Assembly: GCF_015354315.1 (NCBI RefSeq)
Contig: NZ_JADKYY010000002.1
Span: 124,001-188,000 of the forward strand
Direction of reading: 5' to 3'
DNA length: 64,000 nucleotides
Origin: Planobacterium oryzisoli
Lineage (GTDB): Bacteria; Bacteroidota; Bacteroidia; Flavobacteriales; Weeksellaceae
In this document: positions 1-64,000 of the stretch, in pieces
How positions within the stretch are numbered: the stretch's first letter is position 1
Layout of the letters: each line of letters begins with the position of its first letter
Program-made: the position numbers and the translations under genes
Notes under the pieces: model-generated
Database searches by the model: none
Told to the model about the DNA's origin: nothing
The model's input: only the letters and a program-made list of their open reading frames with translations

Positions 1-569
1 CTTTCGTAGATATATCCTTGCGCCTTTTCCGTCGCAGCAAGAACCTTGATGCCACTTTGCTGCAGAAAATCCACTGTGTGCGCCAGATTCGGTTGCTTGC
101 AAATCTTTATATTGTAAATAGCACCTGCGGAGGTTTTGATCGCATCAGAATTGATTGGCGCTGCTCCTTTCTCAGGGACTATGACAGCATCAATCCCTAC
201 GCATTCAGCAGTACGGCAAATGGCACCAAAGTTCCTTACATCGGTTAGTCGGTCCAGCATCAGGAGAAAAGGCGTCTTTCCTTGTTCAAAGAGTATCGGG
301 ACAATGTCTTCTATCTTATAGAACGGGACATCAGAAATAAACGCAATCACGCCTTGGTGATTTTTACGTGTAATACGGTTAAGCTTCTCAACAGGCACAT
401 AATTCGCACGAAGCTTATACTTGCTTAACAAGGTTTTTAGTTCTATATAAAGAGGTCCTTGCAGTCCACTTTGCAAAAAAATTTTATCAATGGTCTTTCC
501 GGCTTGTAGGGCTTCCATTACAGGACGAATACCAAATGCATAATCTGGTGATTGCTTTTCTTCTTTCAT
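1..569 (-). CDS. rlmB: 23S rRNA (guanosine-2'-O-)-methyltransferase, TrmH/SpoU family, partial
   Basis: About 189 N-terminal residues are visible; the reading frame runs off the left edge, so the C-terminal SPOUT knot is missing. The start is the ATG ending at 569 (MKEEKQSPDYAFGIRPVMEAL). Residues 10-75 look like the L30e-like substrate-binding domain. The stretch LDRLTDVRNFGAICRTAE is SPOUT motif 1, with the conserved asparagine and arginine of RlmB. Enzymes of this family methylate the ribose of G2251 in the 23S peptidyl-transferase P loop using S-adenosylmethionine. The gene follows the DinB-like gene by 3 bases, so the two are probably co-transcribed. TrmH paralogues are hard to separate without the C-terminus, but the FGIRPVMEAL opening favours RlmB. 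Confidence 0.85.
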   Translation of the reverse strand, partial: MKEEKQSPDYAFGIRPVMEALQAGKTIDKIFLQSGLQGPLYIELKTLLSKYKLRANYVPVEKLNRITRKNHQGVIAFISDVPFYKIEDIVPILFEQGKTPFLLMLDRLTDVRNFGAICRTAECVGIDAVIVPEKGAAPINSDAIKTSAGAIYNIKICKQPNLAHTVDFLQQSGIKVLAATEKAQGYIYE

Positions 570-572
570 TGT

Positions 573-1043
573 TTAATATTTTTCACCAAGGATGGCACGC
601 TTTTGCGCCAAAACGTATCCCATATGTAGACTTTCATGCATATTATTAAATATAATGGCGTCTTGAATACTTCGAAGTTCCATTCCAAAGCTGGTGGTAT
701 AAGGAGTATACTCTGGAAAAAAGTCAGCATCGTAGTCCTTGATAAGAATTTTGGAGGTTTCCAACAGTAAGAAACCTAAATCTTCTATTTCAGTGGCCGA
801 TACATTTAAATTTGGAAGCGTTCCTTTCTTGTAGGTTTCAATCCAATACTGATCTATACGGAAAGGATTTCCGCTTAAGTAGTAATGTAGCAATTGCTGG
901 GTAGCCACTGTATGAGCGATATTCCAGTAAACGTTATTATTAAAGCCGTCAGGAATAAGGGTTAACTCTTTCGGGTCGGTTGTTACAAGCAGGTTATACA
1001 GGTTTTTACGAACTTGTTGAAAAGCTTGAAAATGGTAATTCAT
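573..1043 (-). CDS. DinB-like four-helix-bundle protein
   Basis: The 156-residue protein fits the DinB/YfiT-like metal-binding fold. The three histidines that bind metal in the family are present: H44 (NIAHTV), H136 and H140 (NNMHESLHMG). It has no signal peptide, so it is cytoplasmic. Family members include thiol-dependent S-transferases (bacillithiol or mycothiol) and many proteins of unknown activity; the substrate cannot be read from the sequence. The ATG at 1043 follows a TAnnTTTG element by 20 bases. The stop lies 3 bases before the rlmB start, which indicates one transcript. Fold assignment is fairly safe; function is not. Confidence 0.75.
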   Translation of the reverse strand: MNYHFQAFQQVRKNLYNLLVTTDPKELTLIPDGFNNNVYWNIAHTVATQQLLHYYLSGNPFRIDQYWIETYKKGTLPNLNVSATEIEDLGFLLLETSKILIKDYDADFFPEYTPYTTSFGMELRSIQDAIIFNNMHESLHMGYVLAQKRAILGEKY

Positions 1044-1063
1044 CCATTAGTAATTTAAAGAAT

Positions 1064-1071
1064 CAAAAGTA
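1064..1071 (-). promoter_or_regulatory. -7 promoter element for the dinB-like/rlmB unit
   Basis: Read on the minus strand this is TACTTTTG, a full match to the Bacteroidetes -7 consensus TAnnTTTG, ending 20 bases before the start codon at 1043. No TTG is seen at the usual 17-23 base distance upstream, so the call rests on one element. Confidence 0.45.
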
Positions 1072-1180
1072 CTTTATTTAATTGACTTGGAAAAGTGCTG
1101 ATTAAGACGCAAAGGAGCGTGCAAAATAGCTTAAACAGTAGTTTTATGTCGAGTTTATGAGAGGAGAACCAAGTACTTTC

Positions 1181-1197
1181 TTTAACATTTTTTTAAC
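1181..1197 (+). promoter_or_regulatory. Direct repeat TTTAAC-N5-TTTAAC upstream of the moxR-bat operon
   Basis: TTTAAC occurs at 1181-1186 and 1192-1197, an 11-bp period. The identical pair with the same period stands upstream of batC (6084-6100), and the reverse-complement form upstream of the susC gene (49045-49074). Direct hexamers one helical turn apart are the typical site of OmpR/PhoB-type winged-helix response regulators (known for E. coli PhoB and B. subtilis PhoP). The second repeat ends 71 bases before the moxR ATG. No clear -7 element was found between the repeat and the gene. Confidence 0.5.
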
Positions 1198-1267
1198 TAA
1201 CCGTTGGCACCCTTTGTGTTGACTAGTGCGTGGATTTATCGCAAATTTACCATTCAAGAATAAAAGT

Positions 1268-2272
1268 ATGTCAGATTTACAACATTCAGAAGATATAGTT
1301 CAGCTAAACAGTCAGATTCAAGAACAAAAGTTGCTTTTTGATTCACTTCGCGAAGAACTCTCTGGGGCAATTATTGGCCAGAAATACATGATTGATCGGT
1401 TACTAATCGGTTTGCTTGGAAATGGGCATGTGCTCTTGGAGGGCGTTCCGGGTCTTGCCAAGACACTAGCCATAAAATCCCTGGCGGAGGCGCTGGATGG
1501 TGCATTTTCTCGAATACAGTTTACTCCAGACCTTTTGCCTGCTGATGTAATTGGGACACAGATTTACAATATGCATTCCCACGAATTTTCGGTGAAAAGG
1601 GGTCCGGTTTTTGCAAATTTTGTTTTGGCTGATGAAATTAACAGGGCCCCTTCCAAGGTGCAGTCTGCCCTGCTGGAAGCCATGCAGGAAAGACAGGTGA
1701 CAATTGGCGAAGAAACCATGCAATTACCCGATCCTTTCTTAGTTTTGGCCACACAAAACCCAATTGATCAGGAAGGTACATACCAACTGCCCGAAGCGCA
1801 AAGTGACCGATTTATGCTAAAGTGTAAAATTGATTACCCTAGTTTTCAAGAGGAGAGGGAAGTGATGCGCATGGTATCTCAAGGGACACAAAGAATGGTA
1901 CGTAAAGTTGTTTCACTTGATGCAATTCGTCATTCCCGGGAGTTGGTAAAGAAGGTGTATTTAGATGAAAAAATTGAAAAGTATATTCTTGATATGGTGT
2001 TTGCAACCCGCACTCCGTCCGTATATAATTTGTCGGAATTAGAAAATTTCATCTCTTTTGGAGCCTCTCCTAGAGCATCAATAAATCTTGCTATAGCAGC
2101 AAGAGCAACTGCCTTTTTAAACGGTAGAGGTTTTGTAATTCCAGAGGATGTCAAATCCGTGGCAAAGGATGTACTACGACACCGGATTGGATTAAGTTTT
2201 GAAGCCGAAGCTGAAGAAGTTTCTGCTGAAGAGGTTATAGATCGGGTTCTTTCAAAAATTCAAGCACCTTAG
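1268..2272 (+). CDS. moxR: MoxR-family AAA+ ATPase
   Basis: A 334-residue protein with a AAA_3 core: Walker A GVPGLAKT at residues 59-66, Walker B FVLADEIN at 118-125 (catalytic E123) and the C-terminal lid domain with ISFGASPRAS near residue 255. MoxR ATPases act as chaperones that help VWA-domain partners mature, usually in the cell envelope. It heads the cluster moxR, DUF58, membrane protein, batA, batB, batC, batD, a classic MoxR-VWA arrangement. An in-frame GTG at 1226 would add 14 residues (MRGFIANLPFKNKS). The ATG at 1268 is preferred because family members begin near this point and the 1226 region is part of the upstream regulatory DNA. Confidence 0.92.
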   Translation: MSDLQHSEDIVQLNSQIQEQKLLFDSLREELSGAIIGQKYMIDRLLIGLLGNGHVLLEGVPGLAKTLAIKSLAEALDGAFSRIQFTPDLLPADVIGTQIYNMHSHEFSVKRGPVFANFVLADEINRAPSKVQSALLEAMQERQVTIGEETMQLPDPFLVLATQNPIDQEGTYQLPEAQSDRFMLKCKIDYPSFQEEREVMRMVSQGTQRMVRKVVSLDAIRHSRELVKKVYLDEKIEKYILDMVFATRTPSVYNLSELENFISFGASPRASINLAIAARATAFLNGRGFVIPEDVKSVAKDVLRHRIGLSFEAEAEEVSAEEVIDRVLSKIQAP

Positions 2273-2287
2273 ATAAACTATAGCACT

Positions 2288-3151
2288 GTGCAGATAAAAG
2301 ACATTGTTCGCAAAGTAAAGCAAATCGAAATACGCACACGGCGTCAAACGGAGTCGGCGCTAATGGGGCAATACCACAGTGCTCTTAAAGGTCAAGGTAT
2401 GACCTTTTCTGAAGTTCGACCTTTGCAACATGGGGACGATGTTCGCAGGATGGATTGGAACAAAACTGCGCGTTTTCAAGAGCCTTTCGTTAAAATTATG
2501 GAAGAAGAGCGTGAGCTCACTGTACTACTTGTCTTAGATATATCTGCTTCCATGGACTACGGTACTGGCAGTGAGCTTAAGCGGGAATATATGGCCCAGA
2601 TATGTGCCAGTATTGGATTTTCTGCTGTAGGTAATAATGATAAGGTGGGTCTAATTCTATACGCCGACCGAATTGTTAAAGTTGTTCCAGCTAGGAAAGG
2701 TCGAAAGCATATGCTTTCTTTGATTGCTACTATTCTGCAAGCGGACTATTTGCCAGCAGAAAGTAGTTTAGACACTACATTTCAGTATTTGATGAACGTG
2801 TTCAAAAAAAAGAGTTTTGTTTTTGTCCTTTCGGATTTCCAAGACCCCGTAAGTAAAAAATTATTGCCTGTGGTCGCTAAAAAGCATGCATTACTTGCAT
2901 TAAGGATCTACGACGAAAAAGACCAGCAAATACCTTCCATGGGGTTTGCCCAATTAAAAGACAGTGAAACGGGAAAGACGATATGGGTAAATACGTCCAG
3001 TAAACGTTGGAGATATGAATTTGCAGAACGCCAGCGCATGTTGGTGAAAGAAAAAAGAGAGCAATTTGAAAGCGCCTCAGCTGGTTTTTTAAATTTGGCC
3101 ACCTCCCAAGATTATTCAAAGGAACTATATAATTATTTCTCGAGATTTTAA
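2288..3151 (+). CDS. DUF58 domain protein with VWA-like MIDAS motif
   Basis: The 287-residue protein carries the DUF58 signature (GQGMTFSEVRPLQHGDDVRRMDWNKTAR, residues 36-62) and a complete MIDAS-type DISAS motif at 84-88, so its second half should adopt a VWA fold. It lacks a signal peptide and membrane segments. DUF58 proteins are constant partners of MoxR ATPases; an adaptor role between MoxR and the membrane Bat proteins is inferred. Translation starts at GTG (2288), 15 bases after the moxR stop. There is no upstream in-frame ATG, and the VQIKDIVRKVKQIEIRT opening is the family's usual N-terminus. Confidence 0.88.
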   Translation: MQIKDIVRKVKQIEIRTRRQTESALMGQYHSALKGQGMTFSEVRPLQHGDDVRRMDWNKTARFQEPFVKIMEEERELTVLLVLDISASMDYGTGSELKREYMAQICASIGFSAVGNNDKVGLILYADRIVKVVPARKGRKHMLSLIATILQADYLPAESSLDTTFQYLMNVFKKKSFVFVLSDFQDPVSKKLLPVVAKKHALLALRIYDEKDQQIPSMGFAQLKDSETGKTIWVNTSSKRWRYEFAERQRMLVKEKREQFESASAGFLNLATSQDYSKELYNYFSRF

Positions 3152-3162
3152 ACTAAGCAATT

Positions 3163-4071
3163 ATGATTATTAGCAGGCGCCGTACTTTTACCGCCCTTTT
3201 ACTGCTTTTAGGATTTATCCTGCAGGCACAGACTCTCTATTCGGTAATGGAGAAGAAAACTGTGGCTCTGGGGGAGCCCGCTGTATATAAAATTCGCATA
3301 GAAAATTTACAAGGAAAACCCGTGGCACTTCCCGGAAAGAATGAGCTCTTACCCTACCATTTTGAAGAGATTAGTGACAGTACAACGACCGACGGTGAAA
3401 CCTTCGAGCGAGTTATAGAATTTGCCGTTTTTCAAGAAGGAGATTTTGAAATACCTGCTTTTGACGTTGGAATTGGTAGTGAAACATCTAGGACTGTGCC
3501 TTACCGTATTTCGGTGATTAATACAGCACAAAAGGGGGACAAGATCCACGATATTAAGCCCAACCAGGAAGTAGCGTTAGATCTTGCCAATTACTGGTCT
3601 ATGTATAAATGGTATGTTTTAATGGCTTTGGCAGTTATTATTTTGCTAATACTGTATTTTGTTCTTAGAAAGTTTTTTAGACGGAAAATAAAAGAAACAG
3701 CCTCACCATCTAACATTACCTTAAGGAAGCTTGAGAAGCTTAGAAAGAAGGGTCTGATTGAAAAATTGAATTATCGTGCTTTTTACATAGAACTAGGCGA
3801 CATTACCAGAGAGTTTATTAAGCTGCAGTACCATGTAGCTGCCGATGTGCTATTAACAGAAGATCTAATAAATCAGCTTAGGGATAATCAGACTATTTCA
3901 TTGGAAAATGAAAAAGTAGTGCATGAGATTCTTCATCGCGGTGATCTTGTAAAATTTGCCAAAGCATTTCCTACTGTATTGCAAATGGAAAGTGATTTTA
4001 GCGCGGTCAAGACTTTCGTAAAACACTCCATTAAAGATTTGGAATTTGAAAAGTTAAGGAAAGATGTTTGA
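3163..4071 (+). CDS. Bat-cluster membrane protein with signal peptide
   Basis: I do not assign a named family. The 302 residues comprise a signal peptide (hydrophobic 10-20, cut near ILQAQ), a beta-rich periplasmic domain of about 120 residues, one transmembrane helix at about 148-168, and a charged cytoplasmic part with KIKETASPSNITLRKLEKLRKKGLIEK and RAFYIELGDITREFIKLQY. That layout resembles the Ig-like plus TM plus cytosolic-helix plan of BatD, and such a gene is usual between DUF58 and batA in flavobacteria. The stop overlaps the batA start by 8 bases, so translation is probably coupled. Confidence 0.7.
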   Translation: MIISRRRTFTALLLLLGFILQAQTLYSVMEKKTVALGEPAVYKIRIENLQGKPVALPGKNELLPYHFEEISDSTTTDGETFERVIEFAVFQEGDFEIPAFDVGIGSETSRTVPYRISVINTAQKGDKIHDIKPNQEVALDLANYWSMYKWYVLMALAVIILLILYFVLRKFFRRKIKETASPSNITLRKLEKLRKKGLIEKLNYRAFYIELGDITREFIKLQYHVAADVLLTEDLINQLRDNQTISLENEKVVHEILHRGDLVKFAKAFPTVLQMESDFSAVKTFVKHSIKDLEFEKLRKDV

Positions 4072-5059
4072 TTTTAATTTTGAGTTCCACAATCCCTACT
4101 GGCTACTGTTGTTCCTGGTATTTATACCACTGTTTCTTCTTCGAAGGAGCAACGTAGAAAAAAGTATCGTAGTACCCGCAACCCAAGGTATGACCGAGAG
4201 TACTAGTGCTATTTGGATCAAGCGATTTCTACATTTCACTAAGTACATGGTCCTGGCATTTCTGATACTTGCCATGGCAAGGCCTCGTACATTTACTGTT
4301 TCACAGAATGAAGACCCGGAAAAAGGTATAGACATACTTTTAGCCGTTGACGTTTCGCTTAGTATGCTTTCAAGAGATTTGGAACCGGACAGGCTGAGTG
4401 CTTTACAGCGTATTGCGGTTGATTTTGTAAAGCAAAGAACTGGAGATCGAATAGGTTTGGTAACCTATTCGGGTGAAGCATTGACTAAAGTGCCTGTTAC
4501 TACTGATCATCAGGTGTTAATAGAGGAAATTCAGTCCATTAATCCTTTAGAACTATCTCCTGGTACTGCCATAGGAGAGGGTTTAGGAGTTGCCGTCAGT
4601 CATCTACGAACCAGTACTTCTAAAAGCAAAGTAATTGTGCTGATGACTGACGGAGTGAACACGATAGAAAATGCAATGCCTGCACAGACTGCAGCGGAGC
4701 TAGCAGCCTCAATGGGAATTAAAGTATACACCATAGGAATTGGAACCAACGGATTGGCACTCATGCCTACAAACGTCGATCTTTTCGGAGATCTTGTCTT
4801 TACAGAGACTGAGGTTCAAATTGATGAGCCCGCACTGCTGGATATCGCGCGCACCACGGGAGGGAAGTATTTCCGAGCAACTTCTAATAGTACATTGCAG
4901 CAGGTGTATCAGGAAATAAATCAGCTGGAAAAATCCCAGATAAATTCAAGTAAGATGTATAACTACAAGGAGTTCTACATTTTTCTGCTGTGGGCTGCAT
5001 TAGCACTTTTGGTACTAGACGCATTTTTTAGGTGGTGGATATATAAATTTATAACGTAG
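4064..5059 (+). CDS. batA: VWA domain membrane protein BatA
   Basis: The 331-residue protein has an N-terminal pair of hydrophobic segments (about 12-26 and 58-72), a von Willebrand A domain with the intact MIDAS motif DVSLS at 96-100 and LMTDGVNTIENA in the second half, and a C-terminal helix at about 305-325. The VWA domain should face the periplasm and bind a divalent cation. Bat proteins (Bacteroides aerotolerance) are linked to oxidative-stress tolerance and envelope integrity, but their biochemical role is unsettled. The gene overlaps its upstream neighbour by 8 bases and is followed by batB after 1 base. Confidence 0.88.
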   Translation: MFDFNFEFHNPYWLLLFLVFIPLFLLRRSNVEKSIVVPATQGMTESTSAIWIKRFLHFTKYMVLAFLILAMARPRTFTVSQNEDPEKGIDILLAVDVSLSMLSRDLEPDRLSALQRIAVDFVKQRTGDRIGLVTYSGEALTKVPVTTDHQVLIEEIQSINPLELSPGTAIGEGLGVAVSHLRTSTSKSKVIVLMTDGVNTIENAMPAQTAAELAASMGIKVYTIGIGTNGLALMPTNVDLFGDLVFTETEVQIDEPALLDIARTTGGKYFRATSNSTLQQVYQEINQLEKSQINSSKMYNYKEFYIFLLWAALALLVLDAFFRWWIYKFIT

Positions 5060-5060
5060 T

Positions 5061-6071
5061 ATGGCAGATTGGCGAATGGCAAATCCGGAGTATCTTTTTC
5101 TACTTGTTCTTTTACCAGTACTTGCAGTACTTATTTGGTCTTATTTGAAATGGCGACGCAATGTACAATCTCAATTTTCATCCTCTCGCTTTTTTAACCG
5201 TTTTTTCCCTGAAACAAATCACGGTGCACAGTTAGTGCCGTACCTATTTCTAACTGTTTTTTTATTGATTATCGTTGCACTAAGCAATATAGTTGGAGGA
5301 AAAGAGCTTGAAAAAAATAGGCAGAGCGTGCAAAGCGTAATGTTTGTTCTTGATATTAGTAATTCAATGAATGCACAAGATGTATCGTCTTCACGTTTGG
5401 CGCAAGCACGAAATATTGTAAGTCAAACTTTAGATGCTATGGCCGCGCATAGAGTGGGACTGGTTGTATTTGCTGGTGAAGCTCGTTCGGTTATGCCCTT
5501 AACTAGCGATTACGTTGCCGCAGAATCATACGTTCAGGCTATCGAGAGTGAAGTGATTAAAAGACAGGGCACGGATTTTTTAAAAGCAGTTGAAGAAAGC
5601 GTCAAAAAATTTAAGAGTGTACCCAAAGGGGCACGTCATATTGTACTTCTTAGTGATGGAGAGGATAACGAAGGTAATGCTAATGAAGCGTTAGCCTTGG
5701 CAAAGAAAGAAGGAATTAAAATCACCAGTGTGGGTATAGGTAGTGATGAAGGAGCCCCAGTGCCTGAGTTTCTTTTTGGTCAGTTGATGGGATACAAAGT
5801 GGATCGTTCCGGTAGCACAGTGCTCTCTTCCAGAGAAACGCAGGCGCTTCAAAGTATTGCCTCAGGTACTGGTGGTAACTACATAGATGGTAACAATCTT
5901 GAATATGCAGCAGAATTGCTCGTTCAAGAAATTCAAAATTCAAAGGGCGGCGCAAGCTTATGGGTGGAAAATCAAAATTCAATAAGATACTATCAGTTCT
6001 TCATAGGTGGAGCAATACTAATTTTACTTGTAATTTTTGTGGCTTTTCCAAAAAACCCGCTGAATTATTAA
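5061..6071 (+). CDS. batB: VWA domain membrane protein BatB
   Basis: The 336 residues repeat the BatA plan: membrane segments at about 10-28 and 58-78, MIDAS motif DISNS at 98-102, HIVLLSDGEDNEG later in the VWA domain, and a C-terminal helix (FFIGGAILILLVIFVAF). It starts one base after the batA stop. The pair probably forms a periplasmic complex with BatC and BatD. BatA versus BatB is assigned by order and by the neighbouring TPR gene; both are VWA paralogues. After this gene a 77-base gap holds a second promoter region for batC. Confidence 0.88.
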   Translation: MADWRMANPEYLFLLVLLPVLAVLIWSYLKWRRNVQSQFSSSRFFNRFFPETNHGAQLVPYLFLTVFLLIIVALSNIVGGKELEKNRQSVQSVMFVLDISNSMNAQDVSSSRLAQARNIVSQTLDAMAAHRVGLVVFAGEARSVMPLTSDYVAAESYVQAIESEVIKRQGTDFLKAVEESVKKFKSVPKGARHIVLLSDGEDNEGNANEALALAKKEGIKITSVGIGSDEGAPVPEFLFGQLMGYKVDRSGSTVLSSRETQALQSIASGTGGNYIDGNNLEYAAELLVQEIQNSKGGASLWVENQNSIRYYQFFIGGAILILLVIFVAFPKNPLNY

Positions 6072-6083
6072 CATTGGGCACTA

Positions 6084-6100
6084 TTTAACCAAACTTTAAC
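6084..6100 (+). promoter_or_regulatory. Direct repeat TTTAAC-N5-TTTAAC upstream of batC
   Basis: TTTAAC is found at 6084-6089 and 6095-6100, with the same hexamer, orientation and 11-bp period as the pair upstream of moxR (1181-1197). It lies in the only sizeable gap inside the bat cluster, so the same regulator may act at both the head of the operon and an internal promoter. Both pairs are followed by a TTTAT(1-2 bases)GCAAATTTA block (1235-1249 and 6114-6129). Confidence 0.5.
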
Positions 6101-6133
6101 TGAATGAGGGGACTTTATTAGCAAATTTAGAAA

Positions 6134-6141
6134 TAATTTTG
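6134..6141 (+). promoter_or_regulatory. -7 promoter element before batC
   Basis: TAATTTTG matches TAnnTTTG exactly and ends only 7 bases before the batC ATG at 6149. If used, the transcript would start at or just before the start codon. No TTG lies at the canonical distance; the direct repeat 34 bases upstream could compensate as an activator site. Confidence 0.45.
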
Positions 6142-6148
6142 TGCAAAC

Positions 6149-6868
6149 ATGATTTATAGACTGTTAACCTTTTTTACATTATTCTTTTCTCTAGGCGTAG
6201 CGGCTCAGGATGACTATGCTGTTTCGGTATATGAAGGGAACAAAGCCTTTAAAAAAGGGGATTTTGGGCAGGCTTCGGAGCGTTTCTTATCTGCAGTCAC
6301 AAAAGATCCGTCTCAGTATGCGGGACATTTTAACCTCGGCAATTCCCTTTATAAACGCGCACTGTACAACGAAGCAGCTGCTGAATATGAAAAAGCTTTG
6401 TCCGTAGCGCAAGACGAAACGCAAAGAGCTAATGCACTCTACAACCATGGCAATGCACTAATGGCACTGGAAGACTTTCAAAGTGCGGCGCAACTCTACA
6501 AGCAAGTTTTAAAAATCACACCATACGACGAGGAAGCACGGCGCAACTATGAAATTGCTATGCTAAAAGATAAAGAACAACAAGATTCTGAAGGCAAACA
6601 AGGTGGAGGTGGGCAGGGTGGTTCTGATCCATCCAAACAAAATGAAAAGAGCGAGGATGGAAAGATGAACAATGGATCGTCTGATTCTCAAAATTCGGGC
6701 GAGAGAAATTCTTCCAATCCTTCCAATAACCCAAATCCGGGTGGAATGCCTAAAGAAGAGCAGGAGGCTCTTTTAAATCGAATTGAGGGTCGCGAACAAA
6801 GAACCGCACGAAAAATTTTAAACCAAGATACGTACTCAATGCCACAAAGCAATGAGAAAGATTGGTAA
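6149..6868 (+). CDS. batC: TPR repeat protein BatC
   Basis: The 239-residue protein begins with a signal peptide (MIYRLLTFFTLFFSLGVAAQ), followed by about three tetratricopeptide repeats (residues 25-135: GHFNLGNSLYKRALYNEAAAEYEKAL, NALYNHGNALMALEDFQSAAQLYKQVLKITP). A low-complexity tail rich in Gly, Ser, Asn and Pro covers about 150-205, and the end is charged. It is probably a periplasmic scaffold for the VWA proteins. The stop codon overlaps the batD ATG (TAATG). The tail resembles a flexible linker. Confidence 0.85.
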   Translation: MIYRLLTFFTLFFSLGVAAQDDYAVSVYEGNKAFKKGDFGQASERFLSAVTKDPSQYAGHFNLGNSLYKRALYNEAAAEYEKALSVAQDETQRANALYNHGNALMALEDFQSAAQLYKQVLKITPYDEEARRNYEIAMLKDKEQQDSEGKQGGGGQGGSDPSKQNEKSEDGKMNNGSSDSQNSGERNSSNPSNNPNPGGMPKEEQEALLNRIEGREQRTARKILNQDTYSMPQSNEKDW

Positions 6869-8601
6869 TGATTTCACGATTTTTTTACTTTTTAGCATTA
6901 CTTACATCGGTATGGACTAGCGCTCAGGTTACTATCTTAGCGGATACAGATAAGAAAGTCCTGCAGGTAAAAGAACGTTTCGTACTATATGTCATCCAAG
7001 AGGTGAACGGTAGTGATCTTATCCAAGAAACTCCATTAAGGACCCCGGATCTATCCAAATTCACAATTGTTGGGCAAGGTTCCGTACGCCAAACATATGG
7101 AGACCCTGCAACTAATACAGCCATCAATCAACTTGTCTACGAATTTCTACTAGAGCCTAAAACGACAGGAAAGCTTCGCATTGGATCATTCTTGGTGACA
7201 GTAAACGGCAAGATTTACATGACCGACCCCATTGATGTTCTAGTCAAGGAAGGGGATACCAGACGGGAGGTTGATGTTGTTGATGATGATAAGGTATACT
7301 TTGATCTGAAAGTGGATCAGCAGGATTTATACCTGTTTCAACCTACCTTAGCAATCGTAAGAGCTTACAGTAAAGATTTTAATAATCTTCGTAAGGTAGG
7401 AGCCGTCCATGTTGAATCTTCTGGACAGGTACAGGTACGGCCTGTATCACTACGGAAAGCAGATATAGTACAAGAACGGGAAACTGCCAGTCAGGTCTTG
7501 GCGGTGTTAATTATACACCCTAAAACCTCTGGCAAAATACAGATTCCTGCTCCAGGCGTCCAATATACCGATTCAGACCGCAAAACCGAAACAATTAAAG
7601 CCAAAACTCCCGTCCTTAAGGTTAAGGAGCTGCCTGCCAATACTCCTAAAGGATTTAATAACGCAGTAGGGAATTTTATTTTGGCTCTCAAAAGTGCTGC
7701 TGTGGACGGTATCGTGGAGCAGTCCAAGCCGACCGAGATAATATTATCGTTAAAAGGAGAAGGGGATTTTGCAAATATAGATTTTCCGAAAATTATTGCC
7801 AGTGATGCCTACAGTATTTATCCACCTAAAACACAGTTTATTCCATCCAAAGGTTCTAACGGATTAAAAGGGGAGTATATTGCACGGTATCTGATTGTCC
7901 CAAAAGTACAAGGGCAATTTCAAGTCCTTATGGAACCATTTAGTTACTTTAATCCTAAAAGTGCAGAATTTACGGTCGTTGAAACTCCGAAAGTGTTATT
8001 AACAGCGTTATCACCTGAACAGGTTTCTAGCAACAAAAGTGCTATGGAAAAGGTTAACGAGTACACTAACAATGTTCTAGAGACGGTCAATACTCCAGTT
8101 ATTGAAACGGCGAAATTCCAGGTAAAAGAGGAAAGTGAAATCAATTGGAATGCACTTTTTCTAAATTATCTTTTAATTGGTGGGTTCCTAATTTTGCTAT
8201 TGTATCTTTTTACGACCTACAAGCGCCATTCTTCTTTAGATTCAAGGTTTAAAGAGAAGATATTATCTACTACTAAGGGACTTTATGAAATGGACCCTTC
8301 CTTACAACAACTAGTGAAGGACTATTTAGCTCAAATGCGCAATCATGCGGTGGCCAACCATTCTACTTCTTACTTCGACACCTTCGCAAATCTAGTGACT
8401 GCCCTTAATACGGCCAGTATTGCAGGGGGGTTCGAGGATTTAAAGGAGTATTTAAAGGTAGCTAAAGGTCCACAAATTATGGAGGACTTTAGAAGTATCA
8501 AACAGCAAATGGAGATAGAGAAATACGCTCCAGAGCATTCTTCTGAGCACTTGCTAGAGCTTTATTATCAATTAAAAGATTTGCTCAACAAAATTCTGTA
8601 G
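6868..8601 (+). CDS. batD: BatD-like membrane protein
   Basis: About 577 residues: signal peptide (ISRFFYFLALLTSVWTSAQ), three or more beta-sandwich Ig-like domains over residues 20-420 (typical BatD text such as VQERFVLYVIQE-type strands and IPAPGVQYTDSDRKT), one transmembrane helix at about 431-450 and a cytoplasmic helical tail ending LYYQLKDLLNKIL. A TTG at 6862 would add two residues; the ATG at 6868 overlapping the batC stop is the natural start. Last gene of the moxR-bat operon. BatD is known from Bacteroides aerotolerance operons; its molecular action is unknown. Confidence 0.85.
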   Translation: MISRFFYFLALLTSVWTSAQVTILADTDKKVLQVKERFVLYVIQEVNGSDLIQETPLRTPDLSKFTIVGQGSVRQTYGDPATNTAINQLVYEFLLEPKTTGKLRIGSFLVTVNGKIYMTDPIDVLVKEGDTRREVDVVDDDKVYFDLKVDQQDLYLFQPTLAIVRAYSKDFNNLRKVGAVHVESSGQVQVRPVSLRKADIVQERETASQVLAVLIIHPKTSGKIQIPAPGVQYTDSDRKTETIKAKTPVLKVKELPANTPKGFNNAVGNFILALKSAAVDGIVEQSKPTEIILSLKGEGDFANIDFPKIIASDAYSIYPPKTQFIPSKGSNGLKGEYIARYLIVPKVQGQFQVLMEPFSYFNPKSAEFTVVETPKVLLTALSPEQVSSNKSAMEKVNEYTNNVLETVNTPVIETAKFQVKEESEINWNALFLNYLLIGGFLILLLYLFTTYKRHSSLDSRFKEKILSTTKGLYEMDPSLQQLVKDYLAQMRNHAVANHSTSYFDTFANLVTALNTASIAGGFEDLKEYLKVAKGPQIMEDFRSIKQQMEIEKYAPEHSSEHLLELYYQLKDLLNKIL

Positions 8602-8649
8602 ATTTCTTCAATTTTATTCATAATTTTACAGCCTCATTAAGTAAAATTT

Positions 8650-9252
8650 ATGGAAGCATTCGAGCATTTTTCAATTAAGGAAATTGTTACCTGTTTTATG
8701 GTGCTTTTTGCAGTTATTGACATTATCGGATCAATTCCAATAATTGTAAGCCTAAAACAAAAATTTGGTCATATTGAATCAGAGAAGGCCTCAATAGTGG
8801 CTGGAATTCTAATGATTGTCTTTTTATTTGTTGGGAAAACCATCTTAAACTTCATAGGTGTAGATGTAAATTCATTTGCTATTGCCGGGGCATTCGTGAT
8901 TTTTATAATTGCGCTGGAAATGATACTTGGAATTCAGATTCAAAGACACACTGAGGCGAAAGCTGCATCAATTGTACCGATTGCATTTCCACTAATCGCA
9001 GGAGCAGGGACACTTACAACGACCCTCTCTCTAAAAGCGCAGTACCACGATATAAATATAATTTTTGGAATAATTCTTAATACTATTTTTGTATATATAG
9101 TGCTTAAAAGCGCAAATTGGATAGAACGCAAAATTGGGGAAGGTACGTTGAAAGTTGTGGAGAAGGTGTTTGGTATAATACTACTGGCAATCTCTATCAA
9201 GTTATTTACGGCAAATTTTGCGGAACTTGTGCAAACTTATATTCACTTTTAA
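8650..9252 (+). CDS. marC: MarC family integral membrane protein
   Basis: The 200-residue protein has about six hydrophobic helices and family signatures: FAVIDIIGSIPIIVSLKQK near the N-terminus, and IVPIAFPLIAGAGTLTTTLSL (residues 109-130), the conserved P-A-G-P-G-like region of MarC/YhgN proteins. The family was once thought to be a multiple-antibiotic-resistance exporter; that role was not supported and the substrate is unknown. It follows batD after 48 bases, and a 65-residue membrane protein starts 9 bases after it. Confidence 0.88.
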   Translation: MEAFEHFSIKEIVTCFMVLFAVIDIIGSIPIIVSLKQKFGHIESEKASIVAGILMIVFLFVGKTILNFIGVDVNSFAIAGAFVIFIIALEMILGIQIQRHTEAKAASIVPIAFPLIAGAGTLTTTLSLKAQYHDINIIFGIILNTIFVYIVLKSANWIERKIGEGTLKVVEKVFGIILLAISIKLFTANFAELVQTYIHF

Positions 9253-9261
9253 AAAAATCTC

Positions 9262-9459
9262 ATGGCTAAAGTATATCAAATCTTTTTAGTTGTATTCGTA
9301 ATTTTTATCGGAATCAATGTCTACGCGCTGGATTGGGAAATTGGGATATTACATCAGTACAACACTAAATTCGTGTTCTCTATTGTTGCGGGAATTATAG
9401 GTGTAATGTTAGTTTATGTACTAAGTACGTGGTCTAAAATTTCATCAAAGAGAGGATAA
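9262..9459 (+). CDS. Small two-helix membrane protein
   Basis: The 65 residues contain two clear hydrophobic helices (about 5-22 and 38-58) separated by a polar loop with DWEIGILHQYNTK, and a basic tail (KISSKRG). It is not a family I can name. It sits 9 bases downstream of marC, likely in the same transcript, and ends 1 base before the convergent isochorismate synthase stop. Tight packing, ATG start and typical small-membrane-protein composition support a real gene. Confidence 0.65.
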   Translation: MAKVYQIFLVVFVIFIGINVYALDWEIGILHQYNTKFVFSIVAGIIGVMLVYVLSTWSKISSKRG

Positions 9460-9460
9460 A

Positions 9461-10423
9461 TCAAATCCTGACTAAATGCGAAAGTAGGGCCTGTGCTTTT
9501 TGCTCTGTTTCTTCCCATTCTTGTAGTGGGTCACTTAGCGGAGTAATTCCACCCCCCACATACAGAACGGCGCCATCTTGATAAATTTTTGCACAACGTA
9601 GTGTGACAAAAAAGTAGATCTCGTCCTGCGTTTCCACCCGGGAATACCCGGCATAAAATTCCCGATCTGAATTTTCCAGAGAGTGGATGAGGTCTTGACA
9701 GAGGGCTTTAGGGTGCCCACAAACTGCAGGTGTTGGATGTAATTCCTGAATTATAGCATCAAGTTGGTTCTCTTCCAATTTGATTTTAAAATCGGTTCTT
9801 AGATGTTTTATTGCACCTGATCGATGTGAGTAGGTAGGAGACTGATTTACTTCAATTGCATAATCTCGCAATATATTTTGAATGTATTCGGTGACCGCAC
9901 CCTGCTCCTGATATTCTTTTCCGCTCCACTCTTGGTCTAGAGGTAGCGTTCCTGCCAGACTCATGGTGTGAAAGGTGGAATCTTTCTTGTTGTATTTTCC
10001 CAGAATTTCTGAAAATGCACCTAACCAATAAGTGTTTTCATAAGTGAAAATGTATACGAATGCTTCAGGATAGGCCCGCTGTAAATTAAAGAAAACATCA
10101 CCCAACTTAATGGTACTAATGTTTTGCGGTTTTCTTCTTGATAGCACCAATTTCTTTAACCCCCTATCTATAAGTATATTTTTGGTTCGTTCCACGAGAG
10201 CAAAATAGTCCGATTTGACTATGTCTTGTACATCTTTAGGAAAATGTGGTAGGACTGCCTCATTGAGTTGCTTACAGGTATCGACAGAATCTGCTTCAAT
10301 GATAAACCCCTTAAATGCCGCTATCTTCTTCTGGTCAAAAGAAACAAACTGTACTGGCGAACTGGATTGCGTGTGTCCCACAGTATAAAGCGTTGAAAGG
10401 TTAGGCAGTTTAAAATAAAGCAT
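9461..10423 (-). CDS. menF: Isochorismate synthase (chorismate-binding enzyme)
   Basis: The 320-residue chorismate-binding enzyme carries the C-terminal family blocks: LSRRKPQ, MSLAGTLPLD (the S-L-A-G-T signature), ELHPTPAVCGHPK and FYAGYSRVE. It is shorter than E. coli MenF, having a reduced N-terminal half, which is usual for flavobacterial versions. It converts chorismate to isochorismate, the first committed step to menaquinone. The start overlaps the stop of the upstream thioesterase by one base (TAATG), so they are translated together. An EntC-type siderophore role is possible but no siderophore genes are nearby. Confidence 0.85.
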   Translation of the reverse strand: MLYFKLPNLSTLYTVGHTQSSSPVQFVSFDQKKIAAFKGFIIEADSVDTCKQLNEAVLPHFPKDVQDIVKSDYFALVERTKNILIDRGLKKLVLSRRKPQNISTIKLGDVFFNLQRAYPEAFVYIFTYENTYWLGAFSEILGKYNKKDSTFHTMSLAGTLPLDQEWSGKEYQEQGAVTEYIQNILRDYAIEVNQSPTYSHRSGAIKHLRTDFKIKLEENQLDAIIQELHPTPAVCGHPKALCQDLIHSLENSDREFYAGYSRVETQDEIYFFVTLRCAKIYQDGAVLYVGGGITPLSDPLQEWEETEQKAQALLSHLVRI

Positions 10424-10857
10424 TATTTAATTTTGCTGTGGGGAATAATATTATTGGTCATTGTAGTGTGATTTATCAAGTGCCCTCGTTCATCTGTAAT
10501 CTCTATTTGAGAGACGTGCAATGTATTTCCTTTGCGTATAAAAGTGGCTCGACCTGTAACGATCCCTGAACGTTTGGAGCGTAGATGATTGGAATTAATA
10601 TTGGTGCCTACTGGCACATATTTAGTGGTATCAACATGCAAGACTGATAAACAAGACCCGAGCGTTTCGGCCAGTGCTACACTTGCCCCACCATGTAGTA
10701 TGCCAAAAGGCTGATGAACCTCAGGTCCCACAGGCATTGTGGCGGTGAGTGACTCATCGTCTACTTCAGTAAATACTATTCCAAGGGTTTTACCCAATGA
10801 ATTATTGCTCCAATTATTTAAGTACTCTAAAGTTTCTTTCTTCTTATTTTCTTCCAT
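10423..10857 (-). CDS. Hotdog-fold thioesterase, PaaI/MenI type
   Basis: A 144-residue hotdog protein with the PaaI-family active site: HQPFGILHGGASVALAETLGS at residues 48-68, with HGG at 55-57 and the catalytic-type E64. The ATG at 10857 gives the normal family length; the open frame extends upstream to 10926, but that segment overlaps the acyltransferase gene. Its immediate partner is isochorismate synthase, so hydrolysis of 1,4-dihydroxy-2-naphthoyl-CoA (MenI role in menaquinone synthesis) is the most likely activity. That is inference from context; phenylacetyl-CoA or general acyl-CoA thioesterase activity cannot be excluded. Confidence 0.82.
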   Translation of the reverse strand: MEENKKKETLEYLNNWSNNSLGKTLGIVFTEVDDESLTATMPVGPEVHQPFGILHGGASVALAETLGSCLSVLHVDTTKYVPVGTNINSNHLRSKRSGIVTGRATFIRKGNTLHVSQIEITDERGHLINHTTMTNNIIPHSKIK

Positions 10858-10858
10858 G

Positions 10859-11431
10859 CTAAATAATATGAGGATTCCAATTTGCAGCGATTTTGGGAGT
10901 GATTTCATGTGCAACAAAGTAATCACTAATCTCTTTTAGAAGCTCTTCATAGGTTATTTGCGTAAGCCTTTCGTACGAGATCTTGTAACCTAAATAAATC
11001 GTCTTGGTCTTGAAATCACCAGCAGCAAGAACGATGGGCACTTTAGCACTTAATGCCATGTGGTAGAAGCCCTTGCGCCATTTTGGAACCCAACTCCTTG
11101 TGCCTTCTGGAGTAATCACTAGACTGAAGCTATCCTTTTCAAATTGCTTAGTCACAAAATTCACTAAATCGTTTTTTTGCGATCGATCGATACCAATTCC
11201 TCCTAAAGCCTTCACAACTGATCCATACCAAGCTTTTGTATGCTGGTCTTTAATTATTACCTTCAGTGGTTTACCTAACTTCCAATAGGCTAAATTACCC
11301 AATATGTATTCAGAATTGTGGGTATGAGGAGCTACCACCAAGATACACCGGTTAAGATTATCTGCATCTCCGTGCAAAACCACTTTCCATCCCACTATTT
11401 TAAGAAGCAGAGCCCCAATAATTTTCTTCAT
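10859..11431 (-). CDS. PlsC-like acyltransferase with a variant HX4E motif
   Basis: The 190-residue protein belongs to the lysophospholipid/glycerol-phosphate acyltransferase superfamily. Motif I reads APHTHNSEY, that is H36-X4-E41 in place of the canonical HX4D; motif III is TPEGTRS at residues 108-114. There is no long N-terminal membrane anchor beyond the first hydrophobic stretch. Similar stand-alone proteins acylate lysophosphatidate or ornithine-type lipids. It ends 1 base before the thioesterase start. A strong hairpin with a T tract lies 20 bases upstream of its start, which may attenuate or stabilise its message. Confidence 0.78.
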   Translation of the reverse strand: MKKIIGALLLKIVGWKVVLHGDADNLNRCILVVAPHTHNSEYILGNLAYWKLGKPLKVIIKDQHTKAWYGSVVKALGGIGIDRSQKNDLVNFVTKQFEKDSFSLVITPEGTRSWVPKWRKGFYHMALSAKVPIVLAAGDFKTKTIYLGYKISYERLTQITYEELLKEISDYFVAHEITPKIAANWNPHII

Positions 11432-11451
11432 ATAGAGATTTTAAAACAAAA

Positions 11452-11479
11452 AAGTATAACCATAAGAATGGTTATACTT
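11452..11479 (-). terminator. Perfect 12-bp hairpin with T tract between the small ORF and the acyltransferase
   Basis: 11452-11463 and 11468-11479 are perfect inverted repeats (AAGTATAACCAT/ATGGTTATACTT) around a 4-base loop. On the minus strand the hairpin is followed by TTTTGTTTT, the form of an intrinsic terminator. It lies 28 bases after the stop of the putative 20-residue ORF and 20 bases before the acyltransferase ATG. A TATATTTG -7 element on the minus strand (11489 to 11482) would start transcription inside the hairpin, so the structure might instead be a 5' end of the acyltransferase mRNA. Confidence 0.6.
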
Positions 11480-11506
11480 CACAAATATATTGAAATATTG
11501 ACGCTC

Positions 11507-11569
11507 TTAAAATAAACTACTAACGAAATCCATTATTTTGATAACGATCTCAATAACTACCTGTACCAT
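11507..11569 (-). CDS. Putative 20-residue amphipathic peptide
   Basis: An ATG at 11569 opens a 20-codon frame, beginning MVQVVIEIVIKIMDF and ending in VSSLF then TAA. Hydrophobic residues alternate with E7, K11 and D14, giving an amphipathic or membrane-inserting helix. It lies alone between the terminator of the PspC gene (11650-11697) and the hairpin at 11452-11479. A one-mismatch -7 element (TATCTTCG, 11606 to 11599) is placed upstream on the minus strand. No homologue is known to me; a small RNA without translation, or a leader peptide of the acyltransferase, are alternatives. Confidence 0.35.
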   Translation of the reverse strand: MVQVVIEIVIKIMDFVSSLF

Positions 11570-11649
11570 AGTGAATTTAGATTTTGTGTTTTGATTTGAC
11601 GAAGATAATACAATCTGTATTTAAATAAAAGAAGTTAATGTTAATTTTT

Positions 11650-11697
11650 AAAAAGGAGCAGGCAAGGAAAACTTGAACAATTAAAACCTCACCCGCT
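11650..11697 (-). terminator. Intrinsic terminator of the padR-pspC operon
   Basis: On the minus strand the arms at 11697-11687 and 11667-11657 pair over 11 positions (three G-T wobbles) around a 19-base loop and are followed by CC and TTTTT. It lies 13 bases after the PspC-domain gene stop at 11710, the expected place for the end of that transcript. Confidence 0.6.
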
Positions 11698-11709
11698 GCC
11701 AAATCACAA

Positions 11710-13392
11710 TTACTTAGTTTTAATGGATATTTCTTTTTCGCCGTTGTTAATTTGAATGTTCAAGTTTTTCATTTCATCCAAATCAATATTTAAAGAGTCG
11801 AGCATCTTTTCTGCTTGGGCTTTTGGATATTTACGATCATTGATAATGATACTGTCTTTGTCGTTAGAATCGTAAGAGATTGTTTGGCCGTTAATTATTA
11901 CCTTATCCTTTTCGATTTGTATGCCCGAATTATTAATAGATTCTTCCGACTCATCATCCACATTGATACCCCATTCTTTTAGTTTAATAATTTTCATTGT
12001 GCGTGGAACCACAAGTTCATAATCCAATCGATAGTCCCGGAAGCGATCTTTGTAATCGTACCGAAAATAGTTGGGGAAAGAGATAGTATTGCCTGATATT
12101 TTTAGCGGAACATCCATGTTTAGCGGATGATTGTATCCGTCAGCTCTTTTCTTAAGTACTATATAGGGTTCCTTAATGTCCTCCCTTTTCACTTCCACAT
12201 AGATGTGATCTTCCTTGAAGATAGACTTTCCGTCTGAGTACACATCGTCCCAGTATGATTTGAAATTGGCAGGGATTGTAACTTTGTTTATATCTAAAAG
12301 TAAGGAATCAGACTCTGTAGTGATTGCGACGTTTTGCGTCTCTTCATTTTCTCCACTATACTGAGACTTATACTTAAGTGCACTAAATCCAGCTGCAGAA
12401 CTTAAGGCAATCCAGATAAGTGCTAAAGCTCCAATTACATATCCGGTGTTATTAAGTTTGGTTTTTGGAGAAAATAGTTTAATTGCTATATAGCAGAATA
12501 TCAGGGCAGGTATAAATAAGGTTAGAAAACCTAAAGCAACGACTAAAAAACCTAAGTTGCTGTCCTGGAGGTAAAACCCAAGATTGTCAAAAAAGTTTAT
12601 ATCACCGCTGCCAAAAGCGCTCACTCCAAATACTGCGAAAGAACTTAAGAGAAGAGACCCTCCAATGAAGGCGAAGAAGGCTCCGACGATATAACGGAAC
12701 ACATTCCATATACTGCTTCCTGCGCGATTGATGTAGGGTTTGTTTTCATTGTAAATTTCGCCTACTCGTTGAGTGGATTCGTTTGCAAACTGTACTATTT
12801 TAGTAGATTCTTCCTTTAGATTATCGAAGTTTACTGGTTTACCTTTCATCTTTAAAAAATCTGAAGCTGTCTCTGCTTTGGGCAGAACAATCCAAAGGAT
12901 TATATAAAGAAGTACCACTACAGTAGTTGAAATTGCTGCAGTGAAAAGCCCTAAAATTGCTATTATAAGCCATATCGCACGCATTAAAGTAATATCCATT
13001 CCCGTATAGTGTGCAAGTCCCGCACACACCCCGGCAATCTTTTGCCTTTCCGGATCGCGGAATAATTGCCTCTGTCCATTATAGGTTGTGTTTTTTGTTT
13101 TATTGGAAGTGGTTTGGGAATAGTACGCTTCTTCTTGTTCTTCGATAACTTCTGGTCTTCCAATTTGGTTTACAACGCGATCTACGTCTTCGGCATTGAT
13201 TACTTCTCTTTTTCCAAGTGAATCTTTGAATATTTCCACCATGCGAATTTCAATGTCGTGCATAACCTCATCAGCTTCTGAAGCCTCAAGAGAATTTCGA
13301 AGTGCTGATAAATAGTCGCTCAGTTTTATGTAGGCATGTTCCTCAATAATGAAGGAAAATCCTGCAAGTCCAATTGATAGTGTTTTGTTCAT
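11710..13392 (-). CDS. PspC domain membrane protein
   Basis: The 560-residue protein has an N-terminal cytoplasmic region of about 100 residues (SDYLSALRNSLEASEADEVMHDIEIRMVEIF, like HAAS/DUF1700-type helical segments), then a PspC domain at about 108-172 (RQLFRDPERQKIAGVCAGLAHYTGMDITLMRAIWL). Several further membrane helices follow between about 225 and 345. The C-terminal domain of about 200 residues (from 350) resembles a beta-rich adhesin-like or DUF4097-like region and ends with ionic repeats. PspC proteins sense envelope stress. It lies 5 bases after a PadR regulator gene, the common flavobacterial pairing. Confidence 0.83.
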   Translation of the reverse strand: MNKTLSIGLAGFSFIIEEHAYIKLSDYLSALRNSLEASEADEVMHDIEIRMVEIFKDSLGKREVINAEDVDRVVNQIGRPEVIEEQEEAYYSQTTSNKTKNTTYNGQRQLFRDPERQKIAGVCAGLAHYTGMDITLMRAIWLIIAILGLFTAAISTTVVVLLYIILWIVLPKAETASDFLKMKGKPVNFDNLKEESTKIVQFANESTQRVGEIYNENKPYINRAGSSIWNVFRYIVGAFFAFIGGSLLLSSFAVFGVSAFGSGDINFFDNLGFYLQDSNLGFLVVALGFLTLFIPALIFCYIAIKLFSPKTKLNNTGYVIGALALIWIALSSAAGFSALKYKSQYSGENEETQNVAITTESDSLLLDINKVTIPANFKSYWDDVYSDGKSIFKEDHIYVEVKREDIKEPYIVLKKRADGYNHPLNMDVPLKISGNTISFPNYFRYDYKDRFRDYRLDYELVVPRTMKIIKLKEWGINVDDESEESINNSGIQIEKDKVIINGQTISYDSNDKDSIIINDRKYPKAQAEKMLDSLNIDLDEMKNLNIQINNGEKEISIKTK

Positions 13393-13397
13393 GGTTT

Positions 13398-13727
13398 TTA
13401 TGCTTTTTTAGTGATTTGGTTTACCGATTCTGTAAGTTCATTCCAGGTGAACTCGAGTTCGGATAGGAAACGTTGTCCCTGAGAAGTGATTTGATAATAC
13501 TTTCTTGGAGGTCCTCCCGTGGATTCTTCCCATCGATAAGAGAGAAATTCTCCATTTTTAAGTCTAGTAAGAAGAGGGTAGAGGGTGCCCTCTACGACGT
13601 CTAGTTTTCCTTTTTTGAGTTCTTCAATGAGATCGGAAACATACATTTCTCTATCATTGATCAAACTTAAAATACAGAATTCCAGAATTCCTTTTCGCAT
13701 TTGCGCTTTGGTGTTTTCGGTGTTCAT
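13398..13727 (-). CDS. PadR family transcriptional regulator
   Basis: The 109-residue protein is a minimal PadR winged-helix regulator: KGILEFCILSLINDREMYVSDLIEEL (helices 1-2), VVEGTLYPLLTRLKNGEFLSYRWEESTGGPPRKYYQITSQG (recognition helix and wing). Short PadR proteins of this class usually repress their own operon. It precedes the PspC-domain gene by 5 bases. A palindrome GTATT-N4-AATAC overlaps the -33 element of its promoter, a plausible self-operator. The inducing signal is unknown, probably envelope stress given the partner. Confidence 0.9.
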   Translation of the reverse strand: MNTENTKAQMRKGILEFCILSLINDREMYVSDLIEELKKGKLDVVEGTLYPLLTRLKNGEFLSYRWEESTGGPPRKYYQITSQGQRFLSELEFTWNELTESVNQITKKA

Positions 13728-13807
13728 GGATTAAAAGTGGTTTAAATTTTCATATTAGTGTAAGTGCGTTACAACTGGAAATAAGTTATATCTCTTACTT
13801 TACGATA

Positions 13808-13842
13808 CAAAGATATGTAATAAATTTAGTATTATGCAATAC
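13808..13842 (-). promoter_or_regulatory. padR-pspC promoter and candidate PadR operator
   Basis: On the minus strand a TTG (13839-13837) is followed after 21 bases by TATCTTTG (13815-13808), matching TTG-N17..23-TAnnTTTG. The palindrome GTATT-ATGC-AATAC at 13829-13842 covers the TTG, and ATACAAAG occurs twice (13806-13813 and 13839-13846). Binding there would block polymerase, which fits autorepression by PadR. The remaining 150 bases up to the mutS2 gene show nothing else. Confidence 0.6.
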
Positions 13843-13954
13843 AAAGTAGTAAAAAAATGTAAGGCAACAATATAAATCGTTGATAATCAAGATATAAATT
13901 TTTACTGCAAAGTTTTATTGTTTATTAGCCTACAAGTATGAAGCACTTAAAAAT

Positions 13955-16102
13955 TTAAATGCGCTCTATTTTATCGCTTCCGATGGTTGTTTTAAAAGTT
14001 CCATAATTAATGACAACCTTATTCCTTTCCACTTTCTCAATGGTCCCCACACTGGTCGACCCCTCAATGCGAACCCGCTGCCCTGGTTTAATCCAAAGAC
14101 TGCGTTCGCTTGCTTTAGCGGTTTCAAGCTGTTTGTTAGTCTGTTGGATTTTTTCTTGGACGTCGGATTTTTTAAGCTGCTGCGTGATCTTACGTTTGAC
14201 AATCTGAAGTTGTTTGCTTCGGTCCTTATCGATATCCGACTTTTTATATTTCTCTTGTTCAAGCAGCTTTACAAATTCTTTGACGACATCTTTGCGGGAT
14301 TTTCCCTCAGTATAATCGCGGATAAAAGTTTCTATCTTGTTTCCAAATTGCAATTTTCGATGTTCTTCTTCATAGAGCTTTTGAAAATTGTAAAGTTTTT
14401 GTTCCAACTGTTCGTTTAACCGCTGGAGATTATTGCGTTTTTCACTTTGCGAAAGTTTCGTCTCCTCTAGGTTCTGTTTGAGTTTTTCCACTTCAAATTT
14501 TTCTTGCTGAAGCTTTACAATGGTTTTGTCGAGATTTACCACATCACGTTCCACCTTCTTTCGTGCAGAGTGTATAATTGGTGCGGGTATTTTATTTTTT
14601 TCCGCAACCTCAAAAGTAAACGAACTTCCCGCTTGCCCCACTTCCAACTTGTACAGTGGTTCCAAAGAGTGCTCATCAAAAAGCATAGCTGCATTCTGAG
14701 CATGCGGTAGCTGCTCAATAAGTATTTTGATATTACTGTAATGGGTCGTGATGATGGCAAAGGCATTTTTTCGGTAGAAGTACTCTAAGAAGCTTTCGGC
14801 AAGTGCTCCACCAAGTTCCGGATCTGAGCCAGTACCAAACTCATCAATTAGCAGCAACGTGTCGGCGTCTGCTTCCCGAATGATACCAGACATTTTTTTT
14901 AGCCTTGAAGAGTACGTAGAAAGGTGGTTTTCGATGGACTGGTTATCACCAATATCGGTCATGATTTTTTCAAAGAAAAACATTTCAGATTTGGGATGGA
15001 CTGGCACGAGGATACCAGATTGTATCATAAGCTGAAGCAATCCAACCGTTTTAAGTGTGATGGACTTCCCTCCTGCATTAGGTCCAGATATACATAAAAT
15101 CCGATTTTCGGCCGTTAATGTTAAGCTTTGGGGAAATACGGTTTTTTTTTCGTGCAGGTTACTAAGGTACAATAGTGGATGGTATGCGTTTTTTAGTCGT
15201 AGTGTTCGATGGTTATTGATTTTAGGCAATACCCCACCTATACTATGGGCAAAGAGTGCTTTAGCACGTATTAAATCCAATTGGAGCAGATAGGACTGGT
15301 ATAGAATTAGATTCCCGTGGTAAGTAGCCATTTCCGCTGTAAGGTTTCTCAGAATCCGATCCGTTTCTTTCTTTTCTTCTTCCTTACTTTCTCTTAATCT
15401 AAAATAGTGCTTCAAAACGCTCTCTGGCTGGATGTATGTAATGGATCCTGTTTTAGAAACACCTAGGATACGTCCCGGGACTCTTTTTTTGAAACCTGAC
15501 TTTACGGCAAGAACGCGTTGGTCCTCTATGATTGTTTCTCTAATGTCGTCCAATAGATCTCCCTGTGAATATTGGCTTAAAGCTCTTGAGAAATTCTGCT
15601 GAATTGCTTTGCTGGCATTACTGATTTCCTGACGGATACTCCTTAAATTGACCGACGCTTCATTTTTTATCTCTCCAAACCTGTTAAACACATCGTCTAT
15701 GAGCGTTACTATTTCTTTATGAAATTCTACCTGTTCAATCTGGGCTAATAAGCTGGGAAATGCAGGTTCAAACAAAGGGAAGAATTTTTTCAATCTGCCC
15801 ACTTGCTGTGTTACTGATTTTATTTTGATAAATCCTTCCGCATCTAAACGATAATTCTCGATGGGAAGAACCTGTAGTTCCGCAGATAGATCAGGGAATT
15901 CATGGAAAGGGATTATATTATTGCTTTCAATACTTGTCAAATACTCTGTGGTTTTTGTCAAAGAATCGATTGCACCTGCTTTGTCAAGAGGGCGGAGATG
16001 AAGAATACGCTCAGCGGTTTGCGGAGAATATGCTAAGGGAGCTATTTGAGCTAAAAGCTCGGGAAACTCCAGTTCTACGATATCGTCATGGGAAATGTGC
16101 AC
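13955..16102 (-). CDS. mutS2: MutS2-type ATPase lacking a recognisable Smr domain
   Basis: The 715-residue protein has the MutS core and clamp regions, and a MutS-type ATPase with Walker A GPNAGGKS at residues 340-347 and the Walker B/D-loop segment LLLIDEFGTGSDPELGG. A long coiled coil (about 505-620) follows, and it ends in a KOW-like strand region (VRIEGSTSVGTIEKVERNKVVINYG). Full MutS2 proteins end in an Smr nuclease domain of about 80 residues; none is visible, and the frame simply stops. MutS2 is tied to suppression of recombination or rescue of collided ribosomes. The start is GTG (16102), 4 bases after a -7 element. Confidence 0.85.
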   Translation of the reverse strand: MHISHDDIVELEFPELLAQIAPLAYSPQTAERILHLRPLDKAGAIDSLTKTTEYLTSIESNNIIPFHEFPDLSAELQVLPIENYRLDAEGFIKIKSVTQQVGRLKKFFPLFEPAFPSLLAQIEQVEFHKEIVTLIDDVFNRFGEIKNEASVNLRSIRQEISNASKAIQQNFSRALSQYSQGDLLDDIRETIIEDQRVLAVKSGFKKRVPGRILGVSKTGSITYIQPESVLKHYFRLRESKEEEKKETDRILRNLTAEMATYHGNLILYQSYLLQLDLIRAKALFAHSIGGVLPKINNHRTLRLKNAYHPLLYLSNLHEKKTVFPQSLTLTAENRILCISGPNAGGKSITLKTVGLLQLMIQSGILVPVHPKSEMFFFEKIMTDIGDNQSIENHLSTYSSRLKKMSGIIREADADTLLLIDEFGTGSDPELGGALAESFLEYFYRKNAFAIITTHYSNIKILIEQLPHAQNAAMLFDEHSLEPLYKLEVGQAGSSFTFEVAEKNKIPAPIIHSARKKVERDVVNLDKTIVKLQQEKFEVEKLKQNLEETKLSQSEKRNNLQRLNEQLEQKLYNFQKLYEEEHRKLQFGNKIETFIRDYTEGKSRKDVVKEFVKLLEQEKYKKSDIDKDRSKQLQIVKRKITQQLKKSDVQEKIQQTNKQLETAKASERSLWIKPGQRVRIEGSTSVGTIEKVERNKVVINYGTFKTTIGSDKIERI

Positions 16103-16106
16103 AGTA

Positions 16107-16114
16107 CAAAAATA
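16107..16114 (-). promoter_or_regulatory. -7 promoter element for mutS2
   Basis: On the minus strand TATTTTTG, a perfect TAnnTTTG, ends 4 bases before the mutS2 GTG. Transcription would begin essentially at the start codon. No TTG is found at the canonical distance. Confidence 0.45.
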
Positions 16115-16221
16115 CTAAAAATAGGTTAGTTTGATTTGTGTATATATTTGGGAGTTAAAACCTGAAACGCTGTATTTTTCCACATGGCGTATATTTACAT
16201 ATAAAACAGAAATTTTCGGTA

Positions 16222-16896
16222 ATGGGTTGGAACGCATTTTTTGAACAAACTGAAATTAGAACTATCTTGAATACTATCGAGATGGAACTAAAGGAGGAGT
16301 ATACTAGTTACGAATGTTACCCGAGAACCGATCAAATTTATAGAGCTTTCAATTTGACCGATTATGAGAAACTTAAAGTAATTATCATAGGTCAGGATCC
16401 GTACCATGGACCCGGGCAGGCAGATGGACTGGCTTTTTCTGTTTCCGATTCCTGTAAGACACCTCCATCTCTGCAAAATATTCTCAAGGAATTGCATTTA
16501 GATTTGGGTGTAACTCGTACTAAAAAATCTTTGGATGATTGGGCACAACAGGGTGTCTTGCTTTTAAATACATCGCTTACCGTACGTAAAGCTCAGCCTA
16601 ATTCACATCGGTTTTTGGGGTGGCAGCAATTTACGGATGAGGTTATTTCGTATCTCTCTAAAACTAAAGACTTTATGGTGTTTGTACTTTGGGGAAATCA
16701 TGCCCAGGAAAAATTACCTTTGATTGATAAGATGAAGCATGCGGTAGTTTGTTCCGCGCATCCCTCACCCCTTTCAGCATACCGTGGTTTCTTTGGTAGT
16801 GCACCTTTTTCAAAAATAAACCGAATGCTTGAAGAGAAAAGTATCGACCCAATAAACTGGCTGGGCGCAAAGGACAAATTAACCCTATTTGATTAG
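16222..16896 (+). CDS. ung: Uracil-DNA glycosylase, family 1
   Basis: The 224 residues hold all UDG motifs: water-activating loop GQDPYHG at 57-63 (catalytic D59), PPSLQNILKEL, LLLNTSLTVRKAQPNSH and the minor-groove loop HPSPLSAYRGFFGS beginning at H180. It excises uracil arising from cytosine deamination or dUMP misincorporation. A TATATTTG at 16143-16150 could be its -7 element, leaving a leader of about 70 bases. The 3' end overlaps the convergent DUF456 gene by 12 bases. Confidence 0.96.
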   Translation: MGWNAFFEQTEIRTILNTIEMELKEEYTSYECYPRTDQIYRAFNLTDYEKLKVIIIGQDPYHGPGQADGLAFSVSDSCKTPPSLQNILKELHLDLGVTRTKKSLDDWAQQGVLLLNTSLTVRKAQPNSHRFLGWQQFTDEVISYLSKTKDFMVFVLWGNHAQEKLPLIDKMKHAVVCSAHPSPLSAYRGFFGSAPFSKINRMLEEKSIDPINWLGAKDKLTLFD

Positions 16897-17373
16897 GTCT
16901 AGAAGGACCACTGCAAGCATACTTAGGCCTACCAAAAAATTAAAGCCTGTTCCATAAATAAACCCAATGAATGCTCCTTTCACTGAATTTAGTGCTTTCT
17001 TCTGGTCCGTGCGATCGTGAAGCAGTTCTCCAATAAAAACACCTAAAAACATGCCTATCAAGAAACCAAATGGGATGGGAATAAAGAACATTCCAGCAAA
17101 CGTTCCAATAACCGATCCAATCGACCCCCACCGTGTGCCACCGTATTTGCGGTTTGTTCGGGCAGGAATTAAATAGTTTAGAATTACAGAGAGCAACGTT
17201 AAAATGACAAATATCCAAATATATATCGTTGGTAAGGAATTCTCAGCGCCGTACTTATAAATTAGCAGTCCACACAAGCTAAGTAGCAGCCCTGGAAGAA
17301 CCGGTAGAAATGTACCTAAGAGTCCTATAAACAATAAAAGCAAGCTAAATAAATAAATTATTCCCTGGTCCAT
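16885..17373 (-). CDS. DUF456 family membrane protein
   Basis: The 162-residue protein has four hydrophobic segments (about 5-30, 45-65, 85-110, 135-160) and glycine-rich stretches such as GSVIGTFAGMFFIPIPFGFLIGMFLGVFIGEL (residues 84-115), the hallmark of DUF456. No biochemical function is known for the family. It is transcribed alone, divergent from the MscS channel gene, and converges on ung with a 12-base overlap of the coding ends. Confidence 0.82.
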   Translation of the reverse strand: MDQGIIYLFSLLLLFIGLLGTFLPVLPGLLLSLCGLLIYKYGAENSLPTIYIWIFVILTLLSVILNYLIPARTNRKYGGTRWGSIGSVIGTFAGMFFIPIPFGFLIGMFLGVFIGELLHDRTDQKKALNSVKGAFIGFIYGTGFNFLVGLSMLAVVLLDLIK

Positions 17374-17412
17374 AATATTTAAAGTTGGTTAAAAGTAGCG
17401 AAACCGACCTAA

Positions 17413-17438
17413 TTGGCCAATCGTTTTTGCTATTTTTG
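17413..17438 (+). promoter_or_regulatory. Promoter of the MscS-type channel gene
   Basis: TTG at 17413-17415 and TATTTTTG at 17431-17438 are separated by 15 bases, slightly under the usual 17-23. The -7 element ends 5 bases before the ATG at 17444, so the mRNA would be nearly leaderless. Confidence 0.45.
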
Positions 17439-17443
17439 TAAAA

Positions 17444-18697
17444 ATGGAAAAAGAATTTAAACAAACTCTTAATTTTTTACAGATTATCAGTGACAAAATC
17501 CACTACTTTGTTGCAGAGAATATCTATGACCTATGGGTGTTGCAAGCAATAGCCAAGCTTGTGTTTCTAGTGTTAATGATATACGTCATTGACTTTCTTC
17601 TAAAATTGCTTATTAATAATGTATTCAAGCTGTTTTCAGATGAAAAGAAATATCCTGTACTTAAGGCTGTCCATGAGTCAAGAATAACACATTCTGCAGC
17701 ACATCTCTTTGCTTTGCTTTTTGGAAACATGGCGCTTTATTCCATATTCTGGAGACATCCTGAAAGTTATTTGTATTTGGAGCGTTTCATTGATCTTTTG
17801 ATTGTGGTCGTGGTGGCAAATATGGCATACCGCCTGTTAAAAGCGATAAAATTTTATAATATTTATAAGCAGGATTATTACCGAATAGTTGCCATTAATG
17901 CCATTTCCCAGACTTTAAAAACTATTGGTATTTTTATTTTTACTATGATCGCCGTTAGTGTGGTCTTTGGAATAAAGAGTACTACCATCTTAGGAAGCTT
18001 AGGAGCAATTACTGCCGTCTTGGTACTTGTCTTCAGAGATACCATCCTAGGATTTATGACAGGAATCCATGTGGCGACCTCTAAAAGTCTAAAAGTAGGA
18101 GACTGGATTGGTATCCCTAAGTACGACTTGGAAGGTACCATCATGGAGATTAATATAATTACTACTAAAATTCAAAATTTTGATAAGACGATCTCTACTA
18201 TTCCTACCTACGATTTACTTTCTACAGAGATCCGAAATCTTCAGGTTATGGCTGAAGGAAACAAACGTAGAATAAAGCGCTCCATCGTTTTTAATATAAA
18301 GTCTTTTAAATTCTTGGACAGCACTCTGTTAGAAAGATTAAAGCGTATCAATTTAATTAAAGACTATCTAACAGAGAAAACGGATGAAATAAACCTCTCC
18401 AATGCAGACATGGAGAATAACGATCTGTTAATCAATGGTCGACAGCTTACTAATATTGGTGTCTTCCGCAAATATGTTGAAAATTATCTTAGGCATGATC
18501 CTGATGTAGACACTGAGGAACTTCTAATGGTTCGTCAATTGGAGAACACAACTCAAGGCATGCCTTTGGAAATATACTGCTTCGCAAACAAAGCGCAAAT
18601 GACTGACTATGAGCAGATACAAGCCGATATATTTGATCATCTTCTTGTAGCCGCTGAAATGTTTGAGCTCGAAATAATGCAGATTAATAGAATTTAG
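17444..18697 (+). CDS. Mechanosensitive ion channel, MscS family
   Basis: The 417-residue protein has about four membrane helices (about 30-50, 85-105, 113-133, 160-182) followed by the MscS pore helix/beta-domain transition GSLGAITAVLVLVFRDTILGFMTGIHVATSKSLKVGDWIGIPKYDLEGTIMEINIITTKIQNFDKTISTIPT (about 186-255). The C-terminal domain of some 160 residues is longer than in small MscS, similar to YbdG-type channels. It opens under membrane tension to release osmolytes. A 21-base gap follows before pdxJ, so the two may share a transcript. Confidence 0.92.
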   Translation: MEKEFKQTLNFLQIISDKIHYFVAENIYDLWVLQAIAKLVFLVLMIYVIDFLLKLLINNVFKLFSDEKKYPVLKAVHESRITHSAAHLFALLFGNMALYSIFWRHPESYLYLERFIDLLIVVVVANMAYRLLKAIKFYNIYKQDYYRIVAINAISQTLKTIGIFIFTMIAVSVVFGIKSTTILGSLGAITAVLVLVFRDTILGFMTGIHVATSKSLKVGDWIGIPKYDLEGTIMEINIITTKIQNFDKTISTIPTYDLLSTEIRNLQVMAEGNKRRIKRSIVFNIKSFKFLDSTLLERLKRINLIKDYLTEKTDEINLSNADMENNDLLINGRQLTNIGVFRKYVENYLRHDPDVDTEELLMVRQLENTTQGMPLEIYCFANKAQMTDYEQIQADIFDHLLVAAEMFELEIMQINRI

Positions 18698-18718
18698 TAA
18701 TAGTAAACGAAATAAAGA

Positions 18719-19441
18719 ATGGTACGGTTAAGTGTAAATATAAATAAGATTGCAACTCTTCGAAATGCGCGGGGAGGAGATAGTCCCAGTGTGGTAGAAG
18801 CGGCAGAGAAAATCCAAAAGTTTGGGGCACAAGGTATCACCATACATCCACGCCCCGACCAAAGGCATATTACTAGAAAGGATGTGTACGATCTTAAGGA
18901 AGTGGTTTATACGGAATTCAATATTGAAGGTAATCCTTCAACAGAATTCATCAGAATGGTTTTGGATGTTAAGCCCGATCAGGTTACCTTAGTACCGGAT
19001 GCAGATGATGCCATTACTTCCAACGCAGGGTGGGATTGCAGGAACCACCAGTCAAAACTCTCAGATATTGTTGCAACTTTTAAACAAGCAGGCATAAGAA
19101 CATCTGTATTTCTAGATCCTAATCCCGACATGGTTGAATACGCATACAGAACAGGAACCGATCGCATAGAGTTGTATACTGAAGGTTTTGCAAAATCCTT
19201 TGCACGTGATTCTCAAAGTGCTATTGCGCCCTATGTGCAAACTGCTGAATTAGCTTCACAATGTGGACTAGGTATAAATGCCGGTCATGATCTGTCTTTA
19301 GATAATATCAAGTATTTTGCAACGCATATTCCGGGTCTGTTGGAAGTGTCAATCGGACATGCCCTTATTTCGGAAGCCCTATATATGGGGCTTGAGAACA
19401 CTATACAGGCGTATTTAAAGAGACTTGCTACTTGGAGCTAA
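18719..19441 (+). CDS. pdxJ: Pyridoxine 5'-phosphate synthase
   Basis: The 240-residue TIM-barrel enzyme shows the PdxJ active-site residues: H43 and H50 in TIHPRPDQRHI, E70 in EFNIEGNPS, and H190 in GINAGHDLS. The phosphate-binding end VSIGHALISEAL is intact. It condenses 1-deoxy-D-xylulose 5-phosphate with 3-amino-2-oxopropyl phosphate to form pyridoxine 5'-phosphate. It is the first of a tightly spaced rightward series and is followed 11 bases later by an alpha/beta hydrolase. Confidence 0.96.
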   Translation: MVRLSVNINKIATLRNARGGDSPSVVEAAEKIQKFGAQGITIHPRPDQRHITRKDVYDLKEVVYTEFNIEGNPSTEFIRMVLDVKPDQVTLVPDADDAITSNAGWDCRNHQSKLSDIVATFKQAGIRTSVFLDPNPDMVEYAYRTGTDRIELYTEGFAKSFARDSQSAIAPYVQTAELASQCGLGINAGHDLSLDNIKYFATHIPGLLEVSIGHALISEALYMGLENTIQAYLKRLATWS

Positions 19442-19452
19442 AAACATAAGGA

Positions 19453-20241
19453 ATGGAGATTTTACACTCAAAAATATTAGGAACCCAGCACAATAGTACA
19501 CCGCTTCTTGTGTTCCACGGTTTATTTGGAATGCTAGATAACTGGGCCACTTTTGGAAAAATTTTTGCCGATTTTTTTCCTGTCCATCTTATTGATTTGC
19601 GAAACCATGGCAAAAGTTTCCATTCCAATTCTATGAGCCATGAAGATTTGGCTCGGGATATAGAGCATTACATGAATTTTCACGGAATTACCAGTGCAAA
19701 TATCTTAGGGCATTCCTTAGGAGGAAAGGCTGTAATGCAGTTTGCTATTACCTATCCAGTTCGTGTGGAGAAGATGATTGTGGTGGATATTGCACCAAAA
19801 GCGTATCCTGCGCACCATCAAGGCATTTTCAAAGCATTGCAAAGTATTGATTTTACGCAGGTGCAGTCTCGAGGAGAAGTTGAGGAAAAATTAATGGAGT
19901 TTATTCCGGAAGAAGGCGTGGTGCAATTCCTTACAAAAAGCTTGTTCTGGAACGCTGAAAAGAAACTAGACTGGCGCTTTAACTTGGATGTTTTGCATTC
20001 TAAGTATACCGAATTTGTATCTAATGCTATAAAGTATGGCGTATTCAATGGTCCTGTATTATTTGTCGCAGGCAAAAACTCCAACTACATCCTGCCTCAA
20101 GATAAATTTCTTCTAAGCCAGCAGTTTCCTCACTACAGAATCGCAACTATTGATAATGCGGGACATTGGGTACATGCTGAAAATCCTAAGGATTTTCATC
20201 AAACTGTACAAGATTTTTTATTGGATTCGGTGACTGCATAA
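19453..20241 (+). CDS. Alpha/beta-fold hydrolase, YbfF-like
   Basis: The 262-residue cytoplasmic hydrolase has the oxyanion segment VFHGLFGMLDNW (residues 18-29), the nucleophile elbow GHSLGG with the catalytic serine near residue 86, an acidic residue in the LFVAGKNSNY region and the C-terminal histidine in NAGHWVHAE. The pattern DLRNHGKS is typical of YbfF-type acyl-CoA or ester hydrolases. Substrate unknown. It follows pdxJ after 11 bases; a separate promoter stands between it and the next gene. Confidence 0.87.
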   Translation: MEILHSKILGTQHNSTPLLVFHGLFGMLDNWATFGKIFADFFPVHLIDLRNHGKSFHSNSMSHEDLARDIEHYMNFHGITSANILGHSLGGKAVMQFAITYPVRVEKMIVVDIAPKAYPAHHQGIFKALQSIDFTQVQSRGEVEEKLMEFIPEEGVVQFLTKSLFWNAEKKLDWRFNLDVLHSKYTEFVSNAIKYGVFNGPVLFVAGKNSNYILPQDKFLLSQQFPHYRIATIDNAGHWVHAENPKDFHQTVQDFLLDSVTA

Positions 20242-20251
20242 AATGGTTCTT

Positions 20252-20281
20252 TTGACTGCCATATTTCAAAATGTATATTTG
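20252..20281 (+). promoter_or_regulatory. Promoter of the epimerase/acyl-CoA synthetase/mvaD run
   Basis: TTG at 20252-20254, a 19-base spacer, and TATATTTG at 20274-20281 match the flavobacterial promoter TTG-N17..23-TAnnTTTG exactly. The start codon at 20302 is 20 bases downstream. Confidence 0.7.
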
Positions 20282-20301
20282 CAAACAGAGAATATTTATC
20301 A

Positions 20302-21318
20302 ATGGTTTTATTAACTGGTGCTACGGGGCTTCTAGGCAGAGTGATTTTAATGGATCTTCTAGTGAAAGGACACCGTGTTCGTGCACTGGTGCGCAAAAAT
20401 TCTCCTATAGAGGAGACGCTGCGGAGTTTTACTAGCTATGAGTTAGATGCTTCTCAATATACACACCTATTGGAGTGGTATGAGGTCGATTTCTATGATA
20501 TTGAGCAACTTCAATCGGCACTAATTGGGATCGAACATGTATGTCACTCTGCAGCAATGGTTAGTTTTGATCCCTCTGAGAGAAAAAATCTTTTCAAGAG
20601 TAATGTTGAAGTTACCCAAAACCTGCTTTATGCCTGCGAAGGATTAAACCTAAAGAAGTTCTTGTTTGTGAGTTCTGTAGCGACCTTGGACTCAATAAAT
20701 GAGGAAGGGTACCGCGATGAGAATAGTGATTTTATTGCCAAGAACGAACATTCGGACTATGCAATATCCAAGCATTTGGCAGAAATGGAAGTACAAAGAG
20801 CCTCTGCAGAGGGTTTGCCTGTGGTTATCATTAATCCGTCAGTAATAATTGGAAGCGGAAATTGGATGAAAAGTAGTGGGGCACTTTTTGGAGGCCTATT
20901 GCGACTACCTTATGCTCCAAGTGGATTAGCAGGATTTGTGGATGTGAGAGATGTTTCAAATATTGCTGTGGTACTCTTGCTAAGTGAAGTGGAAGGAGAG
21001 CGGTATGTGGTAGTTGCAGAAAATAAATCGTATCACTGGATGGCAAACCAACTGCGGTCCCGAATTGCTAAGCCTCCTATTAAAATTCTACCATTATGGA
21101 GTAGGGGACCGTTGCATTTGCTGTCCGTATTTCTTAGTTGGGCGGCACCTTCCCTTAGGTTACTTCGAAAAGGAAATTTTGATGCTGTACACAGTCAGGT
21201 TAAGTTAAACAATGAGAAAGTGGTGCGGGATTTAAAATATAAATTCATTCCCGTTGAACAAAGTATAGAATTCCATTTTACTAAGTATTTAGAATGGAAA
21301 AAAAATTACAATAAATGA
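20302..21318 (+). CDS. NAD-dependent epimerase/dehydratase family protein
   Basis: The 338-residue extended SDR protein has the nucleotide-binding motif TGATGLLGR at residues 5-13 and the catalytic YAISK motif (YxxxK) near residue 153, after a serine-rich strand (LFVSSVATLDS). The C-terminal part carries a hydrophobic segment (LHLLSVFLSWAAPSLRLL). Members act on nucleotide sugars, flavonoid-like or steroid-like ketones; the substrate is not evident here. It overlaps the acyl-CoA synthetase start by 4 bases, so a role in lipid metabolism is possible. Confidence 0.85.
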   Translation: MVLLTGATGLLGRVILMDLLVKGHRVRALVRKNSPIEETLRSFTSYELDASQYTHLLEWYEVDFYDIEQLQSALIGIEHVCHSAAMVSFDPSERKNLFKSNVEVTQNLLYACEGLNLKKFLFVSSVATLDSINEEGYRDENSDFIAKNEHSDYAISKHLAEMEVQRASAEGLPVVIINPSVIIGSGNWMKSSGALFGGLLRLPYAPSGLAGFVDVRDVSNIAVVLLLSEVEGERYVVVAENKSYHWMANQLRSRIAKPPIKILPLWSRGPLHLLSVFLSWAAPSLRLLRKGNFDAVHSQVKLNNEKVVRDLKYKFIPVEQSIEFHFTKYLEWKKNYNK

Positions 21319-23078
21319 ACATAGTTAATTTTATTGCTGAGAATGCGCGCAAATTTCCGCTTAAACCAGCAATTGGATTTAAGAAGCAGAATGAATGGAG
21401 TGAACTGAACTGGAGGGATTTCCAAGTGATGGTTGCAAAAACGGCAGGAGCCCTTCAATCCGTTGGGGTATGCGAAGGAGATACGGTAGGTATCTATTCA
21501 GACAATTCGGCAGAATGGATCGTATTTGACCTTGCCGTATTATCCCTTGGAGCAGTAACGGTGCCAATCTACAGTACCAATACTGAGCAGCAGGCTGAAT
21601 ATATTATAAAGGATTCGGAGCTTAAAATAATTCTTGTGGGTGACCAGCAGCAGTACGATGCAGTCTACCGCATTAGTGAACGTTTAGATGCCTTGCAGCT
21701 GATTGTTGCGTCCAAGAAAAAGATTTGGATTAAACCCGAAAAATCGGTGTTCCTAGAGGATTTTATTAAGGATAGTAGTGAGCAAATCACTGTCTGCGAA
21801 CGGTCGGATGAGGATTTGGCTACGTTAATCTATACCTCTGGTACTACAGGTGTCCCCAAAGGCGTGATGTTAACACACGGTAATTTTCATAAATGCATTG
21901 AGGCGCATTTCGAGTTTTTCAAGTTTAAGAATTTCCAGGACCAGACTTCAATGGCATTTCTTCCTCTGTCTCATGTGTTTGAAAGGAGTTGGACACTTTT
22001 ATCGCTGTATGGCGGTGCAAAAGTTTATTTTCTTGAGAACACCAAACTAATCGCCAGTGCTTTACAGGAAGTTCGTCCCACTATGATGTGTGCGGTGCCA
22101 CGGTTTTACCAGAAAATTTATGCGGCTGTGAATGAAATGGTAAAAGAAGGTTCCCCACTAAAACGTAAAATTTTTAATTGGTCGTTACAAGTGGGCACAC
22201 AAGTTTCAAACCTTCGAAGCAATGCGCAAGAGGTTCCTCTTCCTGTTCGTCTAAAATTTGCGATTGCTGATAAGCTGGTGTTTGGAAAGATAAAGATGAA
22301 AATGGGTGGTAAATTGTGGTTCATGCCGTGTGGAGGTGCCTCGTTGTCTCCTGAGGTAACTCAGTTCTTTGACGCCATGGGAATTCACATCACAGTGGGA
22401 TATGGTCTTACCGAAACTACAGCCACACTTACTGCATTTCCTTTTACTGGCTACGAGCATGGAAGTGCGGGAAAGGTTCTGGGTGATACGCAGATCAAAA
22501 TAGGTGCGAACGATGAGATATTAGCTAAAGGCAGTGGTATTATGAAAGGATACTATAAAAAGCCTCAAGAAACTCAAGAGGTTTTCACTGCCGACGGCTG
22601 GTTCAGAACAGGCGATGCCGGAAGATTTGATGAACAAGGTAATTTATTTATTACCGACCGTATTAAGGATTTGATGAAAACCTCCAATGGTAAGTATATA
22701 ACTCCTCAACCTATTGAAAACTTGCTCTCTAATGATCAGTATATAACTCAGGCGATGGTCGTGGCAGAAGGAAGGCCTTTTGTAAGCGCCTTAATAATCC
22801 CCAATTTTGATGCACTTCGTGAACAGATCGCAAAAATGAATATCCATTTTACTTCGTGGGAAGATATACTAAATAGTGAATCGGTCAAGGACTTTTACCA
22901 TCAAAAATTAGAGCAAATTCAGAAATCCCTTCCTGGATTTGAAAAGGTGAAAAAATTCACACTTATGCCGTTTGAATTTGAAGTGAGCACAGGCGAGATC
23001 ACGCCCACATTGAAAGTAAAGAGAAATGTAGTCCTTAAGAAGTACGAAGAGTTAATTGAAAGAATGTACGCCCACTAA
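21315..23078 (+). CDS. Long-chain acyl-CoA synthetase (AMP-forming)
   Basis: The 587-residue adenylate-forming enzyme carries the P-loop YTSGTTGVPKGVMLTH (about 172-187), GYGLTETTATLTAFP (about 361), GWFRTGDAG (about 430) and the hinge/C-terminal lysine region DRIKDLMKTSNGKYITP. The FadD/FACS-like type activates fatty acids with CoA at the inner membrane. The gene overlaps the preceding epimerase by 4 bases and is followed 5 bases later by mvaD. Chain-length preference cannot be judged from the sequence. Confidence 0.92.
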   Translation: MNIVNFIAENARKFPLKPAIGFKKQNEWSELNWRDFQVMVAKTAGALQSVGVCEGDTVGIYSDNSAEWIVFDLAVLSLGAVTVPIYSTNTEQQAEYIIKDSELKIILVGDQQQYDAVYRISERLDALQLIVASKKKIWIKPEKSVFLEDFIKDSSEQITVCERSDEDLATLIYTSGTTGVPKGVMLTHGNFHKCIEAHFEFFKFKNFQDQTSMAFLPLSHVFERSWTLLSLYGGAKVYFLENTKLIASALQEVRPTMMCAVPRFYQKIYAAVNEMVKEGSPLKRKIFNWSLQVGTQVSNLRSNAQEVPLPVRLKFAIADKLVFGKIKMKMGGKLWFMPCGGASLSPEVTQFFDAMGIHITVGYGLTETTATLTAFPFTGYEHGSAGKVLGDTQIKIGANDEILAKGSGIMKGYYKKPQETQEVFTADGWFRTGDAGRFDEQGNLFITDRIKDLMKTSNGKYITPQPIENLLSNDQYITQAMVVAEGRPFVSALIIPNFDALREQIAKMNIHFTSWEDILNSESVKDFYHQKLEQIQKSLPGFEKVKKFTLMPFEFEVSTGEITPTLKVKRNVVLKKYEELIERMYAH

Positions 23079-23083
23079 AAAAT

Positions 23084-24139
23084 ATGGAAGAAATTTTTTA
23101 CAGTAACACAAATTATGATATTACCTCACTAGAGGTAGCTGCCTCATGTCCTAGTAATATTGCTCTAATAAAGTATTGGGGCAAATATCCAAATCAGATC
23201 CCTGCAAACCCAAGTATCAGTTATACGTTAAGTGCATGCCGTAGTGATACCACCATAAAATTTGATGCAGGCAAGGAATTTTCAGTAAAAACATTTCTAG
23301 GTGGAGAACAGCGGTCAGACTTTTCAAAAAAAATTGAAAATTATTTCAGATCCCTGAGTTTGTATCTTCCGTGGATTGATAAAGGATCCTATCTAATTCA
23401 TACAGATAATACCTTTCCCCATAGCAGTGGAATAGCTAGTTCAGCGTCAGGATTTGGTGCGCTCTCTAAATGCTTGATGGCAATGGACCAAAGTTTTGGA
23501 GAGCAGATATCTGCCGAAGCGTGTCTGCGTAAAGCAAGTTTCCTTGCTCGGCTAGGAAGCGGAAGTGCCTGCCGTAGTCTATACGATGGACTTGTTGTGT
23601 GGGGCGAGACGCCCCATGTGAAGGGAAGTTCGGACTTGTATGGAGTAGAGTACGATATAAACAAAGTCCATCCGATCTTTCGAAGCTTTAACGACTGGGT
23701 CCTTCTCATTCATGAAGGCGAGAAATCGGTTAGTTCAACTGTAGGACATGGATTAATGAAATCGAATCCCTATGCAAAAACACGATTTGAAGAAGCGCGC
23801 AATAACTTTGTTCCACTAACACGTATTCTAAGGGAAGGGGCAATGAAGGATTTCATAGCGCTTGTAGAACATGAAGCATTAACACTTCACGCAATGATGA
23901 TGGTGAGCGCACCCGCTTTTATTCTAATGAAGACCCAAACCTTAGAAGCCATCAATAGAGTATGGAATTTTAGAGAGCAAACCGGCCTGCCCCTCTTTTT
24001 CACTTTAGATGCAGGAGCCAACCTTCATTTGCTGTTTCCTCATGGACCAGAGGAGGCTTCAATCATCGAATTTATAGAAAACGGATTGCTAGAGCTTGCC
24101 CAGAACAGGCATGTTGTCAAGGATAAAATGATTTTCTAA
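23084..24139 (+). CDS. mvaD: Diphosphomevalonate decarboxylase
   Basis: The 351-residue GHMP-superfamily enzyme has the MVD hallmarks: SCPSNIALIKYWGKYPNQI near residue 20, NPSISYTLS, the ATP-binding loop PHSSGIASSASGFGAL (about 110-125) with the catalytic-region serine/arginine signature GSGSACRSLYDG, and a C-terminal aspartate in FTLDAGANLHLL. It makes isopentenyl diphosphate from mevalonate diphosphate, showing that the organism uses the mevalonate route, as many flavobacteria do. The next gene starts 5 bases after it. Confidence 0.95.
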   Translation: MEEIFYSNTNYDITSLEVAASCPSNIALIKYWGKYPNQIPANPSISYTLSACRSDTTIKFDAGKEFSVKTFLGGEQRSDFSKKIENYFRSLSLYLPWIDKGSYLIHTDNTFPHSSGIASSASGFGALSKCLMAMDQSFGEQISAEACLRKASFLARLGSGSACRSLYDGLVVWGETPHVKGSSDLYGVEYDINKVHPIFRSFNDWVLLIHEGEKSVSSTVGHGLMKSNPYAKTRFEEARNNFVPLTRILREGAMKDFIALVEHEALTLHAMMMVSAPAFILMKTQTLEAINRVWNFREQTGLPLFFTLDAGANLHLLFPHGPEEASIIEFIENGLLELAQNRHVVKDKMIF

Positions 24140-24144
24140 ATGAG

Positions 24145-24730
24145 ATGAAAGCATATAGTGTATTTTGTGGTTCTAATAGTGGGCAGCAGCCAGAATTAGT
24201 GCAGGTATCCAGATATCTAGGTGGGATGCTAGCAGCTCGAGGGATCGCTCTAGTTTACGGTGGAGCGCAAGTAGGTTTAATGGGTGCGCTAGCAGAGGGT
24301 GCGAAACAGAATGGGGGGATATACCATAGGAGTCTTACCCCAATTCTTACAGACCAAAGAAATAGCTCATCCTAGTCTGGATGAGCTTCATATTGTAGAC
24401 AGTATGCATGAACGTAGAGCCTTAATGTATGAGCGTTCGGAGGGAATCATTATGCTACCAGGAGGTTTTGGCACCCTGGAGGAATTTTTTGAGATGCTCA
24501 CTTGGGCGCAACTTGGTCTTCATCAAAAACCTATTGGTATTTTGAATGCTTTTGGGTATTTCGATGCACTTATTAATATGTTTGATACAATGGAAACAGA
24601 AGGGTTTATTACACCAAAGCATAGGAAAATCTTTGTCGTGGAAAAGGAGGCGGACGCTCTCTTACAGGCAATGGATGGTTTTATTTCCCCTCCTGTTAAA
24701 AAATGGATTCAGAAAGAAGAGCAGTTATGA
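24145..24730 (+). pseudogene. LOG-family (TIGR00730) protein gene with a +1 frameshift in a G6 run
   Basis: Frame 1 (24145-24375) gives the N-terminal half (MKAYSVFCGSNSG, VYGGAQVGLMGALAEGAKQNGG) and frame 2 gives the rest (GGYTIGVLPQFLQTKE, MHERRALMYERSEGII, the signature PGGFGTLEE, and a normal C-terminus). The frames join exactly at GGGGGG, 24313-24318: with five Gs the protein would read through to about 194 residues, the normal family length. LOG proteins are cytokinin riboside 5'-monophosphate phosphoribohydrolases or nucleotide N-glycosidases. Everything outside the run is intact, so a sequencing error, a recent mutation or a slippage-switched gene are all possible. Confidence 0.85.
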
Positions 24731-25113
24731 TTGTTAAGGAAATACACCACGTGGCCATTATTTGTTCTAATTACCAGCGGTCAAAGAAGTTCTATACAGA
24801 ACTTTTAGGTTTTAAAGTTCTTCACGAAGCATACCGCTCCGATAGGGATTCCTATAAATTGGATCTTGGAATTGGAAAACAGCAAATAGAGCTCTTTTCA
24901 TTTCCGAATCCACCTGCCAGACCTAGTCGTCCTGAGGCAATGGGACTTCGCCATTTGGCTTTTTCGGTTGATAATATCACTACTGCGAGAGAGTATCTGT
25001 TGTCTCATGGTGTAGACTGCGAACCATTGCGGGAAGATCCCTACACGGGACGCAAGTTCTTTTTCTTTCAAGATCCTGATTCTTTACCTTTAGAATTTTA
25101 TGAATCCACATGA
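24727..25113 (+). CDS. VOC family protein (glyoxalase-like)
   Basis: The 128-residue protein has the paired beta-alpha-beta-beta-beta modules of the vicinal-oxygen-chelate fold: IHHVAIICSNYQRSKKFYTELLGFKV at the start (metal-ligand-type histidine), LRHLAFSVDNI in the middle and FFFQDPDSLPLEFYE at the end with the acidic ligand. It resembles the YwbC/SMU1112c-type stand-alone VOC proteins rather than GloA itself. The ATG at 24727 overlaps the LOG stop (ATGA), so the extension upstream to 24703 is not used. Substrate unknown. Confidence 0.85.
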   Translation: MIVKEIHHVAIICSNYQRSKKFYTELLGFKVLHEAYRSDRDSYKLDLGIGKQQIELFSFPNPPARPSRPEAMGLRHLAFSVDNITTAREYLLSHGVDCEPLREDPYTGRKFFFFQDPDSLPLEFYEST

Positions 25114-25547
25114 ATATGAAAATATTTATTTTTCTTTTTTGTCTATTAGCGCCGTTTGGAATTAAAGCCCAAGAGGAAAACGAAGTCCGTGCGGTGGTGA
25201 ATTCATTCTTTGCTGCGATGTATGAAGCGGATTCTTCACGACTACTTTCTCTTACCCATAAAGATTGGAAGCTCTCTACGCTGGACAGCGTTGGGCAAGT
25301 GCGCAATACAAGCACCGATTCATTTATACAGAGCATTACAAGCGCTGCTCCCGGGGATTTTAAAGAGTTGATTTCGCAAAAGAATATTTCGGTAAAAGAT
25401 GCCCTAGCAATTGTCCATACGCAGTACCAGTTTTATTATAAAAATAAACTTTCGCACTGTGGAGAAAACGTATTTATTCTAGGAAGGATAGGATCGACTT
25501 GGAAGATACTTTCTGTTACAGATACTAGGGAAAAATGCATTTTATAA
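25110..25547 (+). CDS. Secreted NTF2-like (SnoaL-type) protein of unknown function
   Basis: The 145 residues begin with a signal peptide (MNMKIFIFLFCLLAPFGIKAQ). The mature part EENEVRAVVNSFFAAMYEADSSRLLSLTHKDWKLSTL is the characteristic start of a cone-shaped NTF2-like domain, and the C-terminal strands read QYQFYYKNKLSHCGENVFILGRIGSTWKILSVTDTREKCIL. The cysteines near residues 118 and 143 could form a disulfide. The start overlaps the VOC stop by 4 bases (ATGA). No catalytic function can be assigned. Confidence 0.7.
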   Translation: MNMKIFIFLFCLLAPFGIKAQEENEVRAVVNSFFAAMYEADSSRLLSLTHKDWKLSTLDSVGQVRNTSTDSFIQSITSAAPGDFKELISQKNISVKDALAIVHTQYQFYYKNKLSHCGENVFILGRIGSTWKILSVTDTREKCIL

Positions 25548-25565
25548 TCAGTATAAAAATAAAAT

Positions 25566-26672
25566 ATGAAAATTGGAATTCTTGGAGGTGGACAGTTGGG
25601 TAGAATGCTGATTCAGCAAGCACTTAAGTACGATGATACTTGGGAGGTGCTGGATCCTTCGGCAAATGCCCCTTGCGCAAATATTGCACGTCATACCCTA
25701 GGTAGTTTTGCCGATTACAATGCAGTGCTTGAATTTGGACGCAAGGTGGATGTATTGAGCATAGAAATTGAACATGTAAATGCCCAGGCCCTAGCAGACC
25801 TTGAAAAGGAAGGTATTAAAGTAATTCCTAATGCGAAGGCAATTTCCATGATACAGAGCAAAATTATGCAGAAAGCATTTTATGTCCAGCACGGAATACC
25901 TACGGCTTCGTATCAGGCAATCCAAACTGTTTCCCAGATTAATTTCCCTACACCTTTTGTGCAAAAAACCAGTACTGGGGGTTACGATGGAAAGGGTGTG
26001 CAGATTATTCGCAGTAAAGAAGAAATGCATAAACTATGGGACGTGCCCAGTGTTATAGAAAGTTTAATAGATATAGAAAAAGAACTCTCCGTGATAGTGG
26101 CAAGAAATGAAAAAGGAGAAACTGCTGTTTTTCCTATTACCGAGATGGTTGCCGATCCAGAACTCAACTTACTGGATTTTAATGTCTGTCCCGCAGAAAT
26201 TTCTAAGGATGTTCATGCACAAATCCAAACTATATCAGATGCATTTTTATCCGCTGTAGATTCTCCAGGTCTGTTCGCAATAGAATTATTGCTGGACAAA
26301 CAGGGTAAGGTATGGGTAAATGAGGTGGCACCACGATTGCATAATTCGGGACATCAGACACAGGAAGGAAATGCCAATTCCCAGTTTGAGCAGATGTACC
26401 GTATCCTTAAAGGGTTCCCACTTGCAGATACGAATTCGATTGGGTACTCCGGGATGTTAAATTTAGTAGGTGCGGCAGGGTACTCTGGTCGGGTCCAATA
26501 CGAAGGACTGGATAAGGTGCTTACCCTATCTAGAACGTATGTACATCTATATGGTAAGGAACAGACTCAACCCGGAAGAAAGATGGGGCATATCAATGTA
26601 GTACGCGATTCGCGGGAGGAATTACTCGACATGCTACTGAAAATCAAAAAGATGGTGCGTGTAATTTCATAA
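25566..26672 (+). CDS. purK: 5-(carboxyamino)imidazole ribonucleotide synthase
   Basis: The 368-residue ATP-grasp enzyme opens with MKIGILGGGQLGRMLIQQAL, the PurK nucleotide-fold signature. It has KTSTGGYDGKGVQ in the ATP-grasp loop and FAIELLLDKQGKVWVNEVAPRLHNSGHQT, the metal-binding and catalytic segment. It uses ATP and bicarbonate to carboxylate AIR to N5-CAIR in purine synthesis. Its partner purE is 1.5 kb away (28199), separated by a CBS protein and a DMT transporter, not in the usual purEK pair. Confidence 0.95.
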   Translation: MKIGILGGGQLGRMLIQQALKYDDTWEVLDPSANAPCANIARHTLGSFADYNAVLEFGRKVDVLSIEIEHVNAQALADLEKEGIKVIPNAKAISMIQSKIMQKAFYVQHGIPTASYQAIQTVSQINFPTPFVQKTSTGGYDGKGVQIIRSKEEMHKLWDVPSVIESLIDIEKELSVIVARNEKGETAVFPITEMVADPELNLLDFNVCPAEISKDVHAQIQTISDAFLSAVDSPGLFAIELLLDKQGKVWVNEVAPRLHNSGHQTQEGNANSQFEQMYRILKGFPLADTNSIGYSGMLNLVGAAGYSGRVQYEGLDKVLTLSRTYVHLYGKEQTQPGRKMGHINVVRDSREELLDMLLKIKKMVRVIS

Positions 26673-26715
26673 TTTTTAATAATTTTATTGGTATCAAATC
26701 CCAAAAAAATTAATT

Positions 26716-27144
26716 ATGAGTAACGTAGCGAATGCATTAGCACACAAAGTAAAGCCAATGATTAGTATCGCGCCGCAAGCGAGCGTTTTAGAAGCTCTGC
26801 GGCTAATGGCTGACAACAACGTGGGTTCTGTTGTAGTAAAAACGGAACAAAAATACTACGGTATTTTCACTGAGAGGGATTATTCCCGCAATGTGATATT
26901 AAAAAACCGGCATTCAAGTCAGACCAAGGTAGAAGAAGTGATGTCCAGTGATCTGCCCTCAGTTTCCTCTACCGACAGTCTAGACCACTGTATGGCATTA
27001 ATGTCCACGCATAATATTCGTTATTTACCTGTCATGGAAGACCATGTTTTTGCCGGTATTATTTCCATTACTGACGTGATTCGGGAAAAGGTACTTCAGC
27101 AAAAGGAAATGATTGGACATTTGCAGAACTATATACACGGTTAA
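26716..27144 (+). CDS. Two-CBS-domain protein
   Basis: The 142 residues are two CBS repeats in tandem (about 12-65 and 75-135): PMISIAPQASVLEALRLMADNNVGSVVVKTEQKYYGIFTERDYSRNV, then SVSSTDSLDHCMALMSTHNIRYLPVMEDHVFAGIISITDVIRE. Such Bateman pairs bind adenosine nucleotides and act as free-standing sensors. The R-D-x-x-R-x-like and T/S-D ends suit AMP/ATP binding. It follows purK by 43 bases and could share its transcript. The partner it regulates is unknown. Confidence 0.88.
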   Translation: MSNVANALAHKVKPMISIAPQASVLEALRLMADNNVGSVVVKTEQKYYGIFTERDYSRNVILKNRHSSQTKVEEVMSSDLPSVSSTDSLDHCMALMSTHNIRYLPVMEDHVFAGIISITDVIREKVLQQKEMIGHLQNYIHG

Positions 27145-27150
27145 AATACC

Positions 27151-28056
27151 TTATTGCTTCTTAAACATACCTTTTCGGTAATTCATTAGAAATACCCCTG
27201 CGATAATTAGTGCAGTGGAGAAAATGAATCCTGTACTGATTCTTTCATCTAGTACTGCCCACCCCAGAAATACTGCTATTATCGTGTTAAGATAGCTCAA
27301 GGTAGATATTTGGGAAGGTTTGACTCGCTTTATAGCATATAGAAATGCGTAGTAGGCAACGACTGAACCGAAAACTCCAAGATATACTACATTCCAAAGC
27401 GATAAGGTGCTCCAGGTACTTGGGTCAACGGACGGGTATGCCATGCGGGCAATAAATAGTTGTAAAACCGCAGCAAAAGCAAATTGATAAAATAAATTGA
27501 GTAAAATGGAACCTGATGAATTGGATAATGTCTTGCTGTATAAAGTCCCTGATGCCCACGCTATGATCCCTACGAATAGGATTAAAATGCCTTTGATATA
27601 ACTTGGATTAGTTAAGTCTTTAAGTCCGTCAGAGAATACTAATACAACTCCGGAGAATCCGAGCACTAGGCCAACAATGGATCTAATGGTAAATCGTTCC
27701 ATCCCTAAAAGGCTACTACCTAGAAAGACTAGAAGGGGAGAAGTAGCTGTCAACAGCGAGGTCAAGCTGCTGGAAATGTGCTTTTCTGCTACAGTAGTCA
27801 TTCCATTGGCAAGTACGATCATAAGTACAGAAAGAACGATTTGTACTGCAAGGTTTTTCCAGCCAATCCAATCAAATTCTTTTCTGTATAGTAAGATAGC
27901 CAGAATGAGAGATGCCGCTATGCTCTGTCTTATACCTGTTACATACCAAGGGGGAATAGTGTGTACAGCAATGCGTATGGAGAGGTACGTCGTCCCCCAA
28001 ACGACGGCTACAATACATAGGGCCACATACAAATAAAGGTTAGCTGGTTGCTTCAT
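27151..28056 (-). CDS. EamA/DMT-family metabolite exporter
   Basis: The 301-residue protein shows ten predicted membrane helices in two EamA repeats, with VWGTTYLSIRIAVHTIPPWYVTGIRQ in the first and GIIAWASGTLYSKTL and VYLGVFGSVVAYYAFLYAIKRVKPSQISTLSYLNTIIAVFLGWAVLDE in the second. The end LIIAGVFLMNYRK is typical. Members (RhaT/YdcZ-like) export amino acids or other metabolites; the substrate is not indicated. Its stop lies 6 bases from the convergent CBS gene. Confidence 0.88.
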   Translation of the reverse strand: MKQPANLYLYVALCIVAVVWGTTYLSIRIAVHTIPPWYVTGIRQSIAASLILAILLYRKEFDWIGWKNLAVQIVLSVLMIVLANGMTTVAEKHISSSLTSLLTATSPLLVFLGSSLLGMERFTIRSIVGLVLGFSGVVLVFSDGLKDLTNPSYIKGILILFVGIIAWASGTLYSKTLSNSSGSILLNLFYQFAFAAVLQLFIARMAYPSVDPSTWSTLSLWNVVYLGVFGSVVAYYAFLYAIKRVKPSQISTLSYLNTIIAVFLGWAVLDERISTGFIFSTALIIAGVFLMNYRKGMFKKQ

Positions 28057-28105
28057 TGGAATTAGGGGGAAATTTTAGGGGGAATAATTTAAGTACAGTT
28101 GAGGG

Positions 28106-28113
28106 CAAAGGTA
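28106..28113 (-). promoter_or_regulatory. -7 promoter element for the DMT transporter
   Basis: On the minus strand TACCTTTG, a full TAnnTTTG match, lies about 50 bases before the start codon at 28056. No convincing -33 TTG was located. Confidence 0.4.
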
Positions 28114-28176
28114 TTTGATTTTGACGGTAAGGACAAGCAAAATCCCTTAGGATTATTTATAATTTCGGAATTGTCT

Positions 28177-28184
28177 TATCTTTG
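28177..28184 (+). promoter_or_regulatory. -7 promoter element for purE
   Basis: TATCTTTG matches TAnnTTTG and ends 14 bases before the purE ATG at 28199. A TTG at 28171-28173 is too close to serve as the -33 element; none is seen further upstream. Confidence 0.5.
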
Positions 28185-28198
28185 AAAAAAAAGCGAAA

Positions 28199-28699
28199 AT
28201 GGTTGGTATCATAATGGGCAGTGAAAGTGATTTGAAGATTATGTCGCAAGCATCGCAAATCCTACAAGAACTAGAAGTGGAATTTGAACTTACCGTAGTT
28301 TCTGCGCACCGAACACCTGATAGAATGTTGGAGTACGCACAGACGGCGGGTAAAAGAGGTATCAAGGTCATTATTGCGGGAGCTGGAGGGGCAGCACACC
28401 TTCCAGGCATGGTGGCAAGTTCTACTACCGTGCCTGTAATTGGTGTTCCAATACTTTCTTCTAATTCTATTGATGGATGGGATTCAATCCTGTCTATACT
28501 GCAGATGCCTTCAGGGATTCCAGTCGCAACGGTGGCTTTAAATGGAGCGCTTAATGCAGGTTTACTTGCGGCACGCATCTTATCCTCATTTGATACGCAA
28601 TTACGCCAACGCTTGGTGTCCTACCAAAGCAGATTGGAAGCCAAAGTCTTGAAATCTGTGGAAGTTCTGAAAGAGTCGTATCCGAACGGGTTTGATTAA
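28199..28699 (+). CDS. purE: 5-(carboxyamino)imidazole ribonucleotide mutase
   Basis: The 166-residue enzyme has the class I PurE motifs: [14 protein letters not shown] (residues 2-15), [11 protein letters not shown] with the catalytic histidine near residue 42, [15 protein letters not shown] and [22 protein letters not shown]. It moves the carboxyl group of N5-CAIR to C4 of CAIR, downstream of PurK. It is transcribed singly and overlaps the convergent esterase by 4 bases. Confidence 0.95.
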
Positions 28700-29520
28700 A
28701 GACTCCAGAGCCAGAGGTAAGCCCGTGCAAATTCGCTTCTCCAAAAATTTTCATTATGTACCCCATTGGGATCTGATAAAATTGCTGTATTCTTTCTCTT
28801 AAGTCCGTTGTTTTGCAAGTGTTGTACCACCTCTCTGGTGTCTTTTTCGATTGTACTGCTTTCGTTTAAACCTTGAATTATGTATAGACTCTTTCGTGAA
28901 TAATGGCAATTTCTGCTCGAACTTATGAATGAGACTAATGGTTGTAAATTAATCCAATACGCAGGACTAAACACTAGGGCTTTTGAAAAATAATCATTTG
29001 AATAACCCAAAGCAAAAGTAGAAATTAGGCCTCCTAGGGAGCTTCCACCTATATAGGTATGTCTTTTTTTGGTTTTGGTCCGATAGTTCTTGTCAATGTG
29101 TGGTTTTAAGCTGTTTGTGATAAAATCCAAATAAGCTTTGCCTTGGCCCCCCTTGTATTTAGGATGCGGGAAGGGTGTAAGTTCGTTTATTCTATTCTCA
29201 CCGCCATGTTCTATTCCAACTATGATCGCCATAGGTTTTTTTTTGAAATAGAGACTGTCCATCGTTTCGTCTATGCCCCACTCACCACTGTAGGAGGTGT
29301 TACGGTCAAATAGATTCTGGGCATCTTGGAGATACAGAACAGGATATCTTTGCTTGGCGAAATCGTAGTTAGGTGGTAAATAAATCCATATGCCCTTGGT
29401 ATAGCCAAGTTGGGGAGCGTATAATGAATCCTTTAGAACGGTGCCTTTTCTGGTGGCTTGAGCCTTGAAACAGGGTGCCAATACCAAGGCTACAATCAAA
29501 ATTATAAGACTTTTAATCAT
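28696..29520 (-). CDS. Secreted esterase-D-type alpha/beta hydrolase
   Basis: The 274-residue protein has a signal peptide ([22 protein letters not shown]) and a putative-esterase fold (PF00756-like): [15 protein letters not shown], the nucleophile elbow [10 protein letters not shown] near residue 160, and a C-terminal [15 protein letters not shown] histidine. Family members include enterochelin and feruloyl esterases and other Ybbα-type hydrolases. No siderophore locus surrounds it; substrate is open. The coding end overlaps purE. Confidence 0.83.
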
Positions 29521-29542
29521 AGGTTAAAAGTAGCGAACTTTC

Positions 29543-30745
29543 CTACGCTTCCGCAATACCATCTAGTATACTTTTCATTTGGACATACGTTTTTGCTATA
29601 TTTTCATCCAAGCCAATGGAGAAACGAATTAAGCCGGACGTTAGTCCCATTGCTTGCTGCTCGTTTTCCGGTATTTCCGAAGAGGTGGAGCTGCCCGAGG
29701 CTGAAAATAAAGTTTTTGAAAACCCTAGACTAACTGCCAAATAACCAAGGCCTCTTTCTTGCATGCCTTCCATTAGTTTGGCAGCATTGCTATGGGTCTT
29801 CATGTCTAGAGCTAGGAGGCCTCCATATCCTATTTTGGGGTCAAAAAATGTATTTGCCAGAGCGTGCTGCGGATGTGAGCGTAAACCAGGGTACAGTACG
29901 GTGAAGCCGTCGCTTTCCAATTTTGTTGCTAAGTATAATGCATTTTGTGAGTGTTTCTGCATGCGTACTGATAAAGTTCGCATGTTTTTTAAAATGCTGG
30001 CGGCCCTTTGCGCGTCCATTGTAGGTCCTAACAGCATACTGGCACCTGAGTTTACATCCCTTAGTGCTTCCACAAATTCAGTGTCCCCACAGACAACACC
30101 CCCTAACGCATCACTTGTACCATTGATGAATTTCGTAAGACTATGAATGACCACGTCTGCCCCTAACTCTTTGGGCACACATAAAAGTGGCGTAAAGGTA
30201 TTATCCACCACAATTTTAATTCCTTTTTCTTGGGCTAGTAATTTAATGGCATTAAAATCCGGTATTTCCAGTAGAGGGTTACTAAGGGACTCAAAATAAA
30301 GTACTTTTGTGTTGTATTTGATTGCTTGAGAAACGTGCTCGAGATTAATCATATTTACAAAAGAAGTCTCGATTTGATATCTTGGTAAAAAATTCTTCAA
30401 CAGTGCGTAGGATCCCCCATAGATCGTTCGTCCCGCCACAATATGCTCACCGCTTTGCAGTAACTGCATTAAAGTAACGGCGATAGCGCTCATACCGGAA
30501 GCAGTCACAAGGGCTGCGGGCATGTTTTCCATTGCGGCAAGACTTCGTGCAAGATAATTGGTGCTTGGGCTGGAATGACGGGAGTACAAATACATTCCTT
30601 CTGTCTGCCCTTCGAACGTCTTTGACATATCTTGGGCGGAGTCAAAAAAATAAGTAGAACTGTCGGAAATAGCAGGATTAACCCCTTTTTCACTTGTTAT
30701 TCCATAGGTTTTTTCAAGTCTTTCAGCAGCGGTAGTATTATTCAT
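29543..30745 (-). CDS. PLP-dependent trans-sulfuration enzyme, methionine gamma-lyase-like
   Basis: The 400-residue Cys/Met-metabolism enzyme has the PLP lysine K205 in HSLTKFINGTSDALGGVV, D181 in VVDNTF for the pyridine nitrogen, and SRHSSPSTNYLARSLAAME with the substrate-phosphate residues. The family covers methionine gamma-lyase, cystathionine gamma-lyase and homocysteine synthase; the active-site cysteine of classic methionine gamma-lyase is not evident to me, so the exact reaction is undecided. It is divergent from an Lrp/AsnC regulator across a 151-base gap, which suggests amino-acid-responsive control. Confidence 0.85.
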   Translation of the reverse strand: MNNTTAAERLEKTYGITSEKGVNPAISDSSTYFFDSAQDMSKTFEGQTEGMYLYSRHSSPSTNYLARSLAAMENMPAALVTASGMSAIAVTLMQLLQSGEHIVAGRTIYGGSYALLKNFLPRYQIETSFVNMINLEHVSQAIKYNTKVLYFESLSNPLLEIPDFNAIKLLAQEKGIKIVVDNTFTPLLCVPKELGADVVIHSLTKFINGTSDALGGVVCGDTEFVEALRDVNSGASMLLGPTMDAQRAASILKNMRTLSVRMQKHSQNALYLATKLESDGFTVLYPGLRSHPQHALANTFFDPKIGYGGLLALDMKTHSNAAKLMEGMQERGLGYLAVSLGFSKTLFSASGSSTSSEIPENEQQAMGLTSGLIRFSIGLDENIAKTYVQMKSILDGIAEA

Positions 30746-30757
30746 AGGGTCGGATTT

Positions 30758-30816
30758 ATTCTACTAATATGTACAAATGTAAATTTAAAAACAAGCTATG
30801 TTACCTTTAGTAGAAT
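30758..30816. promoter_or_regulatory. Inverted repeat in the divergent gamma-lyase/lrp control region
   Basis: ATTCTACTAA at 30758-30767 and its exact reverse complement TTAGTAGAAT at 30807-30816 are centred 49 bp apart, close to five helical turns. Lrp/AsnC octamers bind such phased half-sites. The pair flanks the gamma-lyase promoter element (30774-30781). Confidence 0.5.
30774..30781 (-). promoter_or_regulatory. -7 promoter element of the gamma-lyase gene
   Basis: On the minus strand TACATTTG, a perfect TAnnTTTG, lies 28 bases before the start codon at 30745 and between the two half-sites of the inverted repeat. Confidence 0.5.
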
Positions 30817-30854
30817 TAAAATGGAGTACTATTAATTTTGGTAGATTTTTATTC

Positions 30855-30862
30855 TATATTTG
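30855..30862 (+). promoter_or_regulatory. -7 promoter element of the lrp-like gene
   Basis: TATATTTG matches TAnnTTTG. A TTG at 30838-30840 is 14 bases upstream, shorter than usual. The leader to the ATG at 30897 is about 30 bases. Confidence 0.5.
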
Positions 30863-30896
30863 CTTTTAGTATAGGTGTTAACCCGAAGTATTTTCT

Positions 30897-31355
30897 ATGG
30901 AATTAGATAAAAAAGACAGATTGTTACTTACTCTACTGCAAAACGATGCGAAACAAACCACCAAAAATTTGTCTTTGCAGCTTGATCTGTCCGTCACTGC
31001 TGTGTTTGAGCGGGTAAAGCGCTTGGAAAGAAATGGTGTTATTAAAAGTTATGTTGCAGTTTTGGATCCGAAAAAATTAGAAAAGGATTTTGCAGTACTC
31101 TGCCATGTTAAGCTCCTGCAACACAGTAAGGAGTACATCACTACTTTTGAAAGACAAATTGTGGAGCTTCCGGAAGTAATGGAGTGTTTCCACGTAAGTG
31201 GAGATTACGACTACATTTTAAAAATAGTGGTTGGAAGCATGGAGGAGTACCGAGAATTTATGGTGTCGAAGCTAACCACCTTAAAGCATATAGCTAGTAC
31301 CCATAGTTCTTTTACGATCAAGGAAGTAAAGCGAGAATTTGCGTTTACGTTGTAA
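30897..31355 (+). CDS. Lrp/AsnC family transcriptional regulator
   Basis: The 152-residue protein has the N-terminal helix-turn-helix (LDKKDRLLLTLLQNDAKQTTKNLSLQLDLSVTAVFERVKRLERNGVIKSYVAVLDPKKL) and a C-terminal RAM ligand-binding domain (VMECFHVSGDYDYILKIVVGSMEEYREFM). The G-D-Y-D-Y motif is the effector pocket signature. Being divergent from a methionine gamma-lyase-like gene, it probably controls that gene and itself in response to an amino acid. The two half-sites at 30758-30816 are the candidate operator. Confidence 0.93.
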   Translation: MELDKKDRLLLTLLQNDAKQTTKNLSLQLDLSVTAVFERVKRLERNGVIKSYVAVLDPKKLEKDFAVLCHVKLLQHSKEYITTFERQIVELPEVMECFHVSGDYDYILKIVVGSMEEYREFMVSKLTTLKHIASTHSSFTIKEVKREFAFTL

Positions 31356-31358
31356 ATT

Positions 31359-32006
31359 CTAACTGTTTATAAAGTCCATAAGGTCTTTGTAATTCTTTGG
31401 GTTTATTGCATGGCCGCTCATGTATTCCCGAAAAGAAAAGTAGCATCCTAAATCATACAGTAGGTCGGCTGCTTTTCTGGCCCATTCTATAGGAATTATT
31501 CCATCTTCTGTGCCGTGCGATATAAAAAATCGCAGATGTTCTAGTTCTTTTTTTGAGATGCTACCTAATTGCAGCAGTGATTCTTCCGGGTATGCACTCA
31601 AGCATGCTACTTTCCCGAAAAGATTTGGATTTCTTAAGGCCAGTGCGTAGCACAGCATTCCTCCTTGGCTAAAACCACATAAATGAACTTTTTGGTTATT
31701 TAGACCGTAGTGGTTTTTAATTTGTACTATCGTATTTAAAATGTCGTTCAGAGAATCTATACCCTGCTGTGTATTGATACTTGGGGACTGATCCAAAAAG
31801 TTGATATCAAACCATGCGTAGGAGACTGGGTCAAGGACTAGCGGTCCTCGCAGACTCACCACAAGGAAATTTTCGTCCAGTGAATCGCTGAATGCAAGTA
31901 AATCTTCTTCATTACTTCCGTATCCATGAAGTAAAATAAGAAGGGGGGTTGTAGAAGTAATTTCTGACGGACTTTTTGTAGAGTAAAAGAGTGGCAAGCT
32001 TTCCAT
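31359..32006 (-). CDS. Alpha/beta hydrolase, carboxylesterase/phospholipase type
   Basis: The 215-residue protein has LLILLHGYGSNEEDLLAFSD (oxyanion strand), the nucleophile motif GFSQGG (serine near residue 113), SHGTEDGIIP (acid near 170) and MSGHAINPK (histidine near 200), the full triad of the YpfH/lysophospholipase carboxylesterase family. It has no signal peptide. It follows the desaturase gene by 6 bases, which hints at lipid turnover; the natural substrate is not known. Confidence 0.87.
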   Translation of the reverse strand: MESLPLFYSTKSPSEITSTTPLLILLHGYGSNEEDLLAFSDSLDENFLVVSLRGPLVLDPVSYAWFDINFLDQSPSINTQQGIDSLNDILNTIVQIKNHYGLNNQKVHLCGFSQGGMLCYALALRNPNLFGKVACLSAYPEESLLQLGSISKKELEHLRFFISHGTEDGIIPIEWARKAADLLYDLGCYFSFREYMSGHAINPKNYKDLMDFINS

Positions 32007-32012
32007 CGGATT

Positions 32013-32780
32013 TTAGTTTCGAGGTAGAATCTCACGCTTTGGCGTCGCCATTACTCTATTCATTTTAATCCATCCAAGTTTTTCCAATCCTAGCATGATT
32101 ATGTAGGTCACATCTATTTCGTGCCACCGTACGCCTCCAAAATTAGGACGTCCTCCAAATTTGTGGTGGTTGTTATGGTATCCTTCGCCCATCATTAACC
32201 AATCGAAACGGAATAGGTTCTTAGAAGTATCCGACACCTTAAAGTTAACATAACCATAGATGTGTCCGAACCAATTTATAATCATTCCATGTATTGGAGC
32301 CATCATGTATGCTACCGGTAAAAACAGCCATTGCCACCATGCGTCGGCAAAGAAAATAAAGAATACCGTATAGGCTACAGCCCATCCTATTCGGGAGACC
32401 CATGAGCTTGCAAAGCGGTCAAAACTTTTCCACTGAGGTACATTTTTGGTGAATTTTTCTTCTACGCGGATCTTCTCCTTGTTAATCATTTGATAGATGT
32501 TTTTCGTTCTCCACATCATTGCAAATGGATGCGGGTCGTATTTTGGAGAGTGGGGATCATTTTCTGTATCCGCAAATGCATGGTGCATCCTATGCATTAC
32601 GCCGTAACCATACGCGCTTAAGTAGTTAGAACCTTGAGTAATCCAAGTGAGCACGTAGCACAATTTCTCTCCAAAACGAGACATTTTGAAAGATTGGTGC
32701 GCTGCATATCTGTGTAAAAAGAACGTTTGGAAGAATAAACCTGAGTACCAGAGTACTATAATGAAAATAATAATAGCCAT
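32013..32780 (-). CDS. Acyl-CoA (stearoyl-type) fatty acid desaturase
   Basis: The 255-residue membrane di-iron enzyme carries the three histidine boxes of the acyl-CoA desaturase class: HRYAAH (23-28), HRMHH (63-67) and HNNHH (202-206), with hydrophobic segments between them. It inserts a double bond into saturated acyl chains, supporting membrane fluidity. It is shorter than animal desaturases but typical for Bacteroidetes. The downstream hydrolase starts 6 bases after its stop. Its upstream region (32781-32866) is very AT-rich, with a TATTTTTA near-match -7 element. Confidence 0.9.
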   Translation of the reverse strand: MAIIIFIIVLWYSGLFFQTFFLHRYAAHQSFKMSRFGEKLCYVLTWITQGSNYLSAYGYGVMHRMHHAFADTENDPHSPKYDPHPFAMMWRTKNIYQMINKEKIRVEEKFTKNVPQWKSFDRFASSWVSRIGWAVAYTVFFIFFADAWWQWLFLPVAYMMAPIHGMIINWFGHIYGYVNFKVSDTSKNLFRFDWLMMGEGYHNNHHKFGGRPNFGGVRWHEIDVTYIIMLGLEKLGWIKMNRVMATPKREILPRN

Positions 32781-32866
32781 GAATGTAGTAAAATGTAAAA
32801 ATACGTCACTTTATAGTTAAAAATGATTAAAAAATAAATTTTAAGTAAATTTAACTATGAAGTACG

Positions 32867-34162
32867 TTAGACCGCTTTGATGATAAAGTAATTCTTTTTC
32901 CCTTTTTGAAGTAATATAAATTTTCCTGCAATCAAATCTTTTTGGGTGATTTGAAATTCCTTGTCAATTTTTGTTTTATTGATTGAGATGGATTGACCTG
33001 TAAGTTCTCTTTGCGCTTCACTTTTAGATTTTAAAAATCCTGATTGGGTACTTAAAATGTCCACGATATCCAATTCGAGGAGATCTTTCAGTGGAACTTC
33101 TTTTTGAGGTACTCCATCAAATATTTCTAAGAAGAGTTGTTCATCCAAGCTGCCTAAATCCTCCGCGGTAGATTTGCCGAAAAGGATTTCTGAAGCTTTT
33201 ACAGCGCGTTCGTATTCGCTTTGGGAATGTACCCAAATAGTAAGCTCCTCTGCCAGTCTTTTCTGCAATATACGAAGATGAGGTTCTGTATCGTGCTCTT
33301 TAATAAGCCGTTCAGTCTCATCTTTAGAAAGAAATGTATAGAATTTAATAAAACGTTTTGCATCGAGGTCTGTTGCATTAAGCCAGAATTGGTAAAATTT
33401 ATAAGGTGAGGTCCTTTTGGGATCCAACCATATGTTTTCTCCACCTTCCGATTTGCCAAATTTAGTACCATCGGATTTGGTGATTAGAGGGACTGTAAGT
33501 GCATACGCAGTCCCCTGGACCTTCCGTCGTATCAGTTCTGAACCTGTAGTAATGTTTCCCCACTGATCAGATCCCCCCATTTGAAGTTTTACATTTTTCT
33601 CTTTGTAGAGGTGGAGAAAATCGTAACCTTGTAAGAGTTGGTAAGTAAATTCAGTGAAACTCATACCTTCAACTCCTTCTTCACCTGAAAAGCGTTTCTT
33701 AACCGAATCTTTTGACATCATGTAATTTACGGTGATGTGTTTGCCGATGTCTTTTGCGAAATCCAGAAATGAAATTTCTTTCATCCAGTCGTAATTGTTT
33801 ACGAGCTCAGCAGAATTAGGAGCGTCCGAGGAAAAATCAAGGAATTTCTCCAACTGCTGCTGTATACACTGCACATAATGATTAAGAGTAGATTCATCCA
33901 ATAGGTTCCTTTCAGAGGATTTGCCTGATGGGTCACCTATCATGCCTGTTGCTCCTCCCACAAGTGCAATCGGCCTATGTCCGTGCTGCTGAAAATGTGC
34001 TAGAATCTTGATAGGAATAAGACTTCCTATATGTAATGAATCTGCAGTAGGATCGAAGCCAATATATGCGGTTGTGATTTCCTTATTCAATTGCTCCTCG
34101 GTTCCAGGCATCATGTCTGCAATTAGACCACGCCATTTTAGTTCTTCAATAAATGAATTCAT
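32867..34162 (-). CDS. tyrS: Tyrosyl-tRNA synthetase
   Basis: The 431-residue class I synthetase has HIGS (HIGH-type motif) at residues 44-47, [15 protein letters not shown] in the tyrosine-tRNA region, KFGKSEGGE (KMSKS-type loop) near residue 234 and a C-terminal S4 RNA-binding domain. An in-frame start at 34183 would add seven residues, but [20 protein letters not shown] at 34162 is the family N-terminus. It charges tRNA-Tyr. The gene is transcribed alone from the promoter element at 34181-34188. Confidence 0.95.
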
Positions 34163-34180
34163 TACAGATTTTTTAAGGTG

Positions 34181-34188
34181 CAAAAATA
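34181..34188 (-). promoter_or_regulatory. -7 promoter element for tyrS
   Basis: On the minus strand TATTTTTG, a perfect TAnnTTTG, ends 18 bases before the start codon at 34162. A poly-T run precedes it, so the -33 element is unclear. Its position supports the start at 34162 rather than 34183. Confidence 0.5.
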
Positions 34189-34310
34189 CAAAAAAAAACA
34201 GTGTTCACGGGTTTGGTTGTAAGCTTTGGTACAATAAATATAGAGTGATTTTTTGTAGGTAGATTAATTGGAATGCAATTTGAATAGAGGTTCTAAATAA
34301 TCGAAATTCT

Positions 34311-34526
34311 ATGCGCACGTTACGTTTTCTGGGAACTCTTATTTTGTTTGGCACCGTTACCTCCCAATGTACTAAACAGTCCAAAGTTCTTACCGATACA
34401 TTGGGAGATACTACAGGCGATATTGTGTCCACAGCTGTGGATTCTTTACTCGTAATCGATTCCACTACAATTGATTCCACAATATCAGATTCCGTCTTTG
34501 CAGAGACAGAGGTAAAAAGCCCATAA
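34311..34526 (+). CDS. Small Ser/Asp/Thr-rich secreted or lipid-anchored protein
   Basis: The 71-residue product has a hydrophobic N-terminus (MRTLRFLGTLILFGTVTSQC) and then an acidic Ser/Thr/Asp-rich tail with repeated D-S-T/D-S-x units (VDSLLVIDSTTIDSTISDSVF). Cysteine at residue 20 could be a lipid-anchor site, but the -1 residue is Gln instead of Gly, Ala or Ser, which is not a normal lipobox. I recognise no family. It lies alone between tyrS (divergent) and the sigma factor. A real gene is likely but not certain. Confidence 0.45.
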   Translation: MRTLRFLGTLILFGTVTSQCTKQSKVLTDTLGDTTGDIVSTAVDSLLVIDSTTIDSTISDSVFAETEVKSP

Positions 34527-34573
34527 TACCTATAAATACAAGTTTTGAATCCTCTTGCAGCCTTAACCCTTAC

Positions 34574-34596
34574 ACCCTGTGTATAGGGTCGTTTTT
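34574..34596 (+). terminator. Weak hairpin after the small secreted protein gene
   Basis: ACCCT (34574-34578) pairs with AGGGT (34585-34589) around a 6-base loop, followed by CG and TTTTT. The 5-bp stem is short, and the T run precedes the sigma factor -7 element. It could end the 34311 transcript. Confidence 0.35.
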
Positions 34597-34602
34597 ATTT
34601 TG

Positions 34603-34610
34603 TAATTTTG
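34603..34610 (+). promoter_or_regulatory. -7 promoter element for the ECF sigma factor
   Basis: TAATTTTG matches TAnnTTTG and ends 7 bases before the ATG at 34618, giving an almost leaderless message. No TTG lies at canonical distance. Confidence 0.4.
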
Positions 34611-34617
34611 TAGTCCA

Positions 34618-35166
34618 ATGATAGATGCATCACTCTATAGTTTGATACTTAGTGCAAGGCAGAAGGATCAAAAAGCACAGACCAAATTAATCAACATGTA
34701 TTGGGTCGATGTATTTAGTTTTGTACTTAAGAAAGTAGAAGACCAAAATGATGCTGACGAAATCACTGTCAATGTATTTTCTAAAGTACTATCCAAACTA
34801 GAGCTTTACGATCCCGCCTTCGAATTTAAAACGTGGGTACTTACTATAGCACAAAACACGATCATTGACTTTTGGAGAAAACGCAGAAGGGAACTTCCCA
34901 CTGCGGACGACACACAGTCCGATCTACACGGGCAATTTGCTATGAGTCCCGAAGAGCTAATGATTTCTGAGGAAGAGGCAAATAGCATACAGACTATAGT
35001 AGAAGGAATGGATGAGTCTTATAGGGATATAATTCGGCTTCGTTTCTTTGAGGAACGAACAATCAAGGAGATTGCAGAGCAATTGAATATTTCTGTATCC
35101 AATACCAAAGTACGAATTATGAGAGCGAAAAAAGTTTTGGCTTCATTATTAAAACAACCTGAGTAG
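34618..35166 (+). CDS. RNA polymerase sigma factor, ECF (sigma-70 family)
   Basis: The 182-residue protein has sigma region 2 ([29 protein letters not shown] to [26 protein letters not shown], residues 30-95) and region 4 ([46 protein letters not shown], about 128-175), with a variable linker. No anti-sigma gene lies next to it; the next gene, lipA, starts 11 bases later. Its regulon is unknown. Confidence 0.92.
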
Positions 35167-35176
35167 ATCAGATATT

Positions 35177-36049
35177 ATGGAAAATCCAATTTTAGAACCT
35201 ACTGCTTTAGTTCAAAAACCTAAATGGATAAGGGTAAAACTACCCACTGGTAAAAATTATAGGGAGTTACGAAGTTTAGTGGATAAATATAAGCTTAACA
35301 CCATTTGCCAGAGCGGCAGCTGTCCTAATATGGGAGAGTGTTGGGGAGAGGGAACTGCCACCTTTATGATTTTAGGAAATGTCTGTACTCGAAGTTGTGG
35401 ATTCTGTGGAGTAAAAACCGGAAAACCTCTTGAAGTTAATTGGGACGAACCGGAGAAAGTGGCACGATCAATAAAGCTGATGAAGATTAAGCACGCAGTG
35501 CTAACTTCTGTGGATCGGGATGATTTGAAAGATATGGGTTCCATACTTTGGGCAGAAACTGTTCAAGCGGTCCGAAGGATTTCCCCTGGAACTACAATGG
35601 AAACGCTAATCCCGGATTTTCAGGGAATTCATAAACATATCGACAGGTTAGTCGCTGTAGCCCCGGAAGTGATTTCTCATAATATGGAAACGGTAAAACG
35701 TTTGACCCGTGAGGTTCGTATACAAGCACGATACGAGCGCAGTTTAGAAGTGCTTGATTACCTTAAATCGGCAGGTCAAAAGAGAACCAAAACTGGATTA
35801 ATGCTTGGACTTGGCGAGACTAAGGACGAAGTTTTCCAAACCATTGAAGACATTCGAGGAGCACAAGTGGATGTAATTACTATTGGACAGTATCTACAAC
35901 CCACTAAAAACCATTTGGCAGTTAAAAAATTTGTCACACCAGAAGAATTTGAAGAATATAGGGTTTTTGCTCAGTCTCTTGGCTTCAGACATGTAGAGAG
36001 TTCTCCGTTGGTTCGAAGTTCGTACCATGCAGAAAAACACATTCATTAA
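35177..36049 (+). CDS. lipA: Lipoyl synthase (radical SAM)
   Basis: The 290-residue enzyme has both iron-sulfur cluster motifs: auxiliary cluster C44-X4-C49-X5-C55 ([12 protein letters not shown]) and radical-SAM C70-X3-C74-X2-C77 (CTRSCGFC), plus the C-terminal RSSYHAE with the conserved serine. It inserts two sulfur atoms into octanoyl-protein to form the lipoyl cofactor used by 2-oxoacid dehydrogenases, one of which is encoded at 55973. It follows the sigma factor gene by 11 bases, so the two may be co-transcribed. A terminator stands after it. Confidence 0.97.
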
Positions 36050-36071
36050 CAGGAAGTACAACTTTTAGAAG

Positions 36072-36095
36072 GCGAATTTAAAAATTCGCTTTTTT
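36072..36095 (+). terminator. Intrinsic terminator after lipA
   Basis: GCGAATTT (36072-36079) and AAATTCGC (36082-36089) are exact inverted repeats, followed directly by six Ts, 23 bases after the lipA stop. Confidence 0.8.
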
Positions 36096-36136
36096 ATTGC
36101 CGATACAGTATATTAGTGAAATAAAAACTACATAAA

Positions 36137-36970
36137 ATGCGTTATTACAATTTTGCCCTTATCTTATTTGTATTGCTTGGTCTGCTAGTCTCCTGTTCAA
36201 AGAAAGAACACTCGCAGGAGTCTGTTGCGCAAACAGAGACTACTGATGGTATTACCCTTGAAGAACTATCCTACGATATTAATGGAGTAACTCACCGATC
36301 TTATGCGGCATACGATGCACAGGCAGGAACTTCCCTACCTGTAGTTATTGTACTTCCCGAATGGTGGGGTATGACGGATTTCATCAAAGAAAAAGTGCAC
36401 GCTTTCGCCAAGCTAGGCTACTACGCGGTGGCAGTGGATTATTACGGGGAGGCAAAGGAGGTTGAGGATCCTGCAGAAGCAAGCAAATTGTCCTCTCATT
36501 TTTATAACATTCCAATTGATGCGCGACGTATGTTTGACGCAGTAAAGAACAAAATTATTATTTCTCCAAATGCCGATTTTAACAAGATGGCGATTGTGGG
36601 ATACTGTTTTGGAGGTGCGCAGGCGCTCAACATGGCAAGATTATCCGATGACTTTAAAGGGGTAGTGAGCGTTCATGGTAATTTGCAAACCGGAATACGG
36701 GCAAAGAACAATAAAGTCCAATATTTGGTCCTACATGGCAATGAGGATTCCTTTGTACCGAAATCGGAAGTAGAAGGATTCAAGAAGGAGATGGATTCTG
36801 CAGGTGCTAATATGCAGTTTATTGGGTATGAGGGAGCCAAGCACGCTTTTAGTAATCCCAAGGCAGATGAAATCGCCAAAAAATATAATTTGGATATTGC
36901 ACATAATCCCCAGGCTGCTAAATCGTCCTGGGATAGAACAGTACAGTTTTTGCAGAAAGTACTTCGATAA
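36137..36970 (+). CDS. Dienelactone-hydrolase-family lipoprotein
   Basis: The 277-residue protein has a lipoprotein signal ending LLGLLVSC (C20) and a dienelactone hydrolase fold: PEWWGMTDFIKEKVHAFAKLGYYAVAVDYYG, nucleophile C157 in GYCFGG (cysteine, as in true DLH), D204 in HGNEDSFVP and H236 in AKHAFSN. The triad is complete. It is envelope-anchored, unlike cytoplasmic carboxymethylenebutenolidase. The substrate is unknown. A lipocalin lipoprotein follows 26 bases later. Confidence 0.88.
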   Translation: MRYYNFALILFVLLGLLVSCSKKEHSQESVAQTETTDGITLEELSYDINGVTHRSYAAYDAQAGTSLPVVIVLPEWWGMTDFIKEKVHAFAKLGYYAVAVDYYGEAKEVEDPAEASKLSSHFYNIPIDARRMFDAVKNKIIISPNADFNKMAIVGYCFGGAQALNMARLSDDFKGVVSVHGNLQTGIRAKNNKVQYLVLHGNEDSFVPKSEVEGFKKEMDSAGANMQFIGYEGAKHAFSNPKADEIAKKYNLDIAHNPQAAKSSWDRTVQFLQKVLR

Positions 36971-36996
36971 CCAACTAATTTGAAATCTATAATATT

Positions 36997-37515
36997 ATGA
37001 AACTAAACATGTATCTGATGTGTTTAGCACTAATCGTGTTAACCTCTTGCTCGGTTGGAATTCCGGACGGGGCATCTGCTATCCGTGATTTTCAAAGTGA
37101 AAAATACCTAGGAAAATGGTTTGAGATTGCTCGCTTTGATTTTAAATTTGAACGTGATTTAGATAATGTAACTGCGGAATACTCTAAAAAAGAAAATGGC
37201 CATATCAAAGTTGTTAACCGCGGATTCCACACTATTGATAAAGTATGGAAACAATCCGTTGGAGAAGCAAGGTTTGTTAATGATCCCAGTGAGGCACGTT
37301 TAAAAGTGTCCTTCTTTAAACCCTTTTGGGCAGGATACAATGTAATTGATATGGTTGACTATAAGTATGCATTGGTGGCTGGCAAAAATTTAGATTATTT
37401 GTGGATCCTATCTAGAGAAAAGACGATTCCTGGTGAGGTAAAGGAAAGGTTTTTAACACACGCACAAAGGATTGGTTACGACACGTCTCGATTGATCTGG
37501 GTTAATCATGATTGA
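36997..37515 (+). CDS. blc: Bacterial lipocalin lipoprotein
   Basis: The 172 residues include a lipoprotein signal (LIVLTSC, C18) and the lipocalin motif LGKWFEIARFDFKFERDLDNVTAEYSKKENGHIKVVNRGF (about 37-75), with the later conserved strands KPFWAGYNVIDMVDYKYALVAGKNLDYLWILSREKTIP. It closely follows E. coli Blc and should bind lysophospholipids or fatty acids in the envelope. It lies between a DLH-type lipoprotein and cinA (9-base gap). Confidence 0.93.
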   Translation: MKLNMYLMCLALIVLTSCSVGIPDGASAIRDFQSEKYLGKWFEIARFDFKFERDLDNVTAEYSKKENGHIKVVNRGFHTIDKVWKQSVGEARFVNDPSEARLKVSFFKPFWAGYNVIDMVDYKYALVAGKNLDYLWILSREKTIPGEVKERFLTHAQRIGYDTSRLIWVNHD

Positions 37516-37524
37516 GATCTTTAA

Positions 37525-38769
37525 ATGAAAGCAAGTATACTTATTATTGGTGACGAAGTTCTGGCCGGAGCTACTCAAGATACAAACTCAGGTTTCATCG
37601 CTCTGGAGCTTCGTAAATGGGGAGTGGACATCGACCGAATTTTGACGGTTTCGGATGAAGTCAGCACCATAAAGCAAGCTCTGGAATTTTGCTTCCAAAC
37701 ATCGGAACTGGTTATATCTACTGGAGGTATAGGTCCTACTAAGGACGATAAAACCAAAAGTGCTATTTCACAATTTTTTCGTACTGAATTGGTTTTTGAC
37801 AGTGGAACTTATAGCCATCTTAAGGAGTTGTTTCGACAAAGAAACCGTTTGGAACTATTGGAAATGAACCGGGGACAAGCTATGGTGTTTTCAGATGCTC
37901 AAGTGCTTTTAAACCGCTATGGAACAGCACCGGGTCAAGTGATTTCAAAAAACGGACGCACCGCAGTTGTACTTCCGGGCGTTCCATATGAAGTTAAGCC
38001 CTTGATAAAAGAAAACCTGCCGACTATTCTAAAGCGCTACGGACTGAATACCCAATTTTATACCCGAACAGTTTCTGTAGTTGGGATTCCTGAAAGTAAA
38101 CTGGCCCAAATACTTGAAGATTGGGAGCTTAGATTGCCTGCAAATACTACACTTTCTTATCTTCCTGTTGGAAACCGAATTAAGCTAAGACTTACTGCAA
38201 AAGGTCCAGTTGCCATGGAACTGGAAAAGCAGCTGGAATATCATATTTCAATGCTTCAAACTTTAATTGGTCCGAATATTATTGGAAAGCACAAGGATAA
38301 AATCGAGGATATTCTAAAAGATGTTATCTTGGAGAAAAGTTTATCGCTGAGTGTTGCCGAGAGTTGTACTGGCGGATTGCTGAGTGGTTTGATTACTAGT
38401 GTTAGTGGGAGTTCTTCTTATTTTAAAGGCGGGGTTGTTGCGTACGAAGCAGCACAAAAGTCGAGAATATTAAATGTGCAGGAACACACCATTGCAACAT
38501 GCACAACGGTAAGTCCTGAAGTTGCAAGCCAGATGGCGGAAGGATGTCGCCATCTTTTTAACAGTTCTGTATCTATAGCAACAACAGGAGTAGCCGGCCC
38601 TTTAAGCGATTCGTATAATAACCCTATAGGGTTAGCCTATATAGCAGTTAGTACTTCCCAAGGGACAAGCGTTGAGAAAGTACACCTTTCCCACTTGGAT
38701 AGAGAAGATTTTATGCGCTTTATATCCCAACGGGCTCTTCAATTTTTAATTCAAGTCTTACAGAAATAA
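37525..38769 (+). CDS. cinA: CinA family protein (competence/damage-inducible)
   Basis: The 414-residue protein combines an N-terminal MoaB/MogA-like domain (ILIIGDEVLAGATQDTNSGFIALELRKWG, STGGIGPTKDDKT) with a C-terminal CinA nicotinamide-mononucleotide deamidase domain from about residue 255 (SLSVAESCTGGLLSGLITSVSGSSSYFKGGVVAYEAAQK, ATTGVAGP). CinA salvages NAD pyridine nucleotides (ADP-ribose pyrophosphatase and NMN deamidase) and is linked to competence in some species. No recA or competence gene is adjacent. It begins 9 bases after the lipocalin stop. Confidence 0.95.
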   Translation: MKASILIIGDEVLAGATQDTNSGFIALELRKWGVDIDRILTVSDEVSTIKQALEFCFQTSELVISTGGIGPTKDDKTKSAISQFFRTELVFDSGTYSHLKELFRQRNRLELLEMNRGQAMVFSDAQVLLNRYGTAPGQVISKNGRTAVVLPGVPYEVKPLIKENLPTILKRYGLNTQFYTRTVSVVGIPESKLAQILEDWELRLPANTTLSYLPVGNRIKLRLTAKGPVAMELEKQLEYHISMLQTLIGPNIIGKHKDKIEDILKDVILEKSLSLSVAESCTGGLLSGLITSVSGSSSYFKGGVVAYEAAQKSRILNVQEHTIATCTTVSPEVASQMAEGCRHLFNSSVSIATTGVAGPLSDSYNNPIGLAYIAVSTSQGTSVEKVHLSHLDREDFMRFISQRALQFLIQVLQK

Positions 38770-38807
38770 TTAGAACTTTTACTTAAAAAGAAATTCTGGT
38801 GCATTAT

Positions 38808-38837
38808 TTGTTAGACTAGTCTAATTTTGTAATTTTG
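38808..38837 (+). promoter_or_regulatory. feoAB promoter with a DtxR-like palindrome in the spacer
   Basis: TTG at 38808-38810, a 19-base spacer and TAATTTTG at 38830-38837 make a canonical flavobacterial promoter; a second TAATTTTG directly precedes it (38822-38829). The 14-bp perfect palindrome TTAGACTAGTCTAA (38811-38824) fills the spacer right after the TTG. It resembles DtxR/IdeR/MntR-type boxes (TTAGG...CCTAA), so iron-loaded repressor binding would block polymerase. The ATG of feoA is 20 bases downstream. Confidence 0.75.
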
Positions 38838-38857
38838 CAAATGAAATCTTTGATTGA

Positions 38858-39094
38858 ATGAAAGATTTAACGTCATTAAAAAATAAAGACAGTGCGATAA
38901 TTAAAGGATTCTCCCAACACTGCAATGTAGTGATGAGAGACAGACTATTGGATCTGGGGTTCGTTCCCGGCACACGCGTGTTCCGAATACGTACAAGCCC
39001 ATTAGGAGATCCTGTAGCGTATAGTGTGCATAACACTGTTATATCACTTCGCCATGAAGATGCCGAAGTAATACTTATAGAAAATAATGAATAA
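38858..39094 (+). CDS. feoA: Ferrous iron transport protein A
   Basis: The 78-residue protein is an SH3-like FeoA: the family text CNVVMRDRLLDLGFVPGTRVFRIRTSPLGDPVAYSVHNTVISLRHEDAEVILIE matches over its whole length. It is a cytosolic partner of FeoB, modulating iron uptake. It overlaps feoB by 8 bases, so both are made from one message under the operator at 38811-38824. Confidence 0.93.
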   Translation: MKDLTSLKNKDSAIIKGFSQHCNVVMRDRLLDLGFVPGTRVFRIRTSPLGDPVAYSVHNTVISLRHEDAEVILIENNE

Positions 39095-41261
39095 TAAGAG
39101 TCCTAACCCTTTTGGTCACGACTGTGGGAGTTGCGTGCATAGTGCCGTTTCTAATATTACTGGAAAGGGTAGGATTCGTGTGGCTTTGGCAGGAAACCCA
39201 AATACGGGAAAAAGCACCATATTTAACGCTTTGACAGGACTAAAGCAGCACACGGGAAACTGGCCTGGAAAAACAGTGCAATCTGCTACTGGAACAGCCT
39301 ATTACAAGGAAACACGTTTTCAATTTGTAGATCTGCCGGGTACTTATTCTCTTCTTTCAAATTCGGAAGACGAACAGGTAGCTCGGGATTACTTACTCTT
39401 TGAAAATCCCGATGTTACTGTAGTAGTTGCAGACGCTTCGCGATTGGAACGGCATCTGAATCTACTGCTTCAGATAATGCAGATAACTCCAAATGTTGTA
39501 CTATGTTTAAATCTAATAGACGAAGCTCAGAGACATGGTGTAGATGTGGATGCTAAACTGCTTTCTAGGGAGCTGGGGATTCCTGTGGTTAAAACAAGTG
39601 CCCGTAGTAAAAAAGGATTAGACCGCTTGCTGGAATCCGTTAATTTGATTGCCGAGGGGAAATGGAACATACAGGACCTACCCCAGATAAGAATGAGCGA
39701 AGGACCGCAAATAGCAATCAGTACTTTAATAGAGAGATTACGCATGCTTGATCCTGATCTTCCCAGTGCTCAATGGATTGCGATGCGTTTATTGGAAGGC
39801 GATGGGGTGGTATTTCAAGCTCTCCTTTCAGGGAAATTCTCTTCCCGAATTTCCGATCCTCACGCGCAAACTCTCTCACTTTGGATAAATGAACTGAAAG
39901 ATCAGGTGGAATCTAGTTTTAGAGACACATTGGTCTCTGCTTTCTATTCACGTAGTACTGAGTTAGTAAAAAAGTGCGTAAAAGCAAGCACTTCTTTTTC
40001 TCTTTCCTTATTTGATATACGATTAGATAATTTGGTAACCCACCGCCTATGGGGTTTTCCTATTATGTTCTTACTACTTGCTACGGTTCTCTGGTTGACA
40101 ATTACCGGGGCCAATTATCCATCGCAATGGTTGAGCCATTTATTGTTAGATATTGGCCTACCGCTCCTTAAATCTTTCTTTGTGAATTTGGGAACGCCCG
40201 CAGAGTTGAGTGGGTTTCTCGTAGACGGAGTTTACCAGTCTACTGCTTGGGTAGTCTCCGTGATGCTTCCACCTATGGCTATCTTTTTTCCTTTATTTAC
40301 TTTGTTAGAGGATTTTGGTTATTTACCGCGTGTCGCCTTTAACCTTGATAGACTTTTTAAAGGAGCGGGTGCTCATGGAAAGCAGGCGCTTACCTTGAGT
40401 ATGGGTTTTGGATGTAATGCAGCTGGTGTGGTATCCACCCGTATTATTAATAGTCCACGAGAGAAGTTACTAGCCATTATCACCAATAATTTTTCTCTTT
40501 GTAACGGACGCTGGCCTACACAAATTCTTATTGCGACCATTTTCTTAGGTGTTTTGGTGCCTCCTGCATGGTCGAGTACCGTGGCAATGCTCGGGGTAAT
40601 AGCAATCGCAATTTTAGGTATTGCATTTACTTTCTTTACATCCTGGTTACTCTCTTTAACTCTACTTAAAGGAAAAGCCTCCTTCTTCACTTTAGAGCTT
40701 CCACCTTACCGGCCGCCCCAATTATGGCAAACGTTATATACCTCACTCATTGACCGAACCCTTGTTGTTTTATGGCGCGCAGTGGTGTTTGCCGCTCCTG
40801 CGGGCGCAGTAATCTGGTTGATATCCAATATTATGGTGCACGATCAGACAGTTGCCGTTTGGATTGTAGAGTGGTTGAACCCCTTCGGTCTCTTTATTGG
40901 CCTTAATGGAGTAATTTTATTGGCCTATATTGTGGCGATACCTGCGAACGAAATAGTGATCCCGACCATCCTTATGCTTACTGTATTAGTGCTTGGTACT
41001 CCAGCGTTAGGCGCAGGTTCAGGAGTATTATTTGAGGCAGACCAACTAGTTATAAGCAATCTTCTTCAAGCCGCTGGGTGGACGACTCTCACTGGAATTA
41101 ACCTCATGCTCTTTAGTTTACTCCATAATCCATGCAGTACTACCATCTACACTATTTATAAAGAGACCGGCAGCGTGAAATGGACGTCAATCGCGACGAT
41201 TTTACCAATAATTTATGGTATCATCGTGTGTGCAGCGGTGGCATTTTTATGGAAATTGTGA
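39087..41261 (+). CDS. feoB: Ferrous iron transporter FeoB
   Basis: The 724-residue protein has a short N-terminal extension with HDCGSC, then a G-protein domain: G1 GNPNTGKST at 36-44, G3 VDLPGTYSL, G4-type NLIDEAQ. The membrane part follows from about residue 310 with two Gate motifs (e.g. LSMGFGCNAAGVVSTRII, SLLHNPCSTTIYTI with a conserved cysteine). It transports Fe2+ across the inner membrane, driven by GTP-gated changes. It has no FeoC; feoA is separate upstream. A DtxR-like operator likely links it to iron status. Confidence 0.96.
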   Translation: MNNKSPNPFGHDCGSCVHSAVSNITGKGRIRVALAGNPNTGKSTIFNALTGLKQHTGNWPGKTVQSATGTAYYKETRFQFVDLPGTYSLLSNSEDEQVARDYLLFENPDVTVVVADASRLERHLNLLLQIMQITPNVVLCLNLIDEAQRHGVDVDAKLLSRELGIPVVKTSARSKKGLDRLLESVNLIAEGKWNIQDLPQIRMSEGPQIAISTLIERLRMLDPDLPSAQWIAMRLLEGDGVVFQALLSGKFSSRISDPHAQTLSLWINELKDQVESSFRDTLVSAFYSRSTELVKKCVKASTSFSLSLFDIRLDNLVTHRLWGFPIMFLLLATVLWLTITGANYPSQWLSHLLLDIGLPLLKSFFVNLGTPAELSGFLVDGVYQSTAWVVSVMLPPMAIFFPLFTLLEDFGYLPRVAFNLDRLFKGAGAHGKQALTLSMGFGCNAAGVVSTRIINSPREKLLAIITNNFSLCNGRWPTQILIATIFLGVLVPPAWSSTVAMLGVIAIAILGIAFTFFTSWLLSLTLLKGKASFFTLELPPYRPPQLWQTLYTSLIDRTLVVLWRAVVFAAPAGAVIWLISNIMVHDQTVAVWIVEWLNPFGLFIGLNGVILLAYIVAIPANEIVIPTILMLTVLVLGTPALGAGSGVLFEADQLVISNLLQAAGWTTLTGINLMLFSLLHNPCSTTIYTIYKETGSVKWTSIATILPIIYGIIVCAAVAFLWKL

Positions 41262-41374
41262 ATGCTCTCAAATCCTTTATTGCACCTAATACAGAATTCC
41301 CTGCTAGTAATTTCCTATCATTTTTGTAACTTCAGTCCGATTTCAATAACTTATACTTAAAATTGATTCGTGAT

Positions 41375-43450
41375 ATGAAAAAAACAACTATTAGTGTGGT
41401 AGCACTTACAGGTATCTTATTCCTAAGCTCCTGTACAGTCAATACACCGGTAAATCCTTCTGCGGAAAGTAAGGAAGTCACTCAAGTAGTTTCTGAGCAA
41501 GGGCTTAATCTCGATTATATGGACACTTCAGTGCGTGCACAGGATGATTTCTTTGGATTTGTTAACGGTAACTGGTACAAAAACACTGAAATTCCGTCCG
41601 ATAAAGCATCATGGGGGTCTTTCAACAAACTACGTGAAGATACAGACAATGCCTCCCTGACAATACTAAATAAAATACTGTCTACCCAATATAGTCCCAA
41701 TTCCGAAGGAGAAAAAATTCAGGCCCTGTACGGAACGTTCATCGATTGGGACGCACGTAACAAGGAAGGGCTTGCTCCTATCCAATCGGACTTGGCTAAG
41801 ATAGATGCCATTAAATCCGTTTCAGACTTACAGAATTATCTGAATCAGGCTACTCTTAAAGGAGATAACCCTCTGTACGGTTGGAGAGTAGGGCCGGATT
41901 TAAAGAACTCGGTTATGAATGCGGTATACCTTGGTGGACCTACGTTAGGTCTTGGAAAAGATTATTACCAGAAGGTTAACGAAGCTAACACTAGAACTTT
42001 GGAGCAGTATGAAGCCTTTGTGACCAAGCTTTATTCCACTCTGGGTTATAGTAACCCTGCTGCAAAGGCTTCATCACTAGTAAATTTTGAAAAACAGCTG
42101 GCCCAGTATCTGCTAACTAATGAGCAGGGTAGGGATGCGAATCTACGCTATAATCCTAAATCAATACAGGAGCTCTCTACTATAAGCAAGAATGTAAACT
42201 TACCAAGCTATTTAAAGTCTGTTGGAGTGGAAACCGATAGGGTGATTCTAAGTGAGCTGAAATACTACGAGAATCTAGATACTATCATTTCTGAGAAGAA
42301 TTTGACACTTCTAAAAGATTATATAAAGTTGCACTTATTACGCGGTAGTATGGGCTACCTTAACCAAGAAATGGATGATCTCCAATTTGATTTCTATTCC
42401 CGCTACCTCCAGGGGCAGCAGCAGCAGCGGTCCATGGACAAACGCGGATTACAAATGATAAACGGTGTATTGGGCGAAGCATTCGGGAAACTCTACGTAG
42501 AGGAGTACTTTCCCAAAGAGGCTAAAGCCCAGATGCAGACGTATGTAGATTATTTGAAGAAAGCTTTTTCTGCACGAATCGAAGGGCTTGATTGGATGTC
42601 GCAGGCGACCAAAGTAAAGGCCCAGGACAAGCTCTCTAAGTTTAAAGTGAAGATTGCATATCCTGATACGTGGCGTGATTATTCGGAACTTAGAATGGAG
42701 AGGAAGTCTGAAGGGGGATCCCTTTACAAGAATATGGAGAACCTCTCCACTTGGAATTACAAAAGAAATTTAAGTAAGATCGGCCAGCCAGTCGACAAGT
42801 CGGAGTGGGGTATGTCACCACAGACAGTAAATGCTTATTACAGTGCTTCCAACAATGAGATCGTGTTTCCAGCGGCTATCCTACAACCACCTTTCTTTAA
42901 CTTTAAGGCTGACCCGGCCGTAAACTTTGGAGGGATCGGAGCGGTTATAGGCCACGAAATTTCGCACGGATTTGATGATGGCGGATCACGATTTGATGGT
43001 GACGGAAACCTAGTGAATTGGTGGACGGATTCCGACCGTAAGAACTTTGATGAAAAGGTTGGTGAGCTCGCAGCGCAATACGATCAATACGAAGCAGTAA
43101 AAGGAAGCTTTATTAACGGTAAATTTACTAGTGGAGAAAATATCGGTGACCTTGGAGGGGTAGCTGTAGCCTATGAAGCCTTACAAATGTATCTTAAAGA
43201 CCATGGTAATCCTGGGTTGATAAGTGGGTATACCCAAGACCAGAGGTTTTTTATGAGCTGGGCGACGGTATGGCGGACAAAATCGACTGATCAGTATGTA
43301 CAGAACCAGGTTAAAACCGATCCTCATGCTCCTGGATACTATCGAGCCTTTGCTCCGTTGCTCAATATTGACGCCTTCCATGAAGCTTTTGATACTAAAC
43401 CTGGAGACAAACTTTATAAAGCACCAGAGGAGCGAATTAAAATCTGGTAG
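41375..43450 (+). CDS. M13 family metallopeptidase (neprilysin-like), lipoprotein
   Basis: The 691-residue protein starts at the ATG at 41375 (MKKTTISVVALTGILFLSSC); an in-frame TTG at 41363 would only add four residues before the signal. The lipobox LSSC fits an outer-membrane lipoprotein. Zinc motif HEISH (527-531) and ENIGD with E588 as third ligand and D592 are intact, as are NAYY and VGELAAQYDQY. M13 enzymes (PepO type) cut oligopeptides of about 30 residues or fewer. Function is probably peptide use, together with the S46 peptidase at 44237. Confidence 0.93.
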   Translation: MKKTTISVVALTGILFLSSCTVNTPVNPSAESKEVTQVVSEQGLNLDYMDTSVRAQDDFFGFVNGNWYKNTEIPSDKASWGSFNKLREDTDNASLTILNKILSTQYSPNSEGEKIQALYGTFIDWDARNKEGLAPIQSDLAKIDAIKSVSDLQNYLNQATLKGDNPLYGWRVGPDLKNSVMNAVYLGGPTLGLGKDYYQKVNEANTRTLEQYEAFVTKLYSTLGYSNPAAKASSLVNFEKQLAQYLLTNEQGRDANLRYNPKSIQELSTISKNVNLPSYLKSVGVETDRVILSELKYYENLDTIISEKNLTLLKDYIKLHLLRGSMGYLNQEMDDLQFDFYSRYLQGQQQQRSMDKRGLQMINGVLGEAFGKLYVEEYFPKEAKAQMQTYVDYLKKAFSARIEGLDWMSQATKVKAQDKLSKFKVKIAYPDTWRDYSELRMERKSEGGSLYKNMENLSTWNYKRNLSKIGQPVDKSEWGMSPQTVNAYYSASNNEIVFPAAILQPPFFNFKADPAVNFGGIGAVIGHEISHGFDDGGSRFDGDGNLVNWWTDSDRKNFDEKVGELAAQYDQYEAVKGSFINGKFTSGENIGDLGGVAVAYEALQMYLKDHGNPGLISGYTQDQRFFMSWATVWRTKSTDQYVQNQVKTDPHAPGYYRAFAPLLNIDAFHEAFDTKPGDKLYKAPEERIKIW

Positions 43451-43489
43451 ATAGTCTTAGTTGTGGATCCGGCCACAATGTGAATTTTC

Positions 43490-43529
43490 TGTCCCTGTAG
43501 AGCGCATACTTTACAGGGACATTTTTTTT
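43490..43529 (+). terminator. Intrinsic terminator after the M13 peptidase gene
   Basis: TGTCCCTGTA (43490-43499) and TACAGGGACA (43512-43521) form a perfect 10-bp stem with a 12-base loop, followed by eight Ts. It ends the peptidase transcript and separates it from the convergent lipoprotein gene. Confidence 0.85.
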
Positions 43530-43534
43530 ATACT

Positions 43535-44107
43535 TTAGTCGATCGCTTTAAATATTATTGACTTCTTAAAATACCCTTTTTCAAAGGCTTGCAGGAATAG
43601 ATCGTCATCAAAATTTAACAGATAATCTTGTTCCAATTCGTCTCCATCCAACTTGCTGATAGAGGGTATTTTTGCTATCGTTGCCGCATCCAAATCATCA
43701 ATATTAAAGTGAAATACATTAATGAGGCTTTGATCTGGGTGGTGACAAAACAGAAAATACTCCCAATAACCATTGCCTTCTCTGTTTTTAATCCCTGCTA
43801 AATAGTGGTGCTCAAGCTTCTTTATCTGATGCGGTTGGGAGTATCTAAGGTTAAAGGCTAGATCATAATCCTCCATATCGTATTTCGATGACAGAATTAG
43901 CCGCACATCTTTGCCCGAACGGTTTATTTGCAAAGTGTCGTTGCTCTCACTGGCATAAATACCGGTCATTCCCGAGGGCAATTCATGAGTGATAGGGACA
44001 TGAGTGAAAAGTTCGTTCTTATAAAATGCATTGTCACAGGAGATGAACATCCATGCGCTAACTAGCAGTAATGCAATTTTAAATAGTTTTAATGTGTTAA
44101 TTTTCAT
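43535..44107 (-). CDS. Orphan lipoprotein of unknown function
   Basis: The 190 residues begin with a lipoprotein signal peptide (FKIALLLVSAWMFISC, C24). The mature part is beta-rich with no motif I can place: THELPSGMTGIYASESNDTLQINRSGKDVRLILSSKY early, EHHYLAGIKNREGNGYWEYFLFCHHPD centrally and FDDDLFLQAFEKGYF at the end. It is transcribed alone, convergent with the peptidase, and 129 bases from the S46 gene. The second cysteine in FLFCHHPD may be buried. Confidence 0.7.
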   Translation of the reverse strand: MKINTLKLFKIALLLVSAWMFISCDNAFYKNELFTHVPITHELPSGMTGIYASESNDTLQINRSGKDVRLILSSKYDMEDYDLAFNLRYSQPHQIKKLEHHYLAGIKNREGNGYWEYFLFCHHPDQSLINVFHFNIDDLDAATIAKIPSISKLDGDELEQDYLLNFDDDLFLQAFEKGYFKKSIIFKAID

Positions 44108-44184
44108 GGCGTTTGATTTTATTGCATTGAAGTTAGGCTTTTTTTGGTATCATAAATGAACGTCTCTTCTTAAATGTTATGCAT

Positions 44185-44214
44185 AAAAAATGTGCAGCTA
44201 TTTCTAACTGCACA
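44185..44214 (-). terminator. Intrinsic terminator after the S46 peptidase gene
   Basis: On the minus strand TGTGCAG (44214-44208) and CTGCACA (44197-44191) form a 7-bp stem around a 10-base loop, followed by six Ts (44190-44185). It lies 22 bases past the stop at 44237. Confidence 0.75.
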
Positions 44215-44236
44215 AATAAGAATTAAAAATTAAGAT

Positions 44237-46378
44237 TTACTTAATTATCTTCATTTCATCCAGTAGCCACGATGCTCCTGCAAATTTGTCTATTATGAAA
44301 AGAATGTATTTACTATCCACCATTATGTTCCTACTGAAGCGTGGGTCGAAATTGATGTCACTCATTGTACCTTCCCACTGGCGGTCAAAATTAAGTCCAA
44401 TAAGATTTCCATCGGCATCTAGCGCAGGCGATCCTGAGTTCCCACCTGTCGTGTGATTTGTTGCAGTGAAGTTAACGGGCACATCACCAGTAGAATTAGC
44501 ATAAATTCCAAAATCTTTCTTATTATACAGATCAATTAGTTTCTCCGGTACATCAAATTCGTAGTCTCCTGGAACGTACTTTTCCATGACGCCCGCAAGG
44601 TGCGTCTGATATCCGTAGTACAGTGCATCCTTAGGATTGGATCCTGCAATTTTACCATACGTTACACGCAGCGTAGAATTGGCATCTGGAAAGAATGGTC
44701 TTTTAGTGTCTGTCTCCATTTGCTGCTTCATGTATAGCTTCTGTAGTGCGTCGATTTGGTTCTGGTACGAAGTAAACTGCTTATCTGTAGTTTTTAGGTA
44801 CGAGTCTCTTAATGATTCAAAAAGTTGAACGAAAGGATCTCTTTTGATTTCTTGAGCCAATTGCATAGGGTTTGAGAATACCTTATCGATATCTTTTTCT
44901 GCAGTAGCCCCGTTAAACGCCCCACGACCTGTGATTACAGAGCTCTTAGACATCTGTTCAAAAACCTCTTGGTTCTTCTTTTCATCTTTGTAGTTGCTTA
45001 ATACCGGTGGTAAAAAGGAGGCATCCATTCTGTTGGCATATAAAGCAATCACCTTTGCTGTTACTTTCGCATCCAGCTCTGGATCGTAATTTGCGTATAA
45101 GCTTTTTAGGCGATTCTTTGCATTCTGCAGTCCTTTCTCATCAATTTTTCCTGTTTTGACAGCATCTGCGATGTTGGAATAGAAGCTTGCTAAACTTAAC
45201 GTTTCCGCATTCCGGATTACTTCCGTATAGTAGGCTCTATTGAGTGCATAAGGTGCCTGTTGAGTATAGAGTACGTTGAACTGATCAATGGTCTTTTTGA
45301 TAGCCGGATTCTTGGAGATTAGGTACGTTTCGTATTCCTTTTTCTTTTCTACGGCTTTAGACTTGGTTAACCCCTCCACTTCTCCTTTCCATTTTTTCCA
45401 GTAGTTGGCCACACTAGCAAACTTGGATGCATATTTTAATTTTACAGCAGGGTCTGTACGCATTTTCTCATCCAAAGTCTTCAAAGCTACATCGCGTACG
45501 TCAATCATGGCCGGATCTATTTCAGAACGGATCTTCTCTACTGCTATGGAAGGGAGATATTCTGTAGTCCTTCCAGGAAAACCGTATACCATAGTGAAAT
45601 CGCCTTCTTTTTTATCCTTTATGGAAATCGGTAAATAATGCTTTGGCTTAAACGGTACATTATTGGGACTGTATTCTGCGGGCTTATTGTCTTTGTCCGC
45701 ATAAATTCTTAGAACTGTAAAATCACCAGTATGTCGTGGGAATACCCAGTTGTCGGTGTCTGAACCAAACTTACCGATGGAACTTGGAGGCGCGCCGACC
45801 AAACGTACGTCCTTATACGTGTCAATAGTATACGCATAGTACTTATTCCCATAATACATTGGTTTAATAACTACCTTTTGGTAGGGAAGCGTCTTAAAGG
45901 AAGAAGAGATTTTTTCAATGTTCTCTGAAATTTTTCTGTCTAGTTTTTCAGCAGAAAGATTCTGTGTTTGGGCAAGAACCTGTTCAGTAACTTCCTTTAT
46001 ATCGGTAACAAAATCAACTGTTACACCAGGATTTGGAAGTTCCTCTCCTTGATTCATTGCCCAGAAACCCTCACTTAGATAGTCGTTCTCCATAGTGGAA
46101 TGTCTTTGAATCTGACCATAAGCACAGTGGTGATTAGTAAGAAGTAAACCTTTGGGTGAGATTATTTCTGCCGTACATCCTCCATTAAATTGTACTACGG
46201 CATCTTCCAAACTCGGTTTGGATGGGTCAAAGATATCATTGGCGGACAATTTCATTCCCATCTGCTTCATTTCCTTTTCATTAACTTCCGTTGGTATCCA
46301 CATACCTCCGTATTGCTGCGCGAAAGCCATGGCAGCGGGCAGTAATACCGCGGAGAGTAAAAACTTTTTGTTTATCAT
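44237..46378 (-). CDS. S46 family dipeptidyl-peptidase, DPP11 type
   Basis: The 713-residue serine peptidase has a signal peptide (MINKKFLLSAVLLPAAMAFAQ), the histidine region TNHHCAYG (81-88), DNWVFPRHTGDF with the acidic member, and TGGNSGSP with the nucleophile S648. R666 in NFDRQWEGTMSDI occupies the position that decides specificity: arginine marks DPP11 (Asp/Glu-specific) whereas glycine marks DPP7. It releases acidic dipeptides from peptides in the periplasm, feeding an amino-acid-using metabolism. It is a single-gene transcript with its own terminator. Confidence 0.92.
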   Translation of the reverse strand: MINKKFLLSAVLLPAAMAFAQQYGGMWIPTEVNEKEMKQMGMKLSANDIFDPSKPSLEDAVVQFNGGCTAEIISPKGLLLTNHHCAYGQIQRHSTMENDYLSEGFWAMNQGEELPNPGVTVDFVTDIKEVTEQVLAQTQNLSAEKLDRKISENIEKISSSFKTLPYQKVVIKPMYYGNKYYAYTIDTYKDVRLVGAPPSSIGKFGSDTDNWVFPRHTGDFTVLRIYADKDNKPAEYSPNNVPFKPKHYLPISIKDKKEGDFTMVYGFPGRTTEYLPSIAVEKIRSEIDPAMIDVRDVALKTLDEKMRTDPAVKLKYASKFASVANYWKKWKGEVEGLTKSKAVEKKKEYETYLISKNPAIKKTIDQFNVLYTQQAPYALNRAYYTEVIRNAETLSLASFYSNIADAVKTGKIDEKGLQNAKNRLKSLYANYDPELDAKVTAKVIALYANRMDASFLPPVLSNYKDEKKNQEVFEQMSKSSVITGRGAFNGATAEKDIDKVFSNPMQLAQEIKRDPFVQLFESLRDSYLKTTDKQFTSYQNQIDALQKLYMKQQMETDTKRPFFPDANSTLRVTYGKIAGSNPKDALYYGYQTHLAGVMEKYVPGDYEFDVPEKLIDLYNKKDFGIYANSTGDVPVNFTATNHTTGGNSGSPALDADGNLIGLNFDRQWEGTMSDINFDPRFSRNIMVDSKYILFIIDKFAGASWLLDEMKIIK

Positions 46379-46497
46379 AAAATTCAGTATTGTATGTTAC
46401 AAGTCCCTAAAAATAAGGAAAATTCTTTAAAAGTATGGTGCTATTGAGGGAGCTTTAGAAAAATGGCATTGGGTTTGAAGCCGTTTTGGAAAACACC

Positions 46498-46890
46498 ATG
46501 GAATATTATCAATTTACTGATTTGTTATTACTTGCCTTACCTGTAGCTTGCGTGGCATGGACGGTAACACACGAAGAAATTTTTCGTGAACCTAGAGAAT
46601 TGTGCGTGAAGAAAAGCAGACATTCAGAATCCATCTGGGAGCGCAAGTTTTTTTACTTATTTACATGTGAGTATTGCTTCAGTCACTATGTGGCACTAAT
46701 TTTCGTTCTTCTAACCAATTTCCAACTTCTACAGAGAGGAGTTACGGGTTACCTTATTGGTTTTTTTGCTCTGGTTTGGATAGCGAATGTGTACATGACA
46801 CTATTTGGTATTCTACGCCAAAGTTTAAAGGTGGAGAAATTAACCGGAAACCTTAAGGAAGAACTATTGGAAGAAAAGAAGCAAGATTAG
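46498..46890 (+). CDS. Small membrane protein with CEYC motif
   Basis: The 130-residue protein has membrane segments at about 7-22, 55-80 and 88-108 and a cysteine pair CEYCFSHY (about 61-68) that recalls the cysteine motif of DUF1360-like proteins. The ATG at 46498 is taken; an in-frame TTG at 46486 is possible. The C-terminus is charged (LKVEKLTGNLKEELLEEKKQD). Its end overlaps the convergent ligA by 4 bases. Function unknown. Confidence 0.6.
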   Translation: MEYYQFTDLLLLALPVACVAWTVTHEEIFREPRELCVKKSRHSESIWERKFFYLFTCEYCFSHYVALIFVLLTNFQLLQRGVTGYLIGFFALVWIANVYMTLFGILRQSLKVEKLTGNLKEELLEEKKQD

Positions 46891-48890
46891 TCTTCAAGCA
46901 ATTTTAGAAATTCATTCTCGTCAATAACTAGTACAGTTCCAAGCGCGAGTGCTTTTTTTAATTTACTGCCCGCTTTTTCTCCAGCAACAAGATAGTGTAG
47001 GTTTTTACTAACTCCTGAAGCATTGGTCCCCCCATGTTCTTCCACCATAAGTTGTGCCTGCTCCCTAGTGAATAACGTTAGTTTACCTGTAAATAAGAAG
47101 CTTTTACCACTTAGTATTGTACTCTGTAATCTGTTTGGAGCTTGGTGCTGTTCCAACTGCACACCGTAGTTTCTCAGGCGTTCAATTAAAAGTAAATGCT
47201 CGGGTTTTTGAAAATAGTTCCATATACTTCGTGCAATTTTTTCTCCCACATCATCAATAGCAGTAAAATCTTCCACTTTTGCGGATTGAATAAGATCTAT
47301 AGTTGGGTATTTTCTTACAATTTTTTTGGCTACAGTTTCCCCTACATGCTTGATTCCTAATCCAAACAGAACTTTTTCAAAAGGTATCTGCTTAGATTTA
47401 TTTATACCCTCTATGATGTTTGTTGCAGATTTATCCGCCATACGGTCCAGCGTTACCAACTGCTCTTTAGTAAGGGCGTAAAAATCGGCTGGATTTTCCA
47501 CTAATTGTGCGTTATATAGTTGTTCAATAGTCTCCTGGCCGATATTTTCAATATTTAGAGCTTTTCTTGACACATAATGGTACAATTTGCCAATGACTTG
47601 AGGAGGGCAGTGGTCTTCATTAGGGCAGTAATGAATGGCCTGTTCTGGGATTTTAAAAAGTGGTGCTTGGCATTCGGGGCAGTGGCTTATGAATTCAATC
47701 TTCTGCGTCGCAGGTTTTCTTTTAGAAGTGTCAACACCCACAATCTTGGGTATGATTTCTCCCCCCTTCTCCACATACACAAAATCCTGTTCGTGTAGGT
47801 CTAATTTATTCATAATGTCTTGATTATGAAGAGAAGCCCTTTTCACTATGGTACCGGCAAGTAGAACCGGGGAAAGATTTGCCACAGGGGTTATTGCTCC
47901 GGTTCGTCCCACTTGATAGGAGACACTGAGAAGTTGTGATAAGGCTTTCTCGGCTTTAAACTTATAAGCAATTGCCCATCTGGGAGATTTTGCTGTATAG
48001 CCCAGCTTAGCTTGTTGGTCGAGACGGTTAATCTTTACTACAATTCCGTCAATCTCGAAGTCTAGTGTATGCCTTTTTTCTTCCCAGTAGGATATGTACT
48101 GCTCTACTTGTTCCAGCGAACTGCATAATTGAGAAAATGCAGAAGTTTTAAACCCCCATTCTTGGGCAGCTTCCAGAGTCTTCCAATGCGTGGAGTGCTC
48201 CAAATTGTCAGAAACTACTTGGTAGAGTACTGCCGAGAGTTTCCGCTTCTTTACCTCCGCACTGTCTTGAAGCTTCAATGTGCCGGAGGCTGTGTTCCGG
48301 GGATTCATGAATAGGTCTAAGCCTTCCTCTTCTCTAGCTTTATTTAACCGTTCAAAGTTCTTTTTACTAAGAAAAATCTCTCCTCGCATGAAAAAGCGTT
48401 GTGAGGTACTTCTTGGAATTTGCAAGGGTATATCCTGTATGGTTTTTACATTGCCTGTAACTTCATCTCCCTGAAATCCATCACCGCGTGTTACAGCTTT
48501 AATCAGCTTGTTGTTTTCATACAGGATGGAGATAGACGCCCCATCGTATTTGAGTTCTACAACGTATTCTACGGGTTGTCCTAAAGCTTTTGTAACACGG
48601 GTTTCCCAATCTTTCAAGTCGGCGAAGTTATAAGAATTGTCCAGTGAGTACATTCTTTTTTCGTGCGCAATGGTAGGGAATACCTTAGTGATACTCCCGC
48701 CGACGCGCTCGGTGGGGGACGATGCATCGTAGAATTGAGGGTAATTCCGCTCCAACGCCTGCAATTCACTGAGTTTTTCATCAAATTCAAAATCAGTAAT
48801 TGTGGGTTCATCCAGTACGTAGTAGTTGTAATTGTGCTGGTGTAATTCTTCGCGCAGAGCAAGAATTTTTTGCAGGATTTCCTCAGGCAT
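46887..48890 (-). CDS. ligA: NAD-dependent DNA ligase
   Basis: The 667-residue ligase has the Ia domain (YNYYVLDEPTITDFEFDEKL), the catalytic lysine K114 in ELKYDG, an OB-fold, the zinc finger CPECQAP...YCPNEDHCPP (about 408-435), helix-hairpin-helix repeats (VGETVAKKIV, IDDVGEKIARSIW) and a C-terminal BRCT domain (SGKSFLFTGKLTLFTREQAQLMVEEHGG). It seals nicks in replication and repair. The start follows a -7 element by 16 bases. It overlaps the convergent small membrane protein gene by 4 bases. Confidence 0.97.
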   Translation of the reverse strand: MPEEILQKILALREELHQHNYNYYVLDEPTITDFEFDEKLSELQALERNYPQFYDASSPTERVGGSITKVFPTIAHEKRMYSLDNSYNFADLKDWETRVTKALGQPVEYVVELKYDGASISILYENNKLIKAVTRGDGFQGDEVTGNVKTIQDIPLQIPRSTSQRFFMRGEIFLSKKNFERLNKAREEEGLDLFMNPRNTASGTLKLQDSAEVKKRKLSAVLYQVVSDNLEHSTHWKTLEAAQEWGFKTSAFSQLCSSLEQVEQYISYWEEKRHTLDFEIDGIVVKINRLDQQAKLGYTAKSPRWAIAYKFKAEKALSQLLSVSYQVGRTGAITPVANLSPVLLAGTIVKRASLHNQDIMNKLDLHEQDFVYVEKGGEIIPKIVGVDTSKRKPATQKIEFISHCPECQAPLFKIPEQAIHYCPNEDHCPPQVIGKLYHYVSRKALNIENIGQETIEQLYNAQLVENPADFYALTKEQLVTLDRMADKSATNIIEGINKSKQIPFEKVLFGLGIKHVGETVAKKIVRKYPTIDLIQSAKVEDFTAIDDVGEKIARSIWNYFQKPEHLLLIERLRNYGVQLEQHQAPNRLQSTILSGKSFLFTGKLTLFTREQAQLMVEEHGGTNASGVSKNLHYLVAGEKAGSKLKKALALGTVLVIDENEFLKLLED

Positions 48891-48906
48891 ACGAGTAGGC
48901 TTTAGG

Positions 48907-48914
48907 CAAAAATA
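48907..48914 (-). promoter_or_regulatory. -7 promoter element for ligA
   Basis: On the minus strand TATTTTTG matches TAnnTTTG and lies 16 bases before the start at 48890. No -33 TTG at canonical distance was found. Confidence 0.45.
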
Positions 48915-49044
48915 ACCATTACTATACAGATTTTTTTAACTGTAAGCCAAAATTCGTGATATTAAATTATTGTAACGCTTTAAAACGCTGTTAGTAATGG
49001 TATTAACTAGTTAGATAATATTGGGTTCACTTTCAAGATAGAAT

Positions 49045-49074
49045 TTGTTTAATGATTGTTAAAATTTTGTTAAA
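49045..49074 (+). promoter_or_regulatory. Triple 11-bp-period repeat (TTGTTWAA) upstream of susC: candidate Pho-type box
   Basis: TTGTTTAA (49045-49052), TTGTTAAA (49056-49063) and TTGTTAAA (49067-49074) start exactly 11 bp apart. On the minus strand they read TTTAACAA, close to the B. subtilis PhoP box TTAACA-N4..6-TTAACA and of the same period as E. coli PhoB boxes. They precede the operon's -7 element by 22 bases. A second pair of direct repeats (AACGCT at 48974 and 48984, 10-bp period) lies further upstream. Confidence 0.6.
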
Positions 49075-49096
49075 GGCCACCGGCACTCGTGCAAAG

Positions 49097-49104
49097 TACT
49101 TTTG
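49097..49104 (+). promoter_or_regulatory. -7 promoter element for the susC operon
   Basis: TACTTTTG matches TAnnTTTG exactly and ends 17 bases before the GTG at 49122. It lies downstream of the earliest in-frame start (49089), which supports the later start. The nearest TTG (49067-49069) is 27 bases upstream, too far, consistent with an activator-dependent promoter. Confidence 0.5.
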
Positions 49105-49121
49105 TAAAAAAATTATTAATT

Positions 49122-52100
49122 GTGAAAAAGCAAGTACAAGCAGTACTAATGGTCGTGGCCACAGGTTTACTTCCGACCGTCAGTGCGCAGCAAATCAGAG
49201 ATTCGGTAAAAGAGAAGCAAATTGAAGAAATTGTAGTTACCGCATTAGGAATTAAAAGGGCTGACCGTTCCTTAGGATATGTGGCTGAAACGGTGGGATC
49301 GGAAACCTTTGAGCAAACCCAGAACAATAACTGGGCACAATCGATGGAGGGTAAAGTTGCGGGCTTAAAAATCCAGACAAGTGGTGCTGGTCCCCTTGGA
49401 TCAGCAAGAATAACGCTAAGAGGTGAAAAATCTATGCAAATGGACAACAATTATGCTCTGATTGTTGTGGATGGAATTCCTTTAAGCGATGGCCCTAGAG
49501 TAAACTCAGGTACCGGGACACCTGCATACGGTGCCGGTTCCGGAGGAGATCTTCCCATTGATTTAGGAAACGGGCTGAACAGTATCAACCCAGACGATAT
49601 AGAGTCGGTTACGGTTTTAAAGGGCGCGTCTGCAGCAGCGCTGTATGGCTCGCGGGCGGCCAACGGAGCATTGATGATAACCACAAAATCAGGGAAGAGC
49701 CGTAAAGGAAAAATGCAGGTAAGCTTAAATTCGTATACTTCTTTTGACAGTGTCTTAAAGTGGCCTGACTATCAATATGAATACGGACAAGGAACTCTTC
49801 AAAAGAACAAACAGGGTGATTTCTATTATTCCTACGGGGCCTCAGCCGATGGGGTTAACACCGGTTCAACCAGCAGTGCTTATGGCCCAAAATTTGAGAA
49901 TCAATACTATTTCCAGTACGATCCTTTAGTACAGGGACAAAGCGCTGAAAGGCAGCTATGGAGACCCTACCGAGATAATATAAAAAGTTTCTGGGAAGTG
50001 GGATCTACATACTCCAATAATCTTGCTATAGAGCATTCCAATGAGCGAACAAGTTTTCGCTCATCCCTTACGTTTTTGAAGAATGAATGGATGATGCCCA
50101 ATACAGGTTTTGACAGACTAAATGTGGCACAATCCATATCTCATAAGCTATCAGATAAACTTAAGATAAACACGAAACTTTCCTTTAACCGTACAAAAAG
50201 TGACAATCTTCCCGCTACGGGCTACAACAACCAATCGATTTCGTATTTCATGATCTTTCAAAATCCTAATGTGGATTTAGGTTGGTACCGCCCAATTTGG
50301 AAAAAAGGGCAAGAAAATGTCGATCAGATACATCCGTTCAGTTCGTACATAGATAATCCGTACCTCATTGCCTACGAAATGCTCAATGGAGTGGACAAAC
50401 GTCTCTTTACTGGAAACATTTCGGCGGATTACCAGATTACGGATAATTTAAGTTTGTTACTTAGATCCGGTGTGGAAATGCTCAATGAAGTCCGCACTAC
50501 AAAAAGGCCGTACAGTTCTGCCAATTTCAGACAAGGCTTCTACCGCGAACAGTACATAAAGAATCAAGAATACAATAACGATTTACTACTTACGTACAAA
50601 AACCAATGGGGGAAGCTCAATTTAAACTCCTCGGTGGGAGCAAGTATTAGGTACAATGAGTATGTAATGAATGATTATCGTGCGGAAGGTTTACGGCTTG
50701 CAGGAGAATATAGTCTGAATAATGCAATATCATTACTCACAAAAGTTCCCAAACCATTTGACGAACAGGTGAATAGTATGTATGGTCTTCTGAGTCTGTC
50801 CTACAACAATGTGTTTTTTGTTGACGTCACAGGACGGAACGATTGGAGTAGTACCCTACCAAAGGCCAATCGTTCCTTCTTCTATCCGTCGGTCAGTACA
50901 AGTGTAATACTCTCTGAAGTGTTGAACCTTAACGAGCGCAGCTTGTCGTTTTGGAAACTGCGGGCCTCCTGGGCGGAGGTAGGAATAGATGGGTCTCCTT
51001 ACCAATTGGATAAGTATTATTCACCCAGTGACTTTCCGGGAAGCGTCACTATGCCAAACACCTTTGCTAATCCCGGTCTAAAACCCGAGAAAAACAACAA
51101 CCTTGAGGCGGGAATGGACCTGGGTTTTTTCAGGAACCGTCTTAATTACAGTTTTACACTCTATGAGAATAATACCGAAAATCAGATTCTTTCCATACCT
51201 GCTCTTTATGAATCCGGCTACTCGTACAGGATTATAAATGGAGGTAAGATACGTAATAGGGGAGTGGAAATGACCTTGGATGCCACAGTGGCCAGGTCCA
51301 AGTATTTTACGTGGAAGACTTCTGCGAACTGGTCTTTGAATAGAAACCGTATTCTCACCCTACCTCCTGAGTTCGGTTCCGAGCCCTATACCATGTCAAG
51401 CGTTGGAGGTGTAGTATATTTCAATGCAGTGGTTGGAGGCTCCTTAGGGGATTTATACGGCTATAAGTTACTGCGAAACGATAAGGGTGAAGTGGTATAC
51501 GGAGAGAACGGACTTCCTGCCCGACCTGCCAATATTGAAAAGGTGGGTAATGCTTTTGCAGACTGGAGGGCTGGATGGCAAAACGATTTTAGATATAAAA
51601 ATTTTACGCTTAGCTTTTCATTTGATGGTCAGTTGGGCGGAATGGCCTACTCACAGTCCCACCACAAGATGTCGGAGCAAGGAAAATTGAGACACACATT
51701 GATGGGAAGGGACAATCCCAATGGTCAGATCGTAGGGGAAGGAGTAGTACTTACCGCAGATGGTTCCTATGTGGCTAACACCAAGCCAGTATCATTAAGT
51801 TCGTACTACGGTGATTATTACCGACGAGCTAATGTCGAGACCAACACTTTTGATACTTCTTTTATAAAGCTGCGCGATGCCCGCATATCCTTCTCTTTTC
51901 CGAGAGAAGTCACTCAGGAACTGGGACTAAACGAAATAACAATGGCCTTATTTGGCAAAAACCTCTGGATGTGGACGGAATACCCTCTATTTGATCCTGA
52001 GGTAGCAACCCTTGATAACAGTACTATTACTCCGGGCGTGGAAATCGGACAATTACCTAGTGCCCGTACCGTTGGATTTCAACTGAATGTTAAATTTTAA
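49122..52100 (+). CDS. SusC/RagA-family TonB-dependent outer membrane transporter
   Basis: The roughly 992-residue protein starts at GTG (49122) with a signal peptide (KKQVQAVLMVVATGLLPTVSAQ). A TonB-box-like EIVVTALGIKR, the plug domain (ALIVVDGIPLSDGP, SINPDDIESVTVLKGASAAALYGSRAANGALMITTKSGK, the SusC signature) and a 22-strand-type barrel ending in VGFQLNVKF follow. Unlike many SusC proteins, it has no CarboxypepD-like domain before the plug. It imports a bulky substrate with the SusD partner that follows. The neighbouring phosphoesterases hint at organophosphate rather than glycan. Confidence 0.93.
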   Translation: MKKQVQAVLMVVATGLLPTVSAQQIRDSVKEKQIEEIVVTALGIKRADRSLGYVAETVGSETFEQTQNNNWAQSMEGKVAGLKIQTSGAGPLGSARITLRGEKSMQMDNNYALIVVDGIPLSDGPRVNSGTGTPAYGAGSGGDLPIDLGNGLNSINPDDIESVTVLKGASAAALYGSRAANGALMITTKSGKSRKGKMQVSLNSYTSFDSVLKWPDYQYEYGQGTLQKNKQGDFYYSYGASADGVNTGSTSSAYGPKFENQYYFQYDPLVQGQSAERQLWRPYRDNIKSFWEVGSTYSNNLAIEHSNERTSFRSSLTFLKNEWMMPNTGFDRLNVAQSISHKLSDKLKINTKLSFNRTKSDNLPATGYNNQSISYFMIFQNPNVDLGWYRPIWKKGQENVDQIHPFSSYIDNPYLIAYEMLNGVDKRLFTGNISADYQITDNLSLLLRSGVEMLNEVRTTKRPYSSANFRQGFYREQYIKNQEYNNDLLLTYKNQWGKLNLNSSVGASIRYNEYVMNDYRAEGLRLAGEYSLNNAISLLTKVPKPFDEQVNSMYGLLSLSYNNVFFVDVTGRNDWSSTLPKANRSFFYPSVSTSVILSEVLNLNERSLSFWKLRASWAEVGIDGSPYQLDKYYSPSDFPGSVTMPNTFANPGLKPEKNNNLEAGMDLGFFRNRLNYSFTLYENNTENQILSIPALYESGYSYRIINGGKIRNRGVEMTLDATVARSKYFTWKTSANWSLNRNRILTLPPEFGSEPYTMSSVGGVVYFNAVVGGSLGDLYGYKLLRNDKGEVVYGENGLPARPANIEKVGNAFADWRAGWQNDFRYKNFTLSFSFDGQLGGMAYSQSHHKMSEQGKLRHTLMGRDNPNGQIVGEGVVLTADGSYVANTKPVSLSSYYGDYYRRANVETNTFDTSFIKLRDARISFSFPREVTQELGLNEITMALFGKNLWMWTEYPLFDPEVATLDNSTITPGVEIGQLPSARTVGFQLNVKF

Positions 52101-52110
52101 TAAACCAGAA

Positions 52111-53562
52111 ATGCGAATACACTATACCAAATTTTTAGTTCTTATACTAGCTACGTTGCTTTTTTCCTGCGACCGTACTATGGAGCAGATCAATACCGAT
52201 ACGAGTCGTATCAAAACTCCAACGGCGGGCAGTCTGCTTGCACCTATTCAGTACGAAATGTCTACCTATGGGTACAACCGTGCAGACGATTTTACTTTCC
52301 AATTGATGCAAGTAGCACTTCCCTTTCCAAATGAGGGCAACACCCTAAGCCGTTATTATATGACGGAAAGCACTGGGAATGGCTATTGGAATACAAGCTA
52401 TAAATGGCTCAAACAAGCGCGCGAAATGCAAATGTATGCGCAAAAGGAGCAGAACAATAATTACTACGCCATAGCCTTGGTTCTCGATGCTTGGATCAGC
52501 TCAAACCTGACGGATGCTTTTGGGGATATTCCTTATTCGGAAGCACTACGTCTAGAAGATAATATTATGCAGCCTAAGTTCGATCATCAGAAAGATATTT
52601 ACATCCAACTTCTTAATGATTTGGAAAAAGCTAATGGACTATTCGATACCAGCAAACCACTGAACGATTTGGATTTATTCTACCAAGCAGAGCAGTCGGC
52701 ACAGGGTATCTTAAAGTGGAAGAAATTTGCCAATTCCTTATCGCTTAGACTTTTGACCCGAATACTTGCACGTGAGGGAGAAGTGAATGTCAAAGAACGT
52801 ATTCAAAAAATTGTAAACAACCCGGCACAGTATCCCATTTTTACATCGGTGGATGATGGGACAAAAATCCACATTTCTGGTCAGGCTCCGTACTTACCAC
52901 CATTAGCACGGCCTCAGGACTTTACTTCGTACAGGGCTGCAGGTGCATTTTTTGTTGAACTTCTTACTGCAAATAACGATCCGCGGATAAGCATGTTTTT
53001 CACCCAGGCACGTTCGCTTGCAGACAATAAAACCATAGGGTTTAAAGGCGCTCCATCGGGTTATGCGCTGGGAACCGTATTTGATTTTCAGCCCTCCAAC
53101 TTGAACCAAAACCTTGCTAAAGCTCCCCTTACGGTGCTCGTGTATCCTTACGCCGAATTGCAGTTTACATTAAGTGAACTCGCGCTACGAGGAATAATTA
53201 GTGGGGATTCTAAGCAGTTTTATAATGAAGGAGTTCTTGCTACCTTAGCGGAATGGAAGCAGTCAGTGCCTGAAGACTATTTAGAGAATCCTGTGGTCGC
53301 TTTTGATGGTACACTGTCCCAGATAATGACCCAAAAGTATATAGCGTTGTTTTTTGTGGACCACCAACAGTGGTATGAGCATCGTCGTACCGGATATCCG
53401 AGGCTTCCTAATAATGGTGGACTCTTTAATGACGGAAAAATGCCTAAGAGGATGCAGTATCCTACGAATCCCCGCATAATGAATACATCGAACTACAACG
53501 AGGCAGTGAGTCGCCTAGGATCTGATGATATTAACCTACCTGTATGGTGGAATAAACCCTAA
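52111..53562 (+). CDS. SusD/RagB-family substrate-binding lipoprotein
   Basis: The 483-residue protein has a lipoprotein signal peptide (LVLILATLLFSC, Cys near residue 20) and the SusD-like (SusD_2-type) helical TPR features: MEQINTDTSRIKTPTAGSLLAPIQYEM, ALVLDAWISSNLTDAFGDIPYSEAL, and the closing YPTNPRIMNTSNYNEAVSRLG. The open frame extends to 52087 but the ATG at 52111 precedes the signal sequence. It is the surface lid of the SusC transporter. The ligand is not readable from sequence. The next gene starts 4 bases later. Confidence 0.92.
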   Translation: MRIHYTKFLVLILATLLFSCDRTMEQINTDTSRIKTPTAGSLLAPIQYEMSTYGYNRADDFTFQLMQVALPFPNEGNTLSRYYMTESTGNGYWNTSYKWLKQAREMQMYAQKEQNNNYYAIALVLDAWISSNLTDAFGDIPYSEALRLEDNIMQPKFDHQKDIYIQLLNDLEKANGLFDTSKPLNDLDLFYQAEQSAQGILKWKKFANSLSLRLLTRILAREGEVNVKERIQKIVNNPAQYPIFTSVDDGTKIHISGQAPYLPPLARPQDFTSYRAAGAFFVELLTANNDPRISMFFTQARSLADNKTIGFKGAPSGYALGTVFDFQPSNLNQNLAKAPLTVLVYPYAELQFTLSELALRGIISGDSKQFYNEGVLATLAEWKQSVPEDYLENPVVAFDGTLSQIMTQKYIALFFVDHQQWYEHRRTGYPRLPNNGGLFNDGKMPKRMQYPTNPRIMNTSNYNEAVSRLGSDDINLPVWWNKP

Positions 53563-53566
53563 TTAT

Positions 53567-54307
53567 ATGAACGTATTTCTCCTCTTCTTTCTTATTTCTG
53601 GAATGTGTCTACAGGCACAAACCAAAATTATTGCCCACCGTGGACATTGGACCGTAGAGGGATCGGCACAGAATTCCATAGCCTCATTAAAACGGGCAGG
53701 ATCGCTTCCTATTTACGGAACTGAGTTTGATGTTCACTTAACTAAAGACCAAGTCCTTATACTTAATCACGATCCTGTATTTCACGGTAAAGCTATTTCG
53801 GATCATTCGTATTCCGCTTTAAGGCGGTCGGGCCGTTTAAGTAATGGGGAGGCTCTTCCACGCCTTGCACGTTTCTTTAGAGTGGCTAGGAGGTATCCTA
53901 ATTTAAAATTAATTGTGGAATTAAAGCCTGGACCTACCCAGCTACAGGAAAAATTGCTCGTTGAAAAGACGCTGGAACTAGTGAAAAGAAAGAGACTAGA
54001 GAGCCGGGTAGAGTACATCTCCTTTAGTGCCAATGTCTGCAGGGAATTAAAACAACAAAACCCTGCCAGCAGTGTCCAATACTTACGCGGAGATCTTTCT
54101 CCCATAGAGGTACAACAGAATGGATGGAATGGCATAGACTACCATTTCAGCCTGTATCAGAAGAATGAAAAGTGGAGTGCGCAGGCGCGCTCGATAGGAC
54201 TTACTACCAATGCATGGACAGTAAATGATCCAAAAATTTTTAATCAATTGGTAGAGCTTGGTGTAGAGTATATCACCACCGACTACCCAAATAAATTTAC
54301 AAAATGA
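53567..54307 (+). CDS. Glycerophosphodiester phosphodiesterase, secreted
   Basis: The 246-residue TIM-barrel enzyme has a signal peptide (MNVFLLFFLISGMCLQAQ) and the GDPD motifs IAHRGHW (catalytic histidine), GTEFDVHLTKDQVLILNHDP (acidic metal ligands and second histidine) and LIVELKPG. It cleaves glycerophosphodiesters to glycerol 3-phosphate and alcohol, in the periplasm. The usual RGxxxxAPENT reads RGHWTVEGSAQNS here, a mild variant. It follows susD by 4 bases and overlaps the metallophosphatase by 4. Confidence 0.9.
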   Translation: MNVFLLFFLISGMCLQAQTKIIAHRGHWTVEGSAQNSIASLKRAGSLPIYGTEFDVHLTKDQVLILNHDPVFHGKAISDHSYSALRRSGRLSNGEALPRLARFFRVARRYPNLKLIVELKPGPTQLQEKLLVEKTLELVKRKRLESRVEYISFSANVCRELKQQNPASSVQYLRGDLSPIEVQQNGWNGIDYHFSLYQKNEKWSAQARSIGLTTNAWTVNDPKIFNQLVELGVEYITTDYPNKFTK

Positions 54308-55902
54308 AACATTCTATAATGCGATTACTTTATTTGGCGCTAATAACCGCCAGTATTTCAGTATATAGTCAGCAAGAGCTGAAAGGCACCGTCTATTTAG
54401 ATACTAATAAGAACGGGATATTAGACCGTGGAGAAAAAGGATTGGGAGGCGTTGGTGTATCCAATGGAAAAAATGTAGTTATTACTGATAAAAACGGCGT
54501 TTATTCCTTACCTGTAGGGGCGGAGTCCAGTGTATTTGTGATCAAGCCCAGTGGATTTTCCACCCCTTTGAAGAAGGGTAATTTGCCTGATTTTTACTAC
54601 CATTACAAACCTAATGATTCCTCTAAGGAATTTAAATTTAAAGGAACTCCTGCTACTGGTAAATTACCCCGTTCAGTGAACTTCGCTCTATATCCGCAAA
54701 CTGAAGCAGAAGAATTTCAAATACTCGTATTTGGAGACCCGCAGCCCTATACAGAGCATGAGATGGATTATTTTCGCCGAGGGATTATAGAAGAAGTACG
54801 TAGAAATCCAAGAAAAGCTGTATTTGGTATAAGTCTGGGAGATTTAGTAGGTGATGATCTCTCTCTGCATCCCTCCTATATCCGTTCTGTGGAAAAACTT
54901 GAAATGCCGTGGTACAACGTTATTGGAAACCACGACATGAATTACGATGCAAAGCAGGATTTCTTATCGGACGAAACATTCGAGCAGCATTTCGGACCCT
55001 CCACCTATGCTTTCAATTATGGCAAAGTCCATTTTGTCATACTTGATAACATTTTGTATCCGGATCCGCGTGATCAAAAGGGCTATTGGGGTGGTCTTAG
55101 AGAGGACCAACTACAGTTTATTGCACAAGATTTGCAGCATGTTCCCAAGGACCACCAGATAGTAGTTGCTTTCCATATTCACTTGAAAATTGAAGACCAG
55201 GACAACCCCCATTTCAGGATTTCTGACAGAGACCGTTTGTTTGAGTTACTTAGCCCCTTTTCCAAAGTGCTGCTACTTTCTGCCCATACCCATAAGCAAG
55301 AGCAGATATTCTATACTAGAAAAGAAGGTTGGTTGGGTGCCACTCCTCTGCATGAGCTTAATATGGGTACTACCTCTGGAGATTGGTATTCAGGTACTGT
55401 AGATTCAACGGGTGTTCCATTGTCGGTAATGCGTGATGGTACATACCGTGGCTATTCATTTATTGATTTTTCACAGAAAGGTTATAATGTAGATTATAAG
55501 GTTGCGGGTAAACCGGATGATTTTATGGTGGAATTGCACGTACCGAAGGTTATTACCAGGACCAGAAATTCTGCACGTTTCTTTGCCAATTTCTTTACTG
55601 GTGGAGCGCACGATACTCTAGAATATAGAATAGACCAAGGTGAATGGAAAAAAATGACAAGGGAAGTTTCATATGATCCTGCTTATGTGAGTGACGTACT
55701 CATGTGGGATACAGTTGAAAAGTTGCCGGAAGGTAGAAGGCCGTCCAATCCTGAAGTTTCCACCCATTTATGGAGTGCTGGATTTCCGCGTAACCTTACG
55801 GTAGGTGATCACCTTGTTGAAGTTCGCGCCACGGACCGCTACGGTAAAACTTTTAGTAACACCCAAAAGTTTTTAGTCCAGGAACTTCAGCCTATCCCCT
55901 AA
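54304..55902 (+). CDS. Calcineurin-like metallophosphatase with N- and C-terminal accessory domains
   Basis: The 532-residue protein begins with a signal peptide (LLYLALITASISVYSQ), an N-terminal beta-sandwich domain (GTVYLDTNKNGILDRGEKGLGGVGVSNGKN, an SdrB-like/MetallophosN region, residues 22-125), a metallophosphatase core with GDPQPY, SLGDLVGDD, VIGNHDMN, AFHIHL and SAHTHKQ (dimetal ligands D, N, H), and a C-terminal MetallophosC domain (TGGAHDTLEYRIDQGEWKKM onward). It overlaps the GDPD gene by 4 bases. Together with GDPD it suggests release of phosphate from exported or imported phosphodiesters. Confidence 0.9.
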   Translation: MKHSIMRLLYLALITASISVYSQQELKGTVYLDTNKNGILDRGEKGLGGVGVSNGKNVVITDKNGVYSLPVGAESSVFVIKPSGFSTPLKKGNLPDFYYHYKPNDSSKEFKFKGTPATGKLPRSVNFALYPQTEAEEFQILVFGDPQPYTEHEMDYFRRGIIEEVRRNPRKAVFGISLGDLVGDDLSLHPSYIRSVEKLEMPWYNVIGNHDMNYDAKQDFLSDETFEQHFGPSTYAFNYGKVHFVILDNILYPDPRDQKGYWGGLREDQLQFIAQDLQHVPKDHQIVVAFHIHLKIEDQDNPHFRISDRDRLFELLSPFSKVLLLSAHTHKQEQIFYTRKEGWLGATPLHELNMGTTSGDWYSGTVDSTGVPLSVMRDGTYRGYSFIDFSQKGYNVDYKVAGKPDDFMVELHVPKVITRTRNSARFFANFFTGGAHDTLEYRIDQGEWKKMTREVSYDPAYVSDVLMWDTVEKLPEGRRPSNPEVSTHLWSAGFPRNLTVGDHLVEVRATDRYGKTFSNTQKFLVQELQPIP

Positions 55903-55921
55903 GGCATTTACTATAAAATAC

Positions 55922-55951
55922 AAAGGCTGCTCTCTCATAGGGCAGCCTTTT
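55922..55951 (+). terminator. Bidirectional intrinsic terminator after the susCD operon
   Basis: AAAGGCTGC (55922-55930) and GCAGCCTTT (55942-55950) form a perfect 9-bp stem with an 11-base loop and a T run. The mirror sequence on the minus strand also ends in T-rich DNA, so it may serve the convergent E1 gene too. Confidence 0.8.
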
Positions 55952-55972
55952 GTTATTATGGTCTCTTTGAAG

Positions 55973-58045
55973 CTATTCTTGCAAAAGGGCTTGAATGCGC
56001 TGGCGAAGTTTATCGGCATTTGGTAGCATTTCTTTCTCTAATGCAAGGTTTATAGGAACTGCCGGGAGATCTAATGCGCCAATTGCCTCCACCGGCGCAT
56101 CCAAACTGGTAAAGCAATTGTAAGTAATACGATGTGCAAGCGCCTGAGCAAACGAATTAGTAATTGATTCCTCACTTAAGACGATGCATCGACTATGGAG
56201 TTTCACGCTCTGAAAGACTAATTCTTCATCCAGTGGAACCAGGGTGCGTAGATCGATAATTTCTATCCGTCCTGGAAAGTCTTCTGCTGCTTGCTTTGCC
56301 CAATATATACCCATGCCGTAGGTCACTATGGTCAACGTTCGACCTAAAGCTATTTGTTCAGGATTGGCCTCTAGTACCTTTAAGGCTTTCCCTAGCGGCA
56401 AGATATAATCCTGTGAGGGCTCAACGCGTTTGGCATCTTCGGTCCCGGCAACTTTTGACCAGTAAAGACCTTTATGCTCCAGTACCACTACAGGATTTGG
56501 ATCGTAGTAGGCAGCTTTTAATAGACCTTTGAAATCGGCTGCATTACTCGGATACACAACTTTAATACCTTTTATGTGGCATAAGAGGCTTTCTACACTT
56601 CCACTATGGTAGGGTCCCCCACCACCGTACGCACCGGTGGGAACACGGATGAGTGTGGATACTGGGAATTTACCCCCCGAAAGATAGCAAGATTTGGATA
56701 TTTCTGTTATTAGTTGATTGATTGCTGGATATAGGTAGTCCGCGAATTGGACTTCTACGATAGGTTTAAGGCCAACTGCACTCATCCCGGTCGTGGAACC
56801 AATGATGTAGGCTTCCTGAATCGCCGTGTTAAAAACCCTCTCGGGTCCAAATTTCTGACCTAAAGTCACGGTTTCCCTAAATACTCCGCCGATTCTTGCG
56901 CCCACGTCTTGGCCATAGAGTAGTGCCTCGGGATGCTTATACATGATTTCTTGCAAAGCATGGACCGCCGCATCCACCATTACAATCTTCTCTTTAACAC
57001 CCTCGGGCGATCTTTCTCCTGATTCCTCTGTAATTGGCGTGGGAGCAAATACATGCAAAGAGACAGTGGAGGGGTCGGGCTCTGCAGCTGCCTGTGCATT
57101 TTTGAAGGAGTGCTCCACTAGACCTCGGGTTTGCTCTACGATACTTTCCAATGTTGCAGCATCGGTATAGTGCAGTAGTTCCTCACGCAGTATTTTTCCT
57201 GGGTCCTTTGCTCTATGTAGGTCCAACTCACTTTCTTCCCTGTAGAATTCTCTCCGTACGCCTGAAGTGTGATGGCCTATAAGAACGGTCTTTGCGCATA
57301 CAACTATAGGCTTGCGCTCGGAACGGACATAGGCTATAGCCTCACCCATTTTTTCATAGGATTCAATAAAATTCGTACCGTCAATGCGCATTCTGTTGAG
57401 TCCGATAAATCCTTCCACGAATTCATAGGCATCTGCCGTTCGCGCCTCTTCTTTTGTTACTGATATTCCCCAGCCATTGTCCTGAACCAGGAATAGAATC
57501 GGAAGCTCATGGAGCGCTGCGAACTGAAAGGCCTCCGATACTTCGCCTTCAGTAACGGAGTTGTCTCCCATGGAACAAACCACAACGGGTGGCAATGTAT
57601 ATTTTTTCAACCCAAAGCGCTCGATATACTTTATCCCTTGGGCTACTCCGGTAGTGGGTATTGCCTGCATTCCGGTGGCGGAACTTTGGTGGATGATCTG
57701 TACGCGGTCAGAAGACTTGTTGGAAGGGTGCGAATAGTAAGACCTTCCCATTGAGAAAGGATCATCCGCTTTAGCAAGTAGCTGCAGCATCAATTCCTCG
57801 GGTGTGAATCCAAGTCCAAGCATCAAGCTCTCGTCCCGGTAATACGGTGATACCCAGTCTTCAGGACCCAAGTGGTAGGCTGTTGCAAGCTGTATGGCTT
57901 CGTGTCCTCGGGAAGTACTGTGTACATATTTGCAGATAGAACGGTTGTCTTCGTAAATATCTGCCATTGCTTTTGCAAGCATCATATCATTGAATGCCTT
58001 TAATGCAATCTGCTTTTTAGTATTAGGGTCTTTGAGTGTTTTCAT
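55973..58045 (-). CDS. Fused 2-oxoisovalerate dehydrogenase E1 alpha/beta subunit
   Basis: The 690-residue protein is an E1 alpha (1 to about 330) joined to E1 beta (about 345-690). The thiamine diphosphate motif GDNSVTEG...DN (about 170-200) is in the alpha half, and YGQDVGARIGGVFRETVTLG, EVQFADYLYPAINQLITEISK and RVPTGAYGGGGPYHSGS are in the beta half. It decarboxylates branched-chain (or pyruvate-like) 2-oxoacids and passes the acyl group to lipoyl-E2; no E2 or E3 gene lies in this window. The fusion is usual in flavobacteria. lipA at 35177 supplies the lipoyl cofactor. Confidence 0.92.
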   Translation of the reverse strand: MKTLKDPNTKKQIALKAFNDMMLAKAMADIYEDNRSICKYVHSTSRGHEAIQLATAYHLGPEDWVSPYYRDESLMLGLGFTPEELMLQLLAKADDPFSMGRSYYSHPSNKSSDRVQIIHQSSATGMQAIPTTGVAQGIKYIERFGLKKYTLPPVVVCSMGDNSVTEGEVSEAFQFAALHELPILFLVQDNGWGISVTKEEARTADAYEFVEGFIGLNRMRIDGTNFIESYEKMGEAIAYVRSERKPIVVCAKTVLIGHHTSGVRREFYREESELDLHRAKDPGKILREELLHYTDAATLESIVEQTRGLVEHSFKNAQAAAEPDPSTVSLHVFAPTPITEESGERSPEGVKEKIVMVDAAVHALQEIMYKHPEALLYGQDVGARIGGVFRETVTLGQKFGPERVFNTAIQEAYIIGSTTGMSAVGLKPIVEVQFADYLYPAINQLITEISKSCYLSGGKFPVSTLIRVPTGAYGGGGPYHSGSVESLLCHIKGIKVVYPSNAADFKGLLKAAYYDPNPVVVLEHKGLYWSKVAGTEDAKRVEPSQDYILPLGKALKVLEANPEQIALGRTLTIVTYGMGIYWAKQAAEDFPGRIEIIDLRTLVPLDEELVFQSVKLHSRCIVLSEESITNSFAQALAHRITYNCFTSLDAPVEAIGALDLPAVPINLALEKEMLPNADKLRQRIQALLQE

Positions 58046-58190
58046 GCTTGGTAAATATAATAATTAAACCTAAATTACTAAACAAGACCCTATACGTTGG
58101 GTACTTGCAGCAGCATTAAGTATTTACTTCCAATAGGTGTAGTTTTATTTCCTGTATTTTAGCTTTATTTTTACAAAAATTTTCTACTTA

Positions 58191-61100
58191 ATGTTCTTAG
58201 TTTTTGATACCGAAACCACAGGGTTACCAAAGAATAACAGCGCTCCTGTAAGTGATCTGGACAATTGGCCACGTTTGGTACAAATTGCCTGGCAACTCCA
58301 CGGGCAGGACGGTTCCCTCCTGGACTATAAAGATTATATTATAACACCAGAAGGCTTTGATATTCCCTACCAAGCGGCAGCAATACATGGTATCACAACC
58401 CAAATGGCGCAGCAACACGGTGTTCCTCTAGCGCACGTGCTTGAGGAGTTGAAAAGGGTGCTAGAAGCTACCAAAGTGGGGGTAGGGCATAATTTGCGAT
58501 TTGACTACAATATACTTGGAGCTGAGTTTCTTCGGACTGGTCAGAGGGATCCTTTTGAAGACCTACCGATCGCCGATACCATGGAGCTGGGAACCCAATA
58601 CTGTGCATTGCCTTCAGGACGTCCAGGGAAATTCAAAAGTCCCAAACTCGAAGAGCTGTATCATAGATTATTTGGAAAAGGTTTTTCAGAGGCGCACAAT
58701 GCAGCAGCGGATGTAAATGCTACCGCACAGGTCTTTTTTGAGCTTCTGCGAGTGGGTGCAGTACATGCAGAAGAGGTCTTTTGGAATGCACAGGACCTGC
58801 AGAATTTTATTCGGGTGCATCCCGATCCTATAATGCCTTTCCCGGTCAAGATTCGCAATCAAGTCCGTAAACTAGGTGGCGAACGCACGATACATACTCA
58901 AAATGCACAGATTGACTTAGGGAGCTATTTCCCATTTCATAACCACAGCATTTATTCAGCTCTGCAGGCTTCATCTCATATACAGGATCTTATAAAGCAT
59001 GCCCAAGAGAACCAATTTCCTGCGGTAGGAATGGTGGATCTTGGAAATCTGATGGGTGCGTTTAAATTTCTATCGGAAGTTGCTAAATTCAACAAAGCAC
59101 AAAGCTCTAACGGAGATTTGCATGGAAGACCACACCCTTTGGTCGGAGTTCTGGGATGTGAATTCTATCTGTCGGAACGGCCCGAGCAAAAACAGTTTAC
59201 AAAAGACGACCCGGACCGAAGAACCAATGCCGTCCTACTAGCAAAAAGTTTCGCAGGATATAAGAATTTAGCCAAACTTTCCAGTTTAGGTTATTTGGAA
59301 GGTTTTTACTTTGGTGTACCTAGGATTTCTAAGCAAATGCTTCTAGAACACAAGGAAGGATTAATTGCACTGTCGGGGGGGATTGCATGTGACATTCCGC
59401 ATACCTTATTGGAATATGGGGAACAAAAGGCCGAGCAGTTGTTTGTATGGTGGCAGAAGCATTTTGGGGCGGATTTTTATGTGCAGGTACAAAACCACGG
59501 GTTGAAAGAAGAGGCTTATATCAATGGTGTACTGATCGCATGGGCAAATAAATACGGCGTAAAAATCTTAGCGCAGAACGAAACTTTTTACCGCAGCAAA
59601 GAGGATTCCCATATTCAAGACATTCTCTTGTGTATAAAAGACGGCGAGAAACTTTCTGCTCCTGTCGGAAGAGGCTTTGGTAAGCGTCGACAGCTGCCAA
59701 GTACTGAGTACTACCTTAAAAATCGAGAGGAAATCTCCGTTAGCTTCCAGCAGTATCCTCAAGCTTTTGAAGCGTACCAGGAATTCTTTGATAAATTTGA
59801 GCCTTACACATTGGAGCGTAATGTGCTTTTGCCACAGTTCGACATCCCACAAGAGTTTCAGGACCCCCAGGATTTACAAGATGATGGAAAGCGGGGAGAG
59901 AATGCCTACCTTCGACATTTGACGTATAAAGGTGCTGAAGCAAAATACGGAGCGATTACTCCTGAAATCAGAGAACGGCTGGATTTTGAATTGCAAGTCA
60001 TCGCTAAGACGGGTTATCCAGGTTATTTTCTGATTGTACAGGATTTCTGTAATCAGGCACGAGAAATGGGCGTTTGGGTGGGACCTGGAAGGGGTTCGGC
60101 TGCCGGCTCTGCTGTGGCTTACTGTACAGGGATCACCAATGTGGATCCCATTAAATACGATCTGCTTTTTGAGCGTTTTTTGAATCCTGAGCGGGTTTCC
60201 ATGCCCGATATTGATATTGATTTTGATGATGAAGGCAGGGATGAGGTCATTAAGTGGGTAGTAGAAAAATACGGAAAAAAGAACGTCGCACAAATCATCA
60301 CCTATTCGGTGCTTGGTGGTAAGTCTGCTATCAAAGATGCAGGTCGCGTTCTGGATGTCTCCATACCTGAGACCAATGCTATAGCCAAGCTGGTGCCCGC
60401 CACACCCGGGATGAATATTGGAAAGGCACTTTCTAAGTTTGATAAACTTGCTCCAGAGGACCAAAGTCTGGTTACCGAGATGAAGAGCATTCTCGATAAT
60501 GAGCAGGATCAGCGTCATGCAGTGCTAAGCGCAGCACAAAAGATGGAAGGGGCTATTCGAAACACGGGTATTCATGCATGTGGTGTCATTATTACTCCCG
60601 AAGACATCAGTAATTTAGTACCTGTGACCATTGCTTCCAAAGATGCCGATATCATTGTCTCGCAGTTTGATAACTCTGTTGCAGAAAATGCTGGACTGCT
60701 TAAAATGGACTTTTTGGGTCTAAGAACCCTTACCATCATCAAGGACGCTATCAAACTAGTTAAGGCCAATCACGGTATTGTGATTGATCCCGACAAAATT
60801 CCCCTTGACGATGAGAAGACGTACAAGCTTTTCCAAGAAGGAAGAACGGTAGGTATATTCCAGTACGAAAGTCCAGGGATGCAAAAATATATGCGTGAAC
60901 TTAAACCGTCTGTATTCGCTGATTTGATTGCAATGAATGCCTTGTACCGTCCGGGTCCAATTAAGTATATCCCAAACTTTATTAACCGAAAGCACGGAGT
61001 AGAGGAAATTATTTATGATTTGCCTGAAACCGAGGAGTATCTGGCTGAAACATACGGTATCACCGTATACCAGGAACAGGTAATGCTGCTTTCGCAAAAA

Positions 61101-62771
61101 CTTGCCAATTTTACTAAGGGTGAGGCCGATACTTTACGTAAGGCCATGGGGAAAAAACTTAAAGACGTTCTCGACACCATGTATCCAAAATTCTTGGAAG
61201 GAGGAAAGGCTAATAATTTAGATCCTGAGAAACTTAATAAGATATGGAAAGACTGGGAGGCATTCGCTGCCTACGCTTTCAATAAGTCCCATTCCACCTG
61301 TTATGCTCTAATTGCGTACCATACTGCATATCTAAAGGCAAACTACCCAGCAGAATACATGGCAAGTGCAATGACGCACAACCTGAATAACACCAAGCAG
61401 ATCACTATGTTTATGGAAGACTGTAAAAACATGGGAGTAGATGTTTTAGGCCCTAACGTCAATGAAAGTCATTATGAATTCGCCGTAAATTCCGCAGGAC
61501 AGATACGCTTTGGGTTGGGTGCTATAAAGGGAATAGGTGAAGGAGCCAGTGAGGCTATCGTTCGTACTGCTAGTGAAGGTCCCTTTACTAGCGTTTACGA
61601 TTTTTTTGAAAGGGTGCCTGCAGGATTTGTAAACAAACGGGTGGTGGAAAGTTTGGTTATGGCAGGCGCCTTCGATGAGGTGGATGCGTTTCACCGTGCA
61701 CAGTATTTTGAACAGGATATCAGTGGTAGAACGACAATCGAACGGTTAATACGCTATGGACAAAGTTTCCAGGAGAGTAAGAATGAAATGGAACATTCGC
61801 TATTTGCGGATTTTGCAGAAGAAGTGCAAATTGAACAGCCTAAAATTAACAGTGCGCCTCATTGGCAGAATATGCATGCGCTTAACAAGGAAAAGGAAAC
61901 TATAGGGTTTTATATCTCTGCCCACCCATTAGATGAATTCAGGTATGAGTTTGATTTTTTAAGTGGTAACTATTCCAGGGCAAAAGTGCTTTCCGATAAA
62001 TCCGAACAGAGCGAATTGGTATTGCCAGAATCATCTTTGGATGAAGGTTTAGTAGACTCGGAGATGGAGGTAATGGTACCAGAGGTTGGTCAGGAAGATG
62101 AATTTACCGTGGAGAATCCCTTTAATACAGTGCAACCCCGTGGCCCTATGCAGTTTTTGCATCTGGACGAAATTGATCTTTTCAGAGACCAGAACTACGG
62201 GCCGGAACAAATTCAGTTGTTTGAACAAATTCAGGACTATCGAGAGAAACAGAAATTTAATTCCAGTGCAAAGGAGTATGCAGTGGCAGGTTTAATTACA
62301 GAATTTACTGTGCGAGATGGAAGAATCAGTGGGGAGAAGGAGGCATTCTTGACGTTAGAAGATTATTCTGCAAGTTATTCTTTTCGTTTAGGCGACAGAG
62401 ACTATCTTCGCTTAAGGGATAAGATTGATTTACAAAGATTTGTAATAATAAAAATAAAGTTTTCCATAGCTAAATCTGGCCGGGTGTTTGTCAATATCAC
62501 TGAAGTTTGCGATTTGAAGGAAGCTTTTGAAAAATTTGCTCGCAAGCTTTGCGTGGTGGTGGATGCCGATGTAGTTAAGGAGTCTCAAATCCTGTCGCTA
62601 AAAGAAAGGATTTTTCAGTATCCGGGTGAAAACAAATTGCACATTCACCTAAAGTCCGCGACGCTAGAGAAAGACGTGGAGCTCAAAGCTTCGCAAGTGG
62701 GCGTACATATTACGCGCGATTTACTGCAAGTCATTGGAGAAAATAGCAGTATAGAATTCTTCATAAACTAA
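58191..62771 (+). CDS. dnaE: DNA polymerase III alpha subunit with N-terminal proofreading exonuclease
   Basis: The 1526-residue replicase joins a DEDDh exonuclease (1-190: DTETTGL with D7 and E9, GHNLRFDYN, HNAAADVNA) to a degenerate PHP domain starting near 250 (FHNHSIYSALQASS, MVDLGNLMG). The C-family polymerase core follows, with D673 and D675 in PDIDIDFDDEG, GRGSAAGSAVAYCTGI, and a tail with an OB domain (about 1340-1450). The fusion supplies proofreading within the same chain, as in other flavobacteria where DnaQ-like activity is fused. The gene is followed by a terminator. Confidence 0.95.
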   Translation: MFLVFDTETTGLPKNNSAPVSDLDNWPRLVQIAWQLHGQDGSLLDYKDYIITPEGFDIPYQAAAIHGITTQMAQQHGVPLAHVLEELKRVLEATKVGVGHNLRFDYNILGAEFLRTGQRDPFEDLPIADTMELGTQYCALPSGRPGKFKSPKLEELYHRLFGKGFSEAHNAAADVNATAQVFFELLRVGAVHAEEVFWNAQDLQNFIRVHPDPIMPFPVKIRNQVRKLGGERTIHTQNAQIDLGSYFPFHNHSIYSALQASSHIQDLIKHAQENQFPAVGMVDLGNLMGAFKFLSEVAKFNKAQSSNGDLHGRPHPLVGVLGCEFYLSERPEQKQFTKDDPDRRTNAVLLAKSFAGYKNLAKLSSLGYLEGFYFGVPRISKQMLLEHKEGLIALSGGIACDIPHTLLEYGEQKAEQLFVWWQKHFGADFYVQVQNHGLKEEAYINGVLIAWANKYGVKILAQNETFYRSKEDSHIQDILLCIKDGEKLSAPVGRGFGKRRQLPSTEYYLKNREEISVSFQQYPQAFEAYQEFFDKFEPYTLERNVLLPQFDIPQEFQDPQDLQDDGKRGENAYLRHLTYKGAEAKYGAITPEIRERLDFELQVIAKTGYPGYFLIVQDFCNQAREMGVWVGPGRGSAAGSAVAYCTGITNVDPIKYDLLFERFLNPERVSMPDIDIDFDDEGRDEVIKWVVEKYGKKNVAQIITYSVLGGKSAIKDAGRVLDVSIPETNAIAKLVPATPGMNIGKALSKFDKLAPEDQSLVTEMKSILDNEQDQRHAVLSAAQKMEGAIRNTGIHACGVIITPEDISNLVPVTIASKDADIIVSQFDNSVAENAGLLKMDFLGLRTLTIIKDAIKLVKANHGIVIDPDKIPLDDEKTYKLFQEGRTVGIFQYESPGMQKYMRELKPSVFADLIAMNALYRPGPIKYIPNFINRKHGVEEIIYDLPETEEYLAETYGITVYQEQVMLLSQKLANFTKGEADTLRKAMGKKLKDVLDTMYPKFLEGGKANNLDPEKLNKIWKDWEAFAAYAFNKSHSTCYALIAYHTAYLKANYPAEYMASAMTHNLNNTKQITMFMEDCKNMGVDVLGPNVNESHYEFAVNSAGQIRFGLGAIKGIGEGASEAIVRTASEGPFTSVYDFFERVPAGFVNKRVVESLVMAGAFDEVDAFHRAQYFEQDISGRTTIERLIRYGQSFQESKNEMEHSLFADFAEEVQIEQPKINSAPHWQNMHALNKEKETIGFYISAHPLDEFRYEFDFLSGNYSRAKVLSDKSEQSELVLPESSLDEGLVDSEMEVMVPEVGQEDEFTVENPFNTVQPRGPMQFLHLDEIDLFRDQNYGPEQIQLFEQIQDYREKQKFNSSAKEYAVAGLITEFTVRDGRISGEKEAFLTLEDYSASYSFRLGDRDYLRLRDKIDLQRFVIIKIKFSIAKSGRVFVNITEVCDLKEAFEKFARKLCVVVDADVVKESQILSLKERIFQYPGENKLHIHLKSATLEKDVELKASQVGVHITRDLLQVIGENSSIEFFIN

Positions 62772-62778
62772 TTAATAG

Positions 62779-62805
62779 TCCCTGTCAATGATAGGGATTT
62801 TTTTT
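62779..62805 (+). terminator. Intrinsic terminator after dnaE
   Basis: TCCCT (62779-62783) pairs with AGGGA (62793-62797) around a 9-base loop and is followed by eight Ts, 8 bases past the dnaE stop. The stem is short but well placed. Confidence 0.65.
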
Positions 62806-62822
62806 ATTTCTGTAAAAACCAG

Positions 62823-62847
62823 GAAACTAGTTTGGTTTTTTAGTTTC
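62823..62847. promoter_or_regulatory. Candidate TetR operator before the efflux operon
   Basis: GAAACTA (62823-62829) and TAGTTTC (62841-62847) are an inverted repeat with an 11-base spacer. Inside, AAACTAGTTT (62824-62833) is a self-complementary decamer. The site lies 33 bases before the TetR start at 62880, the usual place for an autorepressor operator. Confidence 0.6.
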
Positions 62848-62879
62848 ATTTGTTTTTCTTTGCATCGAAATACTAATGA

Positions 62880-63476
62880 ATGGAATTTAAGACTGAATTT
62901 TTAACCCGTGTAGCGGAGTTGTTCTTGGAGTTTGGAGCCAAGACACTTACAATGGATGAGGTGGCAAGAGAATTTGGCATCTCCAAGAAAACTTTATACC
63001 AAAGATACCGCAACAAAGAAGCCCTTTTGGAGGATGTTCTCCATCTGAAACTGCAGGAAATAATTGATAAGATGCAACAATTAGATCTAGAGATCGATAA
63101 TGCGATCGACCGCATGCTTTGTAGGGATGAGGTAATAGATAAAGCGGTGGATTCAACTAATACGGTGCTTATAAAGCAGCTTCTACGCTACTATCCTTCT
63201 ATTTTCAGCACGCATATGCAGAACTTTTTTGAGAAATTCTCAGACGTGCTCATTCATAACATCCAGAGAGGTCGCAAGCAAGGTTTTTATCGTGATGACT
63301 TTGATGAGAGAATCTATTCGAAGTTCTTTTTTCAACTGATCATGTCGTACGATAGTTCCACTTTTGTAGATGTGAGTGAGATTGAGAGGTTAGAGTATCA
63401 AAATGGGGTAATGGAGTTCTATTTACAGGCCATAACCACCGAAAAAGGAAAGCAATATCTAAAAAGTATAATATAA
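62880..63476 (+). CDS. TetR/AcrR family transcriptional regulator
   Basis: The 198-residue protein has an N-terminal TetR DNA-binding domain (RVAELFLEFGAKTLTMDEVAREFGISKKTLYQRYRNKEALLEDVLHLKL, about 9-57) and a helical ligand-binding domain. It is the first gene of a unit continuing with a TolC-type outer-membrane factor 7 bases later. The inverted repeat at 62823-62847 is a likely operator, suggesting that the efflux genes are derepressed by a pump substrate. The ligand is unknown. Confidence 0.93.
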   Translation: MEFKTEFLTRVAELFLEFGAKTLTMDEVAREFGISKKTLYQRYRNKEALLEDVLHLKLQEIIDKMQQLDLEIDNAIDRMLCRDEVIDKAVDSTNTVLIKQLLRYYPSIFSTHMQNFFEKFSDVLIHNIQRGRKQGFYRDDFDERIYSKFFFQLIMSYDSSTFVDVSEIERLEYQNGVMEFYLQAITTEKGKQYLKSII

Positions 63477-63483
63477 CAGACCA

Positions 63484-64000
63484 ATGAAAAAATTGATTAT
63501 AAGTCTTGTGCTAATGTCGGGATATGCTCATGCGCAGCAGGAAACCATATTGACCCTGCCAGAGGCAATTGCCCACGCACTTGAACATAAGGCTGAAGCA
63601 GAGAAGGCACGTCTAAATATACGGCGTGGTGATGCGCAAATTGCGGAAGTAAAAGCTAGCGCCTACCCAAACATCAGCTTCAACAGCAGTACTTCGTACA
63701 ACCCTCTGCTACAGCAGACGGTGCTTCCTGGTGAAATCTTTGGAGTCCCGGGGGAGCAAATAAAAGTTTCCTTTGGACAAAAATGGACATCCAGTAATAT
63801 GGTGCAACTTACCCAGGTACTGTTCAACCAGTCTGTTTTCACCGGCTTGAAAGCCGCACAATCCACTAAGGAGTTTTATCTCATTAACGCCGAACTAACT
63901 GAAGAGCAAATCATCGAAAAGGTCGCTAATGCGTATTTTCAAGTCTACCAAGCAGAACAAATGCTTGATAATGCGGAGAGCAACTTTGCAATTACCCAGC
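63484..64000 (+). CDS. TolC-family outer membrane efflux protein, partial
   Basis: The frame starts at ATG 63484 and stays open to the window edge, giving about 172 residues: signal peptide (MKKLIISLVLMSGYAHAQ) and the TolC/OEP pattern LTLPEAIAHALEHKAEAEKARLNIRRGDAQIAEVKASAYPNISFNSSTSY. It forms the outer-membrane exit duct of an RND-type efflux pump; a periplasmic adaptor and an RND transporter are expected beyond the edge. The TetR gene ends 7 bases upstream. Confidence 0.9.
   Translation, partial: MKKLIISLVLMSGYAHAQQETILTLPEAIAHALEHKAEAEKARLNIRRGDAQIAEVKASAYPNISFNSSTSYNPLLQQTVLPGEIFGVPGEQIKVSFGQKWTSSNMVQLTQVLFNQSVFTGLKAAQSTKEFYLINAELTEEQIIEKVANAYFQVYQAEQMLDNAESNFAITQ

Follow-up and report, generated by a model that had tools for sequence, protein, structure and literature searches.

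A predicted phosphate utilisation operon of Weeksellaceae with a candidate Pho box at its susC promoter

We analysed a 64-kb stretch of DNA, referred to here as the window (C12:124001-188000), from the 2.1-Mb, 99.98% complete genome of a Chryseobacterium-like bacterium. Four consecutive genes lie on its forward strand. The first (49122-52100, GTG start) encodes a 992-aa SusC/RagA-family TonB-dependent outer-membrane transporter matching TIGR04056 (512 bits), TIGR04057 and the Plug domain, and the second (52087-53562) a SusD-like surface lipoprotein (SusD-like_2; PF12771, E=4.8e-109) which carries the lipobox FSC and matches solved SusD homologues. These are followed by an exported glycerophosphodiester phosphodiesterase (GDPD; PF03009) at 53525-54307, which shows the usual AHRG, EFD and NHD motifs, has 3no3 as its closest solved structure (E=6.8e-65) and probably starts near 53567 (MNVFLLF). 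The last gene (54304-55902) encodes an exported metallophosphoesterase with MetallophosN/C domains (PF16371/PF00149/PF16370), whose metal-site motifs GDPQ, GDLVGDD, GNHD and AHTH are largely invariant among 11 orthologs. An earlier, sequence-only reading of this DNA had described a susC-susD-GDPD-metallophosphatase operon, and its gene families are borne out by the HMM matches.

Since the genes overlap or abut (52087 before 52100; 53562 and about 53567; 54304 before 54307) and a 12-bp terminator-like hairpin lies at their end (55922-55950, forward strand), they are likely to form a single transcript. The flanking genes on either side have the opposite orientation, which makes this a closed four-gene operon. 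Its immediate neighbours are ligA, a dehydrogenase E1 gene and a peptidase S46 gene; neither CAZymes nor an HTCS regulator, the linked genes that mark a glycan PUL, were found in the operon or in these neighbours.

Upstream of susC, at 49045-49077 on the forward strand, we identified a candidate Pho box composed of three 11-bp units, TTGTTTAATGA, TTGTTAAAATT and TTGTTAAAGGC. The TTGTTWAA motif starts at 49045, 49056 and 49067, confirming the three copies at exact 11-bp intervals that had been noticed earlier. After a gap of 20 nt follows TACTTTTG (49098-49105, forward strand), a Bacteroidetes-type -7 element (consensus TAnnTTTG) situated 23 nt past the third TTAA. The sequence-only reading had also likened the reverse complement of the repeat to the PhoP box of Bacillus, which in B. 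subtilis consists of TTAACA repeats. The likeness holds for the TTAACA-like units, but the reverse complement is not needed, as the coding strand itself reads as a Pho box; the pstS promoters of relatives have TTAACA-N5-TTAACA on the coding strand.

Exact tandem TTGTTWAA pairs with an 11-bp period occur in the whole genome only as the two overlapping pairs at this locus and as one pair at C4:3642, which precedes a cytochrome/actA-like gene and is too near its own -7 element for the same geometry. When up to two mismatches were allowed, the window gave 4 matches against 0.98 expected, with zero mismatches at the 49045 locus only. No other site in the genome matched the full pattern (three TTAA with an 11-bp period, then 23 nt, then TAnnTTTG) as well as this locus, which has 1 mismatch. 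Looser full-pattern matches in this genome occurred near the rate of a mirrored control and therefore carry no weight by themselves; two-unit patterns with mismatches matched as often as their mirrored control and were not used as evidence.

Among 59 relatives, our genome included, the search found the metallophosphoesterase in 12 and gave two more weak matches; ten of the 12 loci were retrieved for comparison of their promoters. All seven sampled Weeksellaceae relatives without ECF control carried 11-bp-phased TTAA (sometimes TTCAT) units before susC. The shared geometry is TTAA-N7-TTAA-N7-TTAA-N22/23-TAnnTTTG, in which the spacer sequence drifts, and the array together with the 22-23 nt spacing was observed in 8/8 Weeksellaceae operons, the window included. 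At a score of at least 15, these 8/8 susC promoters compare with 17/250 upstream regions of neighbouring genes (Fisher 2.5e-9). At 16 or more, 12/250 controls remained, all but one of them Pho-type genes or homologues of operon genes: they include four pstS, one porin, and GDPD, metallophosphoesterase and susC genes of one genome that was counted twice. Because nearly all of these high-scoring upstream regions belong to pstS, a porin or such homologues, the control is conservative.

An independent scan of named genomes yielded 80 loci, mostly from Chryseobacterium, 79 of which could be scored. At least 16 of the 18 core positions were kept in 79/79 operons of this group, although these genomes are related and hence do not represent 79 independent events. 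Sliding the period to 9, 12 or 13 gave 1, 0 and 1 operons, respectively; period 10 also scored often, since further units run through. Most spacer columns were less conserved than the TTAA columns.

Homologous SusCD-metallophosphoesterase operons of two relatives (G010 and G028) contain an ECF sigma gene and a FecR-like gene, both assigned from sequence and not by HMM, and their susC promoters lack the array. This may represent a regulatory swap. A Pho box at the ECF genes themselves was considered and discarded as not convincing (score 14, matrix at most 10 bits).

These two operons also bear on the possibility that this is a SusCD operon of the usual kind, directed at glycans or peptides and induced by its substrate, whose two phosphoesterases have other targets, for example teichoic-type or phosphorylated glycans. 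SusC and SusD families are mostly importers of glycans or peptides, members of the GDPD family can act on other diesters, and the SusD protein has many invariant aromatic residues, all of which would suit such a function. We nevertheless regard it as very unlikely: the operon has no glycoside hydrolase, peptidase or HTCS gene, the same cargo stands under ECF sigma/FecR in the two relatives, as in PUSI and PUSIII of Flavobacterium, and the Pho-type promoter is conserved.

We built a matrix of 33+8 columns from promoters of pstS, of porins and of genes divergent from phoB, all in other genomes; susC sites were not part of it. In the 64-kb window it ranked 49045 first with 24.5 bits; the next independent site reached 18.0 bits, and the best of 20 block-shuffled windows 18.5 bits. 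Across 277 kb of sequence of the same genome, the top sites were those of the phoB-divergent receptor (30.5 bits, a value that is not independent as orthologues are in the training set), an array at C1:53298-53353 preceding an 88-aa acidic hypothetical protein (26.3 bits) and the 49045 operon. TTAA-rich sequence is common in DNA of 41% GC, and this, along with the near-control rate of loose matches, would be expected if the repeat were a chance AT-rich array bound by no regulator. Such an origin is most improbable and strongly disfavoured by the data, since 79/79 and 8/8 orthologous promoters keep the array while the spacer drifts, and a matrix trained on other genes places 49045 at the top.

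An unbiased two-unit scan of the 59 genomes produced matches at pstS promoters (G018, G027 and G013) and at promoters of PhoD-like phosphatase, nucleotide pyrophosphatase/phosphodiesterase (NPP), endonuclease/phosphatase-family, Na/Pi cotransporter and porin genes, with unrelated genes among the matches too. Scores of at least 15 were reached by 4/6 true pstS promoters (p=5e-4) and by 19/30 phoB-divergent receptor promoters (p=2e-12). Distant PBP paralogues other than PstS had no array, most of them scoring 11-14 and one 15. Over 396 genomes of the order, we counted about 100 perfect triple boxes against 6 for the mirrored control. For two families of these (f11 and f15), 13 loci were read, and at 12 of them the boxes stand before porins (Porin_O_P or porin-like), a Na/Pi cotransporter or PstS; some of the porins were assigned by likeness to listed neighbours and not by an HMM match of their own. 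Perfect triple boxes of Chryseobacterium precede the receptor that stands before GDPD-susCD, and also an exbB/tolQ-like gene; before this gene, many Chryseobacterium have a perfect triple array of TTAAG units with an 11-bp period and an unchanged distance to the -7 element. Since the boxes are thus found before non-Pho genes as well, the pattern alone is not specific. PafA was also considered as a Pho marker and set aside: only 4/30 of its promoters scored at least 15, which agrees with the report that its expression is constitutive.

The sequence-only reading had proposed to ask whether the repeat is shared with known Pho genes of the same genome. No PhoU domain and no true PstS were found in this genome. 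Within it, the sharing with established Pho genes is limited to two cases: a phased box is present at the TonB receptor divergent from its phoBR genes, and its NPP gene also scores for the box; pstS, porins and Na/Pi cotransporters provide the shared cases in relatives. The promoter of pafA, a constitutive-type phosphatase gene of this genome, has no box, which is expected because PafA is reported to be expressed independently of phosphate (PMC8812569). At C14:136809, an array conserved in three genomes precedes a TonB-dependent receptor, a possible further Pho target. Taken together, the sharing with Pho genes, the conservation and the matrix lend support to the regulatory part of the earlier proposal, and the identification of 49045-49077 as a candidate Pho box is well supported by sequence.

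Three OmpR-family regulators are encoded in the genome. One, at C12:83221, adjoins a histidine kinase and is divergent from a TonB receptor and a 388-aa lipoprotein. Its recognition helix, RTIDVHIRRLR, differs by one I/V change from that of E. coli PhoB (RTVDVHIRRLR, residues 193-203), and it is the only one of the three with a helix of this type. Its best NCBIfam model is PhoB, at 200.9 bits under a curated cut-off of 296. These phoBR genes (C12:83221-84900) are located about 90 kb upstream of the operon. In the receiver domain of PhoB (11222-11896 of its locus), GGNDYVVKVIKPK stands where E. coli has GADDYITKPFSPK. As PhoBR is kept in a genome without PhoU and true PstS, Pi must be sensed in a way that does not involve the Pst-PhoU complex. 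The arrangement of receptor and lipoprotein genes next to phoBR matches the Pi-induced phoBR cluster of Flavobacterium johnsoniae, in which the counterpart of the receptor, judged by its place beside phoBR, belongs to the genes induced by Pi depletion (PMC8115612). The pstC promoter is a binding target of PhoB in Bacteroides fragilis (PMC3547664).

Another of the regulators, at C14:185968, has RprY as its best NCBIfam model (298.7, under a cut-off of 370). An 11-bp period is common to regulators of the OmpR/PhoB family and is not unique to PhoB. The box might thus be bound mainly by this RprY-like regulator, in which case the operon would follow an envelope or redox signal and phosphate genes would be touched only indirectly. 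Data from Riemerella anatipestifer can be read in this sense. The DAP-seq motif of its 'PhoP' has a conserved TTTAACA, likened by the authors to the ArcA motif (PMC9603813), and the qPCR primers used for 'PhoP' translate to GEEGLK, GYQLGAD and KGQGLG (PMC5399024), matching the RprY-type pair of our genome (DGEQGLK, GYQIGAD, KGQGLG) and not PhoBR. In the Riemerella mutant, pstS and a RagB gene went up by over 4-fold (PMC5399024), and genes of this sort may therefore be targets of RprY. Going by the primers, Riemerella 'PhoPR' appears to be an RprXY-type pair, and the name may mislead. This work supplies the only motif data we found for the family and concerns another regulator; we accordingly dropped the DAP-seq motif as direct support for PhoB.

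Against binding mainly by RprY, the recognition helix at C14:185968 (RSMDVYIAKLR) differs from that of PhoB, the array with its 22-23 nt spacing tracks pstS, phosphate porins and the phoB-divergent receptor, and the TTTAAC repeat before moxR in the window does not have this geometry. We therefore consider it unlikely. The moxR repeat itself, TTTAACATTTTTTTAACTA, lies in the promoter of the moxR-bat operon (window 1178-1199) and is an 11-bp TTTAAC repeat like the Riemerella 'PhoP' motif; Riemerella 'PhoP' is reported to bind the moxR promoter. A broader and more speculative idea, to which we give limited credence, is that in Weeksellaceae a single class of 11-bp TTAA array serves both of the paralogous regulators PhoB and RprY, which would integrate phosphate starvation with envelope/redox signals at common boxes before SusCD phosphate systems, with sister lineages rewired to ECF sigma/FecR.

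Control by PhoB is the interpretation that we prefer. It is quite probable that the operon is a phosphate utilisation system (PUS), in which SusC-SusD and two phosphoesterases are placed in one operon under PhoB through the 11-bp array. PhoB binding and a Pi response of the operon are what we infer from the promoter. Under phosphate starvation, PhoR would phosphorylate PhoB, which would occupy the tandem array of three 11-bp half-sites and bring RNA polymerase to the -7 element, with the array in the role of a -33 element, as is the case at other PhoB-activated promoters. SusD would then capture and SusC import a phosphodiester ligand, our best guess being glycerophosphodiesters or lipid-headgroup fragments; in the periplasm, GDPD would split the diester and the metallophosphoesterase would free Pi. 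The organophosphate ligand is suggested by gene content and by published PusCD systems, and these, together with the promoter, point to phosphodiester scavenging. Most likely, the operon is turned on by phosphate shortage, and its products draw phosphate from organic molecules instead of taking up sugars. Annotation usually treats SusCD pairs as importers of sugar; an explicit, portable rule (three TTAA with an 11-bp period and TAnnTTTG 22-23 nt further on) would flag phosphate-dedicated SusCD operons from sequence in Weeksellaceae and the families related to it, would tie PusCD directly to PhoB and would offer a simple promoter assay.

The array has the features of a Pho box: 11-bp tandem half-sites upstream of a core promoter, shared with established Pho genes, in a genome encoding PhoBR. 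As in E. coli, the half-sites lie just upstream of the core promoter and the recognition helix is nearly identical; the half-site core is TTAA(A/C) or TTCAT here, in three or more units, and TGTCAT in E. coli, and the core element is the Bacteroidetes -7 in place of -10. The PhoP box of B. subtilis likewise has TTAACA-like units with an 11-bp period, in another phylum and with another sigma factor. The B. fragilis study (PMC3547664) also concerns a Bacteroidetes PhoRB that binds a pst promoter, and gives no binding motif. The Riemerella 'PhoP' motif TTTAACA (PMC9603813) comes from the same family and has a similar core; its regulator is an RprY-type paralogue and not a PhoB orthologue. Our search, which covered open-access literature, turned up no definition of a Bacteroidota Pho box, and neither 'promoter' nor 'pho box' occurs in the main text of PMC8115612.

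The closest parallel is PusCD of F. johnsoniae, which was already known (PMC8115612). PusCD, which occurs with phosphodiesterases, is induced by low Pi in Flavobacterium (PMC8115612); for this system, too, import of a phosphorus-containing ligand is putative. There, too, SusCD pairs (PUSI and PUSII) stand beside periplasmic phosphoesterases (pf00149 and pf16670 in PUSI) and serve P acquisition, and a sibling TonB receptor and lipoprotein are found beside phoBR. The present operon resembles a PUS in its adjacent SusC-SusD pair, its co-localised phosphodiesterase and phosphomonoesterase and its lack of CAZymes. It differs in its SusD (PF12771, against PF07980/PF14322 in F. johnsoniae) and in its enzyme set of GDPD and MetallophosN/C. 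Each of PUSI, PUSII and PUSIII contains ECF sigma or FecR genes, whereas the present operon has none and carries its candidate Pho box right at the susC promoter; what is new is this direct Pho-box promoter taking the place of the ECF/FecR switch, together with a Pho box made explicit for this group.
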